Assembly: GCF_000092305.1 (NCBI RefSeq)
Contig: NC_014122.1
Coordinates: 930,001-994,000, forward strand
DNA: 64,000 bases
Reading direction: 5' to 3'
Source of the DNA: Methanocaldococcus infernus ME
GTDB lineage: Archaea; AGJL01; Methanococci; Methanococcales; Methanocaldococcaceae
The stretch's first letter is position 1. Each line of letters opens with the position of its first letter. The notes under the pieces are model-generated. The model searched no databases and was not told the origin of the DNA. It was given only the letters and a program-made list of their open reading frames with translations. Shown piece by piece: positions 1-64,000 of the stretch. The translations under genes were made by a program, and so were the position numbers.

Positions 1-1220
1 GCTGGACAAACTCTATTACACCAGCCACACTCAGTACACTCTTTAATACTTTCTAAGACTTGCTTATCTCTCAAGTCTAAACCTATTCTCTTTTTCTGCT
101 CCTTTAGGATTAAAGCTAATCTAACAGCAACCTCTCCAACCTTATCTTCATCTCTAATTAAAGCTCCAGGATACTTTTTTGTTAGCAAGTCTCTAATAAT
201 CTTATCTGGCTCCTCATCAGTTAAATCTGGCAGTCCAAAAGAAGCTTTTTCACTTGTTGCTATTACAGGAATGTCCATACTTGAACAAATTTCTAAGACA
301 TCATTCCTTATACATTGTTCATCTATAACAACAACATCAGCAGTTCCTGAGAGGATAAAGGTTAGTTGCCTTGATAATGGACCAACAATCTTAGCCCTCT
401 TTGAGTATCTACTTATGTCTATAGCTGTACAACAGAGGCCACAAACCTCTACCTTATCTTCAATTCCAAGCTCTTCTAAGTAATCTATTATAGCAGCTCC
501 TGGAGCTATGTTATGTCCAATACATAAAATTACTGGCTTCTCCTTCTCAATAGTTCCTAAACCAATCTCTACAAAGTGAACATCTTCCTCTCCAAATGGT
601 AAATCATATAGTGAAATTTGTATTAGTTCTCCAATCTCTTTAGCCATGTTGTCCAATAAACCAGCATGTAAAGCCTTGGATTCAAAGTCTATACTATCTC
701 CTTCCTGTCCTGTGTGTGTTGCTGCTAAGAGCATGGTGATTTCTCTCTCTATCATGTCAAGGATCTTAGCTAAGTCTTTAACAGTCTCTGGCTTAACTCC
801 TGTTACTGTTGTAGTTATAGGAGCTATAACTTGAATATCCCTACTTGTCTTTAACTTTAAATTAGGATTTTTCTTTAATGCTATTTCTAACAAGTGTCTT
901 GCATGTGATGTATGTGTTGCTGCTCCCATACAGCAGGCTAATAAAACAATCCTTGCCTGCTGTTTTTCAAGGTTAATCCCACATCCTCCTTTTCTATTCT
1001 TGGATAAGTCACATTTTCCATAGGTACAGAGACAGCAGAGAGAGCAGAGAGGAGAATAGAAAGGCTTGAAGTAAGAGAGTAACTTATGATCCCACTCCCT
1101 TAGCTTAGGATAGTTAGAGCTAACCTCCTTCTCCTCTTCTTCCTCAAACCCCTTAATTACAATTTTCTCATAATCTACCTTCAGATTTTTTGAGAGTATA
1201 TTCTTTATATCTAAAGCCAT
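1..1220 (-). CDS. cdhA: CO dehydrogenase/acetyl-CoA synthase complex, alpha subunit (CdhA), N-terminal half
   Basis: The gene runs off the left window edge, so only about 406 N-terminal residues are present; the family is usually near 760-800 residues. The protein starts MALDIKNILSKN at the ATG ending at 1220, preceded by AAGGTG. A cysteine cluster near residues 57-80 (PLCSLCCLCTYGKCDL, then GGCGI) matches the bridging Fe-S clusters of archaeal CdhA. The last visible residues, ECTECGWCNRVCP, are a ferredoxin-type CxxCxxCxxxCP motif. In the family this subunit oxidises CO or reduces CO2 at a Ni-Fe-S C-cluster for acetyl-CoA synthesis; those ligands lie in the missing half. It is transcribed away from cdhB across an 87-bp gap. 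Confidence 0.93.
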   Translation of the reverse strand, partial: MALDIKNILSKNLKVDYEKIVIKGFEEEEEKEVSSNYPKLREWDHKLLSYFKPFYSPLCSLCCLCTYGKCDLSKNRKGGCGINLEKQQARIVLLACCMGAATHTSHARHLLEIALKKNPNLKLKTSRDIQVIAPITTTVTGVKPETVKDLAKILDMIEREITMLLAATHTGQEGDSIDFESKALHAGLLDNMAKEIGELIQISLYDLPFGEEDVHFVEIGLGTIEKEKPVILCIGHNIAPGAAIIDYLEELGIEDKVEVCGLCCTAIDISRYSKRAKIVGPLSRQLTFILSGTADVVVIDEQCIRNDVLEICSSMDIPVIATSEKASFGLPDLTDEEPDKIIRDLLTKKYPGALIRDEDKVGEVAVRLALILKEQKKRIGLDLRDKQVLESIKECTECGWCNRVCP

Positions 1221-1249
1221 GAATAAACACCTTTAAATATAAGTAAGTA

Positions 1250-1275
1250 ATTTGTCATTATTAATCATTACAAAT
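1250..1275. promoter_or_regulatory. Palindromic operator candidate between cdhA and cdhB
   Basis: This 26-bp stretch begins ATTTGTCATTATT and reads almost the same on the other strand: 11 of 13 positions per arm are symmetric. It lies between the divergent cdhA and cdhB starts. A TATA-like tract (CTATATATA, about 1282-1290) is next to it and could serve the minus-strand cdhA promoter, which would put the palindrome close to the cdhA transcription start. A regulator-binding role is inferred from symmetry and position only. Confidence 0.4.
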
Positions 1276-1307
1276 TATAACCTATATATACATTGTGGTG
1301 GTTCTTC

Positions 1308-1820
1308 ATGTGGAATCCTGCCTATGTAACTCCTGAAATAGCTAATATAGCTTCACCAAAGATAGTAGCCATGGCTGTAAAAAAGGCTAAGAGGCCCATG
1401 TTTGTCTTAGGCTCTCTTCTAAATTCTCTGCCTGAAGAGATAACTATGGAAATTTTGGAGGTAGCTAAGTTGTTAAAAAATAAGTATAATGTTACAATAG
1501 TCTCCACTGGTGGCTCTTACTTAACCCTCTCTAAGTATCTTGAGCCAGATGCTAAAATAGGAATCATAGATCTAATAAATAACTTAAGAAATCCATACTG
1601 GGAAGGGTTTGATGGTAAGGGAAATTATGATCTAATTTTATTTGTTGGAGTTCCCTACTATATAGCTACTCAAGGCTTATCAACCTTAAAACATTTTGCT
1701 CCACATCTTAGAACCATAACCCTCTGTAAGTTCATGCACCCAAATGCAGACTATAGCTTTCCAAATCTATCTAATGAAGATTGGTTAAGCTATTTAAGAA
1801 ACTTGAAAAGCTTAATCTAA
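1308..1820 (+). CDS. cdhB: CO dehydrogenase/acetyl-CoA synthase complex, epsilon subunit (CdhB)
   Basis: A 170-residue protein with typical CdhB blocks: IASPKIVAMAVKKAKRPMFVLGS near the N-terminus, IVSTGGSY in the middle, and YDLILFVGVPYYIATQGLSTLKHFAPH followed by HPNADYSFPNL near the C-terminus. The family adopts a Rossmann-like fold and associates with CdhA in the alpha-epsilon component of the complex. I chose the ATG at 1308 because GGTGGT at 1297-1302 is a well-spaced ribosome site; a longer frame from TTG at 1293 would overlap that site. Its 3' end overlaps the end of convergent cbiE by 9 bases. Confidence 0.9.
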   Translation: MWNPAYVTPEIANIASPKIVAMAVKKAKRPMFVLGSLLNSLPEEITMEILEVAKLLKNKYNVTIVSTGGSYLTLSKYLEPDAKIGIIDLINNLRNPYWEGFDGKGNYDLILFVGVPYYIATQGLSTLKHFAPHLRTITLCKFMHPNADYSFPNLSNEDWLSYLRNLKSLI

Positions 1821-2423
1821 GACACAGATGGTTAGATAAGAAAATTCTTTATTAATACAGTCACTTAACTTTAACTTATATATTTTCTCATTTGGATAGG
1901 TTAAGTTCTCTAAAATCCAAACTTCCCTATCAATTCCATTCTCAACCAAGTATTTGGCATCTTCCTTTAAATTGTTTGGGAGAAAAATTACTTTCTCGTT
2001 ATTTTTTATGTAGTCTATTAACTTCTTCAAGTTCTCTCTTTTTCCATGTAAGGTTAGTATTTTAAAGTCTTCCCAAGATATCTTTAACTTGGCTGAAGCT
2101 ATCTGAACTGAAGAAATGCCTGGAATCACTTCAATATATTCCTTATCAACTCCAATTTTTAAAAGAGTTTTAAGTAGCCCACTGAAACAAGGGTCTCCAG
2201 TTGATAAAATAGCCATGTCATGAGCCTTATAATCTATTGAGCCTAAAATATTCTTTAGATCTTCAACAACATTCCTTACTTCATAAACCTCCTTATCCTT
2301 CAGCTCAAAAAGAGATAAGGCTCTTCTTGAGCCAACTATATATTTACAACTATTAACCTTCTCTAAAGCCAATAGGGTTAAAAACCTTTTATCCCCTGGC
2401 CCTATCCCTATTAAGTAAATCAT
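1812..2423 (-). CDS. cbiE: Cobalt-precorrin-7 (C5)-methyltransferase CbiE
   Basis: A 203-residue tetrapyrrole methylase. The N-terminal [16 protein letters not shown] is the family's GxGPGD SAM-binding loop, and [13 protein letters not shown] and [15 protein letters not shown] are its later conserved blocks. The enzyme methylates C5 (and C15 with CbiT) of the corrin ring in anaerobic cobamide synthesis. The length fits stand-alone CbiE rather than a CbiET fusion. It starts four bases inside the end of the SelU rhodanese gene, so it is probably the last gene of that minus-strand transcript. The acetyl-CoA synthase complex next door uses a corrinoid protein, which is a plausible functional link. 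Confidence 0.88.
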
Positions 2424-3070
2424 TTTTCCACATGCCTATAACTTTTAAATCCTCCAATTAACCTTTTAACCTTCTTAAAGCCTAAGAGGCTTAATATTAA
2501 AGCCACTGTTCTACTTCTCATCCCTCCCCTTGCACAGAAAACTATTATTTCTTTATTTCTATCTAATTTTTTAACTTCATTGAGTATTCTAACCAAGCTC
2601 TTACTAACTATATCTATAGCCAACTCCATAGCCTTCTCTTTTCCCTCATTCTTATAAACCTTTCCTATTAAAGCATGCTCCTCATCCAAGAATAGAGGGA
2701 TGTTAATAGCTCCTGGAATTGTTTTTTCCTTAAACTCCCTTGGAGATCTAACATCAATAAAAATAGCATCTTTCTTTTTTAAAGCCTCATCTATGGTTAT
2801 TGTGTCATCAGGAATAGTTATAGAGCTTAAAAATTTCTTTATATTTATTTTCTCAATGTAAATTTTCTCATCTTCAAGTAAGAAAATTTCCTTTCCTTCT
2901 TCCTCCATCTTTTTTATTGTATCTATTACTTTCCTAACTATCTCTCCTCCAACTTTCCCAGCTAAGATTTTTTCAGAGTTAGCTATCATCTTTCTTCCAT
3001 CTTTTAAGAAAATACATAGATAGACATCTTTATTAAATGTTAGTAGCCTTGCTAAGATTTCCTCATCCAT
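2420..3070 (-). CDS. selU: tRNA 2-selenouridine synthase, rhodanese-domain subunit of bipartite SelU
   Basis: A 216-residue protein. Residues from about 95 onward form a rhodanese domain: [25 protein letters not shown], then the catalytic loop [12 protein letters not shown] with the single active cysteine, then LIGGFKSYR. CxRGGMRSR is characteristic of the selenouridine synthase (YbbB/SelU) rhodanese domain. The first 90 or so residues are an extension I do not recognise. The gene begins 19 bases inside the P-loop partner gene, so the two are translationally coupled. In bacteria both domains lie in one polypeptide; archaeal Methanococcales are known to split them. The reaction exchanges sulfur for selenium at the wobble uridine of certain tRNAs. 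Confidence 0.82.
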
Positions 3071-3711
3071 AGTTTTTCCTTGATAAACTTGTCTATGATT
3101 TCAGCAGATTTTTTAACATCTTCATTATAAACAACCAAATCAGGCTTAATATTCTTGATATTTCTCATATAATGAACTCTATACAGCTTCTCTTCCAACA
3201 GCTTAGCAGCTTCAAAGTATTGGTCATTTTTAATTAAGCTGATGGCTTCATCTAACATATCAATCATATCTGGCTTTTTAAAGTCTCTTCTTAAAATGAA
3301 TAATTTATTGATTAGCATTTCCTTCTCTCTCTCATTTCTTGGCTTGTAAATATTAACCAACCTCTTTATTTGGCATTCATAAGGACAGTCTATTAAAATT
3401 TTATAGTCATAATTTTTTATATTAGCAAGAAGCTCAGGAATCTTTATTCTATAATCTCCCCCTATTTTTCTTCCTTCATACTCAACAACAACATAACCAT
3501 ATTTTCCAGCTTTCTTTATCTCTTTCTCTATAATCCTATCAAACTCTTCCTGTGTTCTCATCTTTAAGTCATAGAGGTCTCCTAATATACTTCCCCTTGT
3601 CCCAGCTATCTCCTCTATGTCAATAACTGGATGTTTCTTTTTTAACTCCCTTAAAATTTCAGTTTTCCCACATCCTGTTTTTCCAAACAGTCCAAAGATT
3701 ATCATATTCAT
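3052..3711 (-). CDS. selU: tRNA 2-selenouridine synthase, P-loop subunit of bipartite SelU
   Basis: A 219-residue protein with a Walker A loop at the N-terminus ([13 protein letters not shown]) followed by [20 protein letters not shown]. This matches the C-terminal domain of bacterial SelU, where GxTGxGKT and DLEGLAxHRGSxFG are diagnostic. [17 protein letters not shown] follows about 60 residues later. In bacterial SelU this domain lies after the rhodanese domain; here its gene comes first in the transcript and overlaps the rhodanese gene by 19 bases. It is thought to bind the geranylated or thiolated tRNA substrate. The start has only a weak ribosome site; the second Met (residue 3) is an alternative. 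Confidence 0.82.
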
Positions 3712-3799
3712 TATCTCTTACTTGTTTTCTGCAAAGTTATTAAAAAAGTTGTTTGGTATTAAATACTTTATTGAAATAAATTTAAATCTTTGGATTAAG

Positions 3800-3820
3800 A
3801 AAAATAAAAAATAAAAAATT
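3800..3820 (-). terminator. Poly-T transcription terminator after the CWB2-like gene
   Basis: Read on the minus strand, three T-tracts of five or six bases separated by single A residues follow the stop codon of the 3826-4776 gene by about 6 bases. Tandem oligo-T tracts without a strong hairpin are the normal terminators of methanogen genes. It should insulate the selU-cbiE transcript downstream. Confidence 0.5.
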
Positions 3821-3825
3821 TGAAT

Positions 3826-4776
3826 TTATTTCATATAGCCTTTTTTCACTTCAGGCTTTTCTCCTAATTTTTTACCAACTGTTACATTTTCCATTTTGTT
3901 TGTTATATTTATTTTATTTTTTCCTTTTTCTATTTTCATCATTGTCTTAACTCTACCCATATGCTCCATTTTAACCATAACTCTAAATTCATTGTCTAAC
4001 TTAACCATAATTCTAAAAGCTTCTTCTAATTTATTCTGCTCAATTAGTTGTTTAACTTCATTTAATTCTTCTTCTAACTTTGTTACATTTCCACTTATTT
4101 TTAATCTTACTAATTTATGCTCAAACATTTTTATTTTATTCATTAACATTAATCTTATTCTCTCTTTTGGGATAAATTTTTCCATTACCTTAATTTTAAA
4201 TTTATTCTGTAACATAATTTTTATTTTTGTCATATTACAAGGACATACTGGATTTTCAATGACTATAGCTTTTGAAATATTCAACTCCTTAGGATTTACT
4301 GAGAGATTTAACCCATTTGTTAAAATTGGAACTGATCCATTTGCTACTAAATTTATAGACTCATTTAAAGCTATGTCATCATAACCATAACATATACAAG
4401 CACTCATATTTTTAAATCTTTTTTGTAACATAAGTTTGAATTGATTCAATGCTATAGCATTTGTCTGATATCTATCTTTTCCTCCAACTCTTTCAACATT
4501 GATTCCATAATCTTCTAAGGCTTTTGTATAATTTTCTACAACTGCTAAAGGACCTCCAACAATGATCACATTATCAGGAGTTAAATTTTCAATCTTAGTT
4601 ATTAAACTCTCATTATAAATTCCCCACTCTGTAGTCACTATGGTAGCATTTAAGGCTTCAGCTATAGCTAAGGCTGTAGCATAATCTGCTGAGTTATCAC
4701 TAACTAAAACAACAGTCTCTGCTGACACATATGTAAGGGCTAAGAGTGATAATAAAACCAACAACAATTTTTTCAT
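3826..4776 (-). CDS. Secreted protein with a CWB2/S-layer-like N-terminal domain
   Basis: A 316-residue protein with a clear signal peptide (MKKLLLVLLSLLALTYVSA) and a strong ribosome site GAGGTGAG. The mature N-terminal half contains VVLVSDNSADYATALAIAEAL, NVIIVGGPLAVVENY and VERVGGKDRYQTNAIAL, the pattern of cell-wall-binding repeat 2 domains; a similar GGPxA...GGDRYxT pattern occurs in the two S-layer-type proteins at 22.9-25.5 kb. The C-terminal third is Lys/Met-rich and predicted helical, with no recognised domain, and includes a short cysteine pair (VCPCNMTK). N-glycosylation sequons (NxT/NxS) are frequent, which fits a surface protein. The exact function is unknown. Confidence 0.6.
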   Translation of the reverse strand: MKKLLLVLLSLLALTYVSAETVVLVSDNSADYATALAIAEALNATIVTTEWGIYNESLITKIENLTPDNVIIVGGPLAVVENYTKALEDYGINVERVGGKDRYQTNAIALNQFKLMLQKRFKNMSACICYGYDDIALNESINLVANGSVPILTNGLNLSVNPKELNISKAIVIENPVCPCNMTKIKIMLQNKFKIKVMEKFIPKERIRLMLMNKIKMFEHKLVRLKISGNVTKLEEELNEVKQLIEQNKLEEAFRIMVKLDNEFRVMVKMEHMGRVKTMMKIEKGKNKINITNKMENVTVGKKLGEKPEVKKGYMK

Positions 4777-4950
4777 ACTCTCACCTCATTAAGGTAATAA
4801 AGTAGTATAATATAGTTTGGATTATATATATTCTTGCTCCTGTTTTCGGAACTATATATTTACATATAAAATTTTTTCTAAATTTTTTCCTTTTATATGA
4901 ACTAAATTTCTTAATTTAAGTAGGTAAACTTTAAAAAACTAAATAGTAAA

Positions 4951-4980
4951 TTTTATATATAATCATCATTTGGAGGGTGA
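4951..4980 (+). promoter_or_regulatory. TATA box and ribosome site of the HTH regulator gene
   Basis: TTTTATATAT at 4951-4960 is a methanogen-type TATA box. GGAGGGTGA at 4972-4980 is a strong Shine-Dalgarno sequence 5 bases before the ATG at 4986. The strong site argues against the GTG at 4977 and the ATG at 4980, which lie inside it. The short distance from TATA box to start implies a very short leader. Confidence 0.45.
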
Positions 4981-4985
4981 TGCTC

Positions 4986-5909
4986 ATGAGATATATATTA
5001 ATATCTGAATGTATGGAATTATTAATGAAGAATAACTTTGAAGTTTCTAAGCCTGTGAATAGAGCATGCTTTGACATCTTAGCTAAGAGGGATGATATTA
5101 GATTAGTATTAAAGATATTAAAGAATATTGATAGCTTTAGTAAAGAGCAATCTTCTGAGCTAAAGATGTTAAGTAAGGCAATTAGAGCAGTTCCTCTAAT
5201 TATTGGGGCAAGAACAAGAAATGCCCCTATGGAAGATGGAGTTGTCTATGACAGATACAACATCAAAGCTGTAACCTTTGAAACCTTCAAAGATTTCTTA
5301 GAGGGTAGTCCTCCTATAGTTTATGCCAATAGAGGAGGGTTCTTTGTAAAGATTGATGGAGAAACCTTAAAGAGAGTTAGAGAGGAGAAAAAAATTTCAG
5401 TTGGTGAACTTGCAGAGGCTGTAGGTGTTTCAAGAAAAACCATCTATAAGTATGAAAATTACAGTGCTAACCCATCTGTTGATATAGCTATAAAAATAGA
5501 GGAATACTTAGATGCTCCATTAGTTAGAGGAATAGATCTATTTGAGCCAATAGATGAAGATATAGAGGTTAATAAAGAGATTGATGGTTTAAAGAAGGAG
5601 ATAATAAATTTTTTAAATCAATTAGGATTTAAATCCTTTCCCTTAGAGAGGGCTCCATTTGATGCTGTAGCTGATGATAAGAAAGAGATACTATTAACAA
5701 ACATAGACAAGGAGGAGAATATTGAAGTAAAGAAAAAGGTTTACTTTGTAAGGGAGATAGCTAAGTTGTTAGAGGCTTACACTTTATTGGTGTTGGAAAA
5801 GAAAGAGAGAGAATATAAGAATGTCCCAGTTTTAAGTAAAAAGGAGTTAGAGGATATGAATAATGCTATGGAGCTAATTAACTATATTAAATCTATAATA
5901 AATCACTAA
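4986..5909 (+). CDS. Archaeal HTH-type transcriptional regulator (MJ0164-like family)
   Basis: A 307-residue protein. The middle section, near residues 125-180, is a Cro/CI-type helix-turn-helix: [48 protein letters not shown]. The N-terminal part ([30 protein letters not shown]) resembles a restriction-endonuclease-like fold found in this archaeal family. The C-terminal 100 residues are charged and unassigned. The family is widespread in Euryarchaeota, but I know of no defined target. It converges on purA with a 4-base overlap. Confidence 0.78.
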
Positions 5910-6925
5910 ATTTCTTTTCTTAAGTCTATTGTTTGCTCTATCTCTGGCCCAGTTGAGATAATGGTTACAGGCACTTTAGTCACTTCCTCAATCTTCTCTA
6001 TAAACTCCTTAGCTCTTCTTGTTAATTTTCCAAACTCTTTAACTCCATAGCATTCTTTATCATACTTATCTAATCCTGTTAAAGCTATCTGTGTAGCTCC
6101 ATTCAATCTACAAGCTTTCTTAGCCATCTCAAAGTCAAAGTATCCTACTCTTCTCCTTCTTCCTGTCACTGTCCCATATTCCACTATCCCTAATCTTTCA
6201 GCCTCTTCTAATGGCATTTCTGTTGGGAAGGGGCCTGAGCCTACTCTTGTAGGGAAGCTTTTAAAGACAACTATGACATCATCAACCCTTGTTGGCCCAA
6301 TTCCTACATCAGCTGCAAAGGTTGAGGCTGTTGTGTCTTTAGAAGTAACATAAGGATAGGTTCCATAATAAAGGGAGAGGAATGTTCCCTGTGTCCCTTC
6401 AATTAAAACATCCTCTCCTCTATCTAAGGTGTCATTTATTAGCTCAGAGACATCTCCTAAGTAATCTTCCAACTCTTTAATATCCTTAGCCTGCTTTAAT
6501 ATTCTTAAAACTCTATCAACATTTGCCGGCCCACAGCCACTGCCAGTTGTCCCTATCTCCTTAGCTAAGTGCTCATCTTTTCTATCCATCTCTTTATGTT
6601 TCTCTTCAATAATTCCAGCTCTGTAATCAACAACTAATCTTTCTCCAACCTTAAACTCTTTCAACATCTCAATCTCTTTTAAAAGAACCTCTGGGTCTAC
6701 TAAAACTCCAGCACCTATAGCAAGCTTAGCATCTAAGTGTGGAAAACCTGTAGGAACCATTCTAATTCCATAGCTTTTACCCTTAACCTTAACTGTATGC
6801 CCAGCATTTGGGCCTACTCCACCTCTGGCTATAACTGATGGCTTATCTTTCATACAGATATAACTAATTATTTTCCCTTTCCCTTCATCTCCCCACTGTC
6901 CTCCAACTATAATGGAGCATGTCAA
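5906..6925 (-). CDS. purA: Adenylosuccinate synthetase (PurA), short archaeal form
   Basis: A 339-residue enzyme that joins IMP and aspartate using GTP in AMP synthesis. [18 protein letters not shown] carries the catalytic Asp and GDEGKGK loop. [17 protein letters not shown] and [14 protein letters not shown] are further conserved blocks. Archaeal methanogen PurA lacks about 90 residues present in the bacterial enzyme, and this length agrees. I place the start at TTG 6925, because AGGTGAG precedes it at the right distance and the resulting N-terminus matches the M. jannaschii enzyme as I remember it; a GTG at 6934 lies inside that ribosome site. It is divergent from ftsY. Confidence 0.93.
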
Positions 6926-7009
6926 AAAACTCACCTACTTAATATTGACATAAACTTTTTTGAATAGAAATTATATAAAAGTTCCTTATCATAGTTAAAG
7001 GGGATAACT

Positions 7010-8122
7010 ATGTTCAACTTGCTAAGAGAAAAGTTTATGAAAGCTGCAGAGAAGATAAAGGAGAAAATTTATAAGAAAGGAGAAGCTGAAGAGGTAAAAA
7101 AAGAGGAAAAAGTAGAAACTAAAGAGGAGAAGAAAATTGAAGAGAAAAAGGAAGTTAAGGAAGAGAAAAGTAAGGGGATGTCATTCTTTGATAGGTTTAA
7201 GATAACAAGAACTATAAAGAGAGTGATAAAAAAAGAGGTTGTAATAGTTGAGGAAGATATAGAAGATATCTTAGAAGAGCTTGAGTTAGAACTGTTAGAG
7301 GCTGATGTTGCTTTAGAAGTTGTTGAGAAGATGATAGATTCTATAAAGAAGGAGCTTGTTGGTAAAAAGATAAGCCCTGATGACAATGTTGAAGAAATTG
7401 TCTATAATGCTGTCAAGAACTCTATTTTAAATATCTTATCAAGGGAGAAGATAGATCTTGAAGAAATTATACAAAAGAATAGAAAGGAGGGAAAGCCAAC
7501 AGTTATAGTTTTTGTTGGAATTAATGGGACTGGAAAGACTACAAGTATAGCTAAGTTAGCATATAAGTTAAAGAATAAGGGTTACTCTGTTGTCTTAGCT
7601 GCTGGAGACACATTTAGAGCTGGAGCTATTGAGCAGTTGGAAGAGCATGCTAAGAGGATAGGAGTTAAAGTTATAAAACAAAAACCTGGAGCTGATGCTG
7701 CAGCTGTTATATATGATGCTATTCAACATGCGAAGGCTAAAAAGATTGATGTAGTTCTTGCAGACACTGCTGGAAGGCAGGCAACAAATATAAATTTAAT
7801 GGATGAGATAAAGAAAGTTGTTAGGGTTACTAAGCCTGACTTAGTCATCTTTGTAGCTGATGCCTTAACTGGAAATGATGCCATCTTTCAGGCTGAAGAG
7901 TTTAATAAAGCTGTTGGTATTGATGGAGTTATCCTAACCAAAGTTGATGCTGATGCTAAGGGAGGGGCTGCTATCTCTATAGGTTATGCTATAGGGAAGC
8001 CAATACTATACTTAGGAGTTGGGCAAAGGTATGAAGATTTAATAGAGTTCTCTCCAGACTTCATTATAAAGAAAATCTTTGGAGAAGAAGATATTAAGTT
8101 TTCAACAGAAAGAGAATTTTAA
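7010..8122 (+). CDS. ftsY: Signal recognition particle receptor FtsY
   Basis: A 370-residue SRP GTPase that docks SRP-ribosome complexes at the membrane. The first 60 residues are an acidic/lysine-rich A-region rich in [14 protein letters not shown] four-helix N domain follows. The G domain contains [18 protein letters not shown] (P-loop, near residue 170), [19 protein letters not shown] (near 252) and [12 protein letters not shown] (near 309). It is followed 12 bases later by an OB-fold/zinc-ribbon gene. Confidence 0.96.
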
Positions 8123-8134
8123 AAGGGATAGGAT

Positions 8135-8839
8135 ATGGTTTTAGGTAAGATCAATAACTTAGTTCCTGGAACCCAGATAATAGCTAAGGTTAAGGTAGTA
8201 AATATTAGAAAGAAGGAAAGTGAAGATGGAAATGTCTTTTACATAGGGACTATTGTAGATAGAGATGGAGTAGCCAACTTTATCACAACCATTCCCTTGG
8301 AGAAAGGGAAGTGCTATGAAATCTTTGGTAGGATTACAGAGGAGAAGAGTGTAAAGATTATTGAGAAGGTTGTTAGGGGGGTTAGATACCCAAGAGAGAT
8401 AGAGGATATTCCAGAGGAAGAGCTTTATAAAGGAGGAAAAGTTTTAGACTTAATGATTCCAGCCATCTTTGAGCTTTCAAAGAATAATATTTATGTTAAC
8501 TATTATTGTAAGAACTGTAAAAGCTTAGTTGAAGCTAAGATCAAGCCAAGGGGTTTAGTCTATATATGTAATGTCTGTGGGGAGCTTAACCCTGAAGATG
8601 TAGATGTCAGAATTAAAGTTTTAGGGAAGATACACTTTGGAACCATATCAAAGAGATGCTATATCCCCTCTTCAACCTTGGAAAACTATTTCCCTGGCCT
8701 TTTAGATATGTTGGAAGAGTATGGAATTGATGACACTATAAATACCATATATTTAAAGTTACATGGAAAGACTTACTTGGTTAAGGGATTTGATGGGAAA
8801 GATGATAACTATATAGTTACTGAGATAGAAGATATTTAA
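8135..8839 (+). CDS. Conserved archaeal OB-fold plus zinc-ribbon protein, function unknown
   Basis: A 234-residue protein directly downstream of ftsY. Residues 10-80 (LVPGTQIIAKVKVVNIRKKESEDGNVFYIGTIVDRDGVANFITT) read as an OB-fold nucleic-acid-binding domain of the RPA/tRNA-anticodon type. Residues near 124-150 hold two CxxC pairs (YYCKNCKS and YICNVCGE), a zinc ribbon. The tail (VRIKVLGKIHFGTIS) may be a second beta domain. OB plus zinc ribbon suggests single-stranded DNA or RNA binding. I know of no characterised member. It converges on the ACT-domain gene, with a 4-base overlap. Confidence 0.65.
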   Translation: MVLGKINNLVPGTQIIAKVKVVNIRKKESEDGNVFYIGTIVDRDGVANFITTIPLEKGKCYEIFGRITEEKSVKIIEKVVRGVRYPREIEDIPEEELYKGGKVLDLMIPAIFELSKNNIYVNYYCKNCKSLVEAKIKPRGLVYICNVCGELNPEDVDVRIKVLGKIHFGTISKRCYIPSSTLENYFPGLLDMLEEYGIDDTINTIYLKLHGKTYLVKGFDGKDDNYIVTEIEDI

Positions 8840-9105
8840 ATCCTATGCATGTATTTGAATATATCTTCATGTTGGACTATAACTTCAACTCCTAACTCTT
8901 TTCCCTTCTCAACAAGCTTCTTTTTTAAGCTTGAAAAATCTCCTTTTATGTTTGAGATATCTACAATCATAATCATGGCAAAAAGTCCTTCCATTATTGT
9001 CTGACTTATATCTAAGATGTTAGCATTATTTTCAGCTAAGACTGATGAGATTCCAGCCACAATTCCAGGTTTATCCTTACCTATAACTGAAACCACAACT
9101 TTCAT
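8836..9105 (-). CDS. ACT-domain protein (UPF0237 family)
   Basis: An 89-residue single ACT domain: MKVVVSVIGKDKPGIVAGISSVLAENNANILDISQTIMEGLFAMIMIVDI is typical of the small UPF0237/GcvR-like family, in which the DKPGIV loop binds amino acids. A good ribosome site (AGGTGA) precedes the ATG. The family is presumed to sense amino acids, but the ligand and partner are unknown. It converges on the OB-fold gene and is divergent from ilvE, an amino-acid gene. Confidence 0.85.
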   Translation of the reverse strand: MKVVVSVIGKDKPGIVAGISSVLAENNANILDISQTIMEGLFAMIMIVDISNIKGDFSSLKKKLVEKGKELGVEVIVQHEDIFKYMHRI

Positions 9106-9189
9106 AAAAATTTCACCTTAAAAAAATTTTTATAAGTTAGCTCAAAATTTTTAAAGAATTGTTATTTAAACATTACTTGGGTGGTTAGA

Positions 9190-10047
9190 GTGAAGATCTA
9201 TTTAAATGGAAAATTTGTTCCCAAGGAAGAGGCTAAGGTTTCAGTTTTTGACCATGGTTTACTCTATGGAGATGGAGTTTTTGAGGGAATAAGGGCTTAT
9301 GATGGAAATGTGTTCATGCTGAAAGAGCATATTGATAGGTTATATGACTCAGCAAAATCCATCTGTTTAGATATTCCTCTCACAAAGGAGGAAATGATAG
9401 ATGTGGTTTTAGAAACACTTAGGGTTAACAATTTAAAAGATGCTTATATAAGGCTTGTAGTTACAAGAGGGGAAGGAGACTTAGGCTTAGACCCAAGGAA
9501 GTGTAAGGAGCCAAGTATTATATGTATAGCCATCCCTATGCCTCCTCTCTTGGGAGAGGAAGGGATTAGGGCTATAACCGTCTCTGTAAGAAGGCCTCCA
9601 ATAGATGTTTTAAATCCAGCTGTTAAATCTCTAAATTACTTAAATAGTGTCTTAGCCAAAATTTTGGCTAACTATGCAAATGTTGATGAAGCTCTCCTTT
9701 TAGATAAAGAGGGTTATGTTGTTGAGGGTACTGGAGACAATATCTTTGTTGTCAAAAATGGGGTTTTAAAAACTTCTCCACCATACTTAAGTATATTGAA
9801 GGGGATAACAAGAGATGTTGTTATAAAGTTGGCTAAAGAGGAAGGAATAGAGGTTAGGGAAGAGCCAATAACTTTACATGATCTATATACTGCTGATGAA
9901 CTCTTTATCACTGGAACAGCTGCTGAGATAGTTCCAATCTTTGAAATAGATGGAAGAATTATAAATAATAAAAAAGTTGGAGAGATAACAAAGAGGTTAA
10001 GGGAGAGATTTAAAGAGATTAGAACCAAATGGGGAATAAAAATATAA
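9190..10047 (+). CDS. ilvE: Branched-chain amino acid aminotransferase (IlvE)
   Basis: A 285-residue fold-type IV PLP enzyme that interconverts Leu, Ile and Val with their 2-oxo acids. It shows [33 protein letters not shown] at the N-terminus, [26 protein letters not shown] with the Schiff-base lysine (in KSLNYLN), [15 protein letters not shown], and the C-terminal [17 protein letters not shown] take the GTG at 9190 as start (MKIYLNGKF), because GGGTGG at 9179-9184 is the ribosome site and this N-terminus agrees with the M. jannaschii enzyme from memory; the GTG at 9181 lies inside that site. Confidence 0.94.
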
Positions 10048-10059
10048 AAAGAGATAGTT

Positions 10060-11319
10060 ATGGTTTTGCTTAAATTTCATGGAGGATGCCATCAGATAGG
10101 AATGAGTTGTGTAGAAGTTATAGGAGAGAAAGATAGAGTTTTCTTAGACTGTGGAATGATGCCTGACACTGGAGAGATTCCTAAGATAGATGATAATGCC
10201 CCTCTAATTGTTTCCCATGCTCACCTTGACCACTGTGGGGCTATTCCATTTTACAATTTTAAAAAGATTTATTGTACTCCTCCAACAGCTGATTTAATGT
10301 TTATCACTTGGAGAGACACACTAAATTTACAAAAGTCATTTAAAGAGGAAGATATTCAAAGAGCTCTATCTTCAGTGGAATGTCTCAACTACTATGAAGA
10401 GAAGAAGATAGGGGAGAATTTAAAATTTAAGCTCTACAATGCTGGCCACATCTTGGGAAGCTCTTCCATTTATTTAGAAATTGATGGAAAAAGAATTCTT
10501 TACACTGGAGATATTAATGAAAGTATGCAAAGAACTGTTAGGGCAGCAGATACTGACATTGATGACATAGACATCTTGATAATTGAAGCCACTTATGGAT
10601 CTCCTTTAGATATAAAGCCTGCAAGGAAGGTTTTAGAGAGGGAATTGGTTAATGAGGTTAAAGAAACCATAGAAAGAGGAGGAAAGGTTATTATTCCAGT
10701 ATTTGCTGTTGGTAGGGCTCAGGAGATATTGTTAGTTTTAAACAACTATATTAGATCTGGTGAGTTAGAGGCTAAGATATTTACTGATGGCTCACTGATT
10801 CATGCTACATCCATATACTTAAGCTATACAGATTGGCTAAATCCTAAGCTAAAAAACTTAATTGAGACTGGAATAAATCCATTTGGAAATGTAGAGAAAG
10901 CTGATGAGAGTAGAATCTTTAAAAAAGATGAGCCTTGTGTTATAGTTTCAACCTCTGGGATGGTTCAGGGGGGACCAGTTTTAAAGTATCTTAGGCTGTT
11001 AAAGGATCCCAAGAATAAGTTAATTCTAACTGGCTACCAAGCAGAGGGGACCTTAGGAAGGGCTTTAGAAGAAGGGATTAAAGAAATAAAGCCATTTAAG
11101 AATAAGATTCCAATTAGGGGAGAGGTGGTTAAGATAGAGTTTTCAGCCCATGGAGATTACAACTCCTTAGTAAGATATATAAAAAAGATTCCCAAGCCAG
11201 AGAAGGCTATAGTGATGCATGGAGAGAGATATCAAAGCTTAGCCTTTGCCATGACCATATGGAAAAATTTAAAGATTCCTGCTTATGTCCCTATTAAAGG
11301 GACTATTCTGCCAGTATAG
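10060..11319 (+). CDS. Beta-CASP metallo-beta-lactamase ribonuclease (aCPSF2-like)
   Basis: A 419-residue protein with the metallo-beta-lactamase metal motif SHAHLDHCGAIPF (HxHxDH), a histidine in NAGHILGSSSIYLE, and TGDIN. The beta-CASP part follows: VIIPVFAVGRAQEIL, VIVSTSGMVQGGPVLKYL, FSAHGDYNSL and VMHGE. There is no N-terminal KH domain, so this is not aCPSF1, the archaeal termination factor. Length and motifs fit aCPSF2-type archaeal RNases, thought to act in RNA processing or decay. Its start lies 12 bases after ilvE. Its 3' end overlaps the convergent gene by 17 bases. Confidence 0.85.
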   Translation: MVLLKFHGGCHQIGMSCVEVIGEKDRVFLDCGMMPDTGEIPKIDDNAPLIVSHAHLDHCGAIPFYNFKKIYCTPPTADLMFITWRDTLNLQKSFKEEDIQRALSSVECLNYYEEKKIGENLKFKLYNAGHILGSSSIYLEIDGKRILYTGDINESMQRTVRAADTDIDDIDILIIEATYGSPLDIKPARKVLERELVNEVKETIERGGKVIIPVFAVGRAQEILLVLNNYIRSGELEAKIFTDGSLIHATSIYLSYTDWLNPKLKNLIETGINPFGNVEKADESRIFKKDEPCVIVSTSGMVQGGPVLKYLRLLKDPKNKLILTGYQAEGTLGRALEEGIKEIKPFKNKIPIRGEVVKIEFSAHGDYNSLVRYIKKIPKPEKAIVMHGERYQSLAFAMTIWKNLKIPAYVPIKGTILPV

Positions 11320-11875
11320 GTTTTTCTTCTAAACTTTCTAATCTTCTTATACATTCTAAATATCTGTCTCTTACTATTTTATATATCTTTTTAACTACTT
11401 CTCTTTCATCAACAGGGTTTAGCATAACTCTGGACTCAAAAATAATATATATTGGCTCTTCTCCAATAATTGACTTAAAAATATATAAATAGCTCTCTTT
11501 TTTTGAGATAATAACCTTTCTTGTATCTGGAAAATTTTTAATAATATTTTCAAAGATATAGACTATCTTAGGCCCTAAGTCACTCTCATCTTTAATTGTT
11601 GTTGCTATAGTTAAACCCTCCTCATCAGTTACAATAATATCTATTAAATTATGTTCTAAAGCTAACTCCACTAAGTCAAAGTCTTTTGAGAACTCTCTTT
11701 CTTCAATAACCTCTTTTGGAGCAACATAACTTTTTAACTCTTTTAAGCTTTTAACTAACTCCTCTTCAATTTCCTCCTTTTTTTCATATTCTTTTTTTAA
11801 CTTCATATTATAGAAAAGATAACCTAACAAACCACCAGTAATAAAGGTTATTAAAAAAATTAGTGTTGAACTCAT
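11303..11875 (-). CDS. Membrane-anchored roadblock/LC7-like protein, function unknown
   Basis: A 190-residue protein. The N-terminal MSSTLIFLITFITGGLLGYLFYNM is a single transmembrane anchor, followed by a charged helix to residue 60. Residues 70-180 (LALEHNLIDIIVTDEEGLTIATTIKDESDLGPKIVYIFENIIKNF) have the look of a roadblock/LC7 dimerisation fold: a short helix, then IxVTDxxGLxIAT. It follows the DUF2226 gene by 9 bases in the same direction and is probably cotranscribed with it. No partner GTPase is visible in the window. The fold assignment is by eye and moderate. Confidence 0.55.
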   Translation of the reverse strand: MSSTLIFLITFITGGLLGYLFYNMKLKKEYEKKEEIEEELVKSLKELKSYVAPKEVIEEREFSKDFDLVELALEHNLIDIIVTDEEGLTIATTIKDESDLGPKIVYIFENIIKNFPDTRKVIISKKESYLYIFKSIIGEEPIYIIFESRVMLNPVDEREVVKKIYKIVRDRYLECIRRLESLEEKPILAE

Positions 11876-11884
11876 GAAAAACCC

Positions 11885-12991
11885 TCACACTATTTTAGCA
11901 TTTATCCTTATTTTTCCTGTAGAAACAATATTTCTAACTTTATTATTTATATCATATTTAATTTTATCTATAGGAATATCTTTTTTAATAAATCCTAATA
12001 TCTTCTTTGGAGAAACTTGTACATTAATATCTATAATATATTCCTTATCCCAATCTACCTTAACATCAACTATAGCCTTTTCAATATTTTCATTACTCAT
12101 TAAATAGTTATATATATCCTCTCTTATTTGATTCTGTAACTCAACAAGTTCTTCTGATGTTGGCCTAAAAATATCTTCTATAATTTGCTCAACCCATTCC
12201 TCATCTGGCTCTTTTATCCCAAGTTTCTTTAAAAGCTCCTCCCTTGAAAGTTCTTCAAATGTCTCTTTTAGCTCTTCCTCAGCCTCTTCTCTGATCTCTA
12301 CAATTTCCAACTTAGCATCAGGATATAGATCAAAGATTTTATTAAACTCCTCTTCAGACAGTTTAAAGATTTTTACCCTTGAGCTACTATCCCTTATTAG
12401 GTTATCAATGTAATTCTTAGCATTCTCTTTAAATATAATTCCAAAGTTATTTTCATAGATAGCTCCAACTAAAGATTTATTCTTAAAAATTAGATATCCT
12501 TGCTCAAAAGAGTCTTTAATCTCCTTACAAATATGAATTAAATAATAACCTTCTCCTAAGAATTTTTCAAATTCTTTCTCTTCACTAATTAGCTTTCCAA
12601 GCTTTAACTTAACTTTTCTCTTTTTCCTTTCTTCTTCTTTTTTCTTTTCTTGTTTAGCTTTTTCTTCCTTAACTTTAAATATTTGAGGATAGAGCCACTT
12701 CATTAAATTCATTTTGTCTTTATTATACTTATAAACTTCAATTAATATATTTCCTTTAAGATTTTTATAGAACTCTTTAAACTTCTCTACATCTCCAAAG
12801 TATTCCTTATCATCTTTAATATAAACTCCAATAATTTTATTCTCAGAGATAAATAAGTATCCTTCCTTTATTTTGTTGTTCTCCTTTGAAAAAACTGCAA
12901 TATAGCCTAAGCTAACAGCCTTTATTAGATTATCAAATTCTATTTTCTCATTAAATCTACTAACAAACCCTCCTTCTACTATTTTAATCAT
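11885..12991 (-). CDS. DUF2226-family archaeal protein
   Basis: A 368-residue protein of the DUF2226 type found in Methanococcales. It appears to contain an internal duplication: residues about 1-100 (ISENKIIGVYIKDDKEYFGDVEKFKEF) and about 135-235 (IFKNKSLVGAIYENNFGIIFKENAKNYI) share the pattern of a bulk-reporting domain, separated by a Lys/Glu-rich linker near 112-130. The C-terminal part (VDVKVDWDKEYIIDINVQVSPKKILG) is a distinct alpha-beta segment. No catalytic motif is visible. It overlaps larB by 8 bases and precedes the membrane roadblock-like gene, suggesting a joint role. Confidence 0.6.
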   Translation of the reverse strand: MIKIVEGGFVSRFNEKIEFDNLIKAVSLGYIAVFSKENNKIKEGYLFISENKIIGVYIKDDKEYFGDVEKFKEFYKNLKGNILIEVYKYNKDKMNLMKWLYPQIFKVKEEKAKQEKKKEEERKKRKVKLKLGKLISEEKEFEKFLGEGYYLIHICKEIKDSFEQGYLIFKNKSLVGAIYENNFGIIFKENAKNYIDNLIRDSSSRVKIFKLSEEEFNKIFDLYPDAKLEIVEIREEAEEELKETFEELSREELLKKLGIKEPDEEWVEQIIEDIFRPTSEELVELQNQIREDIYNYLMSNENIEKAIVDVKVDWDKEYIIDINVQVSPKKILGFIKKDIPIDKIKYDINNKVRNIVSTGKIRINAKIV

Positions 12992-13766
12992 GAACTTCCC
13001 TCAGAAGATTTTTAACTATCAATCCTGCAAATACTGCAGCTCCAAAGCCATTATCTATATTAACAATAGCTAACCCTGGAGAACAGGAGTGAAGCATAGT
13101 GAGTAGAGGAGTTATCTTTATCCCATAACCTGTAGAGGTTGGCACTCCAATAACTGGGACATCAACAAGAGAAGACACTAAAGAAGGAAGAGCTCCTTCC
13201 ATTCCAGCTATGGCTATGATACAAGAAACTTTAGAGCTTAACATTCTCTTTAAGTAGGGGAAGAGTCTATGAACTCCTGCTATGCCTACATCATAAGCTT
13301 TTATATAGTTAATTCCCATCAAATTTAAGGTTTCTATGGCTTCTTCAGCTATTGGTATGTCTGAGGTTCCAGCTGTTATAATCCCAACACAGCCAAATTT
13401 TTTTATTTTATAATCTTTCTTTCTTATTGATAAAGTTTTTCCAACTCTGTTAATTTTTACAATATAGTTATTTAAGTTATATTCTTTTAGCTTTCTCTCA
13501 ACTCTTTTTATATTCTCTATCTTAGTTGCCAACGCCACTCCATTCCTCTCAGCCAATTTTAGAGTAGCTTCTACTATTTGTTTCTCACCCTTTCCCTTTC
13601 CATAAACCACTTCAGGAATGCCAGTTCTTAACCTTCTATTTACATCTAATTTAATTTCTTCCTCAATTTCTTCAAAATAGTTAAGCTTAACCAGCCTCTC
13701 AGCATCTTCTAAACTAATCTCTCCATTTTTAAATTTTAATAAAATTTCCCTTAGATCTTTTCCCAT
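12984..13766 (-). CDS. larB: LarB-like AIR-carboxylase-family protein (nickel-pincer cofactor)
   Basis: A 260-residue protein. The first 100 residues contain RRLRTGIPEVVYGKGKGEKQI, the LarB signature region. The second half is a PurE-like domain: GCVGIITAGTSDIPIAEEAIETLNLMG, KAYDVGIAGVHRLFPYLKRM, IAIAGMEGALPSLVSSLVDVPVIGVPTSTGYG and CSPGLAIVNIDNGFGAA. In Lactiplantibacillus LarB carboxylates and hydrolyses nicotinate adenine dinucleotide in nickel-pincer nucleotide synthesis. No LarC or LarE gene lies in the window, so the pathway here is inferred from the family. It overlaps dtdA by 16 bases. Confidence 0.85.
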   Translation of the reverse strand: MGKDLREILLKFKNGEISLEDAERLVKLNYFEEIEEEIKLDVNRRLRTGIPEVVYGKGKGEKQIVEATLKLAERNGVALATKIENIKRVERKLKEYNLNNYIVKINRVGKTLSIRKKDYKIKKFGCVGIITAGTSDIPIAEEAIETLNLMGINYIKAYDVGIAGVHRLFPYLKRMLSSKVSCIIAIAGMEGALPSLVSSLVDVPVIGVPTSTGYGIKITPLLTMLHSCSPGLAIVNIDNGFGAAVFAGLIVKNLLREVHD

Positions 13767-14485
13767 GGTATCCCTAAGGATTCAAAAAAGTTTATGTATC
13801 TTCTCTTATCCTCTCCTCTACAGCCTTTCCAATCTATTAATATCTTGTCTACTTCACTCTTCTCAACCATCTGGTTCAGAACATCTTCATCCACTTGAGC
13901 ATACTTAGGAACTAAGTAGCCAAAGTAATACTTCCCCTCCAATGCTAACTTTGTGAATTTTGGGGCATAGTGGCCTCCTCCAAAGCCTATAACCCTCTCT
14001 TTCTCCTCATAGTTTTTATTTTTAATTATCTCTATGGCTTCTTTAACAGCTTTAGCCATCACTTCTCCAGCTTTCTCATCTCTCCACTCCTTTTCAGAGC
14101 TTCCAATTTCAACAAAAACAGCCTTTCCTTTTAAGTCTGTTGGTGTGTGATGAACCACTTCAAAGCAAACCTCATAACTTAACCCTAAGCTCTTCTCTTT
14201 AATTTTGTTAAGTAAGATTGTATTTAACTCTGGAGAGCATGGGCAAATCTCTTTAGGGTTTCCTCTCTCACAGTTCTCTGTTAAATTCCCAGGAACATGG
14301 ACAGTTAAGCTTGGCTTATTTGCTAAACTTCTATGCTTAGAGAGAAAAATATAGAAATCTGCTTTCTCTAAATCATCCTGAGTTAGATCTAAAAGCTCTT
14401 TCTCAACTATAAAGACATTGTCAAAGTGCTTAGCCATGTTCATGCTTGCTAAGTCTTTTGTAGAGGCTACAATTAAAAACTTCAT
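13751..14485 (-). CDS. dtdA: D-aminoacyl-tRNA deacylase (DtdA)
   Basis: A 244-residue protein. MKFLIVASTKDLASMNMAKHF, HRSLANKPSLTVHVPGNL, SYEVCFEVVHHTPTDLKGKAVFVEIGSSEKEWRD and GFGGGHYAPKFTKLAL are the family's blocks, rich in metal-binding histidines. The enzyme hydrolyses D-amino acids from mischarged tRNAs and is the archaeal/plant (GEK1) type, unrelated in fold to bacterial Dtd. The ATG follows a GGTGA ribosome site. It overlaps moaB by 4 bases and larB by 16, inside a tight minus-strand run. Confidence 0.92.
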   Translation of the reverse strand: MKFLIVASTKDLASMNMAKHFDNVFIVEKELLDLTQDDLEKADFYIFLSKHRSLANKPSLTVHVPGNLTENCERGNPKEICPCSPELNTILLNKIKEKSLGLSYEVCFEVVHHTPTDLKGKAVFVEIGSSEKEWRDEKAGEVMAKAVKEAIEIIKNKNYEEKERVIGFGGGHYAPKFTKLALEGKYYFGYLVPKYAQVDEDVLNQMVEKSEVDKILIDWKGCRGEDKRRYINFFESLGIPWEKI

Positions 14486-14970
14486 TCTTTCACCACATGC
14501 CCTAAGATGTGAGAACTTTCTTCTTTAATAATCTTAGCTCCAAGCTTACAGGCATTTAGAGAGCCTGGGAGAGAGTAGATTAAAGTTTTCCTATAAATTC
14601 CTGCAGTAGCCCTTGATAGTATTGTTCTAAATCTCACTTCTTCATAACTTAATAATTGAAAGATAATTTTAAATCCTTCTAATTCTTTCTCAAACATCTC
14701 CTTTAAGGTTTCTATTGTCACATCTTCCCTTTCTAAACCTGTGCCCCCAGTTAGGACTATACAGTTAACCTTAAACTTGTCTATAAAAAAGTCTATAGCT
14801 CCTTTTATCATCTCTCTATTGTCTGGCACTATTGTGTAACACTTAGCCTTTAACTCATTCCTTAAAAAAGTCCCAGATTCATCTCTAACTTCTTCTCCTA
14901 AGCAGAGAGCTTTATATCTGCTTGTACTTACTGTTATAACCCCAAATTTTGGCTCCACTTTTTTATGCAT
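14482..14970 (-). CDS. moaB: Molybdenum cofactor biosynthesis protein MoaB
   Basis: A 162-residue protein of the MoaB/MogA fold: FGVITVSTSRYKALCLGEEVRDESG, then IVLTGGTGLEREDVTIETL, the molybdopterin-binding loop, and YSLPGSLNACKLGAKII near the end. The family adenylylates molybdopterin before metal insertion. Methanogens need tungsto- or molybdopterin for formylmethanofuran dehydrogenase. An AGGAGAT ribosome site precedes the ATG. The gene begins one base after the upstream methyltransferase ends. Confidence 0.9.
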   Translation of the reverse strand: MHKKVEPKFGVITVSTSRYKALCLGEEVRDESGTFLRNELKAKCYTIVPDNREMIKGAIDFFIDKFKVNCIVLTGGTGLEREDVTIETLKEMFEKELEGFKIIFQLLSYEEVRFRTILSRATAGIYRKTLIYSLPGSLNACKLGAKIIKEESSHILGHVVKE

Positions 14971-16122
14971 CTATATCTCCTCAACACCTAAAAATAGACA
15001 TTTTAAATACTCTGTTCCCTTTGATGTTATTGGATGATCTGGAGCTTGTGAGCCAATTTTAATAATCTTAGCCCACTTTCTTGCCTTTAAGCAGGCATCA
15101 ATAACCAAGGCTTTAAAAGCATCTGGCTCTATTGGTTGTGAACAAGAGCAAGTAACTAACATTCTTTTAGCCAACTTAGCCCCTAATCTATTTAGAGCAT
15201 GATAACCTCTTATAGCATTTTTTAAGTATTTCTTTGATTGAGCAAATGCTGGAGGATCTAAGATAACAACATCATACTTCTCTCCTCTATCGGCAAGATC
15301 TGTTAAGATCTCAAAGGCATTTCCTTCAATAAATTCATATCTATCCTTAGGGATATTATTAATTTCCATATTTTGCTCAGCTACGCTTAGAGCTTTCTTA
15401 GACAGATCTATTCCAGTAACGTAAGCTCCTCTTATAGCTGCATGGACAGAGAATCCGCCGGTGTAGCAGAAGACATCTAAAACCCTATCTCCTGGCTTAA
15501 TGAATTTCTCTAACTCTAATCTATTCTCTCTCTGGTCTAAGAAGAAGCCTGTTTTTTGCCCATCAATTCTTACTATAAATTTAGCCTCTCCTTCCCTAAT
15601 GATGGTTTCTTTTTTATTTCCCAATAGATAACCTTCAACCTCTGGAAGCTTAGCCCTCTTTCTATTTCTTCCTGTACTCTTCTCATAGATAGTATCTATT
15701 CCTAAGCTTTCTAAGGTTTCTACAATTACATCTCTATACTTCTCAATTCCATAGTTAAATATTTGGATAGTTGAGAGTTCATTAAACTTATCTATAACCA
15801 AGCCATTCAGCCAATCTGATTGAGTATAAACCATCCTATAAGTGTCTTTAAAGCCAAGCTCTAACCTATAATTATTAGCATTTACTATTTTCTCTCTAAA
15901 ATAATTTTCATCTAACTCCTCTTTCCTTAGAGTCATTATCCTAACTTCAGCAGGATTCTTAAACCCTCTCCCTAAAAATTTTCCTCTCTTTGAGTAAATA
16001 TCTACAACTTCCCCAACTTCAATTTTGTCAAAGTCTTCTTTATTTAATATATTTTCCCTTGGAATTATTAAATTTCCTTTTTCTATTGCTGAGTAGCCTC
16101 CAAAATCAACATATAATTTCAA
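14971..16122 (-). CDS. PUA-domain class I SAM-dependent RNA methyltransferase (RlmI/COG1092 family)
   Basis: A 383-residue protein. Residues 1-75 are a PUA-like RNA-binding domain (VGEVVDIYSKRGKFLGRGFKNPAEVRIM). The middle holds RlmI-family blocks (YRMVYTQSDWLNGLVIDKF; KTGFFLDQRENR). The catalytic domain has VLDVFCYTGGFSVHAA (SAM motif I) and DVVILDPPAFAQSKK (motif IV). E. coli RlmI makes m5C in 23S rRNA; the archaeal target is not known. The start is TTG at 16122, behind a full GAGGTGATC ribosome site. HemB is 4 bases upstream. Confidence 0.85.
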   Translation of the reverse strand: MKLYVDFGGYSAIEKGNLIIPRENILNKEDFDKIEVGEVVDIYSKRGKFLGRGFKNPAEVRIMTLRKEELDENYFREKIVNANNYRLELGFKDTYRMVYTQSDWLNGLVIDKFNELSTIQIFNYGIEKYRDVIVETLESLGIDTIYEKSTGRNRKRAKLPEVEGYLLGNKKETIIREGEAKFIVRIDGQKTGFFLDQRENRLELEKFIKPGDRVLDVFCYTGGFSVHAAIRGAYVTGIDLSKKALSVAEQNMEINNIPKDRYEFIEGNAFEILTDLADRGEKYDVVILDPPAFAQSKKYLKNAIRGYHALNRLGAKLAKRMLVTCSCSQPIEPDAFKALVIDACLKARKWAKIIKIGSQAPDHPITSKGTEYLKCLFLGVEEI

Positions 16123-16126
16123 ATGA

Positions 16127-17092
16127 TCACCTCATCATTTGAGCAAACTCTTTAGCCCAGTAAGTAATAATAAAGTCTGCTCCAGCCCTCTTAATGCTAA
16201 CCAAAATTTCATATATTGCTCTCTTCCTATCTATCCACCCATTTCTTGCAGCAGCTTCAACCATTGCATACTCTCCACTAACACAGTAGGCACCAATAGG
16301 AACTAAAAATCTTTCCTTAGCCATCTTTATTATATCTAAGTAAGGAAGTGCTGGCTTCACCAAAATTAAATCTGAGCCTTCATTAATGTCAAGCTCTATC
16401 TCCCTTAAAGCCTCTTTAGCATTGTGTATATCCATCTGATAACTTCTCCTATCTCCAAAGGCTGGCTTGTTGTCAGCAGCTTCTCTAAATGGACCATAAA
16501 AGGAAGAGCAATACTTGGCTGAATAACTCATAATTAGAACATCATGATAGCCCTCTCTTTCTAAAGCTTCTCTTATCACTCTAACCCTTCCATCCATCAT
16601 ATCAGAAGGAGCTATAATATCAGCTCCAGCCTCAGCATAGGATAAGGCTATCTTTTCCAATATCTTCAATGTTTCATCATTCAAAATCTTTCCATCCTTT
16701 ACAATTCCACAATGTCCATGTGTTGTATACTCACATAAACAACAGTCAGCTATCACTAAGAGGTTATCTCCAAGCTCCTCCTTAATTCCTCTAATAGTTC
16801 TTTGAATTACTCCATCTTTCTTAAAGGCTGAGCTTCCAATTTCATCCTTCTCCTTAGGGATGCCAAATAAAATAACTGCTGGAATATTTAAATTAGCTAT
16901 CTCTTTAGCCTCCTCTATAGCTTTCTCTACACTAAACCTATACTGTCCAGGGAGTGAGTTGATCGGCCTCTTATCCTTTATATTCTCATCTACAAAGATA
17001 GGCATAATTAAGTCACTAACATCAATCTTAGTTTCTCTAACCAACTCTCTTATCTTCTCATTTTTCCTTAGCCTTCTCATTCTAACTAACAT
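16127..17092 (-). CDS. hemB: Porphobilinogen synthase (HemB)
   Basis: A 321-residue enzyme that condenses two 5-aminolevulinates to porphobilinogen, feeding F430, corrinoid and siroheme synthesis. [14 protein letters not shown] carries the cysteine triad of zinc-dependent enzymes. [18 protein letters not shown] and [14 protein letters not shown] hold the two active-site lysines, and DRRSYQMD is conserved. The start [11 protein letters not shown] follows a GTGAT ribosome site and matches the archaeal N-terminus. It lies 4 bases downstream of mcm. Confidence 0.96.
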
Positions 17093-17096
17093 GCTA

Positions 17097-19220
17097 TCAC
17101 TCTAAGATTGAATAAAATCCATATCTTGGGGTAAATATGTCTCCACTTTTTCTTAAATATTCTAAGGTTCTCTCAATATCTTTCTCATCCATTCCCTTAG
17201 CCTTAGCCCTCTCATATATCTCAGCTTCAGGAGCTAAGTTGTCTCCTCTCTCATCTATTATCTCCTTAATAATATCTAAGAGTAAGTCCATCTTATCTCT
17301 TCTTGACTTTGGAGTTCCAGTTATCTTATCTAAATCTAAAGTTCCAGACTCTGGATCATAGGCAATCTCTTTTAGGCAGTAATCTATAATCTTTATAGCT
17401 TCTTCAGCATCCTTCTTTTCAACTTTCTCTGACAGTCTTGCTTTAGCATGCATCTCAGAGATTCTTATAATGGCTTCTAACTGTCTTGCTGTTATAGGAA
17501 TTGGATTATCTCCCTCTCCTAACTTTCTCATCTCTAAGTAATAATTTTCTATAAGCTTCATAGCCTCATTTGTTAAGTATGGCATCTTTAACTTAACTTC
17601 ACTAAACTCATTGTCTAAGTATAAAGCTCTATTCTCCTCTATGTAAGCACAGTTTCTTGCATAAATAATATAGTATTTTAAAATCTTCTCATCTACAACT
17701 ATACCATCAACCTCTATAGGGGCTAAGATCTGATAATCTTTTTTAGCACTCTCATAGTGAGCTTTTAAAATATATTCAGCTATCTCCTTATCTGTCTCTC
17801 TATTTGGAATATCTTTTAATGGAAAGATCAGATCAAATCTACTTAATAAAGGAGCTGGGATATCTATCTGCTCAATAACAGTTAAATTTCTATCAAATCT
17901 TCCTCTTTTTGGATTACAGGCTGCTAAGACTGCACACCTTGCAGGTAGTTTAACATTTAAACCTCCCTTACTTATGTGAATAGTTTGACTCTCCATAGCC
18001 TCTAAGATGTATTTCATAACATCCTTATCAACAGTTAGCTCATCTATACAAGCAGTTCCTTCATTTGCCTTAACAAAAACTCCAGGCTTGACAACCCAGC
18101 CATCACTTATCTCTGTGCTCTCCCTTGTAACAATAGCAGTTAAACCTCCTCCTGTAGCTGTGGTGACAGAGGCATAAGCATTTTGTGGAAAAAGCCTTGA
18201 TATCCTCTTAAGCATTGTTGTCTTTCCAATCCCAGGGTCAGTTATTAGCAAGATATGGCTATCTCTCCTTAGTGGGGTTCCATCTGGTAAGAATTTGAAA
18301 GCCCCTTTAATCTGCTGTAAGAAGATGGCTTTCTTAACAATCTCATAGCCCTTTATTTGGTAAATTAAATAGTTTGACAAGATATCAATAATATTTTTCT
18401 TCCTTCCAAGCTCATCTAAGATCTCTATAATTTCTGGATTATTTATTATATCTCTAACTTCAATCCTCTGATAGCTTTCAGAGAGATTTATATAGTTACT
18501 TCTAACAAATATTTCAAAGACTGGCAAGTTCTTCCTTGTCTTTTTTCTTAGGACAGTTCCTATAACTTCAACCCTTCCTGAGTAAATTCCTTTACTATTC
18601 TCAAGGAAAACTTTAATGCTTCTTGGAGGGTCATCAGGATTTTTCATTAAGTCTATTGGTTGTTGTATCTCTAACTCCTGTATATTTATATAGGTTGATT
18701 CATCATAATCTAAAATCATCTTTTCTCTACAGATTTCTCCATCCTTCTCTCTATTACAGATAGGTTCAGGAAGCTCAAAGTAGTTATGGATATTTATATA
18801 TTTTATATTTCCACACTTAGGACAGACAAAACAGGCTTTTTTAAGTAGGGCACAAACCTTTCCAGCCTTTATAATGTTTCCTTCAAATTTAACTAACCTA
18901 TTAACATCCTCAGCAGAGATATCTTCAATAACCTTATAACAACCCATTGGATTTTTAAAGGCTATCTGTATCTTTTCAATCTTCTCATCTTCCCCATAGA
19001 TCTCTATATAAGTCTCTTTAAAGATACTATATATTATGTCTTCAGCAAACTTTGGCTTTTTAATGATGATATCATTAATTTCACAAGCCTCTGGAAATTT
19101 CTCTATAAATTTTTTTATGTCAAACTCAAAAATATTATTCCTTGGCAAATTTTTCAGCTCTTCCTTAATAAAAAGCTTTAACTTATCCTCAAAAAGCCCT
19201 CTAAATTCTTCCTCATCCAT
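17097..19220 (-). CDS. mcm: MCM replicative DNA helicase
   Basis: A 707-residue archaeal MCM with no intein. It has a zinc site near residues 130-165 ([13 protein letters not shown], later C and C), Walker [16 protein letters not shown] near 328, the beta-hairpin segment [10 protein letters not shown], Walker B ACIDEL near 388, and LSRFDLIF with the arginine finger near 460. A winged-helix C-terminus follows ([21 protein letters not shown]). Hexamers unwind DNA at the fork. It heads the long minus-strand run down to 11303. The ATG is behind GGTGAT. Confidence 0.96.
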
Positions 19221-19250
19221 CTAATCACCAAAAGTATGGAAGGTGAGTTT

Positions 19251-19886
19251 ATGAAAGATATCTTTATTGAAGCTTATAGATGTATTAAAAAAGAAGAACT
19301 CTTTATCATCTTTATTATCTCCATAGCTATGTTTATATCAATTTATTTTAATAAGTATATATTTTTACTTTTCTTCACAATAATTTTGAGTGGCTTTTAC
19401 TTGGAAATATTAAAAGAGGGAAAGAGATATAATTTAATTACCCTCTTAATTAATGGAGTTAAATATATTGCTTGGTTTTTATCTTTACTTTTCCCCATTT
19501 ATTTAATATTTGTCATCCTACCTACTATAGTTTTAAAATATTTAAATGTTCCTCTAATTTACACAATTATCATAGTTCTCTTAATTTCCTTCTTTCCCTT
19601 CTTGCTCATCTTTTTCTACTTTCCAATTGGAGAGGTTGATTTTGCCAAATTTGGGTTTAGAGCTTACTTAAGGATGAAAGAGTTATTCAAAAAAATGATT
19701 AATGTTAAGTATATTCTCTTTATAACTATTCTCTACCTTATCTATTCACTTCCAGCTTTAGCACTCATATTTATTTTTATTAATAAATGGTTTACCATAT
19801 TTTTGTTCATCTTAGCCAATAACTTAATATATCTTTACTGTAAAAAGGCTGAACTTCTCTACTACAAGAGGGAGGTAGAAGTATGA
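19251..19886 (+). CDS. Polytopic membrane protein, DUF4013-like
   Basis: A 211-residue protein with about six hydrophobic segments (for example FIIFIISIAMFISIYF, YLIFVILPTIVLKYL, YTIIIVLLISFFPFLLIFF and FTIFLFILANNLIYLY). The pattern of paired helices and GFRAYLRMKELF resembles archaeal DUF4013 proteins, but I would not insist on it. I start at ATG 19251 because GGAAGGTGAG lies just upstream; the ATG at 19236 sits before that site. It is divergent from mcm by about 30 bases. The stop overlaps the next gene by 4 bases, so the two are coupled. Confidence 0.55.
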   Translation: MKDIFIEAYRCIKKEELFIIFIISIAMFISIYFNKYIFLLFFTIILSGFYLEILKEGKRYNLITLLINGVKYIAWFLSLLFPIYLIFVILPTIVLKYLNVPLIYTIIIVLLISFFPFLLIFFYFPIGEVDFAKFGFRAYLRMKELFKKMINVKYILFITILYLIYSLPALALIFIFINKWFTIFLFILANNLIYLYCKKAELLYYKREVEV

Positions 19887-20668
19887 GGTTTGGGATCTCT
19901 TCCTTAGTCTTTCTACCAGAGAGCTTAGACTCAGCTTTAAATAAGATAACCAATAAGTTCAGTGTCTGGGAAGTTGTTTGTGAGGGAAACCACTACTTAG
20001 ATGTTAAGAATATAAAGCTCTTGAGAGATGCTAAAGAAAAGTATAAGGTTGATATAGTTGTTCATGCTCCATTTGCTGATCTAAATCCTGCCTCTATGAA
20101 CTATAGGGTTAGAGAACTAACTATTAACTGTATTAGGGATGCTATTGAAGGAGCTTATGAGTTAGATGCTGAGTTAGTTGTTATACACCCTGGTTATATC
20201 CCAGAGCTTTGGAAAGACTTAAAAGAGGAGGTTTTAGATAACAACTTTTCAACAATTTTGAAGTTGGTGGAGATTGCTGAGGACTATGGTGTAAAATTAG
20301 GCTTGGAAAATATGCCAAACTTTCCAGGAGTTTTATGCCAAAAGGCTGAAGAACTTAAAAATATCTTAAATGAGATAGACTCAAAATATTTAGGGGTTAC
20401 TTTAGATATTGGACATGCTAACACTGTTGGAAATATTGAAGAGTTCATAGATGAGCTAAGGAATAAAATTATTCATATTCACATTCATGACAACAATGGA
20501 GAGAGGGATGAGCATCTTGCTATTGGAGAGGGGAAGATTAATTTTTATAGAGTGCTTAAAAAGTTGGTGAAGATAGGTTATGATAAAATCCTAACCATAG
20601 AAAATAAAAATTTAAGAGATGCTCTTAAAAGTAAAGAGATTTTATTAGAAATTTTGGAGGATTTATAA
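19883..20668 (+). CDS. Xylose-isomerase-like TIM-barrel protein (AP endonuclease family 2 fold)
   Basis: A 261-residue TIM barrel with metal-ligand strands in order: DIVVHAPFADLN, LVVIHPGY, LGLENMPNFPG, GVTLDIGHANTVG, IIHIHIHDNNGERDEHLAIGEGKI and ILTIENK. These give the His/Glu/Asp set of the endonuclease IV/xylose isomerase superfamily. It could be a sugar-phosphate isomerase/epimerase or a DNA-repair endonuclease; the length is a little short for endonuclease IV, which favours the former. It overlaps the membrane-protein gene by 4 bases and is followed 3 bases later by the UPF0280 gene. Confidence 0.75.
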   Translation: MRFGISSLVFLPESLDSALNKITNKFSVWEVVCEGNHYLDVKNIKLLRDAKEKYKVDIVVHAPFADLNPASMNYRVRELTINCIRDAIEGAYELDAELVVIHPGYIPELWKDLKEEVLDNNFSTILKLVEIAEDYGVKLGLENMPNFPGVLCQKAEELKNILNEIDSKYLGVTLDIGHANTVGNIEEFIDELRNKIIHIHIHDNNGERDEHLAIGEGKINFYRVLKKLVKIGYDKILTIENKNLRDALKSKEILLEILEDL

Positions 20669-20671
20669 AAA

Positions 20672-21385
20672 ATGTTCAGGAGAAGAGTTATTATTAAAGA
20701 AACTAATTTATTGGTTAAGTTAAAGGATCAGAGATACTTTAAATTTGTAGAGGAGAATGTAATTAGATTAAGAGCTGAGCTTGAACACTATATTTTAAAA
20801 AATCCTTATTTTTTAACTTCTTTAACTCCTATCTATGTTGAAGAGGCTCCAGAGATTATTAAGCTTATGTCCCTCTCCTCCATAAAAGCCAATGTTGGAC
20901 CTATGGCAAGTGTTGCTGGAGCCATTGCTGAGCTCTCTATTAGAGATGTGCCTACTGAAGCTATAGCAGATAATGGTGGAGACATTGCCTTAAAAACTAA
21001 AAAAGCTATTGTTGGCCTATATTCTGGCTCATCTCCAATATCTGGAGAGATTGGATTTTTAATAAAAAATAAAAAGTTTTATGGGGTTTGTACATCATCA
21101 GCAACTGTTGGACATTCTATAAGCTTTGGTAATGCTGACTCTGTAACAGTCTTTGCCAAAAGCCCAGCTTTAGCTGATGCCTCAGCTACAGCTATCTGTA
21201 ATGTAACTATTGGAAAAGATAAAGAGGAGATGATACAGAGAGGCTTAGAGAGAGCTGATAACATAGAAGGAATAGATGGAGTTTTTATAGTTGTTGGAGA
21301 GCTTGTAGGAGTTAAGGGAAAGATTCCAAAGGTAATTAAAACAGATAAAAAAGCTACTTTGGGAGAATTATTTGATATTTATTAA
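20672..21385 (+). CDS. UPF0280 family protein (ApbE-related)
   Basis: A 237-residue protein of the UPF0280 family. Diagnostic stretches are GPMASVAGAIAELSIRD, IADNGGDIALKT, GICTSS-type motif VCTSSATVGHSISFGNADSVTVFA and LADASATAICN. The family is related in fold to ApbE flavin transferase/FMN proteins but lacks a proven reaction, and is common in methanogens. It is the last gene of the 19251-21385 plus-strand run and overlaps the convergent PAC2 gene by 4 bases. Confidence 0.85.
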   Translation: MFRRRVIIKETNLLVKLKDQRYFKFVEENVIRLRAELEHYILKNPYFLTSLTPIYVEEAPEIIKLMSLSSIKANVGPMASVAGAIAELSIRDVPTEAIADNGGDIALKTKKAIVGLYSGSSPISGEIGFLIKNKKFYGVCTSSATVGHSISFGNADSVTVFAKSPALADASATAICNVTIGKDKEEMIQRGLERADNIEGIDGVFIVVGELVGVKGKIPKVIKTDKKATLGELFDIY

Positions 21386-22146
21386 CCAATATATCTTAGA
21401 TCCTCATCACTTGGTGGTTTTTGCATAGCCTTGACCATCTCTTCTTCAAACTTTCTAATTCTCTCTATAAATTGTTCCATACTCTTAGCTCTCTTTTTAA
21501 GTTCTTCCATATCTATCTTTATATTCTCAATAGATGAGAATTTTTCAAGAACTGCTTTAGCTGCATTTGGGTCTATTAGATAACCAGGAGTTTCCCCCAT
21601 TAAACAAACTCCTGGTAGGTTGTTAAGATCAGCAAAGAGTAGCATTAAACCAGCAGCTCCTACTATTCCTCCACCATCTGATCTAAACTCAACTCCATGC
21701 TCCTTTATCTTTTCAGCTAACTCTTTTCTGTTTGTTGCTCCATAAACCTTAGGCTCTTCACTAATCTTTCCTGTCCCAAAGCCTCCAAAGGTGTAGACAA
21801 AAGAGGCTCCATATTCTATGCCTATCTTAACAATCTCCTCAGATAGGTGATACTGTCCTATTGGAGAGAGAGCCTGAGTATTCCCTAAAACTATGATCAT
21901 TGGCTTAGGCTCCTCTATCTTATAAAATTCAGCTCTCATATATTCAATAGTTCCATCATCTTTAACTAAAACCTGTGGGGGAAAGTCATAACAGTAGAGC
22001 TCTAAAAAGAGTTCTCCATTGAACTCATGAACTAAGTGCTCAGCTGCTAACCTACCAACATGTCCAATTCCTGGAAGCCCTTCAATAAGAAGAGCATCTT
22101 TTAGAGGATCAATTTCTTTAACAACTTTTCTTATCATCTTCACCAT
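21382..22146 (-). CDS. Proteasome assembly chaperone family protein (PAC2/COG2047)
   Basis: A 254-residue protein: LIEGLPGIGHVGRLAAEHLVHEF, PMIIVLGNTQALSPIGQYHLSEEIV, VYTFGGFGTGK and SDGGGIVGAAGLMLLFA are the PAC2-family core. The C-terminal 50 residues form a coiled-coil-like helix, ending PPSDEDLRYIG. Archaeal relatives (PbaB) aid 20S proteasome assembly through a C-terminal Hb-Tyr-X tail. Here the tyrosine is third from the end, so that docking motif is not exact. An AAGGTG site precedes the ATG. Confidence 0.85.
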   Translation of the reverse strand: MVKMIRKVVKEIDPLKDALLIEGLPGIGHVGRLAAEHLVHEFNGELFLELYCYDFPPQVLVKDDGTIEYMRAEFYKIEEPKPMIIVLGNTQALSPIGQYHLSEEIVKIGIEYGASFVYTFGGFGTGKISEEPKVYGATNRKELAEKIKEHGVEFRSDGGGIVGAAGLMLLFADLNNLPGVCLMGETPGYLIDPNAAKAVLEKFSSIENIKIDMEELKKRAKSMEQFIERIRKFEEEMVKAMQKPPSDEDLRYIG

Positions 22147-22207
22147 GATTAGACACCTTTAATAGTTTAAAGTTAATTTAAATTTTTTAGCTTTTAATAT
22201 ATAATTA

Positions 22208-22816
22208 TTATTCTTTATCTTTTTCTGAGCACCACTTACATTTCCTATACCCTAAGTTTAAGGCATCTTCCTCAGAGTAGAAATAAATTTTATTATCTTC
22301 TTTAATTTTCTTACCATATGGGCAATCTTTATTTGTATGGTAAATTTTTGAGTATTTTGATGCATATATATTAGTTTTGTTTTTAGCTAAGGTTATTTTA
22401 TCTTCAAAATTCTTCTTCAAAAGAAGTTTAAAATCTTTAATATCCCTTAGTATAATCTGATATCTTCCTTTATACACTGAAACCTTCCCTTTAACTTCAA
22501 CATAATCTCCTTCTAAGATATTCTTCTCCTTTATATACTTGGTTAGTTCTTCTCTCACTTTACCAAAGGCTACAATATCTATATCTCCAGAATCATCAAT
22601 AATTCTAATTTTATAAATTTTTTCAATCTCATTATATTTATTTTTCTTAGCATAAATTTTAGAAATATCTCCTCTTAAAATAACATAATCATCTTCTTTA
22701 ACTTCAGCTATTTTCTTATAAGTTGGCTCTGGTGGAAAAAAGTAGAGATATGTAAAAGAGGAGAGAATAAAAATAAGTAAAAGAGGTAGAGTTAAGTTTT
22801 TAGGATGTATTTTCAT
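22208..22816 (-). CDS. Membrane-anchored OB-fold protein with Ada-like zinc-binding tail
   Basis: A 202-residue protein. Residues 8-28 (LTLPLLLIFILSSFTYLYFF) are a signal anchor. Residues about 45-130 form an OB fold (DYVILRGDISKIYA, GDIDIVAFGKV, GDYVEVKGKVSVYKGRYQIIL). The tail, IYASKYSKIYHTNKDCPYGKKI with EEDALNLGYRKCKWC, is the His-Cys-Cys-Cys motif seen at the C-terminus of thermonucleases and related to the Ada metal-binding domain. The architecture suggests nucleic-acid handling outside the membrane, but no nuclease residues are visible. Its function is unknown. It lies next to the S-layer genes. Confidence 0.65.
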   Translation of the reverse strand: MKIHPKNLTLPLLLIFILSSFTYLYFFPPEPTYKKIAEVKEDDYVILRGDISKIYAKKNKYNEIEKIYKIRIIDDSGDIDIVAFGKVREELTKYIKEKNILEGDYVEVKGKVSVYKGRYQIILRDIKDFKLLLKKNFEDKITLAKNKTNIYASKYSKIYHTNKDCPYGKKIKEDNKIYFYSEEDALNLGYRKCKWCSEKDKE

Positions 22817-22858
22817 ATTTTACCTCAAGAAAAACTTTGAAAAACCTTTATAAAAACC

Positions 22859-23428
22859 TTAAGGCTTCTCTATTTTAACAGCCTTTCCGTCTTTCCATTC
22901 TACGAAGATTGGTTCCTCTGGAATATAATCCAAGGTTTTAAAGTACTCTACGGCAGCTTTAGTTCCCCATCTGTCTGAACCAGCTAAGAGTAGAACTTTA
23001 ACTTCTTTGTAGAGATGATCGGAGATCTTAACATTCAACTTAATCATTTCAATAACTCCCTTATTCTTTCCTGGATATTCATTAGTTACTTTAACCGGGA
23101 ACTTATCCATTAACTTCTTAGTTAATGGGTTTGCCACTGGCCCTCCGATTAGGATAGTGTCTTTTGTTATTTCTATATTATTATTTGTATTTGTTATTAA
23201 TACTGGATTAATTTTCAGCTCTTTAGCAAGATCTAAATCTGAAGCAGTTCCTGCATAAATATCAGCTGTTTGTATAAATACTTTTAAAGTATAAGATTTA
23301 ATATCTTGAGATACATCAGGACACCTTATATATGGAGAGCTTTTCCATCCATTACCTTTAGCATAAGCTCCACTCATTACTATTAATGCTAAAGTTAACA
23401 TTACTAATATTAATACCATTTTTCTCAT
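22859..23428 (-). CDS. Short S-layer-like secreted protein
   Basis: A 189-residue protein with a signal peptide (MRKMVLILVMLTLALIVMSGAYA) behind a GGTGA ribosome site; I reject a longer GTG start that lies inside that site. The mature part resembles a cut-down S-layer protein: DTILIGGPVANPLTKKLMDKF and VKVLLLAGSDRWGTKAAVEYFKTL correspond to LVLIGGPVANKLTKELVDMG and VVVVAGGDRYKTREAAKYLIEKL at the end of the large S-layer protein. The large central domain is missing. It is transcribed in the same direction, 76 bases downstream of slaA. CpG content is higher than in housekeeping neighbours. It may be a minor cell-surface component. Confidence 0.65.
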   Translation of the reverse strand: MRKMVLILVMLTLALIVMSGAYAKGNGWKSSPYIRCPDVSQDIKSYTLKVFIQTADIYAGTASDLDLAKELKINPVLITNTNNNIEITKDTILIGGPVANPLTKKLMDKFPVKVTNEYPGKNKGVIEMIKLNVKISDHLYKEVKVLLLAGSDRWGTKAAVEYFKTLDYIPEEPIFVEWKDGKAVKIEKP

Positions 23429-23479
23429 AATACTCACCAAAATGAACTTTTTTATGTAAATGTGTTAATATAATTTAAT

Positions 23480-23490
23480 AAAAAAATAAG
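23480..23490 (-). terminator. Poly-T terminator of the S-layer gene
   Basis: On the minus strand CTTATTTTTTTA begins about 14 bases after the S-layer stop codon. A run of seven T residues is a typical methanogen terminator. It separates the S-layer transcript from the short S-layer-like gene. Confidence 0.45.
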
Positions 23491-23503
23491 AAGATTTGAA
23501 GAT

Positions 23504-25498
23504 TTATTCAAGTTCAGCCAATTTTTCTATTAAGTATTTAGCAGCTTCTCTTGTCTTGTATCTATCTCCACCAGCTACAACTACAACGTCATGTCCGTTA
23601 GCTGCGCCAGGAATTACTGCTATAGTTGCTGGACTATCGTTGTCTAAACTTATTTTGCCCATATCGACTAACTCTTTTGTTAATTTGTTTGCTACAGGCC
23701 CTCCAATTAAGACTAAGTTTTTATCAGCCGCATCTAAGCTAATTTCAGTGTCTAATTTGGCTATTGGAGTAGAGACTGGACATGGTTTTATTGCATTAGC
23801 CTCTATCTCATTTAATTTTATATCTGCATTTAATATAGGCTGTTCTTGACCTGGCTTTAAGCATATGGATTTTGTAGTATCCATTGAATAGTAAACATAT
23901 AACCTATCTTTCTTGTCTTCATCATCAAACTTAAATACTGCATAATCCTCTGGGAAACTTAATTCGTCTCCATTTTCTAATCCATCCAACTTATCTCCTT
24001 CATATCTTAAAGCTATACCAACTACACAATCTCCAGTTTTAATATCTTTACTTAATACTAATTTATTGTTATCCATTACAACAGCATATATTTTCCAATC
24101 TGGAACATATTCTTTACCTAAATCTAATTCTTTGCAGTTAGTTAGTATCTTAAGTTCTGCAAATCCTGTTTGTTGTGGAATATTCTGCCATGCTTTATGT
24201 ACAACAACAGCTATGTCTCCTTCTTTATAGTATAGAGTGAATGGAGCTTCTTTAAACTCTGATTTTACTACTTGACCATTCTTTAGAATTTCTACTTTAA
24301 CCTTTGCTACATTTTGTGGAATATCTTGTAATATATTTGAAACTTTTACCTGATAACCGTTTCCAAGATCATAAACTGTACCTTCTTGCATTACGTCTGA
24401 ATATACACATTTTCCAAGTAATATATAATCATCATCAGCATCAACTTTACCAACTGTCCAAGATGATCCTAAGAATGGAATTACCATTCCTTTATCTATA
24501 CATCTAGTCAATAATGGATTTGATTCTCCATCTAAATATGCTAAACTCATATATAAAGCATCTTTTTTGTCGATTACATAAGATTCTGGATCGTTTGGAT
24601 CTGGTTTAACTATTACTGCTAAGACTTCTCCAGCATCGTCATCAATGTCGTACCAATCACTTGGATCTATATCATCAATTTTTAACATAGTTCCCATTGA
24701 ACCTAAACTAATTCTTGTATCCATTACAGTTTTTAATTTTTCAATAACTTTTTGTAAGTCTATTGTTACTGTATAAGTACCATCTCCATTATCCACTATA
24801 TTAACAACAATGTCTGATTTGGTAGGATCTTTACTTAATATTGCATCAATAAACTTATTATATTCATCTTCACCTAAAGCTAATTTAATATCATTTAATA
24901 ACTCATTACCATTTATATTATCTTGGTTAATATTTAATTTGGCATTTGTAATTGTTCTTTCATTTATATTAAAAGTTATTGAAAGAGTTGGATTACCTAA
25001 ATCTTCTAATATTTTTGATACTAAAGCATATTCACTACTAACTTGTGCATTATACATTGGGATATTTTGTAAGTCTTTCATATCATTAACGTCTAAAACC
25101 CCTAAGTTACTTACTAAGTCGTCTGCATAATCACTATCAGAAGCGGTTATAAAGATTGTTGGCTCTGTTAATAAAGTACCGTGGTCATATATTAATTCAT
25201 CGTCACTTTTAGAACACACATGAACATCTAAGCAAGCCTTTCCAGTATCAACTGTACTCTCTTTATAGCATAAGCTACCTATAGCTGCAGCAACGTCAGC
25301 AGCTGAAACAACGTCCATAGTTGATGGAGCGTTTGCACCGACTACAACGTAGCAGTTTGGCTGTCCATCTTTAACAAATATATCTTTAGAAACTTCCCCT
25401 ATAACTGTAACTTCAGCGGAAACTCCACTTGCTAAGGCTGTAGCTACCATTGCTCCTCCAACAGCTATAGCACCTATTTTCTTTAAACTCATTGCCAT
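23504..25498 (-). CDS. slaA: S-layer protein
   Basis: A 664-residue major cell-envelope protein. The N-terminus MAMSLKKIGAIAVGGAMVATALASGVSA is the Methanocaldococcus S-layer signal peptide. CYVVVGANAPSTMDVVSAADVAAAIGSLCYKE follows, and the C-terminus LVLIGGPVANKLTKELVDMG...VVVAGGDRYKTREAAKYL closes the split outer domain. The mature protein is acidic, with many DD and sequon motifs. It is about 100 residues longer than the M. jannaschii S-layer protein as I remember it (about 558); the extra part lies near residues 135-255. I chose ATG 25498 because AGGTGA precedes it and the GTG at 25507 lies inside that site. CpG and C-ending codons are more frequent than in neighbours, fitting very high expression. 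Confidence 0.9.
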   Translation of the reverse strand: MAMSLKKIGAIAVGGAMVATALASGVSAEVTVIGEVSKDIFVKDGQPNCYVVVGANAPSTMDVVSAADVAAAIGSLCYKESTVDTGKACLDVHVCSKSDDELIYDHGTLLTEPTIFITASDSDYADDLVSNLGVLDVNDMKDLQNIPMYNAQVSSEYALVSKILEDLGNPTLSITFNINERTITNAKLNINQDNINGNELLNDIKLALGEDEYNKFIDAILSKDPTKSDIVVNIVDNGDGTYTVTIDLQKVIEKLKTVMDTRISLGSMGTMLKIDDIDPSDWYDIDDDAGEVLAVIVKPDPNDPESYVIDKKDALYMSLAYLDGESNPLLTRCIDKGMVIPFLGSSWTVGKVDADDDYILLGKCVYSDVMQEGTVYDLGNGYQVKVSNILQDIPQNVAKVKVEILKNGQVVKSEFKEAPFTLYYKEGDIAVVVHKAWQNIPQQTGFAELKILTNCKELDLGKEYVPDWKIYAVVMDNNKLVLSKDIKTGDCVVGIALRYEGDKLDGLENGDELSFPEDYAVFKFDDEDKKDRLYVYYSMDTTKSICLKPGQEQPILNADIKLNEIEANAIKPCPVSTPIAKLDTEISLDAADKNLVLIGGPVANKLTKELVDMGKISLDNDSPATIAVIPGAANGHDVVVVAGGDRYKTREAAKYLIEKLAELE

Positions 25499-25548
25499 CT
25501 CTTTCACCTAATTTTATGTTTTGACGGTATAACATTATGGCCATAGTA

Positions 25549-25557
25549 GTATATAAA
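25549..25557 (-). promoter_or_regulatory. slaA: S-layer gene TATA box
   Basis: On the minus strand TTTATATAC lies about 50 bases upstream of the slaA start codon, giving a predicted transcription start near 25524-25527 and a leader of roughly 25-30 bases with the AGGTGA ribosome site. The 25499-25683 gap holds only this promoter and AT-rich DNA. Confidence 0.6.
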
Positions 25558-25683
25558 GCTTACGAATTGAAAAAGTTTATAACTTTGTTTCTTGAAATGA
25601 AACTTAATTAAAATTGAGATTTCAAAAATTAAGGTAAAAATTAGCTAAATTTTTAAAAAATAAAAGGTTACAAAAATTTGCAA

Positions 25684-26109
25684 CTAAATTAACCTTAAAA
25701 TAACCTTCCTTAAAGATAAGTTATTTTTACACTCTACTCTCTCTAAAACCTTCTCAACTCTAACCTTATCTCCCTCAACTAATCCCTGAGGAACACAAAA
25801 TTTATAGTTTTCACAGTCACTATTATCACATAAAATTGGGGAGTAAGTAAATGATAATCCTTCTAAAGCTTTTTTACTTTCTATGATAGCTTCAATTTCA
25901 GAAATCTCTACTTCAACAGCTTTAACTCCACCTAAGTGGATCTTACACCTATGGTTTGTTGATCTAACAGACTTTATTTTATAAATTCTACCAACCTCTA
26001 AGTTATGACAAAGATTTTTAAATTTACAGTCTTTACACTCTTCTAACTCTCCCAAGTAAATAAATTTTTCTCCTTCCTTAGCTAACTTACTTCCTATTAA
26101 AGTTATCAT
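25684..26109 (-). CDS. UPF0179 family protein
   Basis: A 141-residue protein with many cysteines in two sets: [14 protein letters not shown] near residue 24 and [13 protein letters not shown] near residue 94, plus a late ECKNN. This CxxC-rich layout is the archaeal UPF0179 signature and suggests a metal or Fe-S site. The function is unknown. It overlaps the upstream ATPase gene by 23 bases and is the last gene of the cofH transcript. Confidence 0.85.
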
Positions 26110-27412
26110 CTACTATCTCCTCAGCCAACTTTTTATAATAGTTAGAGAGCTCTTTCCTAAACTCTTCCAAATTTAAATAGTAAGCTCTATGGTTCTCAAT
26201 AATCATAGCCCTATCTCCAAGAGCTGTTAGTAAGTCTAAGGAGCTTGTTACTATAATAAACCCTGTTTCTCTCAACTTTTCCCTCTCCTTTCTTATTATA
26301 TAAGAGAGTGGCTTAACCCCCTCAAACTTTTTATTTAATAATCCTTCAACTAAGAGATTAACAGCTGAGTTATCTTCATCAATTAAAACTAACTTTTTCT
26401 TTAGCTTAATAGCTTTCTGTATTTGATAAGCCATAGTCATAGAGCCTGAAGCTGTACCATAAACACTTTTAGGCTCTCCCTTAATTCCCTCAGGAAGTTT
26501 TTCAAAAAATAGGCTTATATCTTCTCCCCTCATCTCCATAGTTCCAGCTGAAGCTTTAGATAAACTTTTTGTTGTAATTATAAATTCTCTCCCATCTCCA
26601 ATAAGATGATCATCTTGGCCACTATCTATAGCCTGTAGAAGAGTTGATTTCCCTTGAGCATTTCTTCCAGTGATAATAAAGATTTCTTTCTCTTTAATCC
26701 CCAAGCCTTTAACTTTTCTATATCTTAATTTTATCTCTATAGGCTCTAACCCCTCTGGACAGTAGAAAGAAATATTATCCTTCTTAGGTCCAGCTATTCT
26801 ATAGTGTTTCCTAACCTCAGTGTATTCTCTTGCTACTCTTGAACCATTGGCTATAAAAGAGACTAACCCCAAGTTTTTTAAAATACTTCTTAAATATTTT
26901 TGATCAATTATATTCTTTGCCTCATCAATTAGAATATTTATATCAACATTTTCAATAATTTTATTGATCTCCTCAGCTATCTCATCCACTCTCTCCTTAA
27001 CCCTCTCTTCTCTATCAAAGACCATCCTTAAGATTAAAAAAATCTTATCTTTTTCTATATAGTTATATTTATCAGCTCTCCAAAGGTTTGCTCCAAAGTT
27101 TAGGTCACAATTGACAACAGTTAGGGGTTCATAAAGCTCTCTATATCTTCTCCTAAAATAGCCAGCAAGTTCAGGAAAATTATTGACATTCTCTTTTATG
27201 GTTTCTATAACTCTCTGTGTAGCTCCTTCTATTCCATCTTTATAATCTTCTAACTTTAAAAACTTCTTATTCTCAAAGCAAAAAGGTAGAACAACTTTAA
27301 TAAAACCATCAGGTTGTTTAACAGCATAGTAAAGCTTATTTTTATTTTCCTTTGTTAATAACTTCCTATTTAGAAATTTAGAATTAATGCTTTTAACTAT
27401 TTCATCAATCAT
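26087..27412 (-). CDS. ABC-class P-loop ATPase (predicted, PF09818-like)
   Basis: A 441-residue soluble protein. The C-terminal half has Walker [18 protein letters not shown] near residue 253, [29 protein letters not shown] as the signature region, and Walker [16 protein letters not shown], whose DEDNSAxN is distinctive of this predicted ATPase family. The N-terminal 200 residues contain [22 protein letters not shown]. There is no transmembrane partner, so it is not a transporter; the role is unknown. It overlaps cofH by 8 bases and UPF0179 by 23. Confidence 0.8.
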
Positions 27413-28472
27413 ATCTTATCAACTTATATAAAGTATCTCTCTGAGCTGGCTTTAGATTAACTTGCCTTATCATCTCTTTTATCTCTTCAATGCTCATTGA
27501 TGATACTGTAGCCCCAGCACTCTTGGAAATGTTTTCCTCTATTAGGGTTCCACCTACATCATTAGCCCCAGCTCTTAAGGATACTTGAACCAACTTCTTC
27601 CCAAGCTTTACCCAAGAGGCTTGTATATTCTTTAAAACTCTATAAAAGATTATTCTACTAATTGCAAAGACTTTTAAATCCTCTATCCCACTTGCCCCAG
27701 CCCTACTTTTCCCATCTCTGTAGAGTGGAGAAAGTTTATACATAAATGATAGTGGAACAAATTCAGTAAACCCCTTAGTTTCCTCTTGAATCTCCCTTAA
27801 TAAAAATAGATGATTGACCCAATCTTTATAGTCTTCAACATGCCCATACATCATAGTGGAAGTTGTTGGAATTCCTAAGGAATGAGCTTTCTTTATAATA
27901 TAAACCCATTCTTTAGTCTTTATCTTGTTTGGACAAATTTTTTCTCTAACTTCATCATCTAAGATCTCAGCAGCTGTTCCTGGCATGCTGTCTAAGCCAC
28001 TCTCCTTTAATACTTTAAGAGCCTCTTCAACATCTAAATTAGCATTTTCAGCAGCAAAATAAACCTCCATTGGAGAGAAGGCATGTATATGTATATCAAC
28101 TCTCTCCTTAATAGCCTTCAAAATCTCAGCTTGGTAGTAAGTGTCTATCTTAGGGTGTAAACCTCCTTGGATACAAACCTCTGTACATCCCAGTTGTTTA
28201 GCTTCAATAGCTTTCTTAACAATTTCCTTTATATCTAAGAAATAAGCTTTCTCATCCTCTTCAGGAACATGGAAGGCACAGAACTTACAGTTACAGTAGC
28301 AGATGTTTGTGAAGTTGATATTTCTATTAACCACATAAGTAACTACATCTCCAACCTCCTCCTTTCTCAGTTGGTCAGCAAATTTTAAAATGTCATAAAA
28401 GTCTTCCTCATAAAATAAATCTAAAGCTTCTCTCTTTTTAATCCCTCTCTCTTTAAATTTTATCAGATCCAT
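27405..28472 (-). CDS. cofH: F420 biosynthesis radical SAM protein CofH
   Basis: A 355-residue radical SAM enzyme. CYCNCKFCAFH (CxxxCxxC) binds the Fe-S cluster. CTEVCIQGGLHPKIDTYYQAEILKAIK and PGTAAEILDDEVREKICPNKI are CofH/MqnC-type blocks. CofH joins tyrosine's side chain to 5-amino-6-ribitylaminouracil, and CofG then closes the deazaflavin ring to make Fo, precursor of coenzyme F420. CofG is not in the window. A TATA-like TTATATAAA (about 28490) lies upstream on the minus strand. It is divergent from rpo7. Confidence 0.92.
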   Translation of the reverse strand: MDLIKFKERGIKKREALDLFYEEDFYDILKFADQLRKEEVGDVVTYVVNRNINFTNICYCNCKFCAFHVPEEDEKAYFLDIKEIVKKAIEAKQLGCTEVCIQGGLHPKIDTYYQAEILKAIKERVDIHIHAFSPMEVYFAAENANLDVEEALKVLKESGLDSMPGTAAEILDDEVREKICPNKIKTKEWVYIIKKAHSLGIPTTSTMMYGHVEDYKDWVNHLFLLREIQEETKGFTEFVPLSFMYKLSPLYRDGKSRAGASGIEDLKVFAISRIIFYRVLKNIQASWVKLGKKLVQVSLRAGANDVGGTLIEENISKSAGATVSSMSIEEIKEMIRQVNLKPAQRDTLYKLIRYD

Positions 28473-28558
28473 ACAGCATACACCAAAATTTATATAAAAT
28501 TTTAATTATTATTAAGGTTAATGCTTTTTTAAATTTAACCTCTTTTTAGGTGATGGAC

Positions 28559-29113
28559 TTGTATAAAATTTTAGAAGTTGCAGATGTTGTTAGAATTCCT
28601 CCCTCAAAATTTGGAAGTGATCTAAAGGAAACAGTTAAAGAGATATTAATAGAGAAGTATGAGGGAATGTTAGAAAAAAACTTAGGGTTTGTCCTTTCTA
28701 TAATTGATGTTAAGGAAATTGGGGAGGGAAGAGTGATACATGGAGATGGCTCAGCTTATCATCCTGTAGTATTTGAAGCTCTCATATATAAGCCAGAGAT
28801 CTATGAGCTTGTTGAGGGGGAAGTTGTTGATGTTGTAGACTTTGGATTATTTGTTAGACTTGGCCCATTGGATGGCTTAGTTCATGTTTCTCAAATTATG
28901 GATGACTATGTTAGCTATGACCCAAAAAGAGAAGCTATTATAGGAAATGAGACTAAGAAGGTTGTTGAGGTAGGGGATACAGTTAGAGCAAGAATAGTGG
29001 CTATAAGCTTAAAGAGTGATAGAAAGAGAGGAAGTAAGATAGCTCTAACCATGAGACAGCCAGGGTTAGGAAAGATGGAGTGGATAGAAGAGGAGAAGAA
29101 AAAAGAGGGTTAA
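28559..29113 (+). CDS. rpo7: RNA polymerase subunit Rpo7 (RpoE1)
   Basis: A 184-residue subunit of the RNA polymerase stalk. The N-terminal RNP-like tip domain ([14 protein letters not shown]...[23 protein letters not shown]) is followed by an S1/OB domain ([32 protein letters not shown]). It pairs with Rpo4, encoded at 42214-42537. I favour the TTG at 28559, giving MYKILEVAD like other methanogens, because GGTGA at 28549-28553 is the ribosome site; GTG 28550 and ATG 28553 overlap it. It heads the rpo7-spt4-DUF359/S24e-S27ae operon. Confidence 0.93.
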
Positions 29114-29116
29114 GAT

Positions 29117-29296
29117 ATGAGAGCATGTATAAAGTGTAAATATCTTACAGAGGAAAAGGAGTGTCCTATCTGTAAGAGCCCAACAAGTGAGAAGTGGATA
29201 GGCTTGTTAATAATCTTAGACCCTGAAAAGTCAGAGATAGCTAAGCTGTTAGGAATAAAGGTTAAAGGAAAATATGCAATATCAGTTAAGGAGTAA
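29117..29296 (+). CDS. spt4: Transcription elongation factor Spt4 (RpoE2)
   Basis: A 59-residue protein, MRACIKCKYLTEEKECPICKSP at the start, with two CxxC pairs forming a zinc ribbon, then WIGLLIILDPEKSEIAKLLGI. It binds the NGN domain of Spt5 and promotes RNA polymerase processivity. It starts 3 bases after rpo7 stops and is followed 4 bases after its stop by the DUF359 start. Gene order rpo7-spt4 is conserved in Euryarchaeota. Confidence 0.93.
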   Translation: MRACIKCKYLTEEKECPICKSPTSEKWIGLLIILDPEKSEIAKLLGIKVKGKYAISVKE

Positions 29297-29300
29297 AATT

Positions 29301-30080
29301 ATGCTGAAGCTTCCAGATCATTTAAGGGAAGAGCTGAGAAAGCCTTTTGGGAAAGTCTATAAGGAATTTCCAGATGTTGATGGTTATATAGTAACTGTTG
29401 GAGATATAGTAACAAAGTCAGCCATAGAAAAGGGAGTTAAGATAAAGTTGGCTATCTATGACTTGAAGACTAAGAGAAATATCCCTGTGAAGATAAATTA
29501 TAAGTTTAAGAAGACTTTTAAAGTTTGTAATCCACCTGGTTATATATCAGATGAGGCAATAGAAAAGATTAAATATATCTCTCAATTAAATGATGATGAC
29601 ATTGGTTTATATGTTGAAGGAGAAGAAGATCTTTTAGCCCTGCTGGTAATAAAGTATTTTCCAAAAAACATTTATGTTGCCTATGGGCTTCCAGATAAGG
29701 GAGTTATTTTATTGAAAATAGATGATGAGCTAAAAAAGAAGATAGATGAAATACTAAAAAAATTTGAAAAGGTGAAGATGATGAACATAAAAATAGTTTC
29801 AGAGAGATACAACCCCTTAGCTCACAGAAAGGAGATAAGGTTTATAGTGGATCATGAAGGAGCAACTCCAACATTTAAGGATGTGAAGCTAAAGCTTGCA
29901 GCCATGTTAAATGTTAATAAAGAGTTGTTGATTGTTGAATCTATCTACCAAGAAACAGGATTACAGAGAGTTAGAGGCTATGCTAAGGTTTATGATAATG
30001 AAGAGTTTTTAAAGTACTTTGAGAGAGAGCATATAATAAGAAAGAACCAATTAGAAGAAGAACAAGAGCAAGAGGGATAA
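29301..30080 (+). CDS. GTP-dependent dephospho-CoA kinase (DUF359) fused in frame to ribosomal protein S24e
   Basis: One uninterrupted 259-residue reading frame. Residues 1-159 are a complete DUF359 domain: GDIVTKSAIEKG, DLKTKRN, VCNPPGYIS, VEGEEDLLALLVIKYFP and YGLPDKGVIL. This family phosphorylates dephospho-CoA with GTP in archaeal CoA synthesis. Residues 161-259 are full-length ribosomal protein S24e. The two are separate genes in relatives I remember. AAGGAG at 29288-29293 precedes the ATG at 29301; an upstream ATG at 29274 lies inside spt4. Either the protein is a real fusion, or the upstream stop codon was lost and S24e is also started internally. Confidence 0.8.
   Translation: MLKLPDHLREELRKPFGKVYKEFPDVDGYIVTVGDIVTKSAIEKGVKIKLAIYDLKTKRNIPVKINYKFKKTFKVCNPPGYISDEAIEKIKYISQLNDDDIGLYVEGEEDLLALLVIKYFPKNIYVAYGLPDKGVILLKIDDELKKKIDEILKKFEKVKMMNIKIVSERYNPLAHRKEIRFIVDHEGATPTFKDVKLKLAAMLNVNKELLIVESIYQETGLQRVRGYAKVYDNEEFLKYFEREHIIRKNQLEEEQEQEG
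29781..30080 (+). CDS. rps24e: Ribosomal protein S24e (internal start within the fused frame)
   Basis: MNIKIVSERYNPLAHRKEIRF and VDHEGATPTFKDVKLKLAAML, with RGYAKVYDNEE, identify small-subunit protein S24e, 99 residues. GGTGA at 29771-29775 sits 5 bases before the ATG at 29781, a normal ribosome site, so free S24e is probably made even though the upstream frame has no stop codon. An ATG at 29778 is also in frame but too close to the site. S27ae follows after 3 bases. Confidence 0.85.
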   Translation: MNIKIVSERYNPLAHRKEIRFIVDHEGATPTFKDVKLKLAAMLNVNKELLIVESIYQETGLQRVRGYAKVYDNEEFLKYFEREHIIRKNQLEEEQEQEG

Positions 30081-30083
30081 AGG

Positions 30084-30269
30084 ATGACAAAGGGAAAGAA
30101 AACAGCAAAATACAAGTATTATAAAGTTGAGGGGGATAAAGTAGTTAGGTTAAAAAGATTCTGTCCTAAGTGTGGTCCTGGGGTGTTCTTAGCTGAGCAT
30201 TTAAATAGATATTCCTGTGGAAGATGTGGATATATGGAGTGGAAACAACCAGCTAAGAAAGAAGAGTAA
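30084..30269 (+). CDS. rps27ae: Ribosomal protein S27ae
   Basis: A 61-residue protein with a C4 zinc ribbon: [28 protein letters not shown]. The N-terminus ([13 protein letters not shown]) is basic. It carries no ubiquitin domain, as usual in archaea. It ends the rpo7-spt4-S24e-S27ae operon; its last 17 bases overlap the end of convergent mfnF. Confidence 0.95.
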
Positions 30270-31224
30270 GTTTTAACAACTTAGCCACTGAAAAACTTGG
30301 CATGGCTAAGGAAACACTCTCATCATATAACTCTTTTATAGACTTTATCCTATACTCCCTTAAAGCCTCTTTTAATATCTCTTCTCCTAAACCTACAGTA
30401 ACAACTTCTTCTAACCCATAACTCTCAAAGATGATTTTAACTTCCTCTCTAACCATCTCAACCAATTTTTTATAGAACTCTTTAGCTAAGCTATAGAGCT
30501 CTTCCTCTTTTATCATCTCAATGTCTCCACATACAACCCTTGATAACCTTATTAAGCAACCTTCTCTATCCTTCCCTCCACCATCAGGAGTTTCACAGCT
30601 GTAATTTTTAACCTTCCCTAATAAATAGTTGATATCAGCAGTTATAGCAAAGTATTCTGATGCCACATTTGTTAATTTTCCTCTAAATATTATTTTTCTT
30701 GCTAAGAAATGTAGAGGAGTTCTTAAAGCTCCAACATATAAGAGTTGGTTATTCATCAATCTATCTAAATCTGTTTTTTTAGCTAAAACCCTTCCTTCTT
30801 TTATTGGAATGATGTCAGTGGTGGTTGATCCCATATCAACTAAGATACAGTTGTTAGAAACAAATCTCTTAATAAATTCTGCTGTAGCCATCCAGTTTGA
30901 AGCTGAAACCTCTAAGTATCTTTTTTTAGCCTCCTCTGGAGTTAAAAATTTGCCATTAACATCAAAGATATAGACATTGTCAAAAACTGAAGTCACTTTA
31001 TCTATAATATCTTCAACCCCTTCTTTCTTAGTTTTATAGCAATCTGAAAGCTCTGCAGTCATTACTAAGGCTACATAGTCAGCATCATAATTTTTTAAAA
31101 CCTCTACTAACTTATCCTTCATCTTCCACATTGGTAAATAGTGAGTATCAATTTTATATTTCTCCCCTTCCAAAATAGTTATCTTAGTGTTGGCTCCTCC
31201 AATATCTAAGCCTATAATTTTCAT
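30253..31224 (-). CDS. mfnF: Methanofuran biosynthesis protein MfnF
   Basis: A 323-residue ASKHA-fold protein of the hydantoinase/H4MPT-linked family: [18 protein letters not shown] at the N-terminus and [16 protein letters not shown] as the second phosphate loop, with [14 protein letters not shown] between. In M. jannaschii MfnF couples the gamma-glutamyltyramine and aminomethylfuran phosphate units of methanofuran, the first C1 carrier of methanogenesis. GTGAGAGG precedes the ATG. It is divergent from hcgF, another cofactor gene, by 24 bases. Confidence 0.85.
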
Positions 31225-31248
31225 CCTCTCACTTCATGGTGGTTAATG

Positions 31249-31728
31249 ATGATAACAGTGGGAACAGCTGAATGCTTTACCCATGGTCAGATAGGTTTAA
31301 CCATACATAAAGCTTCTGCTGGCTATCCTAATATAGAATATAAATTCCCTGAAAAAATTAGAGAGGTTAGAGTTTTAACCTCAATGTTTATCCCCTCTAT
31401 CTATGCTGCTGAAAAACTTTTAGATATCTCTCTCCCAGAGCCAGATTTTGAGTATAAGTATGCTAAGGCATACTCTGAAGAGAAAGACTTATTAGTGGCT
31501 AAGCTTATGGCTAAAGGTTTAAAAGAAAAGTTAAATCTTGACATAGCCATAGGAACAACTGCAGGAGTTGGTAGAGGAGCAATAGCCATAATAACCAATA
31601 AAAAAGAGGAAGTTTTTACAACAGATATTTATGCCAACCTCTTAACCTTTGAGAATGTCCTTGAGAGACAAAAGAGAGGAATAGAGTTAGGAATAAAAAA
31701 AATTATAGAGATATTAAAGGATTGGTAA
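31249..31728 (+). CDS. hcgF: [Fe]-hydrogenase FeGP-cofactor biosynthesis protein HcgF (UPF0254)
   Basis: A 159-residue protein starting MITVGTAECFTHGQIG. With the ATG at 31249 the cysteine is residue 9, which I recall as the residue forming a thioester with the guanylylpyridinol precursor in HcgF. GTTAGVGRGAIAI is another family block. I prefer 31249 to the adjacent ATG at 31246 because GGTGG at 31238-31242 is then 6 bases away. No other hcg genes lie in the window, and the family assignment rests on memory of UPF0254. Its 3' end overlaps convergent DUF366 by 15 bases. Confidence 0.75.
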   Translation: MITVGTAECFTHGQIGLTIHKASAGYPNIEYKFPEKIREVRVLTSMFIPSIYAAEKLLDISLPEPDFEYKYAKAYSEEKDLLVAKLMAKGLKEKLNLDIAIGTTAGVGRGAIAIITNKKEEVFTTDIYANLLTFENVLERQKRGIELGIKKIIEILKDW

Positions 31729-32298
31729 GGTTTTTCTAATATCTCTCTCTATTCTCTCAACCTCTCCAACATACTTATGAGCTATCTTTTTCATCACTTC
31801 CTTAATCTCATTTTCATTCAAAAACTCTTCTAAACCTACAACTTTTACATGCTCAGGCCCTTTGGAAGAGACATTAAGCCCTAAGTGTATCTTATGAGAC
31901 ACTAACCCAGAAGAGGCTATAGAGACAGATAACTTTCTATCTCCAATGTATAGATCATCTCCTTCTCTCCTTACTTTAACTCCAAAATCATTAAGTACTT
32001 CCTTAGCCATCATCACTAAAAGCCTCTGTCTAAGATAGGCAACCTTTATATTGTTTGTATCAAAATGCTCAACTATAAAGTTTATAGCCTTCTCAGATTT
32101 TATTGGATAATCTATATTAAACTCTTTCTTAACATCTGCTAAGTCTTTCATATTATCCTTACTAACTTCCATCTCCCCTATGAAAGCTACTATACTATCC
32201 TTCCTTGTTCCAAATGTCTTAAATGCCCATAAAGGAGAGAGTTCTTTACCAGTGTATTTTAAATTTAACTTGTTATCATTTAATATAATTATATCCAT
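31714..32298 (-). CDS. DUF366 family protein
   Basis: A 194-residue protein: LSPLWAFKTFGTRKDSIVAFIGEMEV, YLRQRLLVMMAKEVL and LSVSIASSGLVSHKIHLGLNVSSKGPEHV are DUF366 blocks. The family occurs in archaea and some bacteria, with no established reaction. Conserved R, H and SS residues hint at a ligase- or lipoyl/biotin-ligase-like fold, which is only a guess. GGAGG lies 7 bases before the ATG at 32298, so longer starts are unnecessary. The 111-base gap to trpE is AT-rich. Confidence 0.8.
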   Translation of the reverse strand: MDIIILNDNKLNLKYTGKELSPLWAFKTFGTRKDSIVAFIGEMEVSKDNMKDLADVKKEFNIDYPIKSEKAINFIVEHFDTNNIKVAYLRQRLLVMMAKEVLNDFGVKVRREGDDLYIGDRKLSVSIASSGLVSHKIHLGLNVSSKGPEHVKVVGLEEFLNENEIKEVMKKIAHKYVGEVERIERDIRKTLPIL

Positions 32299-32409
32299 AT
32301 AATTTCCTCCATACATAATAAAACCCCACAAGTTAATTAATACTTCTAATAAATTGAAATATTACTCTTAAATATAAATCTTACTAAAATATAAATAAAG
32401 TGATAAACT

Positions 32410-33777
32410 ATGAAAATCTTGCCTTTAACTGTATCTCCAATAAAGTGTTATGAATATCTTGAAGAAGAAAATACTTTTCTCTTAGAATCTGGAGAATTAA
32501 CAAGAGAATCAAGATACACAATTATGGGAAAAGCTGAAGGAATTGTTTCTATGAAGGATGGGAAGTTAAGAGTAAAGAGCTTTTCAGAGTTTTCTGATCA
32601 AATAAAGGATTTAGAAGGCTCCTATAGTTGTCCATTAGAAGCTTTAAATTTGGTTAGAGATAGGTTAAAAGAGAAAGTAAATTATAAAAATTTAAAAGAT
32701 TTGAGATTTAAAGGAGGATTAGTTGGTTACTTAAGTTATGATATAGTTAGATACTGGATAGACTTGGAAGAGAAAGAAGAAACTATAAAGTTCCCAGATA
32801 TGGAGTTTTTTATTGTTAAGGACTTTATAGCCTTTGATTTAAAGGGAGAGAAAATTTATTTAGTTGGTGAAGATGAAAGAATTTTAGAAGAGGCTAAGAA
32901 GTATAAGAGAGAGTATAAGGTAGAAACTAATAAAATAGAGTTTAAGAGCAATGTAAATAAAGAGAAATTTATGGAGATGGTTGAGAGAGCTAAAGAGTAT
33001 ATTTATGCTGGTGACATCTTTCAAGTAGTTTTATCAAGGAAAATTTTATTTGACTGTGAAGGATTAGATCCCTTCTTAATTTACAAAAAAGTTAGAGAAA
33101 TTAACCCTTCTCCCTACATGTACTATTTAAACTTTGGAGAGAGGAAGATTATAGGCTCATCTCCTGAGATATTGGTTAAGACAGAGATGAGAGGAAATAA
33201 GAAGTATGTGATAACAAAGCCAATAGCTGGAACTATAAGAAGAGGAAGAGATGAAAAAGAAGATAAGGAGTTGGAGAAAATACTATTAAATGATGAAAAG
33301 GAGAGAGCTGAGCATGTCATGCTTGTTGACCTTGGTAGGAATGATATAGGAAAGATATCAAAATTTGGAACTGTGAAGGTTACTGAATTTATGAAGATTG
33401 AAAAGTATTCACATGTTCAACATATAGTTAGTAAGGTTGAGGGAGAAATTAAAGATAAATATAATTCCTTCATGGCTGTTAAGGCTACATTTCCAGCTGG
33501 TACATTAAGTGGAGCCCCTAAGGTTAGGGCTATGGAGATAATAAATGAGCTTGAAGTTGATAGAAGAGGACCTTATGGAGGAGGAGTTGGCTACTTTAGT
33601 TGGGATGATCTAATGGACTTAGCCATAACTATAAGAACCTACACCATCTCAAACAATAAAGGAGCTATACAAGTAGGAGCTGGAATTGTCTCTGACTCTG
33701 TTCCAGAGAAGGAGTGGGATGAAACTGAGAGGAAAGGAATGGCTAATGTAAGGGCAATAAGGGATTTACTATGCTAA
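32410..33777 (+). CDS. trpE: Anthranilate synthase component I (TrpE)
   Basis: A 455-residue chorismate-utilising enzyme that makes anthranilate for tryptophan synthesis. The N-terminal [17 protein letters not shown] belongs to the regulatory tryptophan-binding domain. The catalytic half contains [72 protein letters not shown] and [10 protein letters not shown]. TrpG and the other trp genes are not adjacent. GTGAT precedes the ATG. Its stop overlaps the smc start by 7 bases, an unusual pairing. Upstream I see no TGTACA-type TrpY operator. Confidence 0.95.
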
Positions 33778-36700
33778 AAAGGATAGAACTAAAAAACTTT
33801 AAATCTTTTAAATCTCTCTCTTTAGAGATCCCTAAGGGCTTTACAGCCATTGTAGGCCCTAATGGTAGTGGGAAGTCTAATATTGTTGATGCTATCCTCT
33901 TTGTTCTTGGGAAGAGCTCAGCAAGAAAGTTAAGGGCTAATAAGTTTAGTTCTTTAATTAACTATCATAAGGGAAGAAAGGCTGAGTATGCTGAAGTAAC
34001 CCTATTCTTTGAATCTAATGGTGAAGAATTTGGAATTTCAAGAAAGGTTAAGAAGAGTGGAGAGACAGCTTACTATTTTATAAAAAATGGTGAGAAGAGA
34101 AGATTAACAAAGAAAGAAATTATAGACTTTTTTAGAAGGCTAAAGCTTTTAGGAGACAATATAATCTCTCAGGGAGATCTACTAAATATAATAAATATGT
34201 CTCCAATTGAGAGAAGGAAGATAATAGATGAGCTTAGTGGAGTCTCTGAATTTGATGAGAAGAAGAAGAAAGCTGAGGAAGAGCTAAAGAAAGCAAGAGA
34301 GTTAATAGAAATTATTGATGCAAGAATTTCAGAGGTTAAAAGTAACTTAGATAGGTTAAAGAAGGAGAAGGAAGAGGCTGAGAGATACTTAGAGTTAAAG
34401 CAACTTTTAAAAGAGGCGAGATATGAGCTAACAAAAAAGAGAATTGATTATTTAAATTTAGAGATAAATAATTTAAAAGAGAGAATAGAGAAACTTGAGA
34501 GGGAAAAGGAGGAGAAGATAAAAAAATTAAAGGAGATTGAGGAAGAAATTAAAAAGAAAAAAGAAGAGATAAGTAAAGTCTTAGAGAAATTAAAGGATAG
34601 TGAAGTATTGGACATCTACAATAAAATTAAAGAGCTTGAGCTTGAAATAAGACATGAGAATGAGATATTAAAGAGCTTAAGAGAGGAAAACCTTAGAATA
34701 AAGAATGAAAAGGAGAAACTCTTAAATGAAAAAGAGAAGTTGAGAGAAGAGATTAAACTTAATGAAGAAGCTATTGAAAAAAATAGAGAAAAGATTAAGG
34801 AGATTGTAAAGAGCTCAGATATGTTAAGGAAGGAATACTTAAAAATTAACCTTAGCCTTAAAGAGCTTGAAGAAGGAATAAACAAGTTGAGAGAAGAAAA
34901 AGAAAATTTGGAGAAAGAAATTGAGAAAAAAAGAGAAAAACTACTAAAGATAAAAGAAAAACTTAACCTAATAAGAACTGAGATTTATAAAAAAGAGCTT
35001 GAGATAAAGAATAACTTAGCTAAGATTGAAGAGCTAAAAAAGGAAATGAAGTTTGAAAAAATAGATACTAAAGATCTTTACATAGAGTTAGAGAACTTAT
35101 CTATTGAAATATCCTTCTTAGAGAAAGAGTTAAGAGAGTTAAAAGAGAAAGAAAGAAAAGTTAAGGATGAGATTAGTAAGTTAAACTCAGAATATTTAAA
35201 GGAGAAGGCTAAGATAAAGGCTTTGGAAGAGATAAATCTTGATAAAGCTATTAAAGAGGTTCTAAAGCTTCCTGGGGTTATAGATATAGTTGGAAATCTT
35301 GGAAAGACTAAAATGAAGTATAAAAAAGCTATTGAAGTTGCTGGAGGTTCAAGGTTAAAGTATGTTGTAACAGAAACTACTGAAGATGCTATAAGGGCTA
35401 TAAACTATTTAAAGTCTAAGAACCTTGGTAGGATAACATTTTTGCCACTTGATAGAATAAGAGGGAGGAAAATAGAGCATATCTATGAAGATGGAGTTGT
35501 TGGGAGGGCTATTGACTTACTCTCTTTTTCCCCAGAGTTTCAGAAGGTTTTTGAGCATGTTCTTGGAAATACTATTATAGTTGAAAATATTGATATTGCT
35601 AAAGAACTCTCTAAAAAATATAAGGCTAGATTTGTTACACTTGATGGAGATGTGATAGAGCCTTCTGGAGCCTTAATAGGAGGTAGCTATATAGAGAAGA
35701 ACTTAATTAAGGTTGATGAAGAGGAGAAAATTAAAGAGCTTGAGCTAAGTATATTGAAGAAGGAGAGGGAGTTAAGGGAGATAGAAGAGAGAATAGAAGA
35801 TCTTGAAAATAGAAAAAGAGAGTTAGAGAGAAGAAAAATAAGGATTGAGGAGAAGTTAAGAAGCATAGAAGAAGAAGAGAGAAGAAGAGAAAGAATAGTT
35901 GAAGAAAATAGAATTAAAATAAAAAAACTTGAGCTTAGAAATAAAGAGCTTGAAGAGGAAATAAGTAAATTAAGAGAAGAAGAGAAAAATATAGATGTAG
36001 AGAAGCTTGAAAAAGAGATAGAAGAGCTTAGTAAAAAGAAGGATGAGATAAATAAGAGAATAGAGGAACTTGGAGTTCAGGAGAAAATAAACAAGTTAAA
36101 AGAGATTGAGAAGAAAATAGTTGAGCTTAACAATGAGAAACTTGGTTTAGAAAAAGAAATTGAAAAATGTAAGAGCTTAAATAAATTATTATTAGAGAGA
36201 ATAAAGGAAATTGAAGAGAAAATTGATGAGTTAGAGAGGAAGGATAAAGCTATTATAACAAATATAGGAGTTTATGAAGACAATATAAAAAAGAAAGAAC
36301 TTGAGCTAATGAAGTTAAAAGAGAGGTATGAAAAAATCTCTGAAAAGATGAAAGAGCTTAATAATAAAAAGAGATCCTTAGAAGAAGAATTAAGAGAATT
36401 AGAAATTAAAAGAGAAGAACTCTTAAGGGAAATAAGAGATATAGAGAAAGAAATAAATAAGTTACATATAGAAAAGGCAAAATATGAGAGTAAGTTAGAG
36501 GAAGAAAGAAAAGAGCTTTACATTCAGGAGGAAACTAAAGTTAGGGAAGAGATTAAGGAGAAAGATATTAAAGAGCTTGAATTTCTCATTAGTGAGATAG
36601 ATAAAGAGATTAAAGCCCTTGAGCCTGTCAATATGAGGGCTATTGAGGACTACAACATTATCTATGAAAGATACAAAGAGTTGCTTAACAAAAGAGAGAG

Positions 36701-37199
36701 TTATGAGAAAGAAGAGAAAAAATATTTGGATATGGTTAAAGAAATTGAAAAAAAGAAGAGAGAAGTTTTCTTAAAAGTTTTTGAGAAGATAGCTAAGAAC
36801 TTTGAAGAAGTTTATAGGGAAATTGGTGGAGTGGGAAAACTTAGGTTAGAAAATGAGGAAGATCCTTTCAGTGGAGGCTTGTTAATAGATGCCTCACCAA
36901 GAGGAAAGAAGCTTTTAAGCTTAGAACTAATGAGTGGTGGAGAAAAAAGCTTAGCAGCCCTTGCCTTCCTCTTTGCCATCCAAAAGTTAAATCCTTCATC
37001 ATTCTATGTTCTTGATGAGGTAGATTCAGCCTTAGATGTTAAAAATGTCTCACTGATAGCTGAAATGATAAAAAATTTATCAAGAGAGAGCCAATTTATT
37101 GTTATCAGCCATAGGGAACAGATGATTAGTAAGGCTGATGTTGTTTATGGAGTCTATATGGAAGATGGAGTTAGTAAAGTAGTAGGAATAAAATTATAA
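33771..37199 (+). CDS. smc: Chromosome segregation ATPase SMC
   Basis: A 1142-residue SMC. Walker A is [21 protein letters not shown] near residue 28. Two long Lys/Glu coiled-coil arms flank a hinge at about 498-640 ([27 protein letters not shown] to SGALIGGS). The C-terminal head has the signature [18 protein letters not shown] near 1053 and Walker [13 protein letters not shown] near 1080. Homodimers with ScpA compact and segregate chromosomes. No scpA follows; the next gene converges. It starts within the end of trpE. Confidence 0.97.
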
Positions 37200-38429
37200 G
37201 TTATTCTTTATTTCATCTGATAATGTTAATTTGTTAATCCTTCCAATCTTCTCCTTAATAATTATCCCCCTATCCTGTAGCTCAGAAACTATCCTTGAAA
37301 CCTTTGGCTTGGACATGCCAGTAATCTCTATTAACTCTTTCTGAGTTATATGCCCATGTTCTTTAATAATCTCAACTATCTTCCTCTCATCTTCAGTTAG
37401 GAAGTCCCATATTAACTTACACCTTGAAGTTAGGTAATTTTTAATCTCCTCCTCAAGTTCAATAACTCTCTCTCTTAGCTTTTTATTCTCTTCAGCTAAC
37501 TTCTCTTTCTCCTCACTCAACTCACTTATTAACTTTATTAATTTCTCATTTTCATTCTTTAATGAATTAACTTGATTCTTAAGCTCTTCTTTTTCCATCT
37601 CAACCTTAGAGACTTTCCCATTAACTATATTTAAGATCTCTTCCTTCTTTTTTATTTCTTCAGTCAACTTTTTTATTTCAAGATCTTTCTCATTTAAGAG
37701 ACTTTTTAACTTCTCTAATTCCTTATCTCTATCTTTCTTATCTTTAAAGAACTTTAAGCTAACTCCTAATAAAGAGGCTATAAGAAGTGAAGCTAAAATT
37801 AAAATTAAGTTACTTTTAGTTTTTGTTGTATTGCTACTTGGAGGAGAGTAAGGAGCGTACATATATTTAAATGAAAAAGTTACTATACTTGGCTCTTGAT
37901 TTTTAAATTTCCAAATAATTATCTGATTCTTCCCATTTCCTGTTATATAGTAATTACTTGGAGTAATAACATCACTTGCTAATATATAACCAGGAGGAAG
38001 AACAACTTTAACTGTTGTATTTCCAGCCACTAAGTAGCTTGTAATAAACTGATAATTATCTTTCCAAAATATACAGTCTCTACAAATTCCTTTTATTGAA
38101 ATATTTATAAGTTCTCCTTTTTTTAAAGTTTTGTTAAACTCAAGCTCTAACTTAGTGTAGCCACCAATATAGTAAATTACTAAATCTGAGTAATTTATAG
38201 AGCTATTAACCTTCAAGTTGTCAAGTTTGTGAGGAATATAATAATAGAGAGTCTCTGTATCATTCTTGATTTTCATAAGTATATTTATATTTTCATATGC
38301 TAAATTGTTGTAAGATATATTACAATAAATTTTTTGATTTACTATTTCATGCTCTAATCTTTCTCCAAGACTTAGAGGAAGCAATAAAAATAATAAAATT
38401 AGTATAATCTTTTTTATTTTAACCACCAA
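37194..38429 (-). CDS. Membrane-anchored coiled-coil protein with cytoplasmic winged-helix domain
   Basis: A 411-residue protein. Residues 1-23 are a signal sequence (IILILLFLLLPLSLG). Residues 24-205 are an outside domain rich in sequons, with a cysteine pair (GICRDCIFW) and beta-rich DUF-type segments ending PPSSNTTKTK. A transmembrane helix spans about 206-226 (LILILASLLIASLLGVSL). Residues 228-330 form a strong coiled coil. The last 75 residues are a MarR/IclR-like winged helix: LTEDERKIVEIIKEHGHITQKELIEITGMSKPKVSRIVSELQDRGIIIKE. The layout suggests one-component signalling from surface to DNA. The start is uncertain: a GTG whose ribosome site is unclear. Confidence 0.7.
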   Translation of the reverse strand: MVVKIKKIILILLFLLLPLSLGERLEHEIVNQKIYCNISYNNLAYENINILMKIKNDTETLYYYIPHKLDNLKVNSSINYSDLVIYYIGGYTKLELEFNKTLKKGELINISIKGICRDCIFWKDNYQFITSYLVAGNTTVKVVLPPGYILASDVITPSNYYITGNGKNQIIIWKFKNQEPSIVTFSFKYMYAPYSPPSSNTTKTKSNLILILASLLIASLLGVSLKFFKDKKDRDKELEKLKSLLNEKDLEIKKLTEEIKKKEEILNIVNGKVSKVEMEKEELKNQVNSLKNENEKLIKLISELSEEKEKLAEENKKLRERVIELEEEIKNYLTSRCKLIWDFLTEDERKIVEIIKEHGHITQKELIEITGMSKPKVSRIVSELQDRGIIIKEKIGRINKLTLSDEIKNNL

Positions 38430-38494
38430 AACAAAGTTTATTTATATAAAAAGCTCTTAGGTTATATAAAAATTTTACAATGTGAGGGATAGAG

Positions 38495-39343
38495 TTGATA
38501 ATTAAAGACTATAGGCTTGGGTTAGCAATAGTTTTTATTTTAATATTGGCTTCTATTTCTCTTTTAGTATTTAAGGGGATTCCTAAGAGTATTGACATAA
38601 CAGGAGGGGCTGAGATCACTATAAAGGTGAAAGATCCAAACATCTTTTACAGTTTAAAGTCTTATTTAAGTGGGTTAGCTGAAGTTAAAGAGCTAAAGAG
38701 TAGCTCAGGCTACTATATAGTTGTTAGGTGTAGCTATGACAAAGTTGAGATCGTTAAGAAAAAACTTAAGGAGTTTTTTAAAGTTGAAAGTTTAAGCTCT
38801 TTAAACTACTCTGAAAAAACTGTTGGGCCCATACTATCAAGTAGGTTCTTTGAAGAAGGATTTAAAGCTTTAGCTTTTGCCTTTATCTTTATGTCATTGG
38901 TTGTCTATTTCTACTTCAGAGACCCTTATCCAAGTGGAGCCATCATCTTATCAGCTTTAACTGATATAATTTTAACACTTGGAGCTATGAGTTTATTTAA
39001 CATAGAGCTATCAACAGCTACAATAGCAGCTTTATTAATGATTATTGGTTACAGTGTTGACTCTGACATCTTACTGACAACAAAGGTTTTAAGAAGGTTG
39101 TCAGTGAAGTTTGATGAATCTGTAAAGGAGGCATTTGAGACAGGAATTACCATGACATTAACAACTATAGCAGCTATGGTAACTTTATTAATAGTGGTTA
39201 AGCTCTTCATCCCAATAGCTGATATCCTTGCTAACATAGCTGAGGTTTTGGTTATAGCCTTGGTGGCTGATATAATATCAACCTGGATCCTTAATGTTAG
39301 CTTGTTAAAACTTTACTTAGAAAAGATTAAGAAAGTGATCTAA
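38495..39343 (+). CDS. secF: Protein-export membrane protein SecF
   Basis: A 282-residue protein with six transmembrane helices: one near residue 8-26, then an external domain (SIDITGGAEITIKV), then five from about 125. ATIAALLMIIGYSVDSDILLTTKVLRR is the diagnostic SecF motif. FEEGFKALAFAF begins the second block. With SecD it pulls translocating proteins outward using the ion gradient. SecD, often next to SecF in archaea, is not adjacent here. The start is TTG at 38495 behind GAGGGA. Confidence 0.9.
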   Translation: MIIKDYRLGLAIVFILILASISLLVFKGIPKSIDITGGAEITIKVKDPNIFYSLKSYLSGLAEVKELKSSSGYYIVVRCSYDKVEIVKKKLKEFFKVESLSSLNYSEKTVGPILSSRFFEEGFKALAFAFIFMSLVVYFYFRDPYPSGAIILSALTDIILTLGAMSLFNIELSTATIAALLMIIGYSVDSDILLTTKVLRRLSVKFDESVKEAFETGITMTLTTIAAMVTLLIVVKLFIPIADILANIAEVLVIALVADIISTWILNVSLLKLYLEKIKKVI

Positions 39344-39344
39344 A

Positions 39345-40181
39345 TTGATAAAGCTCTATGCCTTAAAAGTTTTAAATGAGGCTTTAAAGCAGGACATTGG
39401 TTTTATGGATATAACCACTGAACTTTTAGATGATAATGAGATTAAAGCTTACATTGTAGCTAAAGAGCCATGTATCTTATGTGGAATAAACTTTATTAAG
39501 GAATTTTTTGAACAATATAATGTTAAATGTAAAGTTATTAAGCCTGAAGGCTCCTTCTGTGAAGGAAAGGTTTTAGAGCTTTATGGAAGCTCTAAGACTA
39601 TTTTAACCTTGGAAAGAACAGCTTTAAATTTATTAATGCATCTCTCAGGAGTGGCTACTAAGACATATAAATTAATTAAAAAAGTTAGAGAAGTGAATAA
39701 AAAAGTAAGAATAGCTGGGACAAGGAAAACTCTTCCTCTATTATCTCCTCTCCAAAAATATGCCATTCTCTTAGCTGGAGGAGATCCTCATAGGTTTAGG
39801 TTAGATGACTCTATCTTAATTAAAGATAATCATATAGACATCTTAGGCTTAAGGGAAGCTATAAGGAGAGCTAAGAGGTTTAGCTTCACAAAGAAGATAG
39901 AGGCTGAAGTTAGAAACTTTGAAGAGTTAAAGACAGCTCTTGAAGAAAAGGTTGATATAGTGATGCTTGATAACTTCTCTCCAGAAGAAATTGGAGAGGC
40001 TCTAAAGATAGTTAAAAGTTATAGCTATAGGCCTATCATTGAGGTTAGTGGGGGAATAAATGAAGACAATATTTTAGAGTATGCCAAGTATGATATAGAT
40101 GTTATCTCTCTTGGCTCCCTAACCCATTCAGTAAAGGCTATTGACTTCTCACTCTACATTGAGCCACTTACAGACAAATAA
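39345..40181 (+). CDS. nadC: Nicotinate-nucleotide pyrophosphorylase, carboxylating (NadC)
   Basis: A 278-residue enzyme converting quinolinate and PRPP to nicotinate mononucleotide. It shows DIGFMDITTELL, LNLLMHLSGVATKT, RIAGTRKTLPLLSPLQKYAILLAGGDPHRFRLDDSILIKDNHI, EAEVRNFEEL, VDIVMLDNF and PIIEVSGGINEDNI. The start is TTG at 39345, one base after the secF stop, with GTGATC in the end of secF as ribosome site. It converges on flpA with a 33-base overlap; nadE, another NAD gene, is just beyond on the other strand. Confidence 0.95.
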   Translation: MIKLYALKVLNEALKQDIGFMDITTELLDDNEIKAYIVAKEPCILCGINFIKEFFEQYNVKCKVIKPEGSFCEGKVLELYGSSKTILTLERTALNLLMHLSGVATKTYKLIKKVREVNKKVRIAGTRKTLPLLSPLQKYAILLAGGDPHRFRLDDSILIKDNHIDILGLREAIRRAKRFSFTKKIEAEVRNFEELKTALEEKVDIVMLDNFSPEEIGEALKIVKSYSYRPIIEVSGGINEDNILEYAKYDIDVISLGSLTHSVKAIDFSLYIEPLTDK

Positions 40182-40811
40182 GATATGATCCTTTTCATAA
40201 GGCTCTATATTAACCTCATCAACAACTTTAAATCCTCCTTTCTCTAAAATTTCTTTTTGCTCTTTAAAAACTTCTTTTGGATCCTTTGTTACATCTACAC
40301 TCCTTGCCTTTATGGCTATCATTCCATAGCCATTCTTTTTTAAGAACCACTTGGCATTTTTTATTAAGATCTCTGCCTGGTTAGGTTGAGCTACATCTTC
40401 ATAGATAACATCAACTTTTTCAACAATATTTGAATATTCCCATGGCTTATTTGCATCTCCAAGTATTGGAACAAGATTTTTCCTATCTGAGCAACTGTCT
40501 AAGAGCTCTCTCATAATCCTTGGAGCATACTCTAAGGCATAAATAATTCCATCTTCAACAATGTCAGAAACATGTGAAGGAGTGGTTCCAGCAGAGGCTC
40601 CAAGGTAGAGAACCTTAGAGTCTCTCTTTATTGGCATAACTTTTAATCCATTAACTATAGCTGCAGCCAACTTACTTTTATATGGGTTCCATACTCTATA
40701 GTAAGTTCCATCCTTCTCAATAAATTTCTCATCATAAACCTTCTTTCTACTTAAAGCCTTTGTAGCTATCTTATTATCTATTTTATATACATTTTCAAAG
40801 ATCTCCTTCAT
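40149..40811 (-). CDS. flpA: Fibrillarin-like rRNA/tRNA 2'-O-methyltransferase FlpA
   Basis: A 220-residue SAM methyltransferase that acts within C/D-box sRNPs with Nop5 and L7Ae. RVWNPYKSKLAAAIVNGL, VLYLGASAGTTPSHVSDIV (SAM loop), YALEYAPRIMRELLD, PILGDANKP, VDVIYEDVAQPNQAEIL and AIKARSVDVTKDPKEVF are the fibrillarin blocks. I use the ATG at 40811 because GAGTGA is just upstream; the GTG at 40820 overlaps that site. Nop5 is not adjacent. It lies five bases after nadE. Confidence 0.96.
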   Translation of the reverse strand: MKEIFENVYKIDNKIATKALSRKKVYDEKFIEKDGTYYRVWNPYKSKLAAAIVNGLKVMPIKRDSKVLYLGASAGTTPSHVSDIVEDGIIYALEYAPRIMRELLDSCSDRKNLVPILGDANKPWEYSNIVEKVDVIYEDVAQPNQAEILIKNAKWFLKKNGYGMIAIKARSVDVTKDPKEVFKEQKEILEKGGFKVVDEVNIEPYEKDHILFVCKWLNVE

Positions 40812-40816
40812 AGCTT

Positions 40817-41560
40817 TCACTCTATCTTAGCTGGCAATTTTCTTTTATGCTCATTCTTCTTTATTAAATCAAAAATTCTTTTAACTATTTGGAGATCAAC
40901 ACTTAACTCCTTAGCTATCTCCTCTTCTTTCTTACCTTCCTCATACAACTTTAATATCTTGTCTAAAATTTCATAGCTAACTCCTAACTCCCCTTCATCA
41001 GTTTGCCCTTCCCAGAGGCCTGCAGAAGGAGGCTTTTCAATGATCTCCTTAGGCACTCCTAATTTTTTAGCCAACTCTCTTACTTCAGTTTTAAATAAGT
41101 GGGCTATGGGCATAAAGTCACAGGCAAGATCTCCATATTTTGTTCCATAACCAACATAGATCTCTGACTTATTTGCAGTTCCTGCCACTAAGTAGTTGTA
41201 TTTATTTGCATAGTAATAGAGGACACACATCCTTACCCTTGCCTTCAAGTTACCATCTGGAATTTTCTCAAACTCCTTTGTAGGAGTATAGAGACCAAAG
41301 GCTTTTAGGACATCAGTTATATCAATAATATAATATTTAATTCCAAGCATCTCAGCAACTTTTTTAGCATCTTCTATATCCTCTTTCCTTGTAGTCTTTT
41401 CAGGCAAAATTAGACCTAAGACTTTATCTTTACCAAGGGCTTTAACACATAAGAAAGCTGTAGTAGAGCTATCAATTCCCCCACTTAGGCCAACAACAAC
41501 TCCATTGGCATTGGCTTCTTTAACAACATTTCTTATAAACTCTAAAATTTTCTCCTCCAT
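40817..41560 (-). CDS. nadE: NAD+ synthetase, ammonia-dependent (NadE)
   Basis: A 247-residue enzyme that amidates nicotinate adenine dinucleotide. GVVVGLSGGIDSSTTAFLC is the ATP-pyrophosphatase SGGxDS loop; LVAGTANKSEIYVGYGTKYGDLACDFMPIAHLFKTEVRELAKKLGVP and EKPPSAGLWEGQTDEGELG are NadE blocks. There is no glutaminase domain, so it uses free ammonia. I start at ATG 41560; a longer start at 41578 overlaps the DUF655 end by 14 bases and lacks a ribosome site. Confidence 0.93.
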   Translation of the reverse strand: MEEKILEFIRNVVKEANANGVVVGLSGGIDSSTTAFLCVKALGKDKVLGLILPEKTTRKEDIEDAKKVAEMLGIKYYIIDITDVLKAFGLYTPTKEFEKIPDGNLKARVRMCVLYYYANKYNYLVAGTANKSEIYVGYGTKYGDLACDFMPIAHLFKTEVRELAKKLGVPKEIIEKPPSAGLWEGQTDEGELGVSYEILDKILKLYEEGKKEEEIAKELSVDLQIVKRIFDLIKKNEHKRKLPAKIE

Positions 41561-41564
41561 AGTC

Positions 41565-42164
41565 TCACTCTTTAACATAGAATGTCATAGTATCCTCATC
41601 TAAAATTATTCCTCTTTTCCACTTAACAAATAAATAATATTTATCTTTCTTCTCATCTGAAAGCTCTTTTTCTATCCTCTTAGCCAATATTTTTATTGGA
41701 TCCCTACCTATTCTATTTTTAAAGTCTTCAAAGCTTTTAAACTTTTCTTTTTCTCTCTCTTCAAGAATCTTCCACATTAACTTATGTTTAATCTCTGGTA
41801 GTAGCTCTAAGCTATGTAGCCTTGTAGTAATAGGAGGGGCCTCATTAAAAAATCTTATAAATCTCTCCTCTTGCTGTTGTACAGCATTCATTATGTTATA
41901 GATGAGTTCAGTCTTAGCAGTTCCTGTTAGTTGCTCATATTTTATCATTCTATTGACATGGTCAATCTTATCCCTCTTACCCTTTCCTATATAAACTCTC
42001 TCTCCTAAGCTTATGTCATCACTCTTTGGAGTCATCTCCATTAGTAAAAATTGTTCCTCTCCAAGTCCTTGAACTATAGGATCTCCCTTTAAATTATAGA
42101 AAAAGTCTAAAACCCAGGCATACTCTTCAAACTTTTGAGGCTTATTTTTCTTAGGAAATTTCAT
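41565..42164 (-). CDS. DUF655 family RNA-binding protein
   Basis: A 199-residue protein found next to rpl21e and rpo4 in many archaea. The first half is an OB-like beta domain (VQGLGEEQFLLMEMTPKSDDISLGERVYIGKGKRDKIDHVNRMIKYEQLT). The middle is a helix-hairpin-helix type segment (HSLELLPEIKHKLMWKILEEREKEKFKSFEDFKNRIG). The family is predicted to bind RNA, with no tested function. It has its own likely promoter: a TATA-like TTATAAATA at about 42188-42196 precedes it on the minus strand. Confidence 0.83.
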   Translation of the reverse strand: MKFPKKNKPQKFEEYAWVLDFFYNLKGDPIVQGLGEEQFLLMEMTPKSDDISLGERVYIGKGKRDKIDHVNRMIKYEQLTGTAKTELIYNIMNAVQQQEERFIRFFNEAPPITTRLHSLELLPEIKHKLMWKILEEREKEKFKSFEDFKNRIGRDPIKILAKRIEKELSDEKKDKYYLFVKWKRGIILDEDTMTFYVKE

Positions 42165-42213
42165 AAAATCACCTATTTAATTTGAATTTATAAATATTCA
42201 CATCTAAAAAAAT

Positions 42214-42537
42214 TTATAAATACTTTCTAACAACCTCTAAGATTTCCTCAGCATTCTCAGGCAACTTTCTCTTGTAGTAAATAACTTCCAAATCTTCTAT
42301 ATCCTCTGGAAGTATATCAGCTATCTTAACAGCTGTTTCTTCATCTACTCCAATCTTTTTAAGTTCTTCAACTAACTCCTTAGCCTTCTCAGGAGTTAAT
42401 TTTTTAAACTTCTCCAAATAATCTAAGGCACACTTCTGTTCATAGGAGAGGTCTCCAAGTTCAGCTCTTTTTTTCATAATTTCATAGGCTTCAGAAATGG
42501 TAATAAATCTTTCATTCAAGATTTTTTTGCCAATCAT
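42214..42537 (-). CDS. rpo4: RNA polymerase subunit Rpo4 (RpoF)
   Basis: A 107-residue subunit that forms the polymerase stalk with Rpo7. FITISEAYEIMKKRAELGDLSYEQKCALDYLEKFKKL and EDLEVIYYKRKLPENAEEILEVVRKYL match archaeal Rpb4-like proteins. It starts 2 bases after rpl21e, the conserved archaeal order rpl21e-rpo4-DUF655. Confidence 0.93.
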   Translation of the reverse strand: MIGKKILNERFITISEAYEIMKKRAELGDLSYEQKCALDYLEKFKKLTPEKAKELVEELKKIGVDEETAVKIADILPEDIEDLEVIYYKRKLPENAEEILEVVRKYL

Positions 42538-42539
42538 CC

Positions 42540-42842
42540 TTAACCCTCTTTAGCTACAGGTCTGAGATGCTGAGGGAAGGCTATTATTATCTTATACTTC
42601 CCTCCATCCCTAACCTTAACTAAGAAAGCTCTTCCCTGTTTTCCTACAACCACTCCAGTCCTTCCATGAAACCTTGGGTGAGGCATTCCCTTATGAACTG
42701 AAGGATCAATAACTATACTAACATACTCCCCTTCTTTATACTCCTTTAAAGCTCTTGTTATTGGATATAAACCTCTTTCTCTTGGACTCTTTGTCAACTT
42801 CTTTCTTGTTTTTCTCCTAAATCCTTCACTCATTTCTACCAT
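42540..42842 (-). CDS. rpl21e: Ribosomal protein L21e
   Basis: A 100-residue large-subunit protein: [61 protein letters not shown] and PQHLRP. I choose the ATG at 42842, 7 bases after GGTGA; the longer frame to 42857 runs through that site. It overlaps the end of pus10 by 17 bases. Confidence 0.95.
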
Positions 42843-44091
42843 TTGTTTCACCATCATGTACTTTTATCACATCAAGCTCCTTACAGATACACTGTTTATT
42901 TAAAATAGAGGAGACTGAAGGTTTAGTTCTTCCCTCATCTCCACTGATAAGCTCTTTTATGTAGAGTCCTCCATCACAATAGATAATAAGTTCAAAATGA
43001 TTTCTATCAACTTTATTAGCTTCAACTTTATAAACCTTACGCACCCTAACCAAATCAGCCCTTCTATGTAAAACTCTCTTTGGAGTTCTTTGATAAATTT
43101 CTCTATTCTTTAACTCCTCTTCTAACTTCTTTAGCTCTTCTTCACTAACCTCATCTTCACAATAAACCAAGGCTCTATATGTCTTCTTATGAGGGACATT
43201 TTTTATAATAACCTTGTCCTTCCTTCTGCAGAACTCTAAGTTTAAAACTTCAACCCTTCCATCCTTGTTAATCTCTTCTTCCAATTTTTTAAGGTTAATA
43301 TTTCTTATCCTTGGCTCTTTAATTTCAATGACAAAAGGCCTTCCATTCCCAAGCATTCTTACATCAATATCTTCCCTTCCCGCACCATGGAATCTATAGT
43401 CTTTCCCTTTGGTAGCTTTAAGTATGGGCTCTCCAATAATCTCTTCAACTGAAACCAAATACTTTTTTCCTGTAAAGTTACAATAAACACAACCCTTTCC
43501 CTTACAGAAGCCACAGAGCCATCTTGTTTGAGGAATGCCTCTAACCAACTTTCTATATCTTCCCTTTATAAAGAGAGGGTTTACTTGAAGCCATATTTCC
43601 TCTGTGTAAGGGTTTATATGTATAACAATATCAGGATTCTCCTTATCTGGCTTTTTATTTATGGTTCTTGCTAAGAGTTTTCCAAACTCTCTACCAAACT
43701 CCTGCTTTATACTCTCCATATACTCAGTTTTAATTTCCTCTTCAAACTCCTTAATCTCCTCAGGAATATGCGTTCCAATTAAAAAGGTGTTAAATTCATA
43801 ATCTTTAACCTTCTCTAAAACTTCCTCTAAGAGCTTGTCCATCCTATTAAAAATTCCTTTACACCAAGGACATTCTTTAACTTCTTCATCTACTCCTCTT
43901 ATTTCTTTAACTCCACTTCTACTTAGAGCTTTTAACATCTCTTCATCTTTATTTATCTCAGCCTCAATAGCCTTAGCTATCTTTAAAGATTTTCCCCTAA
44001 CTAAGTTGGTGGTGTTAAGAACCTTACCATATAGCCTACCAAAGCATCTATCACAGAGAGGATACTTTTTTAAAATTTCATAGTTTATCAT
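42826..44091 (-). CDS. pus10: tRNA pseudouridine synthase Pus10
   Basis: A 421-residue archaeal Pus10, which makes pseudouridine 54 (and 55) in tRNA. The N-terminal [11 protein letters not shown] with CPWCKGIF forms a zinc site, followed by a THUMP-like domain. [19 protein letters not shown] is a second cysteine set. [23 protein letters not shown] contains the catalytic aspartate. The C-terminal [22 protein letters not shown] is the family motif. It lies between leuD and rpl21e, 3 bases after leuD. Confidence 0.93.
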
Positions 44092-44094
44092 GGC

Positions 44095-44586
44095 CTAAGC
44101 CCTCTTCTTAACTAAATACTCCATTAATCCCCCAGCTTCTAAGATCTCCATCATAAACTCAGGAAGTTTAGTTCCTTGGTAAGTTTCTCCCTTAGTTAAG
44201 TTCTTTATCTCTCCAGTTTTTAGATTAACCTCTAAAATGTCTCCTTCATCAACCTTCTTAGAGATGTCCTTACACTCAATTAAAGGAAGTCCAATATTTA
44301 TAGCATTCCTATAAAAGATTCTTGCAAAGCTTTCAGCTATCACTGCAGAGATACCAAGGGCTTTTAAGCCTATAGGAGCATGCTCCCTTGAAGAGCCACA
44401 GCCAAAGTTTTTACCAGCCACTATAATGTCTCCCTTCTTAGCCTTCTTAGGGAACTCTTCATCTATCCCTGTCATAGCATACTTTGCCAACTCTTCAGGC
44501 TCAGTATATATCAAATATCTTGCTGGTAAAATAGCATCAGTATCTACATTATCTCCAAACTTCCAAACTCTTCCTTTAATATTCAA
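44095..44586 (-). CDS. leuD: 3-isopropylmalate dehydratase small subunit (LeuD)
   Basis: A 163-residue swivel-domain subunit: GRVWKFGDNVDTDAILPARYLIYT, AGKNFGCGSSREHAPIGLKALGI and FARIFYRNAINIGLPL. Methanogens have two paralogues, LeuD and the homoaconitase subunit HacB. The specificity loop here is YLIYT, close to the YLVY type of isopropylmalate isomerase and lacking the arginine of the homoaconitase YLRT loop, so I call LeuD. The large subunit is not in the window. The start is TTG at 44586 behind GAGGTGG; the GTG at 44595 lies in that site. Confidence 0.85.
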   Translation of the reverse strand: MNIKGRVWKFGDNVDTDAILPARYLIYTEPEELAKYAMTGIDEEFPKKAKKGDIIVAGKNFGCGSSREHAPIGLKALGISAVIAESFARIFYRNAINIGLPLIECKDISKKVDEGDILEVNLKTGEIKNLTKGETYQGTKLPEFMMEILEAGGLMEYLVKKRA

Positions 44587-44618
44587 AATAACCACCTCAA
44601 AAAATAGTTAAAAGGGGT

Positions 44619-45011
44619 TTACTTAAAGACTCTTGTTATCTTGTATTGTCCAACAGCCTCTATATATTCAACCTCAACCCCTGGCTCTAATCCTTCAATT
44701 CCCTCAGGGATTGGTAACTCTAAGGTTTCATAAGTTTGTAAGTCCATAATTTGAACTGTATCTCCAACAACAGCTAAAACTTGAGCCTTTCTCCTATCAA
44801 TGATTGGAACCTCAACCTTGGAAGATGTTGGAGCAACAAATTCTTTTTTAACCTTATCAAAGATCCCTATTCCTACAACTCTTGCCTTAGCCCCTCCATG
44901 TTTTCCAGGCTTTGAGACACTGATATCTACAATCTCACAAGGAACTCCATCTATCATAACATACTGTCCAACTTTTAAAGAACCAACATTCACCTGTTTA
45001 GTTCCTGGCAT
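44619..45011 (-). CDS. eif5a: Translation factor aIF5A
   Basis: A 130-residue factor that binds the ribosomal E site and relieves stalls, such as polyproline. MPGTKQVNVGSLKVGQYVMIDG, then SVSKPGKHGGAKARVVG with the lysine that becomes (deoxy)hypusine, then a C-terminal OB fold. The ATG at 45011 follows GAGGTGA; the frame extends to a GTG inside that site, which I reject. It is monocistronic or reads on to leuD 32 bases downstream. Confidence 0.96.
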   Translation of the reverse strand: MPGTKQVNVGSLKVGQYVMIDGVPCEIVDISVSKPGKHGGAKARVVGIGIFDKVKKEFVAPTSSKVEVPIIDRRKAQVLAVVGDTVQIMDLQTYETLELPIPEGIEGLEPGVEVEYIEAVGQYKITRVFK

Positions 45012-45092
45012 AACTTTCACCTCAAAAAGTTTTTTCTTTAAAGTGGTAGGAAGTCTATTACTTTAAAGAGTTATTTAAAATTTTAGTAAAAC

Positions 45093-45839
45093 TTAGATTC
45101 TATAGAATTTCTTAGCATTTTTATATAAACTTTCTTCTATCTTTCTCTTCTCAAGATTCATTCTCTTCATTTCTAACTTAGCCTTAGGTAAGGCATAGAT
45201 ATCAGATTTTAAGCTTCCCAAGTCACTACTAAGGATAAATTTTTTATCATAATCTCTAACAATTTCACAAGCCTCCTTTACACTTAACTTAAAAGCTGGC
45301 TGTATGGATAAGCCAACATAAACATCTCTATCAATTAAGTCTATAGTTTCCCTATTTATGTGATCAATTAAAACTAAGCTCTCATCAATCCTAACCTCAT
45401 TTAGAATATCTAAAATCCTTAAGAGAGCTTCTTTTTTGTTCTTCTCTGGAGTGTGTATAACTATTGGCTTCTCATACTCCTTAGCCAAAATTAGCTGTTC
45501 CTTTAACAACTCTTCCTCTCCTTTTAAATAGTGAAGCCCAGTTTCTCCTATACAGACTATTTTATCAATATATTCAGGAATTTTTTTAATTAGGATTTTC
45601 CAATCTTTAGGATAGCCCATAGGATGAATCCCAATTCCTGGCAAAACATTAACTCCAGCCATCTCCCCCCTCTTAACCTCAAAATTTACTATCCTATCCC
45701 AATGGTCTAAATAAACCTCTGGGGAGATCATTTTATAAGGATCATGTGCTAAAGTAACTATATACTCAATCCCAGCTATGGCCATCTTTTCAATGTCTTC
45801 ATAGCTTCTAACATCTAAGTGGGTGTGTGCATCTATCAT
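45093..45839 (-). CDS. TatD-family metal-dependent hydrolase
   Basis: A 248-residue TIM-barrel hydrolase. DAHTHLD holds the first metal histidines, CIGETGLHY the bridging glutamate, VIHTPE and LIDHIN two more histidines, and LSSDLGS the catalytic aspartate. The archaeal subgroup is shorter on the C-side than bacterial TatD nuclease. The substrate is unknown, possibly DNA ends. It is 11 bases downstream of the UPF0210 gene and is the last gene of the glmM-to-tatD run. Confidence 0.82.
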   Translation of the reverse strand: MIDAHTHLDVRSYEDIEKMAIAGIEYIVTLAHDPYKMISPEVYLDHWDRIVNFEVKRGEMAGVNVLPGIGIHPMGYPKDWKILIKKIPEYIDKIVCIGETGLHYLKGEEELLKEQLILAKEYEKPIVIHTPEKNKKEALLRILDILNEVRIDESLVLIDHINRETIDLIDRDVYVGLSIQPAFKLSVKEACEIVRDYDKKFILSSDLGSLKSDIYALPKAKLEMKRMNLEKRKIEESLYKNAKKFYRI

Positions 45840-45850
45840 TCTCTCACTTC

Positions 45851-47227
45851 TTAATTTGTTAGCCCCTGTATAGGAGCTGGAATTCTTCCACCTCTTTTTA
45901 TAAATTTCTCTGAGGAATATTTATTAACCTTCATAACTACAGCCTTTCCTAACAAGCCTCCATAATCTACTTCATCCCCTTCCTTAGCTCCAGGGATTGG
46001 GATAATTCTAACTGCTGTAGTCTTGTTATTTATAACTCCTATAGCCATCTCATCAGCTATGATTGCTGATATTGTAGTAGCTGGAGTATCTCCTGGAATG
46101 GCTACCATATCAATACCAACAGAACAGACAGAAGTCATAGCCTCTAACTTGTCTAAGCTTAAAGCTCCGGCTCTTACAGCTTCAACCATTCCACTATCTT
46201 CACTCACAGGAATGAAGGCTCCACTCAACCCTCCAACATAGGAAGAGGCCATAGCCCCTCCTTTTTTAACAGCATCATTTAACAAGGCTAAGGCTGCAGT
46301 AGAGCCATGTGTTCCACATCTCTCCAAACCCATAGCTTCTAAGATGTTGGCTACACTATCTCCCTTAGCAGGAGTTGGAGCAAGGGATAAATCAACTATC
46401 CCAAACTTAACTCCAAGTTTTTTAGACACTTCTCTACCTATAAGCTCTCCAACCCTTGTTATCTTAAAAGCTGTCTTCTTTATCTGATCAGCTAAGGTTC
46501 CTAAGTCAGCATCTCCTAACTTCTCTATAACTGATCTAACAACCCCTGGCCCAGAGATTCCAACATTTATAGCTTTATCCCCCTCTCCAACCCCATGAAA
46601 GGCTCCAGCCATGAAGGGATTGTCTTCAGGAGCATTTGCAAAGACAACAAGTTTAGCACATCCTATAGCTTTCTCTGTCCTCTCAGCAGTTTCTTTAATA
46701 ATCTCTCCCATCCTCTTAACAGCATCCATATTTATGCCAGTCTTTGTAGAGGCTACATTAACAGAAGAGCAAACCCTCTCTGTCTTCTCCATCATATAAG
46801 GGATAGAGTTAATTAGGGCTTCATCTTCTTTAGTAGAATCCTTATGAACTAAGGCTGAGTAGCCACCAATAAAGTCAACCTTGACATCCTTAGCCACTTT
46901 ATCTAAAATTTTCCCTATTTCAACACAGGCCTTTATTTTCTCATCTTCCTCTAAACCTCTCAAAGCTCCACCAATGATTAAAGAGATTGGGGTTACAGCT
47001 ATCCTTTTATTAACTATTGGAACCCCATACTTCTCAGAAACTTCTTCAGCAACATCAACAAGGTTCTTAGCAGAGGAGTAAATTTTATTGTATATATTTT
47101 CTTTCAACCTCTCTAAATCATCTGAGACACAGTCCTTAAGATTTATCCCTAAGGTTACTGTTCTTATGTCTAAGTTTTCCATTTTAATCATTTTTATAGT
47201 CTCAACTATCTCCTCTGGCCTAAACAT
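45851..47227 (-). CDS. UPF0210/PFL-like family protein (DUF711)
   Basis: A 458-residue protein of the DUF711 family, distantly related in fold to pyruvate formate-lyase. [99 protein letters not shown] and [21 protein letters not shown] are conserved. The glycine-radical motif is absent and the function is unknown. It is usually partnered by a small ACT-domain protein (UPF0237); one occurs here at 8836-9105 but not adjacent. Confidence 0.88.
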
Positions 47228-47233
47228 GGTTTC

Positions 47234-47785
47234 TCACTTTATCACAACTTTTCCATCAACAACATCTATTTTAACCAATGTCTTTATCTTATAGCCTGTT
47301 TTTTTCTCAACTATCTCCCTTCCCTTCCCTCTCTCAATGACACAAACAATATCCTTAATTTCAGCTCCAGCCCTCTTTAAAGCTTCAATAATAGCTATCA
47401 TTGTTCCTCCTGTTGAGATGACATCATCAACTATAACCACTTTGTCCCCTTCTTTAATCCCATTCACATAAAGCTGTCCCTTACTGTACCCAGTTTTTTG
47501 AAAAACTGGAATCTCTCCCTCTAAGCCATAGCTTCTCTTTCTAATAATAACAAAAGGGATATCTGTGTATAAGGAGAGGGTTGTAGCTAAATGAATTCCC
47601 ATAGCTTCGGCTGTAACTATCTTGTCAACCTCACTAAAATCAACAATTTTTAGTATTCTACAAGCTACTTCCCTTAAAAGAGAGGGCTCAACTAAAGGAA
47701 TTCCATCAGTTATAGGATGGACAAAATAGTTATATTCTCCTCTCTTAATTACAGGACACTTTTTTAAGCTCTCCTCTAACTTCAA
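47234..47785 (-). CDS. hpt: Hypoxanthine/guanine phosphoribosyltransferase (Hpt)
   Basis: A 183-residue purine salvage enzyme. [34 protein letters not shown] and the PRPP loop [23 protein letters not shown] place it in the archaeal Hpt/adenine PRTase-like group. The start is TTG at 47785 behind GAGGTGG, giving [10 protein letters not shown]. It lies 6 bases upstream of UPF0210 and 9 bases after pyrH. Confidence 0.93.
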
Positions 47786-47794
47786 TGTTCCACC

Positions 47795-48472
47795 TCATTC
47801 TATAATAGTTCCAATCCTTTCTCCTTTTACAGCCTTTAATATATTTTCAGGCTCTCCCTTAACAACAATAGCCTTTAACTTAGCTCTCTCTATGATCTTA
47901 GCAGCTAAGAGATCAACCACTGAAGAAGAACCAGCCTCTAAGGATTGAGTATTAATTATATTTATTAATTCCTCTATCTTAATCCTGTCATATTTCTTAG
48001 CATCTTTATACTTTTTAGGGTCTTTATCATAGATTCCATCAACATTTGTAGCTATGATAAGGAGGTTAGCATCTATATACTCAGCAAGCCCAGCTGAAAC
48101 AGCATCAGTTGTATGACCAGGATGAGTTCCTCCCATAACTGGAATCTTATTCATACTTAAAATTTCCTCAGCCTCTTCAAAGCTCTTAGGAACTTTCTTT
48201 ATACTCAACTCTTTTAGAGCAGAGATTAAGAGCATGGCATTCATCCTTGTAGCCATAATGCCAAGCATGTCACAATAACCATTATTTGAGCCAAGCTCTC
48301 TTGCTATCTCTATGTATTCTCTTGCTACTTTTCCACCACCAACAACAATAGCTAAGTTATGCCCCATCTCATAAATCTCTTTAAAAGCTTCAGCATACTT
48401 CAAAATCCTCTCCTTATCTATCCCTTCCCTTGGAGCTATCATGGAGCCTCCAAGATCTATAACTATCTTCAT
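47795..48472 (-). CDS. pyrH: UMP kinase (PyrH), archaeal type
   Basis: A 225-residue amino-acid-kinase-fold enzyme phosphorylating [75 protein letters not shown] and [18 protein letters not shown] are family blocks; archaeal PyrH has this shorter length. It overlaps pheS by 4 bases. Confidence 0.94.
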
Positions 48473-49899
48473 CCTATAACCCTCCTAAGCCAATCTATGT
48501 CATTTTTATGAAGCTCTCTAATGTCAGTTAAGTTATACTTTAGCATAGCCAATCTACTAAATCCAATTCCCCAAGCTAAGACAGGCTTCTCTATTCCCAA
48601 AGGCTCTAAAACTTCTGGTCTGAAGATTCCAGCCCCTAAGATCTCTAACCATCCTTTTCCTTCCACATAGATCTCAGCTTCTAAGGATGGCTCTGTGAAT
48701 GGGAAGTATGCAGGCCTAAATCTAACCTTATCAAAGCCTAACCTATTTAAAAACTCTTTCAATATTCCAATTAGGTTATCAAAATTAACATTGTCTCCCA
48801 TTAATATACCTTCACATTGATAAAACTCTGGCAAATGTTTGTAGTCAATGGCTTCATTTCTAAACACTCTATCAATACAGAAAACTTTATGATTCTTCTT
48901 TTTCTCCTCTTCACTTAAAGAGGCAAGATATCTTATAGATGATGCTGTTGTATGAGTTCTTAATATCAACCTTCTACTAACTTTTTCATCAAACTGTCTC
49001 CAACATCTTAAATGTACTTCCCTAACCTTCTCAACTAACTCTTTAGGAATTTCTCCCTCAGTAGGATACTTTAAAAAGAAAGTGTCTTGCATCTCCCTTG
49101 CTGGATGATCCTGAGGTTCAAAGAGCATATCAAAGTTCCAGAACTCTGTTTCCACTATAGGGCTTTTAACCTCTTTAAAGCCCATTCCTAAGAGTATCTC
49201 CTTAACCTCTCTTATAATTCTTGTGAGTGGATGAACCTTAGCTGGGAAAATAGGCTTTGTAGGAACTTTAACATCATAAGGTCTGATATAAGCCTTTTTC
49301 CACTTCTTACTTATAATAATATCTCTTGTTAGTTGAGAAATCTCTTCTTCTATCTCTATTGGCTTCTCTAAAAGTTTCTTTCCTTCCTCAGTGAGTTTAA
49401 TATTTACTTCTTTCTCCTCCTCTATTTCAATATAGCCTCTCTTTTTTAGGATATTTAATAAGTTTTTATCAACTTCCTCAACAGTTTTCCCATCTATTTC
49501 ATTTAAAGCTCTCTCTTCCTCATCTTCATAGTCTAAGTTTTCAAAGATTATTTTCCCCTTCTCAATCTTAGCTATCCCTTTCCTCTTTATTGCTCCAAGG
49601 GCAGCATTGATCTCTTCCTTATTCAGTATATTTTTTAGTTCCTTAATCTCTATCTCCTTCAAGTTCCTCTCTTTTAAGTACTTAGCTATCTTTCTCTCAG
49701 GGAAGTCTTCTTTCTTTATAACTCTAACTCTCTCTCTTTTCTTCTCATCAATTTCAATTAAACCCTTTCCCTTAAGCCAGAGAGAAACTCTTAAAATTTT
49801 CTCTCTTGGGAGATACTTCTCCAACTCCTCCAACTTAAAACTATCCTTTCCAGTCTCTTGAAATATCTTCAATAACCTCTTTTCATCTATGTGTAACAT
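48469..49899 (-). CDS. pheS: Phenylalanyl-tRNA synthetase alpha subunit (PheS)
   Basis: A 476-residue archaeal/eukaryotic-type alpha subunit. Residues 1-190 hold winged-helix tRNA/DNA-binding-like repeats rich in [14 protein letters not shown]. The class II catalytic core has [46 protein letters not shown] (motif 2 region), [13 protein letters not shown] and [12 protein letters not shown] (motif 3). The beta subunit is not in the window. It overlaps glmM by 13 bases and pyrH by 4. Confidence 0.96.
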
Positions 49900-51188
49900 C
49901 TTATCCCCTCTTTAACTAACTTAACTCCAAGGTTTAATAACTCTTTAGCCCTCTCCAAGGTTTTAGCTTCAACCCTAACCCTTATATATGACTCAGTTCC
50001 TGAAGGCCTTATTAGTAACCAGCCATCTTCAAGGCTTATCCTAACTCCATCTATGGTTTCAGCTTCTCCAACCTTCTCTTTTATGTAGTTAATAACTTTC
50101 TCTTTTAAGTGATCCTCAACCTTAACCTTTTCCCTTAAATTTATATACTCAGGAATCTCATCCAAGAGTTTGTAAAGCTCTTTATTATAATACTCTAAAA
50201 CCTCTAAAATTCTTATCCCTGTTAATATCCCATCTGGAGTTTTATGTAATTCATGTATCCATGTTCCACTTGGCTCTCCACCAAATTTTATTTTCCTCTT
50301 CCTCATCTCCTCAGAGACATAGACATCTCCTACTTTAGTTCTAACAACCTTTATATCATCAATCTCTTCTATGGCCATTGAACAATCTACTGTAGTTACA
50401 ACCTCTTTAATTCCCTTAACCTCAGAGAGATATTTAACATACAAAATAAGGAGTTTGTCAAAATATACCCTTCCCTTTTCATCTATAACTATGGCTCTAT
50501 CAGCATCTCCATCATGAGCTATAGCTATGGTTTTTAAGCACTTAGCCATCTCACAAGTATCTCTTAAATTTTCCTTATCAGGCTCTGGAAGTCTTCCCAA
50601 GAATCTACCATCAGGATGGCTATTTATTGAAATAACTTTATAGTTAAAGTCTCCTATCAAACTTGGAGAGATAACAGAAGCTGATCCATTGGCACAATCT
50701 ACCAAAATTTTCTTTCCCTTACCATCAAGCTCAACATTGTCTAAAATAAAATCTCTATATCTTTTTAAAGCTAATTTATCTTCATAGACCTCTCCAATAT
50801 CTTCCCAATCAACTTTTTTAAATTTTCCTTCTTTAATTTCTCTCTCTATCTCTTCCTCTTCTTCTTTACTAAGTGAAAGCCCTTCCCTATTAAAAATCTT
50901 TATTCCATTGTACTCTGGTGGGTTATGAGAGGCTGTTATCATCACTCCTAAATTGTAATATTTACAGTTATAGCCTAAAACAGGAGTTGGGCATAGATTT
51001 ATCTTATAAGCATTTCCTCCCCCCTCTAAGATTCCAGATATTAAAGAGCTTTCCAACAATGGAGAACTTTTTCTTGTATCTCTGCCAATAACAATATCTT
51101 TATATTTTGCTATGGCCAATCCTACTTTATAAGCTAACTCTGGAGGAAAGTTTTTTATCCTTATTCCAGATGTTCCAAAGAGTTTCAA
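49887..51188 (-). CDS. glmM: Phosphoglucosamine mutase / archaeal phosphohexomutase (GlmM)
   Basis: A 433-residue phosphohexomutase. [11 protein letters not shown] opens the protein, [18 protein letters not shown] contains the phosphoserine, [15 protein letters not shown] binds magnesium, [11 protein letters not shown] reads the sugar and [16 protein letters not shown] binds the phosphate. The archaeal enzymes make glucosamine-1-phosphate for UDP-GlcNAc; a phosphomannomutase activity cannot be excluded. The start is TTG at 51188 behind GAGGTGAG. It is the first gene of the glmM-pheS-pyrH-hpt-UPF0210-tatD run. Confidence 0.92.
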
Positions 51189-51223
51189 ATTCTCACCTCA
51201 ATAAAGTTAGAAGGTGAAACACC

Positions 51224-52204
51224 TTGATCTGGATAGATCTAACCAATAATCCACATGTTCATTTTTTTTCTCAGATCATAAATTTTTATAGAGATATAGC
51301 TTTTGTAACCTTTAGAGAGATAAATAACATTAGAGATATTATAAAACTCTATGGTTTTAAAGCCAAATGTGTGGGAAAGCATTCAACTGACTTACTTGGG
51401 AAGCTTCTTAACTCCTCTAAGAGGATCTATTTATTAACAAAGCTAATAAGGAATTTAAATTTAAAGGTAGCTGTGGCTAAACACTCTGTTGAGCTCCCAA
51501 GGGTGGCATTTGGCTTAAACATTCCAACTATTTTTATTGTTGATAATGAACAGGCTGAGGCCCAGAATAGGCTAACAATCCCATTAGTTAATATTTTAAT
51601 AAAGCCCATAGCTACAGACTTGGAGAAGTTTAAAAATTTTTGTGAAGTTATAGAGTTTGATGGAGTTTGTGAAGTTGCTAATGTAAATGCAAGGTTAAAA
51701 ATAGGCTTAGATGAGAATGTAAAGAAATATTTAGATGATGAAAAATATAATATTGTCCTAAGACCCTGTCCAAACTCTTCCTACTGTAATGGGCATAAAG
51801 ATATTCTCCCTAAGATTGTAGAAGAGCTAAATAAAAGGTTGGATTGTCACTTTATAGCATTTCCAAGAAGTAAGAAGCAAGAGCTTATTTATAAAAAGAT
51901 AGCTACAGTTCCAGAGCCTTTAGATAGCATCTCTCTCCTATATGAATGTGACTTTATGATAGGTGCAGGAGGAACAATGAATAGAGAAGCTGGAGTCTTA
52001 GGAACTCCTGTAGTTTCCTGTTATCCTCAAGAGTTATTAGGAGTAGATAAGTATCTCATTGAAAAGGGAAGATTATATTATTCAACCAATATTAAAGAGA
52101 TTGTTAGCTATGTTGAAGATAATATTGGAAAAAAGTTAGGGTTGGCTAAGTTTGAAGACCCTACTCATATAATAAAAGAGAAAATATTGGATTATTTATA
52201 CTGA
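51224..52204 (+). CDS. DUF354 glycosyltransferase-like protein
   Basis: A 326-residue protein with the fold pattern of UDP-GlcNAc 2-epimerase/GT-B enzymes: MIWIDLTNNPHVHFF at the N-terminus, LLYECDFMIGAGGTMNREAGVLGTPVVSCYP at the C-terminus. A role in surface-polysaccharide or glycoprotein sugar chemistry is likely but unproven; neighbouring glmM supplies amino sugar. The start is TTG at 51224 behind GGTGA. The last codons (KEKILDYLY) coincide with a 24-bp repeat that recurs at 58078-58101, where the same frame would end LDYLQ. The present C-terminal residue and stop therefore appear to come from inserted DNA. Confidence 0.8.
   Translation: MIWIDLTNNPHVHFFSQIINFYRDIAFVTFREINNIRDIIKLYGFKAKCVGKHSTDLLGKLLNSSKRIYLLTKLIRNLNLKVAVAKHSVELPRVAFGLNIPTIFIVDNEQAEAQNRLTIPLVNILIKPIATDLEKFKNFCEVIEFDGVCEVANVNARLKIGLDENVKKYLDDEKYNIVLRPCPNSSYCNGHKDILPKIVEELNKRLDCHFIAFPRSKKQELIYKKIATVPEPLDSISLLYECDFMIGAGGTMNREAGVLGTPVVSCYPQELLGVDKYLIEKGRLYYSTNIKEIVSYVEDNIGKKLGLAKFEDPTHIIKEKILDYLY
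52175..52198. repeat. Left copy of 24-bp direct repeat (attL-like) bounding the island
   Basis: This 24-bp sequence, ending TATTGGATTATTTA, codes for the last residues of the DUF354 protein. It recurs exactly at 58078-58101. The bases just before and after the two copies differ. The pair brackets all the CpG-richer and IS-bearing DNA, which is how attachment cores look after integration into the 3' end of a gene. Confidence 0.8.
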
Positions 52205-52225
52205 CAAAAATCTAAAGATTTCTGT
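52204..52225. repeat. 22-bp near-perfect palindrome next to the left repeat
   Basis: The 10-base arms are ACAAAAATCT and AGATTTCTGT, separated by AA; nine of ten positions pair. It begins at the second base of the DUF354 stop region, 5 bases after the direct repeat. It could be a weak terminator stem for DUF354 (no T-run follows) or a recombinase-binding site. No matching copy is seen at the right end. Confidence 0.45.
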
Positions 52226-52442
52226 TGCCCAGAGGTTGTCGAAAAATATGAAATATAACTAAGGAGGTAATAAAATGTATGAGTGGGAAAAAATGTAAAA
52301 AGAAAAAGCGCTCATGTTCATTTAGGGTTACTTATATAAGTAGTAATCTCATATATAGCAATTATGAGCGTCGGAATATATAATTTATTCATTCCAAAAG
52401 ATGAAGAATGTATTGAAGTTATAAGAAGGATCCGATGGAGTA

Positions 52443-52451
52443 GTGGATACG
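52443..52451. repeat. Target-site duplication, left copy (IS1-family insertion)
   Basis: GTGGATACG immediately precedes the left end of the IS1-family element and recurs at 53226-53234 immediately after its right end. Nine bases is the usual duplication for IS1. The perfect match means the insertion is recent compared with decay of the host element. Confidence 0.9.
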
Positions 52452-52453
52452 GG

Positions 52454-52876
52454 TCATGTACCAAATTTTGATATCATGTCTTTATTATAAAAATATACCA
52501 ATAAATCGATAATAATATTATGCATTTCCATAGACTTAGAATATCGAATACCTCTTCTAACTAATCTTGCACATGAATTTCTAAATGTTAAGAAGGTTCT
52601 TTCTACCCGTCTTGTATATTCCTTACCAATTTTATGTCTTTCGTTAGGAAGTATGTTGTAAGCTTTCCATTTATCGGTATAGAATGTACATTTATCCAAT
52701 ACTTTCTTAGGAATTTCTTTAAGAAGTTTTTTAAGCGATTTGTCTGATCTATCGCCAGTTTTATGCGCTATGATTAGTCCAGTATTTTTATCGACTGCTA
52801 TCCATATCCACACTTTATTATCCTTAGATCTAACGAAAGAATGCATTTCATCTATTTCTAAATGAATTTGGTTCAT
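52454..52876 (-). CDS. IS1-family transposase catalytic part (InsB-like)
   Basis: 140 residues. EIDEMHSFVRSKDNKVWIWIAVDK, CTFYTDKWKAY and RVERTFLTFRNSCARLVRRGIRYSKSMEMHN give the IS1 DDE triad (D in EIDE, D in YTDK, E in RVER) and the basic segment after it. It lies in the +1 frame relative to the upstream InsA-like frame; its open frame extends upstream without an ATG to the A7 run at 52910-52916. Whether the parts are joined by frameshifting or the gene is broken is unclear. Confidence 0.85.
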   Translation of the reverse strand: MNQIHLEIDEMHSFVRSKDNKVWIWIAVDKNTGLIIAHKTGDRSDKSLKKLLKEIPKKVLDKCTFYTDKWKAYNILPNERHKIGKEYTRRVERTFLTFRNSCARLVRRGIRYSKSMEMHNIIIDLLVYFYNKDMISKFGT

Positions 52877-52883
52877 ATTAAGT

Positions 52884-53177
52884 TTAATTTTCCTGTTCGC
52901 ATTGTTTAGTTTTTTTAAAATCTTTAATCCACCTAAGTATTGTAGTTGTACTTAGTTTAAATACTCTACCGGCTTGTCTAATCCCTAAACCCTCAAAAAC
53001 TACACTTCTAACAACTTTTTCTTTAAAACTATCGGAATATCTAGGAGCTTTAGATTCTTCAACAAATCGTCTCTTACATTTTTTACACAAATACATCTGC
53101 CTAACTCCGTATTTCTCTGACTTGTGCTTTCCTGCCTTAACGACTTTATCCGAATTACAATATTTACACCTGATCAT
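52884..53177 (-). CDS. IS1-family InsA-like zinc-ribbon and HTH protein
   Basis: 97 residues. MIRCKYCNSDKVVKAGKH and YLCKKCKRRFV form a C4 zinc ribbon; FEGLGIRQAGRVFKLSTTTILRWIKDF is a helix-turn-helix that recognises IS ends. The last residues (KTKQCEQEN) follow a run of seven A at 52910-52916, where a +1 shift would continue into InsB. Alone, InsA acts as a repressor in E. coli IS1. Confidence 0.85.
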   Translation of the reverse strand: MIRCKYCNSDKVVKAGKHKSEKYGVRQMYLCKKCKRRFVEESKAPRYSDSFKEKVVRSVVFEGLGIRQAGRVFKLSTTTILRWIKDFKKTKQCEQEN

Positions 53178-53225
53178 AAGAAAAATATATCATAAATGAT
53201 ATATATCAATTGCGCGTACATGACC

Positions 53226-53234
53226 GTGGATACG
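53226..53234. repeat. Target-site duplication, right copy (IS1-family insertion)
   Basis: GTGGATACG, identical to 52443-52451, adjoining the right inverted repeat GTACATGACC. From here the host transposase frame resumes as YVCPYCGSKDV. Confidence 0.9.
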
Positions 53235-54294
53235 TTTGTCCATATTGTGGATCAAAAGATGTTATTTTGAAAGGTAGAGGAAGAAATAGATCACACATTC
53301 AAGGATATAGATGTAGCTTGTGTAAAAGACATTTCAACGATTTAACAGGTACGATATTTGCCAAAAAACGAATGTCATTGGGAGGAATGTTTTATATAAT
53401 CAAAAATTTAAAAAATTCTTTAATTAATTAAATATCCAAGGAATTAGGGGAGGTTATAGAACAATTCATTCGTTTGTAAAAGAGGTTATGAAACAGTCTA
53501 AAAAAAGACAACCTTTTAAAAAATTACTGGAAAAACATTAGAAATAGATGAATTTTATGTTAATACTGGAGATAAAGGCACTAAAAAAGAAAATAGTCGA
53601 AAGAGAGGTCTAAAAAGAAAGGGTAGAGGAATTTATTAACATGAAAGACCTCCAATAATTACTCTATACGACCTAGCGAATAAAAAAGTGTTTACTTCTG
53701 TTGAAACGAATCTAAGCAAAATTAAAATTAGGAAGATAATTAACGAAGTTAATAATTGTGATAGTTTAATTATTAATACAGACGAATACACTATTTACAA
53801 AGATTTAGAGTCACATTCAAAGACATTTAAATACTTAATAGTTAATCATACATCAAAAGAATACTCTAACGGCATACCTCATGTCAATAATTGCGAATGT
53901 TTCCATTCAATAATTAAACCCCATTAAGAAAACACTGGGGTATTAGTCGAAGAAATCTCTATTTTATTCGGCGGTTTAGAAACTAAAAATAGGCTAAATA
54001 GAAATGAAAAATCGTTAGATATGAGAATGAAATGTGTCTATGTAAATCGATAGTTCACAACATACAAACTTTAATGAGAGTAATATCAAGTAATAAATCA
54101 ACAATAACCAATTTTTAATTTTTAGACAACCCTTAATAACCCATAACTAAGATCTTGCTTATAAATTTGAAGTATGTCTATATATAGATCTTATAACTTT
54201 AGTTATTAGAAATTCTAAATAATAATACATAAATATTATTTTTCACTGTAAGATTTTTAATATAACTTATTAAAAAAATTATAAAGGGATATTC

Positions 54295-55320
54295 ATGAGA
54301 AAATATCTGACTATTTTATTTGTATTAGCTCTAATTTCTGTAATATTAGTTTGTGGATGTGTTGGCAAGCAAAAATCAGAAGAAACTGGAGAAAAAGTAG
54401 TGACAGTCTATGCTGCCTACGGTGGAATGGATTTAATAGCAAAAGAGTTTGAAAAAGATACTGGCATAAAGGTAGAATATATCTCTATGTCTTCTGGAGA
54501 AGTTTTATCTCGTCTAGAAGCAGAAAAGAACAATCCGTCAGCTGACGTTTGGTTTGGTGGAGGGATTGATGCTTTCATAAAAGCTAAAGAGGAAGGTTTA
54601 TTAATGCCTTACAAATCCCCAAATGTGAAATATATTGACAAGAGGTTCGTTGATAAGGATTATTATTGGACAGGCGTCTCGTTAGTTACAATTGGTATAA
54701 TGGAAAATGAAGAATTGGTTAAAAAGAAAGGACTTCCAGAGCCAAAAACATGGGACGATTTGATAAAGCCAGAATATAAAGGCGAAATTATTGCATCAAA
54801 TCCAACGATCTCTGGAACTGCATACTTCACAATCTGTGGGATATTGCAAATGAAGGGTGAAAAAGAAGGTTGGAAATACTTAGAAAAATTGTATGAAAAT
54901 GTCCCATTCTTAACAAAGAGAGGTTCAGGGCCTGCTAAAATGGTCATTTCTGGAGAATATGCATTTGGTATCTGTCCAGATCCGCACATAGCTCCAATGA
55001 AAAATAAAGATCTTCCTATTAAGGCCATATACTTAAACAAAGTAATTTGGTGGCCTGCACCCGTAGCTATCATAAAAAACTGTAAGCATCTGGAGAATGC
55101 AAAGATATTTGTTGACTGGGTATTATCTAAGAGAGGACAGGAAGTTTTAATGAAAGCATGCCCGAGAGTTCCTGTGAGGGGCGATATAGAACCTATTAAA
55201 GGAGTGCCAAACCCGGAAGATTTAGACTTTATTGATATGGACTTTCTCTACTGGAGTAAAAAGAGAGATGAAATATTAAGAAAGTGGGAAGAGATGTATC
55301 AACATCTTAAAACAGAATAA
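54295..55320 (+). CDS. ABC importer substrate-binding lipoprotein (FbpA/AfuA/PhnS-like)
   Basis: A 341-residue extracytoplasmic solute-binding protein. The signal peptide ends ILVCGCVGK, an archaeal lipobox-like site, so it is probably lipid-anchored. VVTVYAAYGGMDLIAKEFEKDTGIKVEYISMSSGEVLSRLEAEKNNPSADVWFGGG is typical of the periplasmic iron(III)/2-aminoethylphosphonate/thiamine group. YWTGVSLVTIGIMENEELVKK and RGSGPAKMVISGEYAFGI follow. I do not see the paired tyrosines that bind Fe3+ in FbpA near the C-terminus, so the ligand is open. It is followed after 61 bases by the permease. CpG-containing codons (CGT, ACG, CCG) are common, unlike host genes. Confidence 0.82.
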   Translation: MRKYLTILFVLALISVILVCGCVGKQKSEETGEKVVTVYAAYGGMDLIAKEFEKDTGIKVEYISMSSGEVLSRLEAEKNNPSADVWFGGGIDAFIKAKEEGLLMPYKSPNVKYIDKRFVDKDYYWTGVSLVTIGIMENEELVKKKGLPEPKTWDDLIKPEYKGEIIASNPTISGTAYFTICGILQMKGEKEGWKYLEKLYENVPFLTKRGSGPAKMVISGEYAFGICPDPHIAPMKNKDLPIKAIYLNKVIWWPAPVAIIKNCKHLENAKIFVDWVLSKRGQEVLMKACPRVPVRGDIEPIKGVPNPEDLDFIDMDFLYWSKKRDEILRKWEEMYQHLKTE

Positions 55321-55381
55321 ATCAAATTTAGTTTTCTCTTATTATCCTTATTTTTTAAAAGTATATTTTTAAGGTGAAATT

Positions 55382-56989
55382 TTGAGAGGTAATAAGAATA
55401 TTGTTAGATTTTTACCTCACATATTTGCATTTATTTTTTTGGCAATATTTGTCGCATATCCAATATTGATGGTGTTTATTCAATCTTTTTATGAAAATGG
55501 TGTTTTCACATTAAAATATTATTATGAAGTTATTAGTAATGTTTACTATCTGGACAGTTTAAAAAATAGTTTAATGGTTGCATGTTTATCAACTATAATA
55601 TCCCTGCTTATGGGATTATTATTTTCAATCCTTATCTTTAAAGCAGATATTAAAGGAAAACTCTTTTTTAAAATTGCGGTTTTTTTGCCAATAATTACTC
55701 CAGGATTTGTGGTATCTTTATCATATGTATTTTTGTTTGGAAGGAATGGGATTATAACAAATGGTCTTTTGGGATTAGAACCAAATATTTATTCTTGGAA
55801 GAGTGTCGTTATTATGCAGTCAATTGACTATACCACAACAGCATTTTTAATTATATCGGCTGTTTTATTGAGTATTGACAGTAGTTTAGAAGATGCCGCA
55901 AGAAATTTAGGTGCAAATGAACTTAGAGTATTTAAAGACGTTACTTTACCCTTACTTTTACCTGGCATACTAAGTGCTGGACTTTTAATATTTATGGAAT
56001 CTATGGCTGACTTTGTAACACCAATTATTGTTGGTGGAAACTTTAATACACTTGCTACCGCTGCTTATTTTGAGATAATTGGTAACTACAACACAGTTAT
56101 GGCCTCAACACTAAGTGTAGTATTATTAATTCCCTCATTAATTTTGTTTATAGTATATAACAAATTTTACAAGGGTTACAGTCAGAAGTTTTTAAAAGTA
56201 AGGCCATATTCTCTAAAAAAATGGCATAAAATTTTATTATCTTTACCTGCAGTTATATTTTCAATTGTTGTGTATTTATTATTTTTTTCCGTATTTTTGG
56301 CGGGATTTACTAAGGGCTTTGGATATAACTATGTATTTACTTTGGATCACTTTATAGAGGCATTAAAAAAAGGAAGTTTAGCAATAAAAAATACTATAAT
56401 ATTTTCTATATCATCAAGTGTCTTAGTTGGATTATTAGGCATGGTTTTAGCTTACCTAGTTGTAAGGGATAAATTTTTTGGACGTAGAATTTTAGATTTT
56501 CTCTCAGTTCTACCGTTTGCAATTCCTGGCACATTTATGGGTATTGGGTACCTATTAGCATTTAATAGACCTCCATTACTACTAACAGGGACATCTTTAA
56601 TTATTGTCTTAAACTGTGTTGTTAGAAAACTACCTTTTTCTTTCAAAATAGGATGCGCTACACTTTCCCAAATCGACAAATCTATTGAAGAAGCTTCTTT
56701 AAATTTGGGGGCGAATAAAGTAAAAACATTTTTTAGAGTGATATTGCCATTACTAAAACCTGCAATAATTTTTAGCATGATATATACATTTATTGCAACG
56801 GTAAAAACACTGGGCTCAATAATCTTTCTTATAACTCCAAATACGAAAGTTTTATCGGCGATGGTGTTTGAAAGTACGATAAACTATGAATTTGGAGTTG
56901 CGGCGTGCTATGCAATAATAATGACTATACTTTCCGCAATAGGAACGCTTTTAATTTGGAAGTTAAATGGTGACAAAACATGGTTTTAA
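55382..56989 (+). CDS. ABC importer permease, two-domain (FbpB-like)
   Basis: A 535-residue membrane protein with about twelve transmembrane helices, formed by two tandem binding-protein-dependent permease domains. Each has an EAA loop that contacts the ATPase: EDAARNLGANELRVFKDVTLPLLLPGI near residue 163 and EEASLNLGANKVKTFFRVILPLLKPAI near residue 435. This fused layout is typical of iron(III)/thiamine/phosphonate importers. The start is TTG at 55382 behind GGTGA. It overlaps the ATPase gene by 10 bases. CpG is frequent. Confidence 0.88.
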   Translation: MRGNKNIVRFLPHIFAFIFLAIFVAYPILMVFIQSFYENGVFTLKYYYEVISNVYYLDSLKNSLMVACLSTIISLLMGLLFSILIFKADIKGKLFFKIAVFLPIITPGFVVSLSYVFLFGRNGIITNGLLGLEPNIYSWKSVVIMQSIDYTTTAFLIISAVLLSIDSSLEDAARNLGANELRVFKDVTLPLLLPGILSAGLLIFMESMADFVTPIIVGGNFNTLATAAYFEIIGNYNTVMASTLSVVLLIPSLILFIVYNKFYKGYSQKFLKVRPYSLKKWHKILLSLPAVIFSIVVYLLFFSVFLAGFTKGFGYNYVFTLDHFIEALKKGSLAIKNTIIFSISSSVLVGLLGMVLAYLVVRDKFFGRRILDFLSVLPFAIPGTFMGIGYLLAFNRPPLLLTGTSLIIVLNCVVRKLPFSFKIGCATLSQIDKSIEEASLNLGANKVKTFFRVILPLLKPAIIFSMIYTFIATVKTLGSIIFLITPNTKVLSAMVFESTINYEFGVAACYAIIMTILSAIGTLLIWKLNGDKTWF

Positions 56990-57975
56990 AACTCATCAAT
57001 ATTTCAAAATCTTATGGTGATAGGGCTGTAATAAAAAATATTAGCTTAGAATGTGAAAGAGAGTTGATTTCTCTTTTAGGTCCAAGTGGTTGTGGAAAAA
57101 CAACTTTATTAAGGATTATAGCAGGTTTTGAAACTCTAAATAATGGTAGAATTATTTTGAATGAAGACGATATAACAAACCTTCCTCCTCATAAAAGAAA
57201 TGTTGGAATGGTCTTTCAGAATTATGCATTATTTCCACATTTAAATGTCTTTGAAAATATTGCTTATGGGTTAAAGGTTAGAGGACTAAAACCAAATGAG
57301 ATAAAAGAAAAAGTTAAAAATGTTTTAAGTTTAGTAAATTTAGAGGGTTTTGAGAATTATATGATTTATGAACTTAGTGGGGGAATGCAACAGAGGGTAG
57401 CCGTGGCAAGAGCACTGGTTATAGAGCCGGAAGTTCTCCTTTTAGATGAACCACTCAGTAATTTAGATGCAAAATTAAGAGTAAAAATGAGAAAAGAGTT
57501 AAAAAAACTCCAAAGAACATTAGGTATAACAACAATATATGTGACTCATGATCAAGAGGAAGCTATGGCGATCTCTGATAGGGTAGCTATTATGAATAAC
57601 GGCATGATTGAGCAAGTTGATACTCCCCAAAATATATATAAATTTCCAAAGACTCCATTTGTTGCAAATTTTATAGGAAGTATAAATGAACTTTCAAAAG
57701 TTATTCTTGATAGTATGGGTATAGAATATAATAAAAAGTACTTCTACTTTATTAGACCTGAACATGTAACTATAGGGAAGGGTAATTTTGTTGGTAAAAT
57801 AGAAGATGTTGAGTATCTAGGCAATTTAGTTAGATATACAATAAATTTTAAAGATATTAAGTTAATTTCTGAAGTTCATGGTCCAAAAATAGTTTTTAAA
57901 GAAAACAAAAAAGTTTCATTTGAAATTAAAAAAGATCATATTCTAAAAATTCCAAAAGAAATCTCAAGAAATTAA
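56980..57975 (+). CDS. ABC importer ATPase (FbpC/PotA-like)
   Basis: A 331-residue ATPase. LLGPSGCGKTTLLRIIAGF is Walker A, GMVFQNYALFPHLNVFENIAYGL the Q-loop, ELSGGMQQRVAVARAL the signature, EVLLLDEPLSNLDAKLR Walker B and YVTHDQEEAMAIS the switch histidine. From about residue 235 a TOBE-type regulatory domain follows (YFYFIRPEHVTIGKGNFVGKIEDVEYLGN). It completes the importer with the two preceding genes. The TOBE-bearing subclass includes iron, polyamine, sulfate, phosphonate and sugar importers. Confidence 0.92.
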   Translation: MVLKLINISKSYGDRAVIKNISLECERELISLLGPSGCGKTTLLRIIAGFETLNNGRIILNEDDITNLPPHKRNVGMVFQNYALFPHLNVFENIAYGLKVRGLKPNEIKEKVKNVLSLVNLEGFENYMIYELSGGMQQRVAVARALVIEPEVLLLDEPLSNLDAKLRVKMRKELKKLQRTLGITTIYVTHDQEEAMAISDRVAIMNNGMIEQVDTPQNIYKFPKTPFVANFIGSINELSKVILDSMGIEYNKKYFYFIRPEHVTIGKGNFVGKIEDVEYLGNLVRYTINFKDIKLISEVHGPKIVFKENKKVSFEIKKDHILKIPKEISRN

Positions 57976-58077
57976 CATATTTTAATCTTTTTTGTTATCT
58001 AATGTCTAAAGGGTAAATATTGAATTCATTAGATTTAAAGAAATAGTATCAAAACTGCATAGAATGTTTAAGCTACT

Positions 58078-58101
58078 AAAGAGAAAATATTGGATTATTT
58101 A
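58078..58101. repeat. Right copy of 24-bp direct repeat (attR-like)
   Basis: Identical to 52175-52198. It overlaps the last codons and stop of the minus-strand Hmd paralogue (TTTACAG.. side). Reading plus-strand in the DUF354 frame, this copy continues to CAG TAA, giving LDYLQ-stop, four codons that fit the original end of DUF354 better than the present LDYLY. The preceding bases (58060-58077) also share loose similarity with the DUF354 3' region, as if a longer copy had decayed. Confidence 0.8.
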
Positions 58102-59132
58102 CAGTAAGTATTTTCCAATAATCTTTTTTGGCTTCTTCTTATCATTCCCTCAAGAACCCTCTTTCCTCCAAGCTTTTCTATCTCTTTAACCAACTCTTGA
58201 GTGGCAACAACATAGGTTTCTTTAACTTCAGCCTCTTCTATATCTCTTAAACTCTCTTCACTTAATTGAGAGAGTAAGTCTAAAGCTAACTCTAAATCTT
58301 TCTGCTTATCAACCAATAGCATAGATTTTGCAGCTCTTATAACTAACTCAGGATTTAAAGCCTTAGCCATCCCTTCAACTCCAGAACTCTCTACAAGAGA
58401 GGCTACTGTATATAAAGAATTTATAATTTGCTTTTCAATCAGGTCCTTATGAGCCTTTATATATCTTGTACCTAAGTAGTAGAAGCATAATATTCCAGAT
58501 AAGGCTAAGGCTGTTACTAAAACTCCCATGTCTGCTACAGCTGAAACCAATTCAGCTGGGACAACATAAGGCTTTTTATTTATACTTTTACACAGCTCAA
58601 CCAGTTTATTTATTTGCTCATCAGTAGCTAACTTCTTTTTAGTTAAGGTTTCTCCAGCTATTACATAGTGCTGATTCAACTCTGTCCCTGGAACAGAGGC
58701 TGGATGAAAGGATGATACTCCAAGATCCTTTCTTTTTAATCTTAAGATTGGCTCTAACTCATAATACAGAAGGAGAGGGTTTACTGTACAGGTTGTACAA
58801 ATAACAGAATTCTCTGGAAGCTTTTCTATAACATTCTTTATAATGTCACAAGACTTCCCAAAAGGTGTAAAGAAGATATGAATCTCACCATGCCTTGCAG
58901 CTTCTAAATCATTATCAGTAACTTTAACATTGGCACTTTCTACTTTTTCCCACTGCTCTTCACTTAACTTATTTTTGTTGGGCTCTGCTAAGATAACATC
59001 ATATCCAGCCTTAGCCATCTCTATAGCCATTGCTGCTCCTCCATAGAGAAGGTTTCCTCCAAACCTCTCATGAATTTTAAGCCTCTCTAAATACAGCTTC
59101 TGATTTCCAGCTCCATATATAGATATCTTCAA
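58095..59132 (-). CDS. Hmd paralogue (HmdII/HmdIII type)
   Basis: A 345-residue protein related to H2-forming methylene-H4MPT dehydrogenase. ISIYGAGNQKLYLERLKIHERFGGNLLYGGAAMAIEMAKAGYDVILAEPNKN is an N-terminal Rossmann domain with the HmdII-type start; SVICTTCTVNPLLLYYELEPIL carries the cysteine equivalent to the Hmd iron ligand; SSFHPASVPGTELNQHYVI follows, then the helical dimer domain. HmdII binds the FeGP cofactor but lacks normal hydrogenase activity and may regulate. I start at TTG 59132 (MKISIYGAGNQ), behind AAGGTGA. Its 3' end lies in the right island repeat. Confidence 0.83.
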   Translation of the reverse strand: MKISIYGAGNQKLYLERLKIHERFGGNLLYGGAAMAIEMAKAGYDVILAEPNKNKLSEEQWEKVESANVKVTDNDLEAARHGEIHIFFTPFGKSCDIIKNVIEKLPENSVICTTCTVNPLLLYYELEPILRLKRKDLGVSSFHPASVPGTELNQHYVIAGETLTKKKLATDEQINKLVELCKSINKKPYVVPAELVSAVADMGVLVTALALSGILCFYYLGTRYIKAHKDLIEKQIINSLYTVASLVESSGVEGMAKALNPELVIRAAKSMLLVDKQKDLELALDLLSQLSEESLRDIEEAEVKETYVVATQELVKEIEKLGGKRVLEGMIRRSQKRLLENTYCK

Positions 59133-59226
59133 ATCTTTCACCTTTTTATTAATTTTAAGCTAAGATTATAAAAGTTAAAGAGCTCTTATTTAATTTAACT
59201 TAAAGAGTGAGAGGTGAGTATTAGAG

Positions 59227-60075
59227 ATGTTCATAGACTTTTCTAAGTTTATGCTGTCTAAAGATTATGAAAGTTCTAACATAGCTATAGTTTCAATTCC
59301 CTATGATGAAACCTCTTCCTTTAAGCCAGGGTCAAGGGAAGGGGGGTTAAGTATAAGAAGAGTTTCTTGGGGATTGGAAAGTTATAGCCCAGAATTGGAG
59401 AGAGATTTAAATGATATAAATTTTTGTGATCTGGGGGATCTTGACTTATATGGCTCTCAGGAAGAGAAATTTAAGATGATAAAAGAGGCTGTAAAAAGTA
59501 TCTTAAGTGATGGGAAAAAGGTTATTTCTTTAGGTGGAGAGCACTCTATAACCTATCCTATAGTAGAGGCTTATAAAGAATTTTATAAAGACTTGGTTGT
59601 TATTCAATTTGATGCTCACTGTGATCTAAGAGATGAGTACTTAGGAAATCCCTTATCTCATGCCTGTGTCATGAGGAGAATTTATGAGATCAATAAAGAG
59701 ATAATGCAATTTGGCATAAGGAGTGGAGATAAAGAGGAGTGGATCTTTGCCAAAAAACATAATATTTATCTAAAAAGAAGACTTTTGAGTGAAGAAGATA
59801 TTAAATATATAAAAGAACTAAATAAACCAATCTATTTAACTATAGATATAGATGTCCTTGATCCAGCCTATGCACCTGGAACTGGAACTCCAGAGCCTTG
59901 TGGCTTTTCAAGTAGAGAGCTTTTTAACTCTCTTTACATGTTAAAAGAGGTTAGTGATAAAATAGTTGGATTTGATGTTGTTGAAGTTTCTCCTCCCAAT
60001 GATGTAAATGACATAACCTCAATAACTGCTGCTAAGATTGTGAGAGAACTCTTATTAATGATTGGGATTGAGTGA
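59227..60075 (+). CDS. speB: Agmatinase (SpeB)
   Basis: A 282-residue ureohydrolase that cleaves agmatine to putrescine and urea. [23 protein letters not shown] and [24 protein letters not shown] supply the binuclear manganese ligands. The GEHS/DAHxD pattern fits agmatinase rather than arginase. Spermidine-type polyamines are abundant in thermophiles. GAGGTGAG precedes the ATG. It opens a run of six plus-strand genes, the next starting at its last base. Confidence 0.9.
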
Positions 60076-60599
60076 TGAAAATGAAAGTCCTAAAGATGTC
60101 TGAAAATCTCTACTATATTAAGTATTTAGATAAAGTTTATAAGGTTGAGATTAAGAAAAATAAAGTTTTCTTAAAGAAGAAGGTTAATGATGAGTATCAG
60201 AAAATAGAGGAGTTTGAAGATTGTGATATTGAGAAAGTAAAGGAGTTTATAGCTTTTATAGAAGACTTTTCCTTCAACCATGAAAAGCCAAAGATTCATG
60301 AGGCTTTACATCTAACTGATAAGGAAGCTGATGAGGTTCTATTAGCTGTTAGAGATGCTTACAATACTAATGTTCCATCTAAGGCTATTGAATATCTATA
60401 TAGAAAGTTTAAAGAGGACACTAAAAAACTTCTTTTCTCCCTATTTTTATTAGGCTCATGGTTTGAAGAGGCTAAGGCTTATGAAGCCTTAAAGAGGATT
60501 GATGAAATCTCAAATGCCTATATAAAATCTACATATATACACAAGGTTAAAGAACTCATGGAGAAGGAAAAGAAGTGTGATGATGTGTTATATAGGTGA
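60075..60599 (+). CDS. Conserved hypothetical protein
   Basis: About 174 residues; I do not recognise a family. The N-terminal part (MSENLYYIKYLDKVYKVEIKKNKVFLKKK) is beta-rich. The C-terminal two-thirds are helical, with HEKPKIHEALHLTDKEADEVLLAVRDAYNTN. It overlaps speB by one base (TGATG) and the next gene's frame closely, so it is part of the operon. Starts at GTG 60072 and ATG 60081 are also possible. Confidence 0.7.
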   Translation: MKMKVLKMSENLYYIKYLDKVYKVEIKKNKVFLKKKVNDEYQKIEEFEDCDIEKVKEFIAFIEDFSFNHEKPKIHEALHLTDKEADEVLLAVRDAYNTNVPSKAIEYLYRKFKEDTKKLLFSLFLLGSWFEEAKAYEALKRIDEISNAYIKSTYIHKVKELMEKEKKCDDVLYR

Positions 60600-60610
60600 T
60601 AGATTTGTTC

Positions 60611-61909
60611 ATGAGGGAGATTGAGTTAAGGGGTCATATTATAGATAGCTTAATCCTTCCTAAGGTTCTTGATAAAATTTTAGATATGGGTGGAGATTAT
60701 AAAATTTTAAAGTTTGAAATTGGGAAGAAAAAGACTGATCCAAGTTATGCTAAGATATTGGTTATTGGAAAGGATGAGAAGCATGTTGATGAAATTCTAA
60801 TGGAGCTTAGAGACTTAGGAGCAGAGATTCCAGAAATAGAGGAGGTTGAGCTAAAACCAGCTGAGAGAGATAGGGTTTTACCAGAAGGGTTTTACTCAAC
60901 AACCAACCATAAGACATTTATTAGATTTAGAGGGGAGTGGATAGAGGTTGAAAATCAAAAGATGGATGGGGTTATTGTAGTCTACCCTGAAGAGATGAGA
61001 GCTGAAGTAAAAACTATAAGGCAAGTAAAAAAAGGAGACTTAATAGTTGTTGGCCATAAAGGGGTTAGAGTAATTCCTCCAGAGAAGCCAAGGGAGCAGG
61101 GAGTTTTTGAGTTTATGAAGTCTGATGCTTCCTCAGAAAAGCCTAAAAAAACTATTATTAGACAGATAGCTGAAGAGATGTATAAAATTAGAGAGAAATT
61201 TAGAAAAACTGGAGAGGGAGGAATTGTAGTTGTTGCTGGTCCAGCTGTTGTTCATACAGGGGCAAGGGATGCATTGGCAAAGCTAATAAAAATGGGTTAT
61301 GTTCAAGTTCTCTTCTCTGGGAATGCTTTAGCTACCCATGATATTGAACTCTCCTTATATGGAACATCCTTAGGAGTTAATATAAAAACTGGAAAGCCCG
61401 TTCCTGGAGGGCATAGCCATCATCTAAGGGCTATAAATACTATAATGAGAGAAGGAAGTATAAAAAATGCTGTTGAAAGAGGAGTTTTAAAAGAGGGAAT
61501 TATGTATGAGTGCATAAAGAACAATATTCCCTATGTATTAGCTGGGAGTATTAGAGATGATGGGCCCCTGCCAGATGTTATAACTGATGTGGTTGAAGCT
61601 CAGGAGAAGATGAGAGAGCTTTTAAAAGGTAGGGATATGGTTTTAATGCTCTCCACTATGTTACACTCCATAGCTACTGGAAATTTACTTCCTTCATGGG
61701 TTAAAACTGTCTGTGTAGATATAAACCAATCTGTTGTAACCAAGCTGATGGATAGAGGAACTTCTCAAGCTATTGGTGTGGTTACAGATGTTGGAACATT
61801 CCTTCTTTTATTAGTTGAAGAGCTGGAGAGGTTAGAAAATGAGAGAAAAGAGCTTAATAAAGAAGGGGATAGAGACAATAACCTTACTGTCAAGGAGAAA
61901 AGTAACTGA
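60611..61909 (+). CDS. Archaeal ornithine cyclodeaminase, LOR/SDH (TIGR00300) family
   Basis: A 432-residue protein. The N-terminal domain ([33 protein letters not shown]) and middle segment ([35 protein letters not shown]) define the LOR/SDH bifunctional-enzyme-like family. The C-terminal half binds NAD(P): [57 protein letters not shown] and [13 protein letters not shown]. The Methanococcus homologue makes proline from ornithine. GGTGAT at 60595-60600 is the ribosome site; the start could be ATG 60611 or TTG 60605. It follows agmatinase and a hypothetical gene. Confidence 0.83.
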
Positions 61910-62456
61910 GGAGAGAAGAAGTTACAATGAGGCAAGAGCTGGGACTATTAACACTGAAGAGTTTAAGAAGGCCATACATTACTTAATTGAGGCTGATAGC
62001 TATTTATATAAAAAATCTCCAAAGTTCTATTTAAATGATGAAGAGGCTAAAGAATTCTGTAAGTTAATTTTTAAAGCAAAAGATAGCTTAGATAAGGTTT
62101 TATCAAACTTTGGTTTCTCCTTCTATAAAGAGGAAGAGCTTGATGAATCCTCACTCTATATAGTTTCAAATAGAAAACTCTTCAAAAAGTTAAAGTCTAA
62201 AAATAAAAACTTAAAGGTTGTCTGTACTGAAGGTTTGTTAGACATTGAAGACTTTAAAAAAATTGGAGTGCCTGAGAGTGCTCTAAAATCTTTGGAGAAG
62301 AAGGTGGAGATGGCTAAGAAGAATATAGAGAGATTTATTGAGAAGTATAAGCCAAATAAGATATATGTGGTTGTTGAGGATGAAAAAGACAATCTCTTAT
62401 TTGAGAGAGCTAAAAAGCTATATAATGCTGAAAAGGTAGAGATTGATGAACTCTGA
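61839..62456 (+). CDS. DUF2100 family protein
   Basis: Core from about 61920: [49 protein letters not shown] and [23 protein letters not shown]. This is a methanogen DUF2100 protein, of unknown function. The only ATG in frame is at 61839, which would overlap the upstream gene by 71 bases. An AAGGAG ribosome-like site at 61894-61899 is followed in frame by GTA (61902), not a standard start, so the true N-terminus is uncertain. It overlaps the kinase gene by 11 bases. Confidence 0.75.
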
Positions 62457-63381
62457 AGATATCATAGTTATAGGAAAAAAGATAAAAATGCCCTTCTCCA
62501 AGGGGATCTTAGCAAGATCTCTAACAGCAGCTGGCTTGAAACCAAGTATAGCTTATAAATTAGCCCTTGAAATTTATGAGATGCTAAAAAAAGAGAATAT
62601 AAAGGAGATAGATAAAGATGAGCTAAGGAGAAGGGTTTATTATTTTTTAATAGAGAAGAACTATGAAGAAATAGCTAAAAGATATTTACTATGGAGAGCC
62701 ATACTAAATAAAAAGCCAATATCTATTTTAATAGGTGGGGCCTCTGGAGTTGGAACCTCTACAATAGCCTTTGAGTTAGCCTCAAGGTTGGGAATATCAA
62801 GTGTTATAGGAACTGATTCTATAAGGGAAGTGATGAGAAAAGTTATCTCAAGAGAGTTGGTTCCAACACTGTATGAGTCAAGTTATACAGCTTGGAAAGT
62901 GCTAAGGGAAGAGATTAAAGATGAGGAAAAAAAGTATATCATTGGCTTTGAGAGGCATTGTGAATCTGTTTTAGTTGGAGTTGAAGGGGTTATAGATAGA
63001 GCCTTATTAGAAGGACAAAGTGTTATTATTGAGGGAACTCACTTAGTTCCTTCTTTAATAAGTAATAAGTATTTGGAAAGTCCAAATGTTATTTTTATAA
63101 CTTTAACAGTTAGTGATGAGAAGTTACATAAAATGAGATTTTATGCTAGAGGAAAGGTTTCCAATAGGCCAACTGAAAGATATTTAAGACACTTCAAGAT
63201 AATAAGGATTATAAATGAATATTTAGTTGTCACATCTAAGAAAAAGGGAATTCCTGTAGTTGAGAATATTAATATAAGTAAGACAGTTGAGGAGTGCTTA
63301 AATATCATAACTGAAAAGTTAAAGAGAATCTTAGAAATGGAAGGTGGAAGGGTAGAAGATGTGTTAGAGGAAAGCTTATGA
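62446..63381 (+). CDS. pgk2: 2-phosphoglycerate kinase (cyclic 2,3-diphosphoglycerate synthesis)
   Basis: A 311-residue kinase that makes 2,3-diphosphoglycerate, the precursor of the cyclic thermoprotectant cDPG. The N-terminus ([28 protein letters not shown]) resembles an ATP-cone-like module. The P-loop is [19 protein letters not shown] near residue 96; [13 protein letters not shown] and [13 protein letters not shown] follow. ATG 62446 is preferred to TTG 62443. Its stop overlaps the trkH start (ATGA). Confidence 0.9.
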
Positions 63382-64000
63382 TCACTTATAAAGATATCTC
63401 AACAATCCTTAACATCCTTGGAAGAATAAGCTTAATTATCTCTTTAATCTCTCTAATTCCTATATTTGTAGCCTTCTATTTTAAAGAAAATCCCTTTCCA
63501 TTTATAATTTCATCTCTTTTATCTTTTCTAATATCCTTAATATTGTTGAAAACTACAAAAATTTATAAGGTTAAGCTCTACCATTGTATGTGTGTCTCTT
63601 CCCTCTCTTGGATCTTGGCCTCTTTAATTGGAGCTATTCCTTTCTATCTCTCAATTCCCTACTTTTCCTATCTTGATGGAGTTTATGAGAGTGCATCAGC
63701 TTGGACAACAACAGGAATGAGTTTAATTATAGATTTAAATGTAGTGGATAAATCAATACTATTCTGGAGAAGCTTAGAGCAGTGGATTGGAGGAGTTGGG
63801 ATCTTAGTATTCTCTTCCTTAGTTTTATCTAACTTAGCCTCTCATCTCTACCTCTCGGAGGCAAGACAGGAGAAAATCTTACCCAAATTTTTGAGTACTA
63901 TAAAAACTATTATATGGATTTATATATTTTATACTATTGTTGGGATTCTCCTTCTCTACCTCTCTGGCCTATCTCCTTGGGAAAGTTTAAACTTAACCAT
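63378..64000 (+). CDS. trkH: Trk-type potassium uptake protein TrkH, N-terminal part
   Basis: About 207 residues before the window ends. Several transmembrane helices ([35 protein letters not shown]) are followed by the first pore loop [15 protein letters not shown], with the TTTG selectivity-filter glycine, and [10 protein letters not shown] in the next helix. TrkH carries K+ with a TrkA-type regulator. The ATG overlaps the stop of the 2-phosphoglycerate kinase gene by four bases, with GAGG upstream. Confidence 0.9.

Follow-up and report, generated by a model that had tools for sequence, protein, structure and literature searches.

A probable DNA-uptake protein of Methanocaldococcus infernus with a membrane anchor and an OB fold, encoded apart from TctA

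What is the function of a small protein that joins a hydrophobic N-terminus, an OB fold and a cysteine-containing tail, and whose gene adjoins those of the S-layer? The question arises from a locus of Methanocaldococcus infernus ME in the 64,000-nucleotide stretch of DNA that we analysed (NC_014122.1, positions 930,001 to 994,000; hereafter the window). A preliminary description, made from the letters alone, had taken the proximity of envelope genes as a hint at DNA binding or uptake at the cell surface. That interpretation is partly supported: it appears right in substance, but wrong in its main argument. We consider the protein to be the Methanocaldococcus orthologue of Methanococcus maripaludis MMJJ_13020 and, as such, probably a membrane-anchored OB component of the archaeal DNA-uptake machinery, with a mechanism that we outline below.

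Architecture and conservation of the protein

The open reading frame is real and its previously described coordinates are right; its strand, which had not been given, is minus, the plus-strand reading of the same interval containing 14 stops. The following features are referred to throughout, all of them on the minus strand.

22208-22816, minus strand: 202-residue protein with membrane anchor, OB fold and zinc-type tail, orthologous to MMJJ_13020; open reading frame from ATG
22739-22795, minus strand: N-terminal membrane helix, residues 8-26; mean Kyte-Doolittle value 1.94; helix 9-26 in the AF2 model
22436-22690, minus strand: OB fold, residues about 43-127; PF01336 (66-127) and, below cut-off, PF13742 (43-126)
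22226-22369, minus strand: zinc-type tail, residues 150-197, Ada metal-binding/sunset-like, with models below curated cut-offs; in the AF2 model, the ten-residue blocks that start at residue 151 have pLDDT 73-91
22337-22339, minus strand: His160, first predicted metal ligand; invariant in 29/29; codon confirmed in the DNA
22322-22324, minus strand: Cys165, second predicted metal ligand; invariant in 29/29; codon confirmed in the DNA
22229-22240, minus strand: Cys193 and Cys196 (CxxC), third and fourth predicted metal ligands; invariant in 29/29
22859-23440, minus strand: upstream neighbour, 193-residue protein with S_layer_C match; listed for context, outside the system
23504-25507, minus strand: S-layer protein, 667 residues; context, not part of the system
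21382-22146, minus strand: downstream neighbour, PAC2/proteasome-assembly-chaperone-like protein; context only

The proposed combination of signal anchor, OB fold and His-Cys-Cys-Cys tail is borne out by the hydrophobic helix, by the PF01336 match (E 2.8e-11, 43.6 bits, above the cut-off of 27) and by the four invariant ligands. Three further matches fall below their cut-offs, namely those of the tail to the Ada metal-binding domain PF02805 (18.6 bits, cut-off 23) and to sunset NF051437 (18.8 bits, cut-off 27), and that of the protein to DUF4131 (14.8 bits, cut-off 31.6). Pfam scans of the protein returned neither a competence domain nor a match to SNase PF00565, in agreement with the earlier observation that nuclease residues are absent, and domain scans returned no methyltransferase domain. 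When 29 family members were scanned against Pfam at E 0.01, PF01336 was matched by 27, DUF4131 (PF13567) by 18, Ada_Zn_binding by 16 and RMI2 by 14; since PF01336 and RMI2 match too, the DUF4131 matches may reflect a general OB likeness.

Conservation was assessed in an alignment of 29 Methanococcales proteins (A1), drawn from 31 genomes with a profile match, of which G018 and G002 were left out. His160, Cys165, Cys193 and Cys196 are invariant throughout, as are Tyr159, Tyr167, Gly168 and Tyr190. As all four ligands are kept in 29 of 29 sequences, the tail pattern is not a product of chance, and the expectation that orthologues retain the Cys and His residues holds for every aligned protein; in a thirtieth, that of G002, the tail is interrupted. 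There, the reading frame shifts directly behind the second ligand (L013/L014), through either error or decay. From the invariant His/Cys pattern we infer that the tail binds zinc.

An AF2 model computed from a two-sequence alignment has a mean pLDDT of 51.7, with fair confidence in the tail and values below 50 for residues 28-147. The OB region is poorly modelled, and Foldseek returned no PDB match at E 0.001; the N-terminal domain of Ada, at rank 40 with E 2.4, was not counted as a match. A profile search of PDB sequences yielded nothing at E 0.1.

Orthology to a transformation gene and association with TctA

The window protein is the orthologue of MMJJ_13020. It shares 43% identity with a protein of genome G014, which fits M. 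maripaludis JJ by published transposon-insertion coordinates; the published insertions lie inside the matching G014 reading frames, and the orthologue of the window protein is therefore MMJJ_13020.

1192953-1193564: OB gene, spanning the MMJJ_13020 insertions at 1,193,041, 1,193,088 and 1,193,089
1193565-1194761: TctA, directly behind the OB gene, spanning the MMJJ_13030 insertion at 1,194,079
1210117-1210719: M50 peptidase-like frame, spanning the MMJJ_13210 insertion at 1,210,579
1499355-1499912: thermonuclease (SNase), spanning the MMJJ_16440 insertion at 1,499,668
1571750-1572223: ArtE-like frame, spanning the MMJJ_17200 insertion at 1,571,918

The ArtE-like and M50-like frames owe their names to PMC10133366 and to visual inspection rather than to a family scan; a further stretch that we looked at has no listed frame of at least 120 residues and is uninformative. 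MMJJ_13020 shares the helix, the OB fold and the His-Cys-Cys-Cys tail with the window protein.

PMC10133366 (Fonseca et al. 2023) reports, from in-frame deletion and complementation, that MMJJ_13020 is essential for natural transformation of M. maripaludis, as is its TctA neighbour MMJJ_13030. The pair had been recovered by random transposon mutagenesis in a screen for transformation, which also brought up pili and a secreted nuclease. Deleting the TctA homologue of M. thermophilus likewise abolished transformation, although BLASTp detected no clear MMJJ_13020 homologue in that organism (PMC10133366). The same paper describes the transporter through which naturally competent archaea import DNA as unknown, and the words 'zinc' and 'Methanocaldococcus' do not occur in its main text; a full-text search of open-licence literature for MMJJ_13020 retrieved this paper alone. 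The role is thus known from the orthologue. Our own additions are the tail, the separation of the two genes in Methanocaldococcus and the broad pairing of OB proteins with TctA, none of which we found in the open-licence literature searched.

TctA is an 11-helix transporter. To gauge its association with OB proteins we relied foremost on profile A1, which is blind to TctA, contains Methanococcales only and gives the less biased figure. Outside this order, 39 matches cover the helix and OB fold (model start ≤12, end ≥111), 34 of them with a listed TctA position. In 16 of these 34, TctA follows on the same strand less than 700 bases downstream, against about 0.02 expected; the 16 are spread over 11 families, and 18 are unpaired. 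Viewed from the TctA side, an OB protein lies upstream on the same strand in 48 of the 110 loci; by family, this holds for 37 of 87 and leaves 50 without adjacency. OB proteins accounted for 48 of the 74 same-strand upstream neighbours of TctA, compared with 6 of 458 other genes. These TctA-side figures are partly circular, in that the iterated OB profile behind them was trained on these neighbourhoods. The TctA-side sample includes loci L130-L159, the top TctA hits of profile A2, all 13 members of which lie directly behind an OB gene; L225 gave no TctA frame, and contig edges cut a few stretches short. Gene calling also missed pairs, as those of G190, G274, G291 and G313 are adjacent by coordinates yet went uncounted, and family f115 is absent from the 37. 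A third count, with profile A5, gave 39 of 87. Alignment A5 includes the window sequence, and the comparison was repeated with relatives only (A6); profile A1 then aligned with A6 over helix and OB fold at a probability of 99.4.

The short helix-OB proteins upstream of TctA (A5, A6) thus have the same arrangement of helix and OB fold as the window protein. The listed single-OB relatives measure about 100-145 residues and have no tail match, and some lineages carry two, three or about eight OB repeats; in the TctA loci scanned, no OB protein from outside Methanococcales gave a match to the tail model. In family f7, TctA genes are preceded by anchored proteins of 383-990 residues with several OB matches. 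Two of these (L336:2516-5479 and L341:2035-5007), 987-990 residues long with about eight OB matches, overlap or abut TctA. The product of L338:5509-6915, with several OB matches, has by eye a lipoprotein-type start and a Ser/Thr-rich linker, and its gene adjoins that of another multi-OB protein.

The association is not universal. TctA itself is widespread (274 of 394 genomes), and in the phylum centred on G124 it occurs in 262 of 294 genomes; an OB gene was directly upstream in 0 of the 50 loci fetched there. For two of the 50 the stretch contained no gene on the upstream side, and in 3 an OB match turned up at another place within it. The wider OB family is also present where TctA lies elsewhere, and may have other roles.

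Within the phylum of the window genome, the OB profile was found in 31 of 36 genomes (in two pieces in G002, and with a second, weak match in G035), TctA in 32 and the nuclease in 34. OB protein and TctA are both absent from four genomes (G024, G025, G031 and G032), of which G025 and G031 keep the nuclease; G007, 86% complete, is missing the OB protein alone. As the four double absences fall in one genus and include two incomplete genomes (54% and 86%), they may represent few independent events. The window genome (G000; 1.33 Mb, single contig), in which a search at E 1 returned one match to the window protein, encodes all three components at separate places:

C1:952211-952816: OB gene
135968-137128: TctA
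792321-792830: thermonuclease

Whereas MMJJ_13020 directly precedes TctA, the window gene is thus 815 kb away from it along the contig, or 511 kb in the opposite direction should the molecule be circular, and adjoins S-layer genes instead. By coordinates, the OB gene adjoins TctA in 13 of the 18 sister-family genomes with both genes, compared with 0 of 13 in Methanocaldococcaceae; adjacency to TctA is a trait of the neighbourhood, not a feature of the OB protein itself.

TctA belongs to a solute transporter family (PF01970), and its presence in 274 of 394 and 262 of 294 genomes would suit a general transport function. OB folds, moreover, can bind oligosaccharides and proteins too. The window protein might accordingly act together with a TctA-type solute transporter or regulate it, its OB fold binding a sugar, a phosphate compound or a protein, with the loss of transformation an indirect effect. 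We regard this as unlikely, given that both genes emerged from a random transposon screen for transformation alongside pili and the secreted nuclease (PMC10133366), and that nuclease, TctA and OB genes form one cluster in G404, while in G238 a nuclease gene ends 56 bases before TctA.

Proposed role and orientation in the membrane

We therefore favour a role of the window protein in DNA uptake, on account of the genetics of its orthologue, and place it at the membrane step because of the conserved pairing with TctA; the OB fold itself suggests DNA handling. This supports the earlier proposal of DNA binding or uptake at the surface, although by way of orthology to MMJJ_13020 and not of the envelope genes nearby. 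In the mechanism that we propose, the helix would anchor the protein, with OB fold and tail outside the cell. Pili would bring DNA in, the secreted thermonuclease would cut it, and the OB fold would hold the DNA and pass it on to the TctA-like membrane protein, a candidate channel. The tail would be a small metal-stabilised module that probably contacts DNA, the nuclease or the channel. The proposal also supposes that Methanocaldococcus is competent for transformation.

By analogy, OB protein, TctA and nuclease together might do the work of bacterial ComEC, in which a membrane helix likewise stands next to an OB fold that is essential for transformation and acts beside a channel and a nuclease (PMC5031224). 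That paper places the DUF4131 OB region of ComEC outside the cell, gives it as required for transformation and regards it as a likely binder of single-stranded DNA. ComEC, however, unites competence and beta-lactamase-like domains in a single polypeptide, whereas the parts considered here are separate proteins of other families (TctA, SNase).

With the opposite topology, OB fold and tail would be cytoplasmic and would catch DNA as it leaves the TctA channel, in the manner of the single-strand binding proteins of bacterial transformation. Lys and Arg are indeed more numerous on the C-terminal side of the helix in 14 of 21 Methanococcales proteins and 23 of 59 others, and a reduced Cys/His metal site should be easy to keep in the cytoplasm. 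The net charge around the helix in Methanococcales, on the other hand, averages +0.95 before and -0.67 after it, which favours an N-terminus inside. The charge counts do not settle the matter. The outward topology is preferred because of the f7 relatives, the lipoprotein-like partners and ComEC: the f7 proteins look outward-facing, by eye, with a long, strongly basic N-terminus before the helix in those of L336 and L341 (987-990 residues); the multi-OB protein of L338 has its lipoprotein-type start and Ser/Thr-rich linker; and the OB region of ComEC lies outside the cell (PMC5031224). A cytoplasmic OB fold thus appears improbable, and the window protein is likely exported.

The OB-TctA pair, then, is a concrete and widely conserved candidate for the archaeal DNA transporter, one that is easily overlooked in Methanocaldococcus owing to the split arrangement. 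Its occurrence in 37 of 87 families turns a result from two methanogens for TctA, and from one for the OB protein, into a prediction for many archaea, and the invariant tail offers four residues to mutate.

Local neighbours, tailed nucleases and cluster variants

The S-layer genes do adjoin the window gene, as the preliminary description had noted. Of 12 Methanocaldococcaceae loci, one of which (L070) is cut a single gene upstream, 7 have an S-layer homologue (BLAST cluster) no more than three genes upstream, and the window is among them. This would be in keeping with a protein for maturation of the S-layer or cell envelope. Yet the same holds for 0 of 9 sister-family loci, in 7 of which TctA is the next gene downstream (in pieces in two), and the orthologue has a transformation phenotype (PMC10133366), so that we consider a maturation role very unlikely. 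The S-layer neighbourhood, being confined to part of the Methanocaldococcaceae, is therefore secondary, and we reject it as a clue to function. For the 193-residue upstream neighbour, S_layer_C is the sole match above cut-off, and the protein forms a cluster of its own among the compared loci. On the downstream side, a phosphatidylserine-decarboxylase-like cluster gene directly follows the OB gene in 9 of the 12 Methanocaldococcaceae loci (e.g. L062:10618-12091), a place taken by the PAC2-like gene in the window genome.

The statement that such tails occur on nucleases was confirmed: among the matches listed, those to a tail-bearing thermonuclease model reach the model end in at least 8 genomes of four families. 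All 8 genomes with a listed tailed nuclease have TctA, as against 274 of 394 genomes that have it anyway. Thermonucleases with sunset/Ada-like tails, such as those of G226, G277 and G238, carry the same kind of C-terminal tail as the window protein, behind an SNase domain where the latter has an OB fold, and the OB proteins of G226, G277, G311 and G238 look tail-less, with open-frame lengths of 116-134 residues. The M. maripaludis transformation nuclease is without a tail; this nuclease, EcnA, is reportedly the subject of a biochemical paper.

Two loci bring nuclease and TctA together. In G238 (L238), the gene of a lipoprotein-like tailed thermonuclease ends 56 bases before TctA, and the same strand carries a tail-less helix-OB gene 2.5 kb ahead of TctA. 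In G404 (L286:198-3908), a one-strand cluster encodes a lipoprotein-like nuclease, TctA, a small basic protein and a helix-OB protein. Such proximity is rare, with one case (L238) in loci L062-L101 and L130-L249, scanned with a nuclease model built from three sequences that include that of L238 itself, and one (L286) in a set of 50 loci.

Taken further, these observations tentatively point to a widespread archaeal DNA importer of separate parts, in which an outward helix-OB protein, a TctA-like channel and a secreted thermonuclease would perform the OB, channel and nuclease work of ComEC, with channel and nuclease of other families. The His/Cys tail could then be an interchangeable docking or DNA-handling piece, placed on the OB protein in Methanococcales and on the nuclease in some other lineages; the idea of a tail swap draws on few cases.

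That the window protein is instead a membrane-anchored relative of Ada-like repair proteins or of thermonucleases is hardly credible: its tail is Ada-like below cut-off and also found on thermonucleases, and RecG, XseA (the large subunit of exonuclease VII) and YhaM match weakly, far below cut-off, but these matches start at residue 31 or later and end by residue 133, in the OB region and not the tail, and neither an SNase nor a methyltransferase domain is present. The metal site of Ada consists of four Cys, the first of which accepts the methyl group, whereas the first ligand here is His160; on domain content and this replacement we reject both the Ada-type repair and the nuclease reading. 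Elsewhere, and with neither OB fold nor nuclease domain by Pfam, a membrane protein encoded at L111:6072-7001 carries three tail-like modules.
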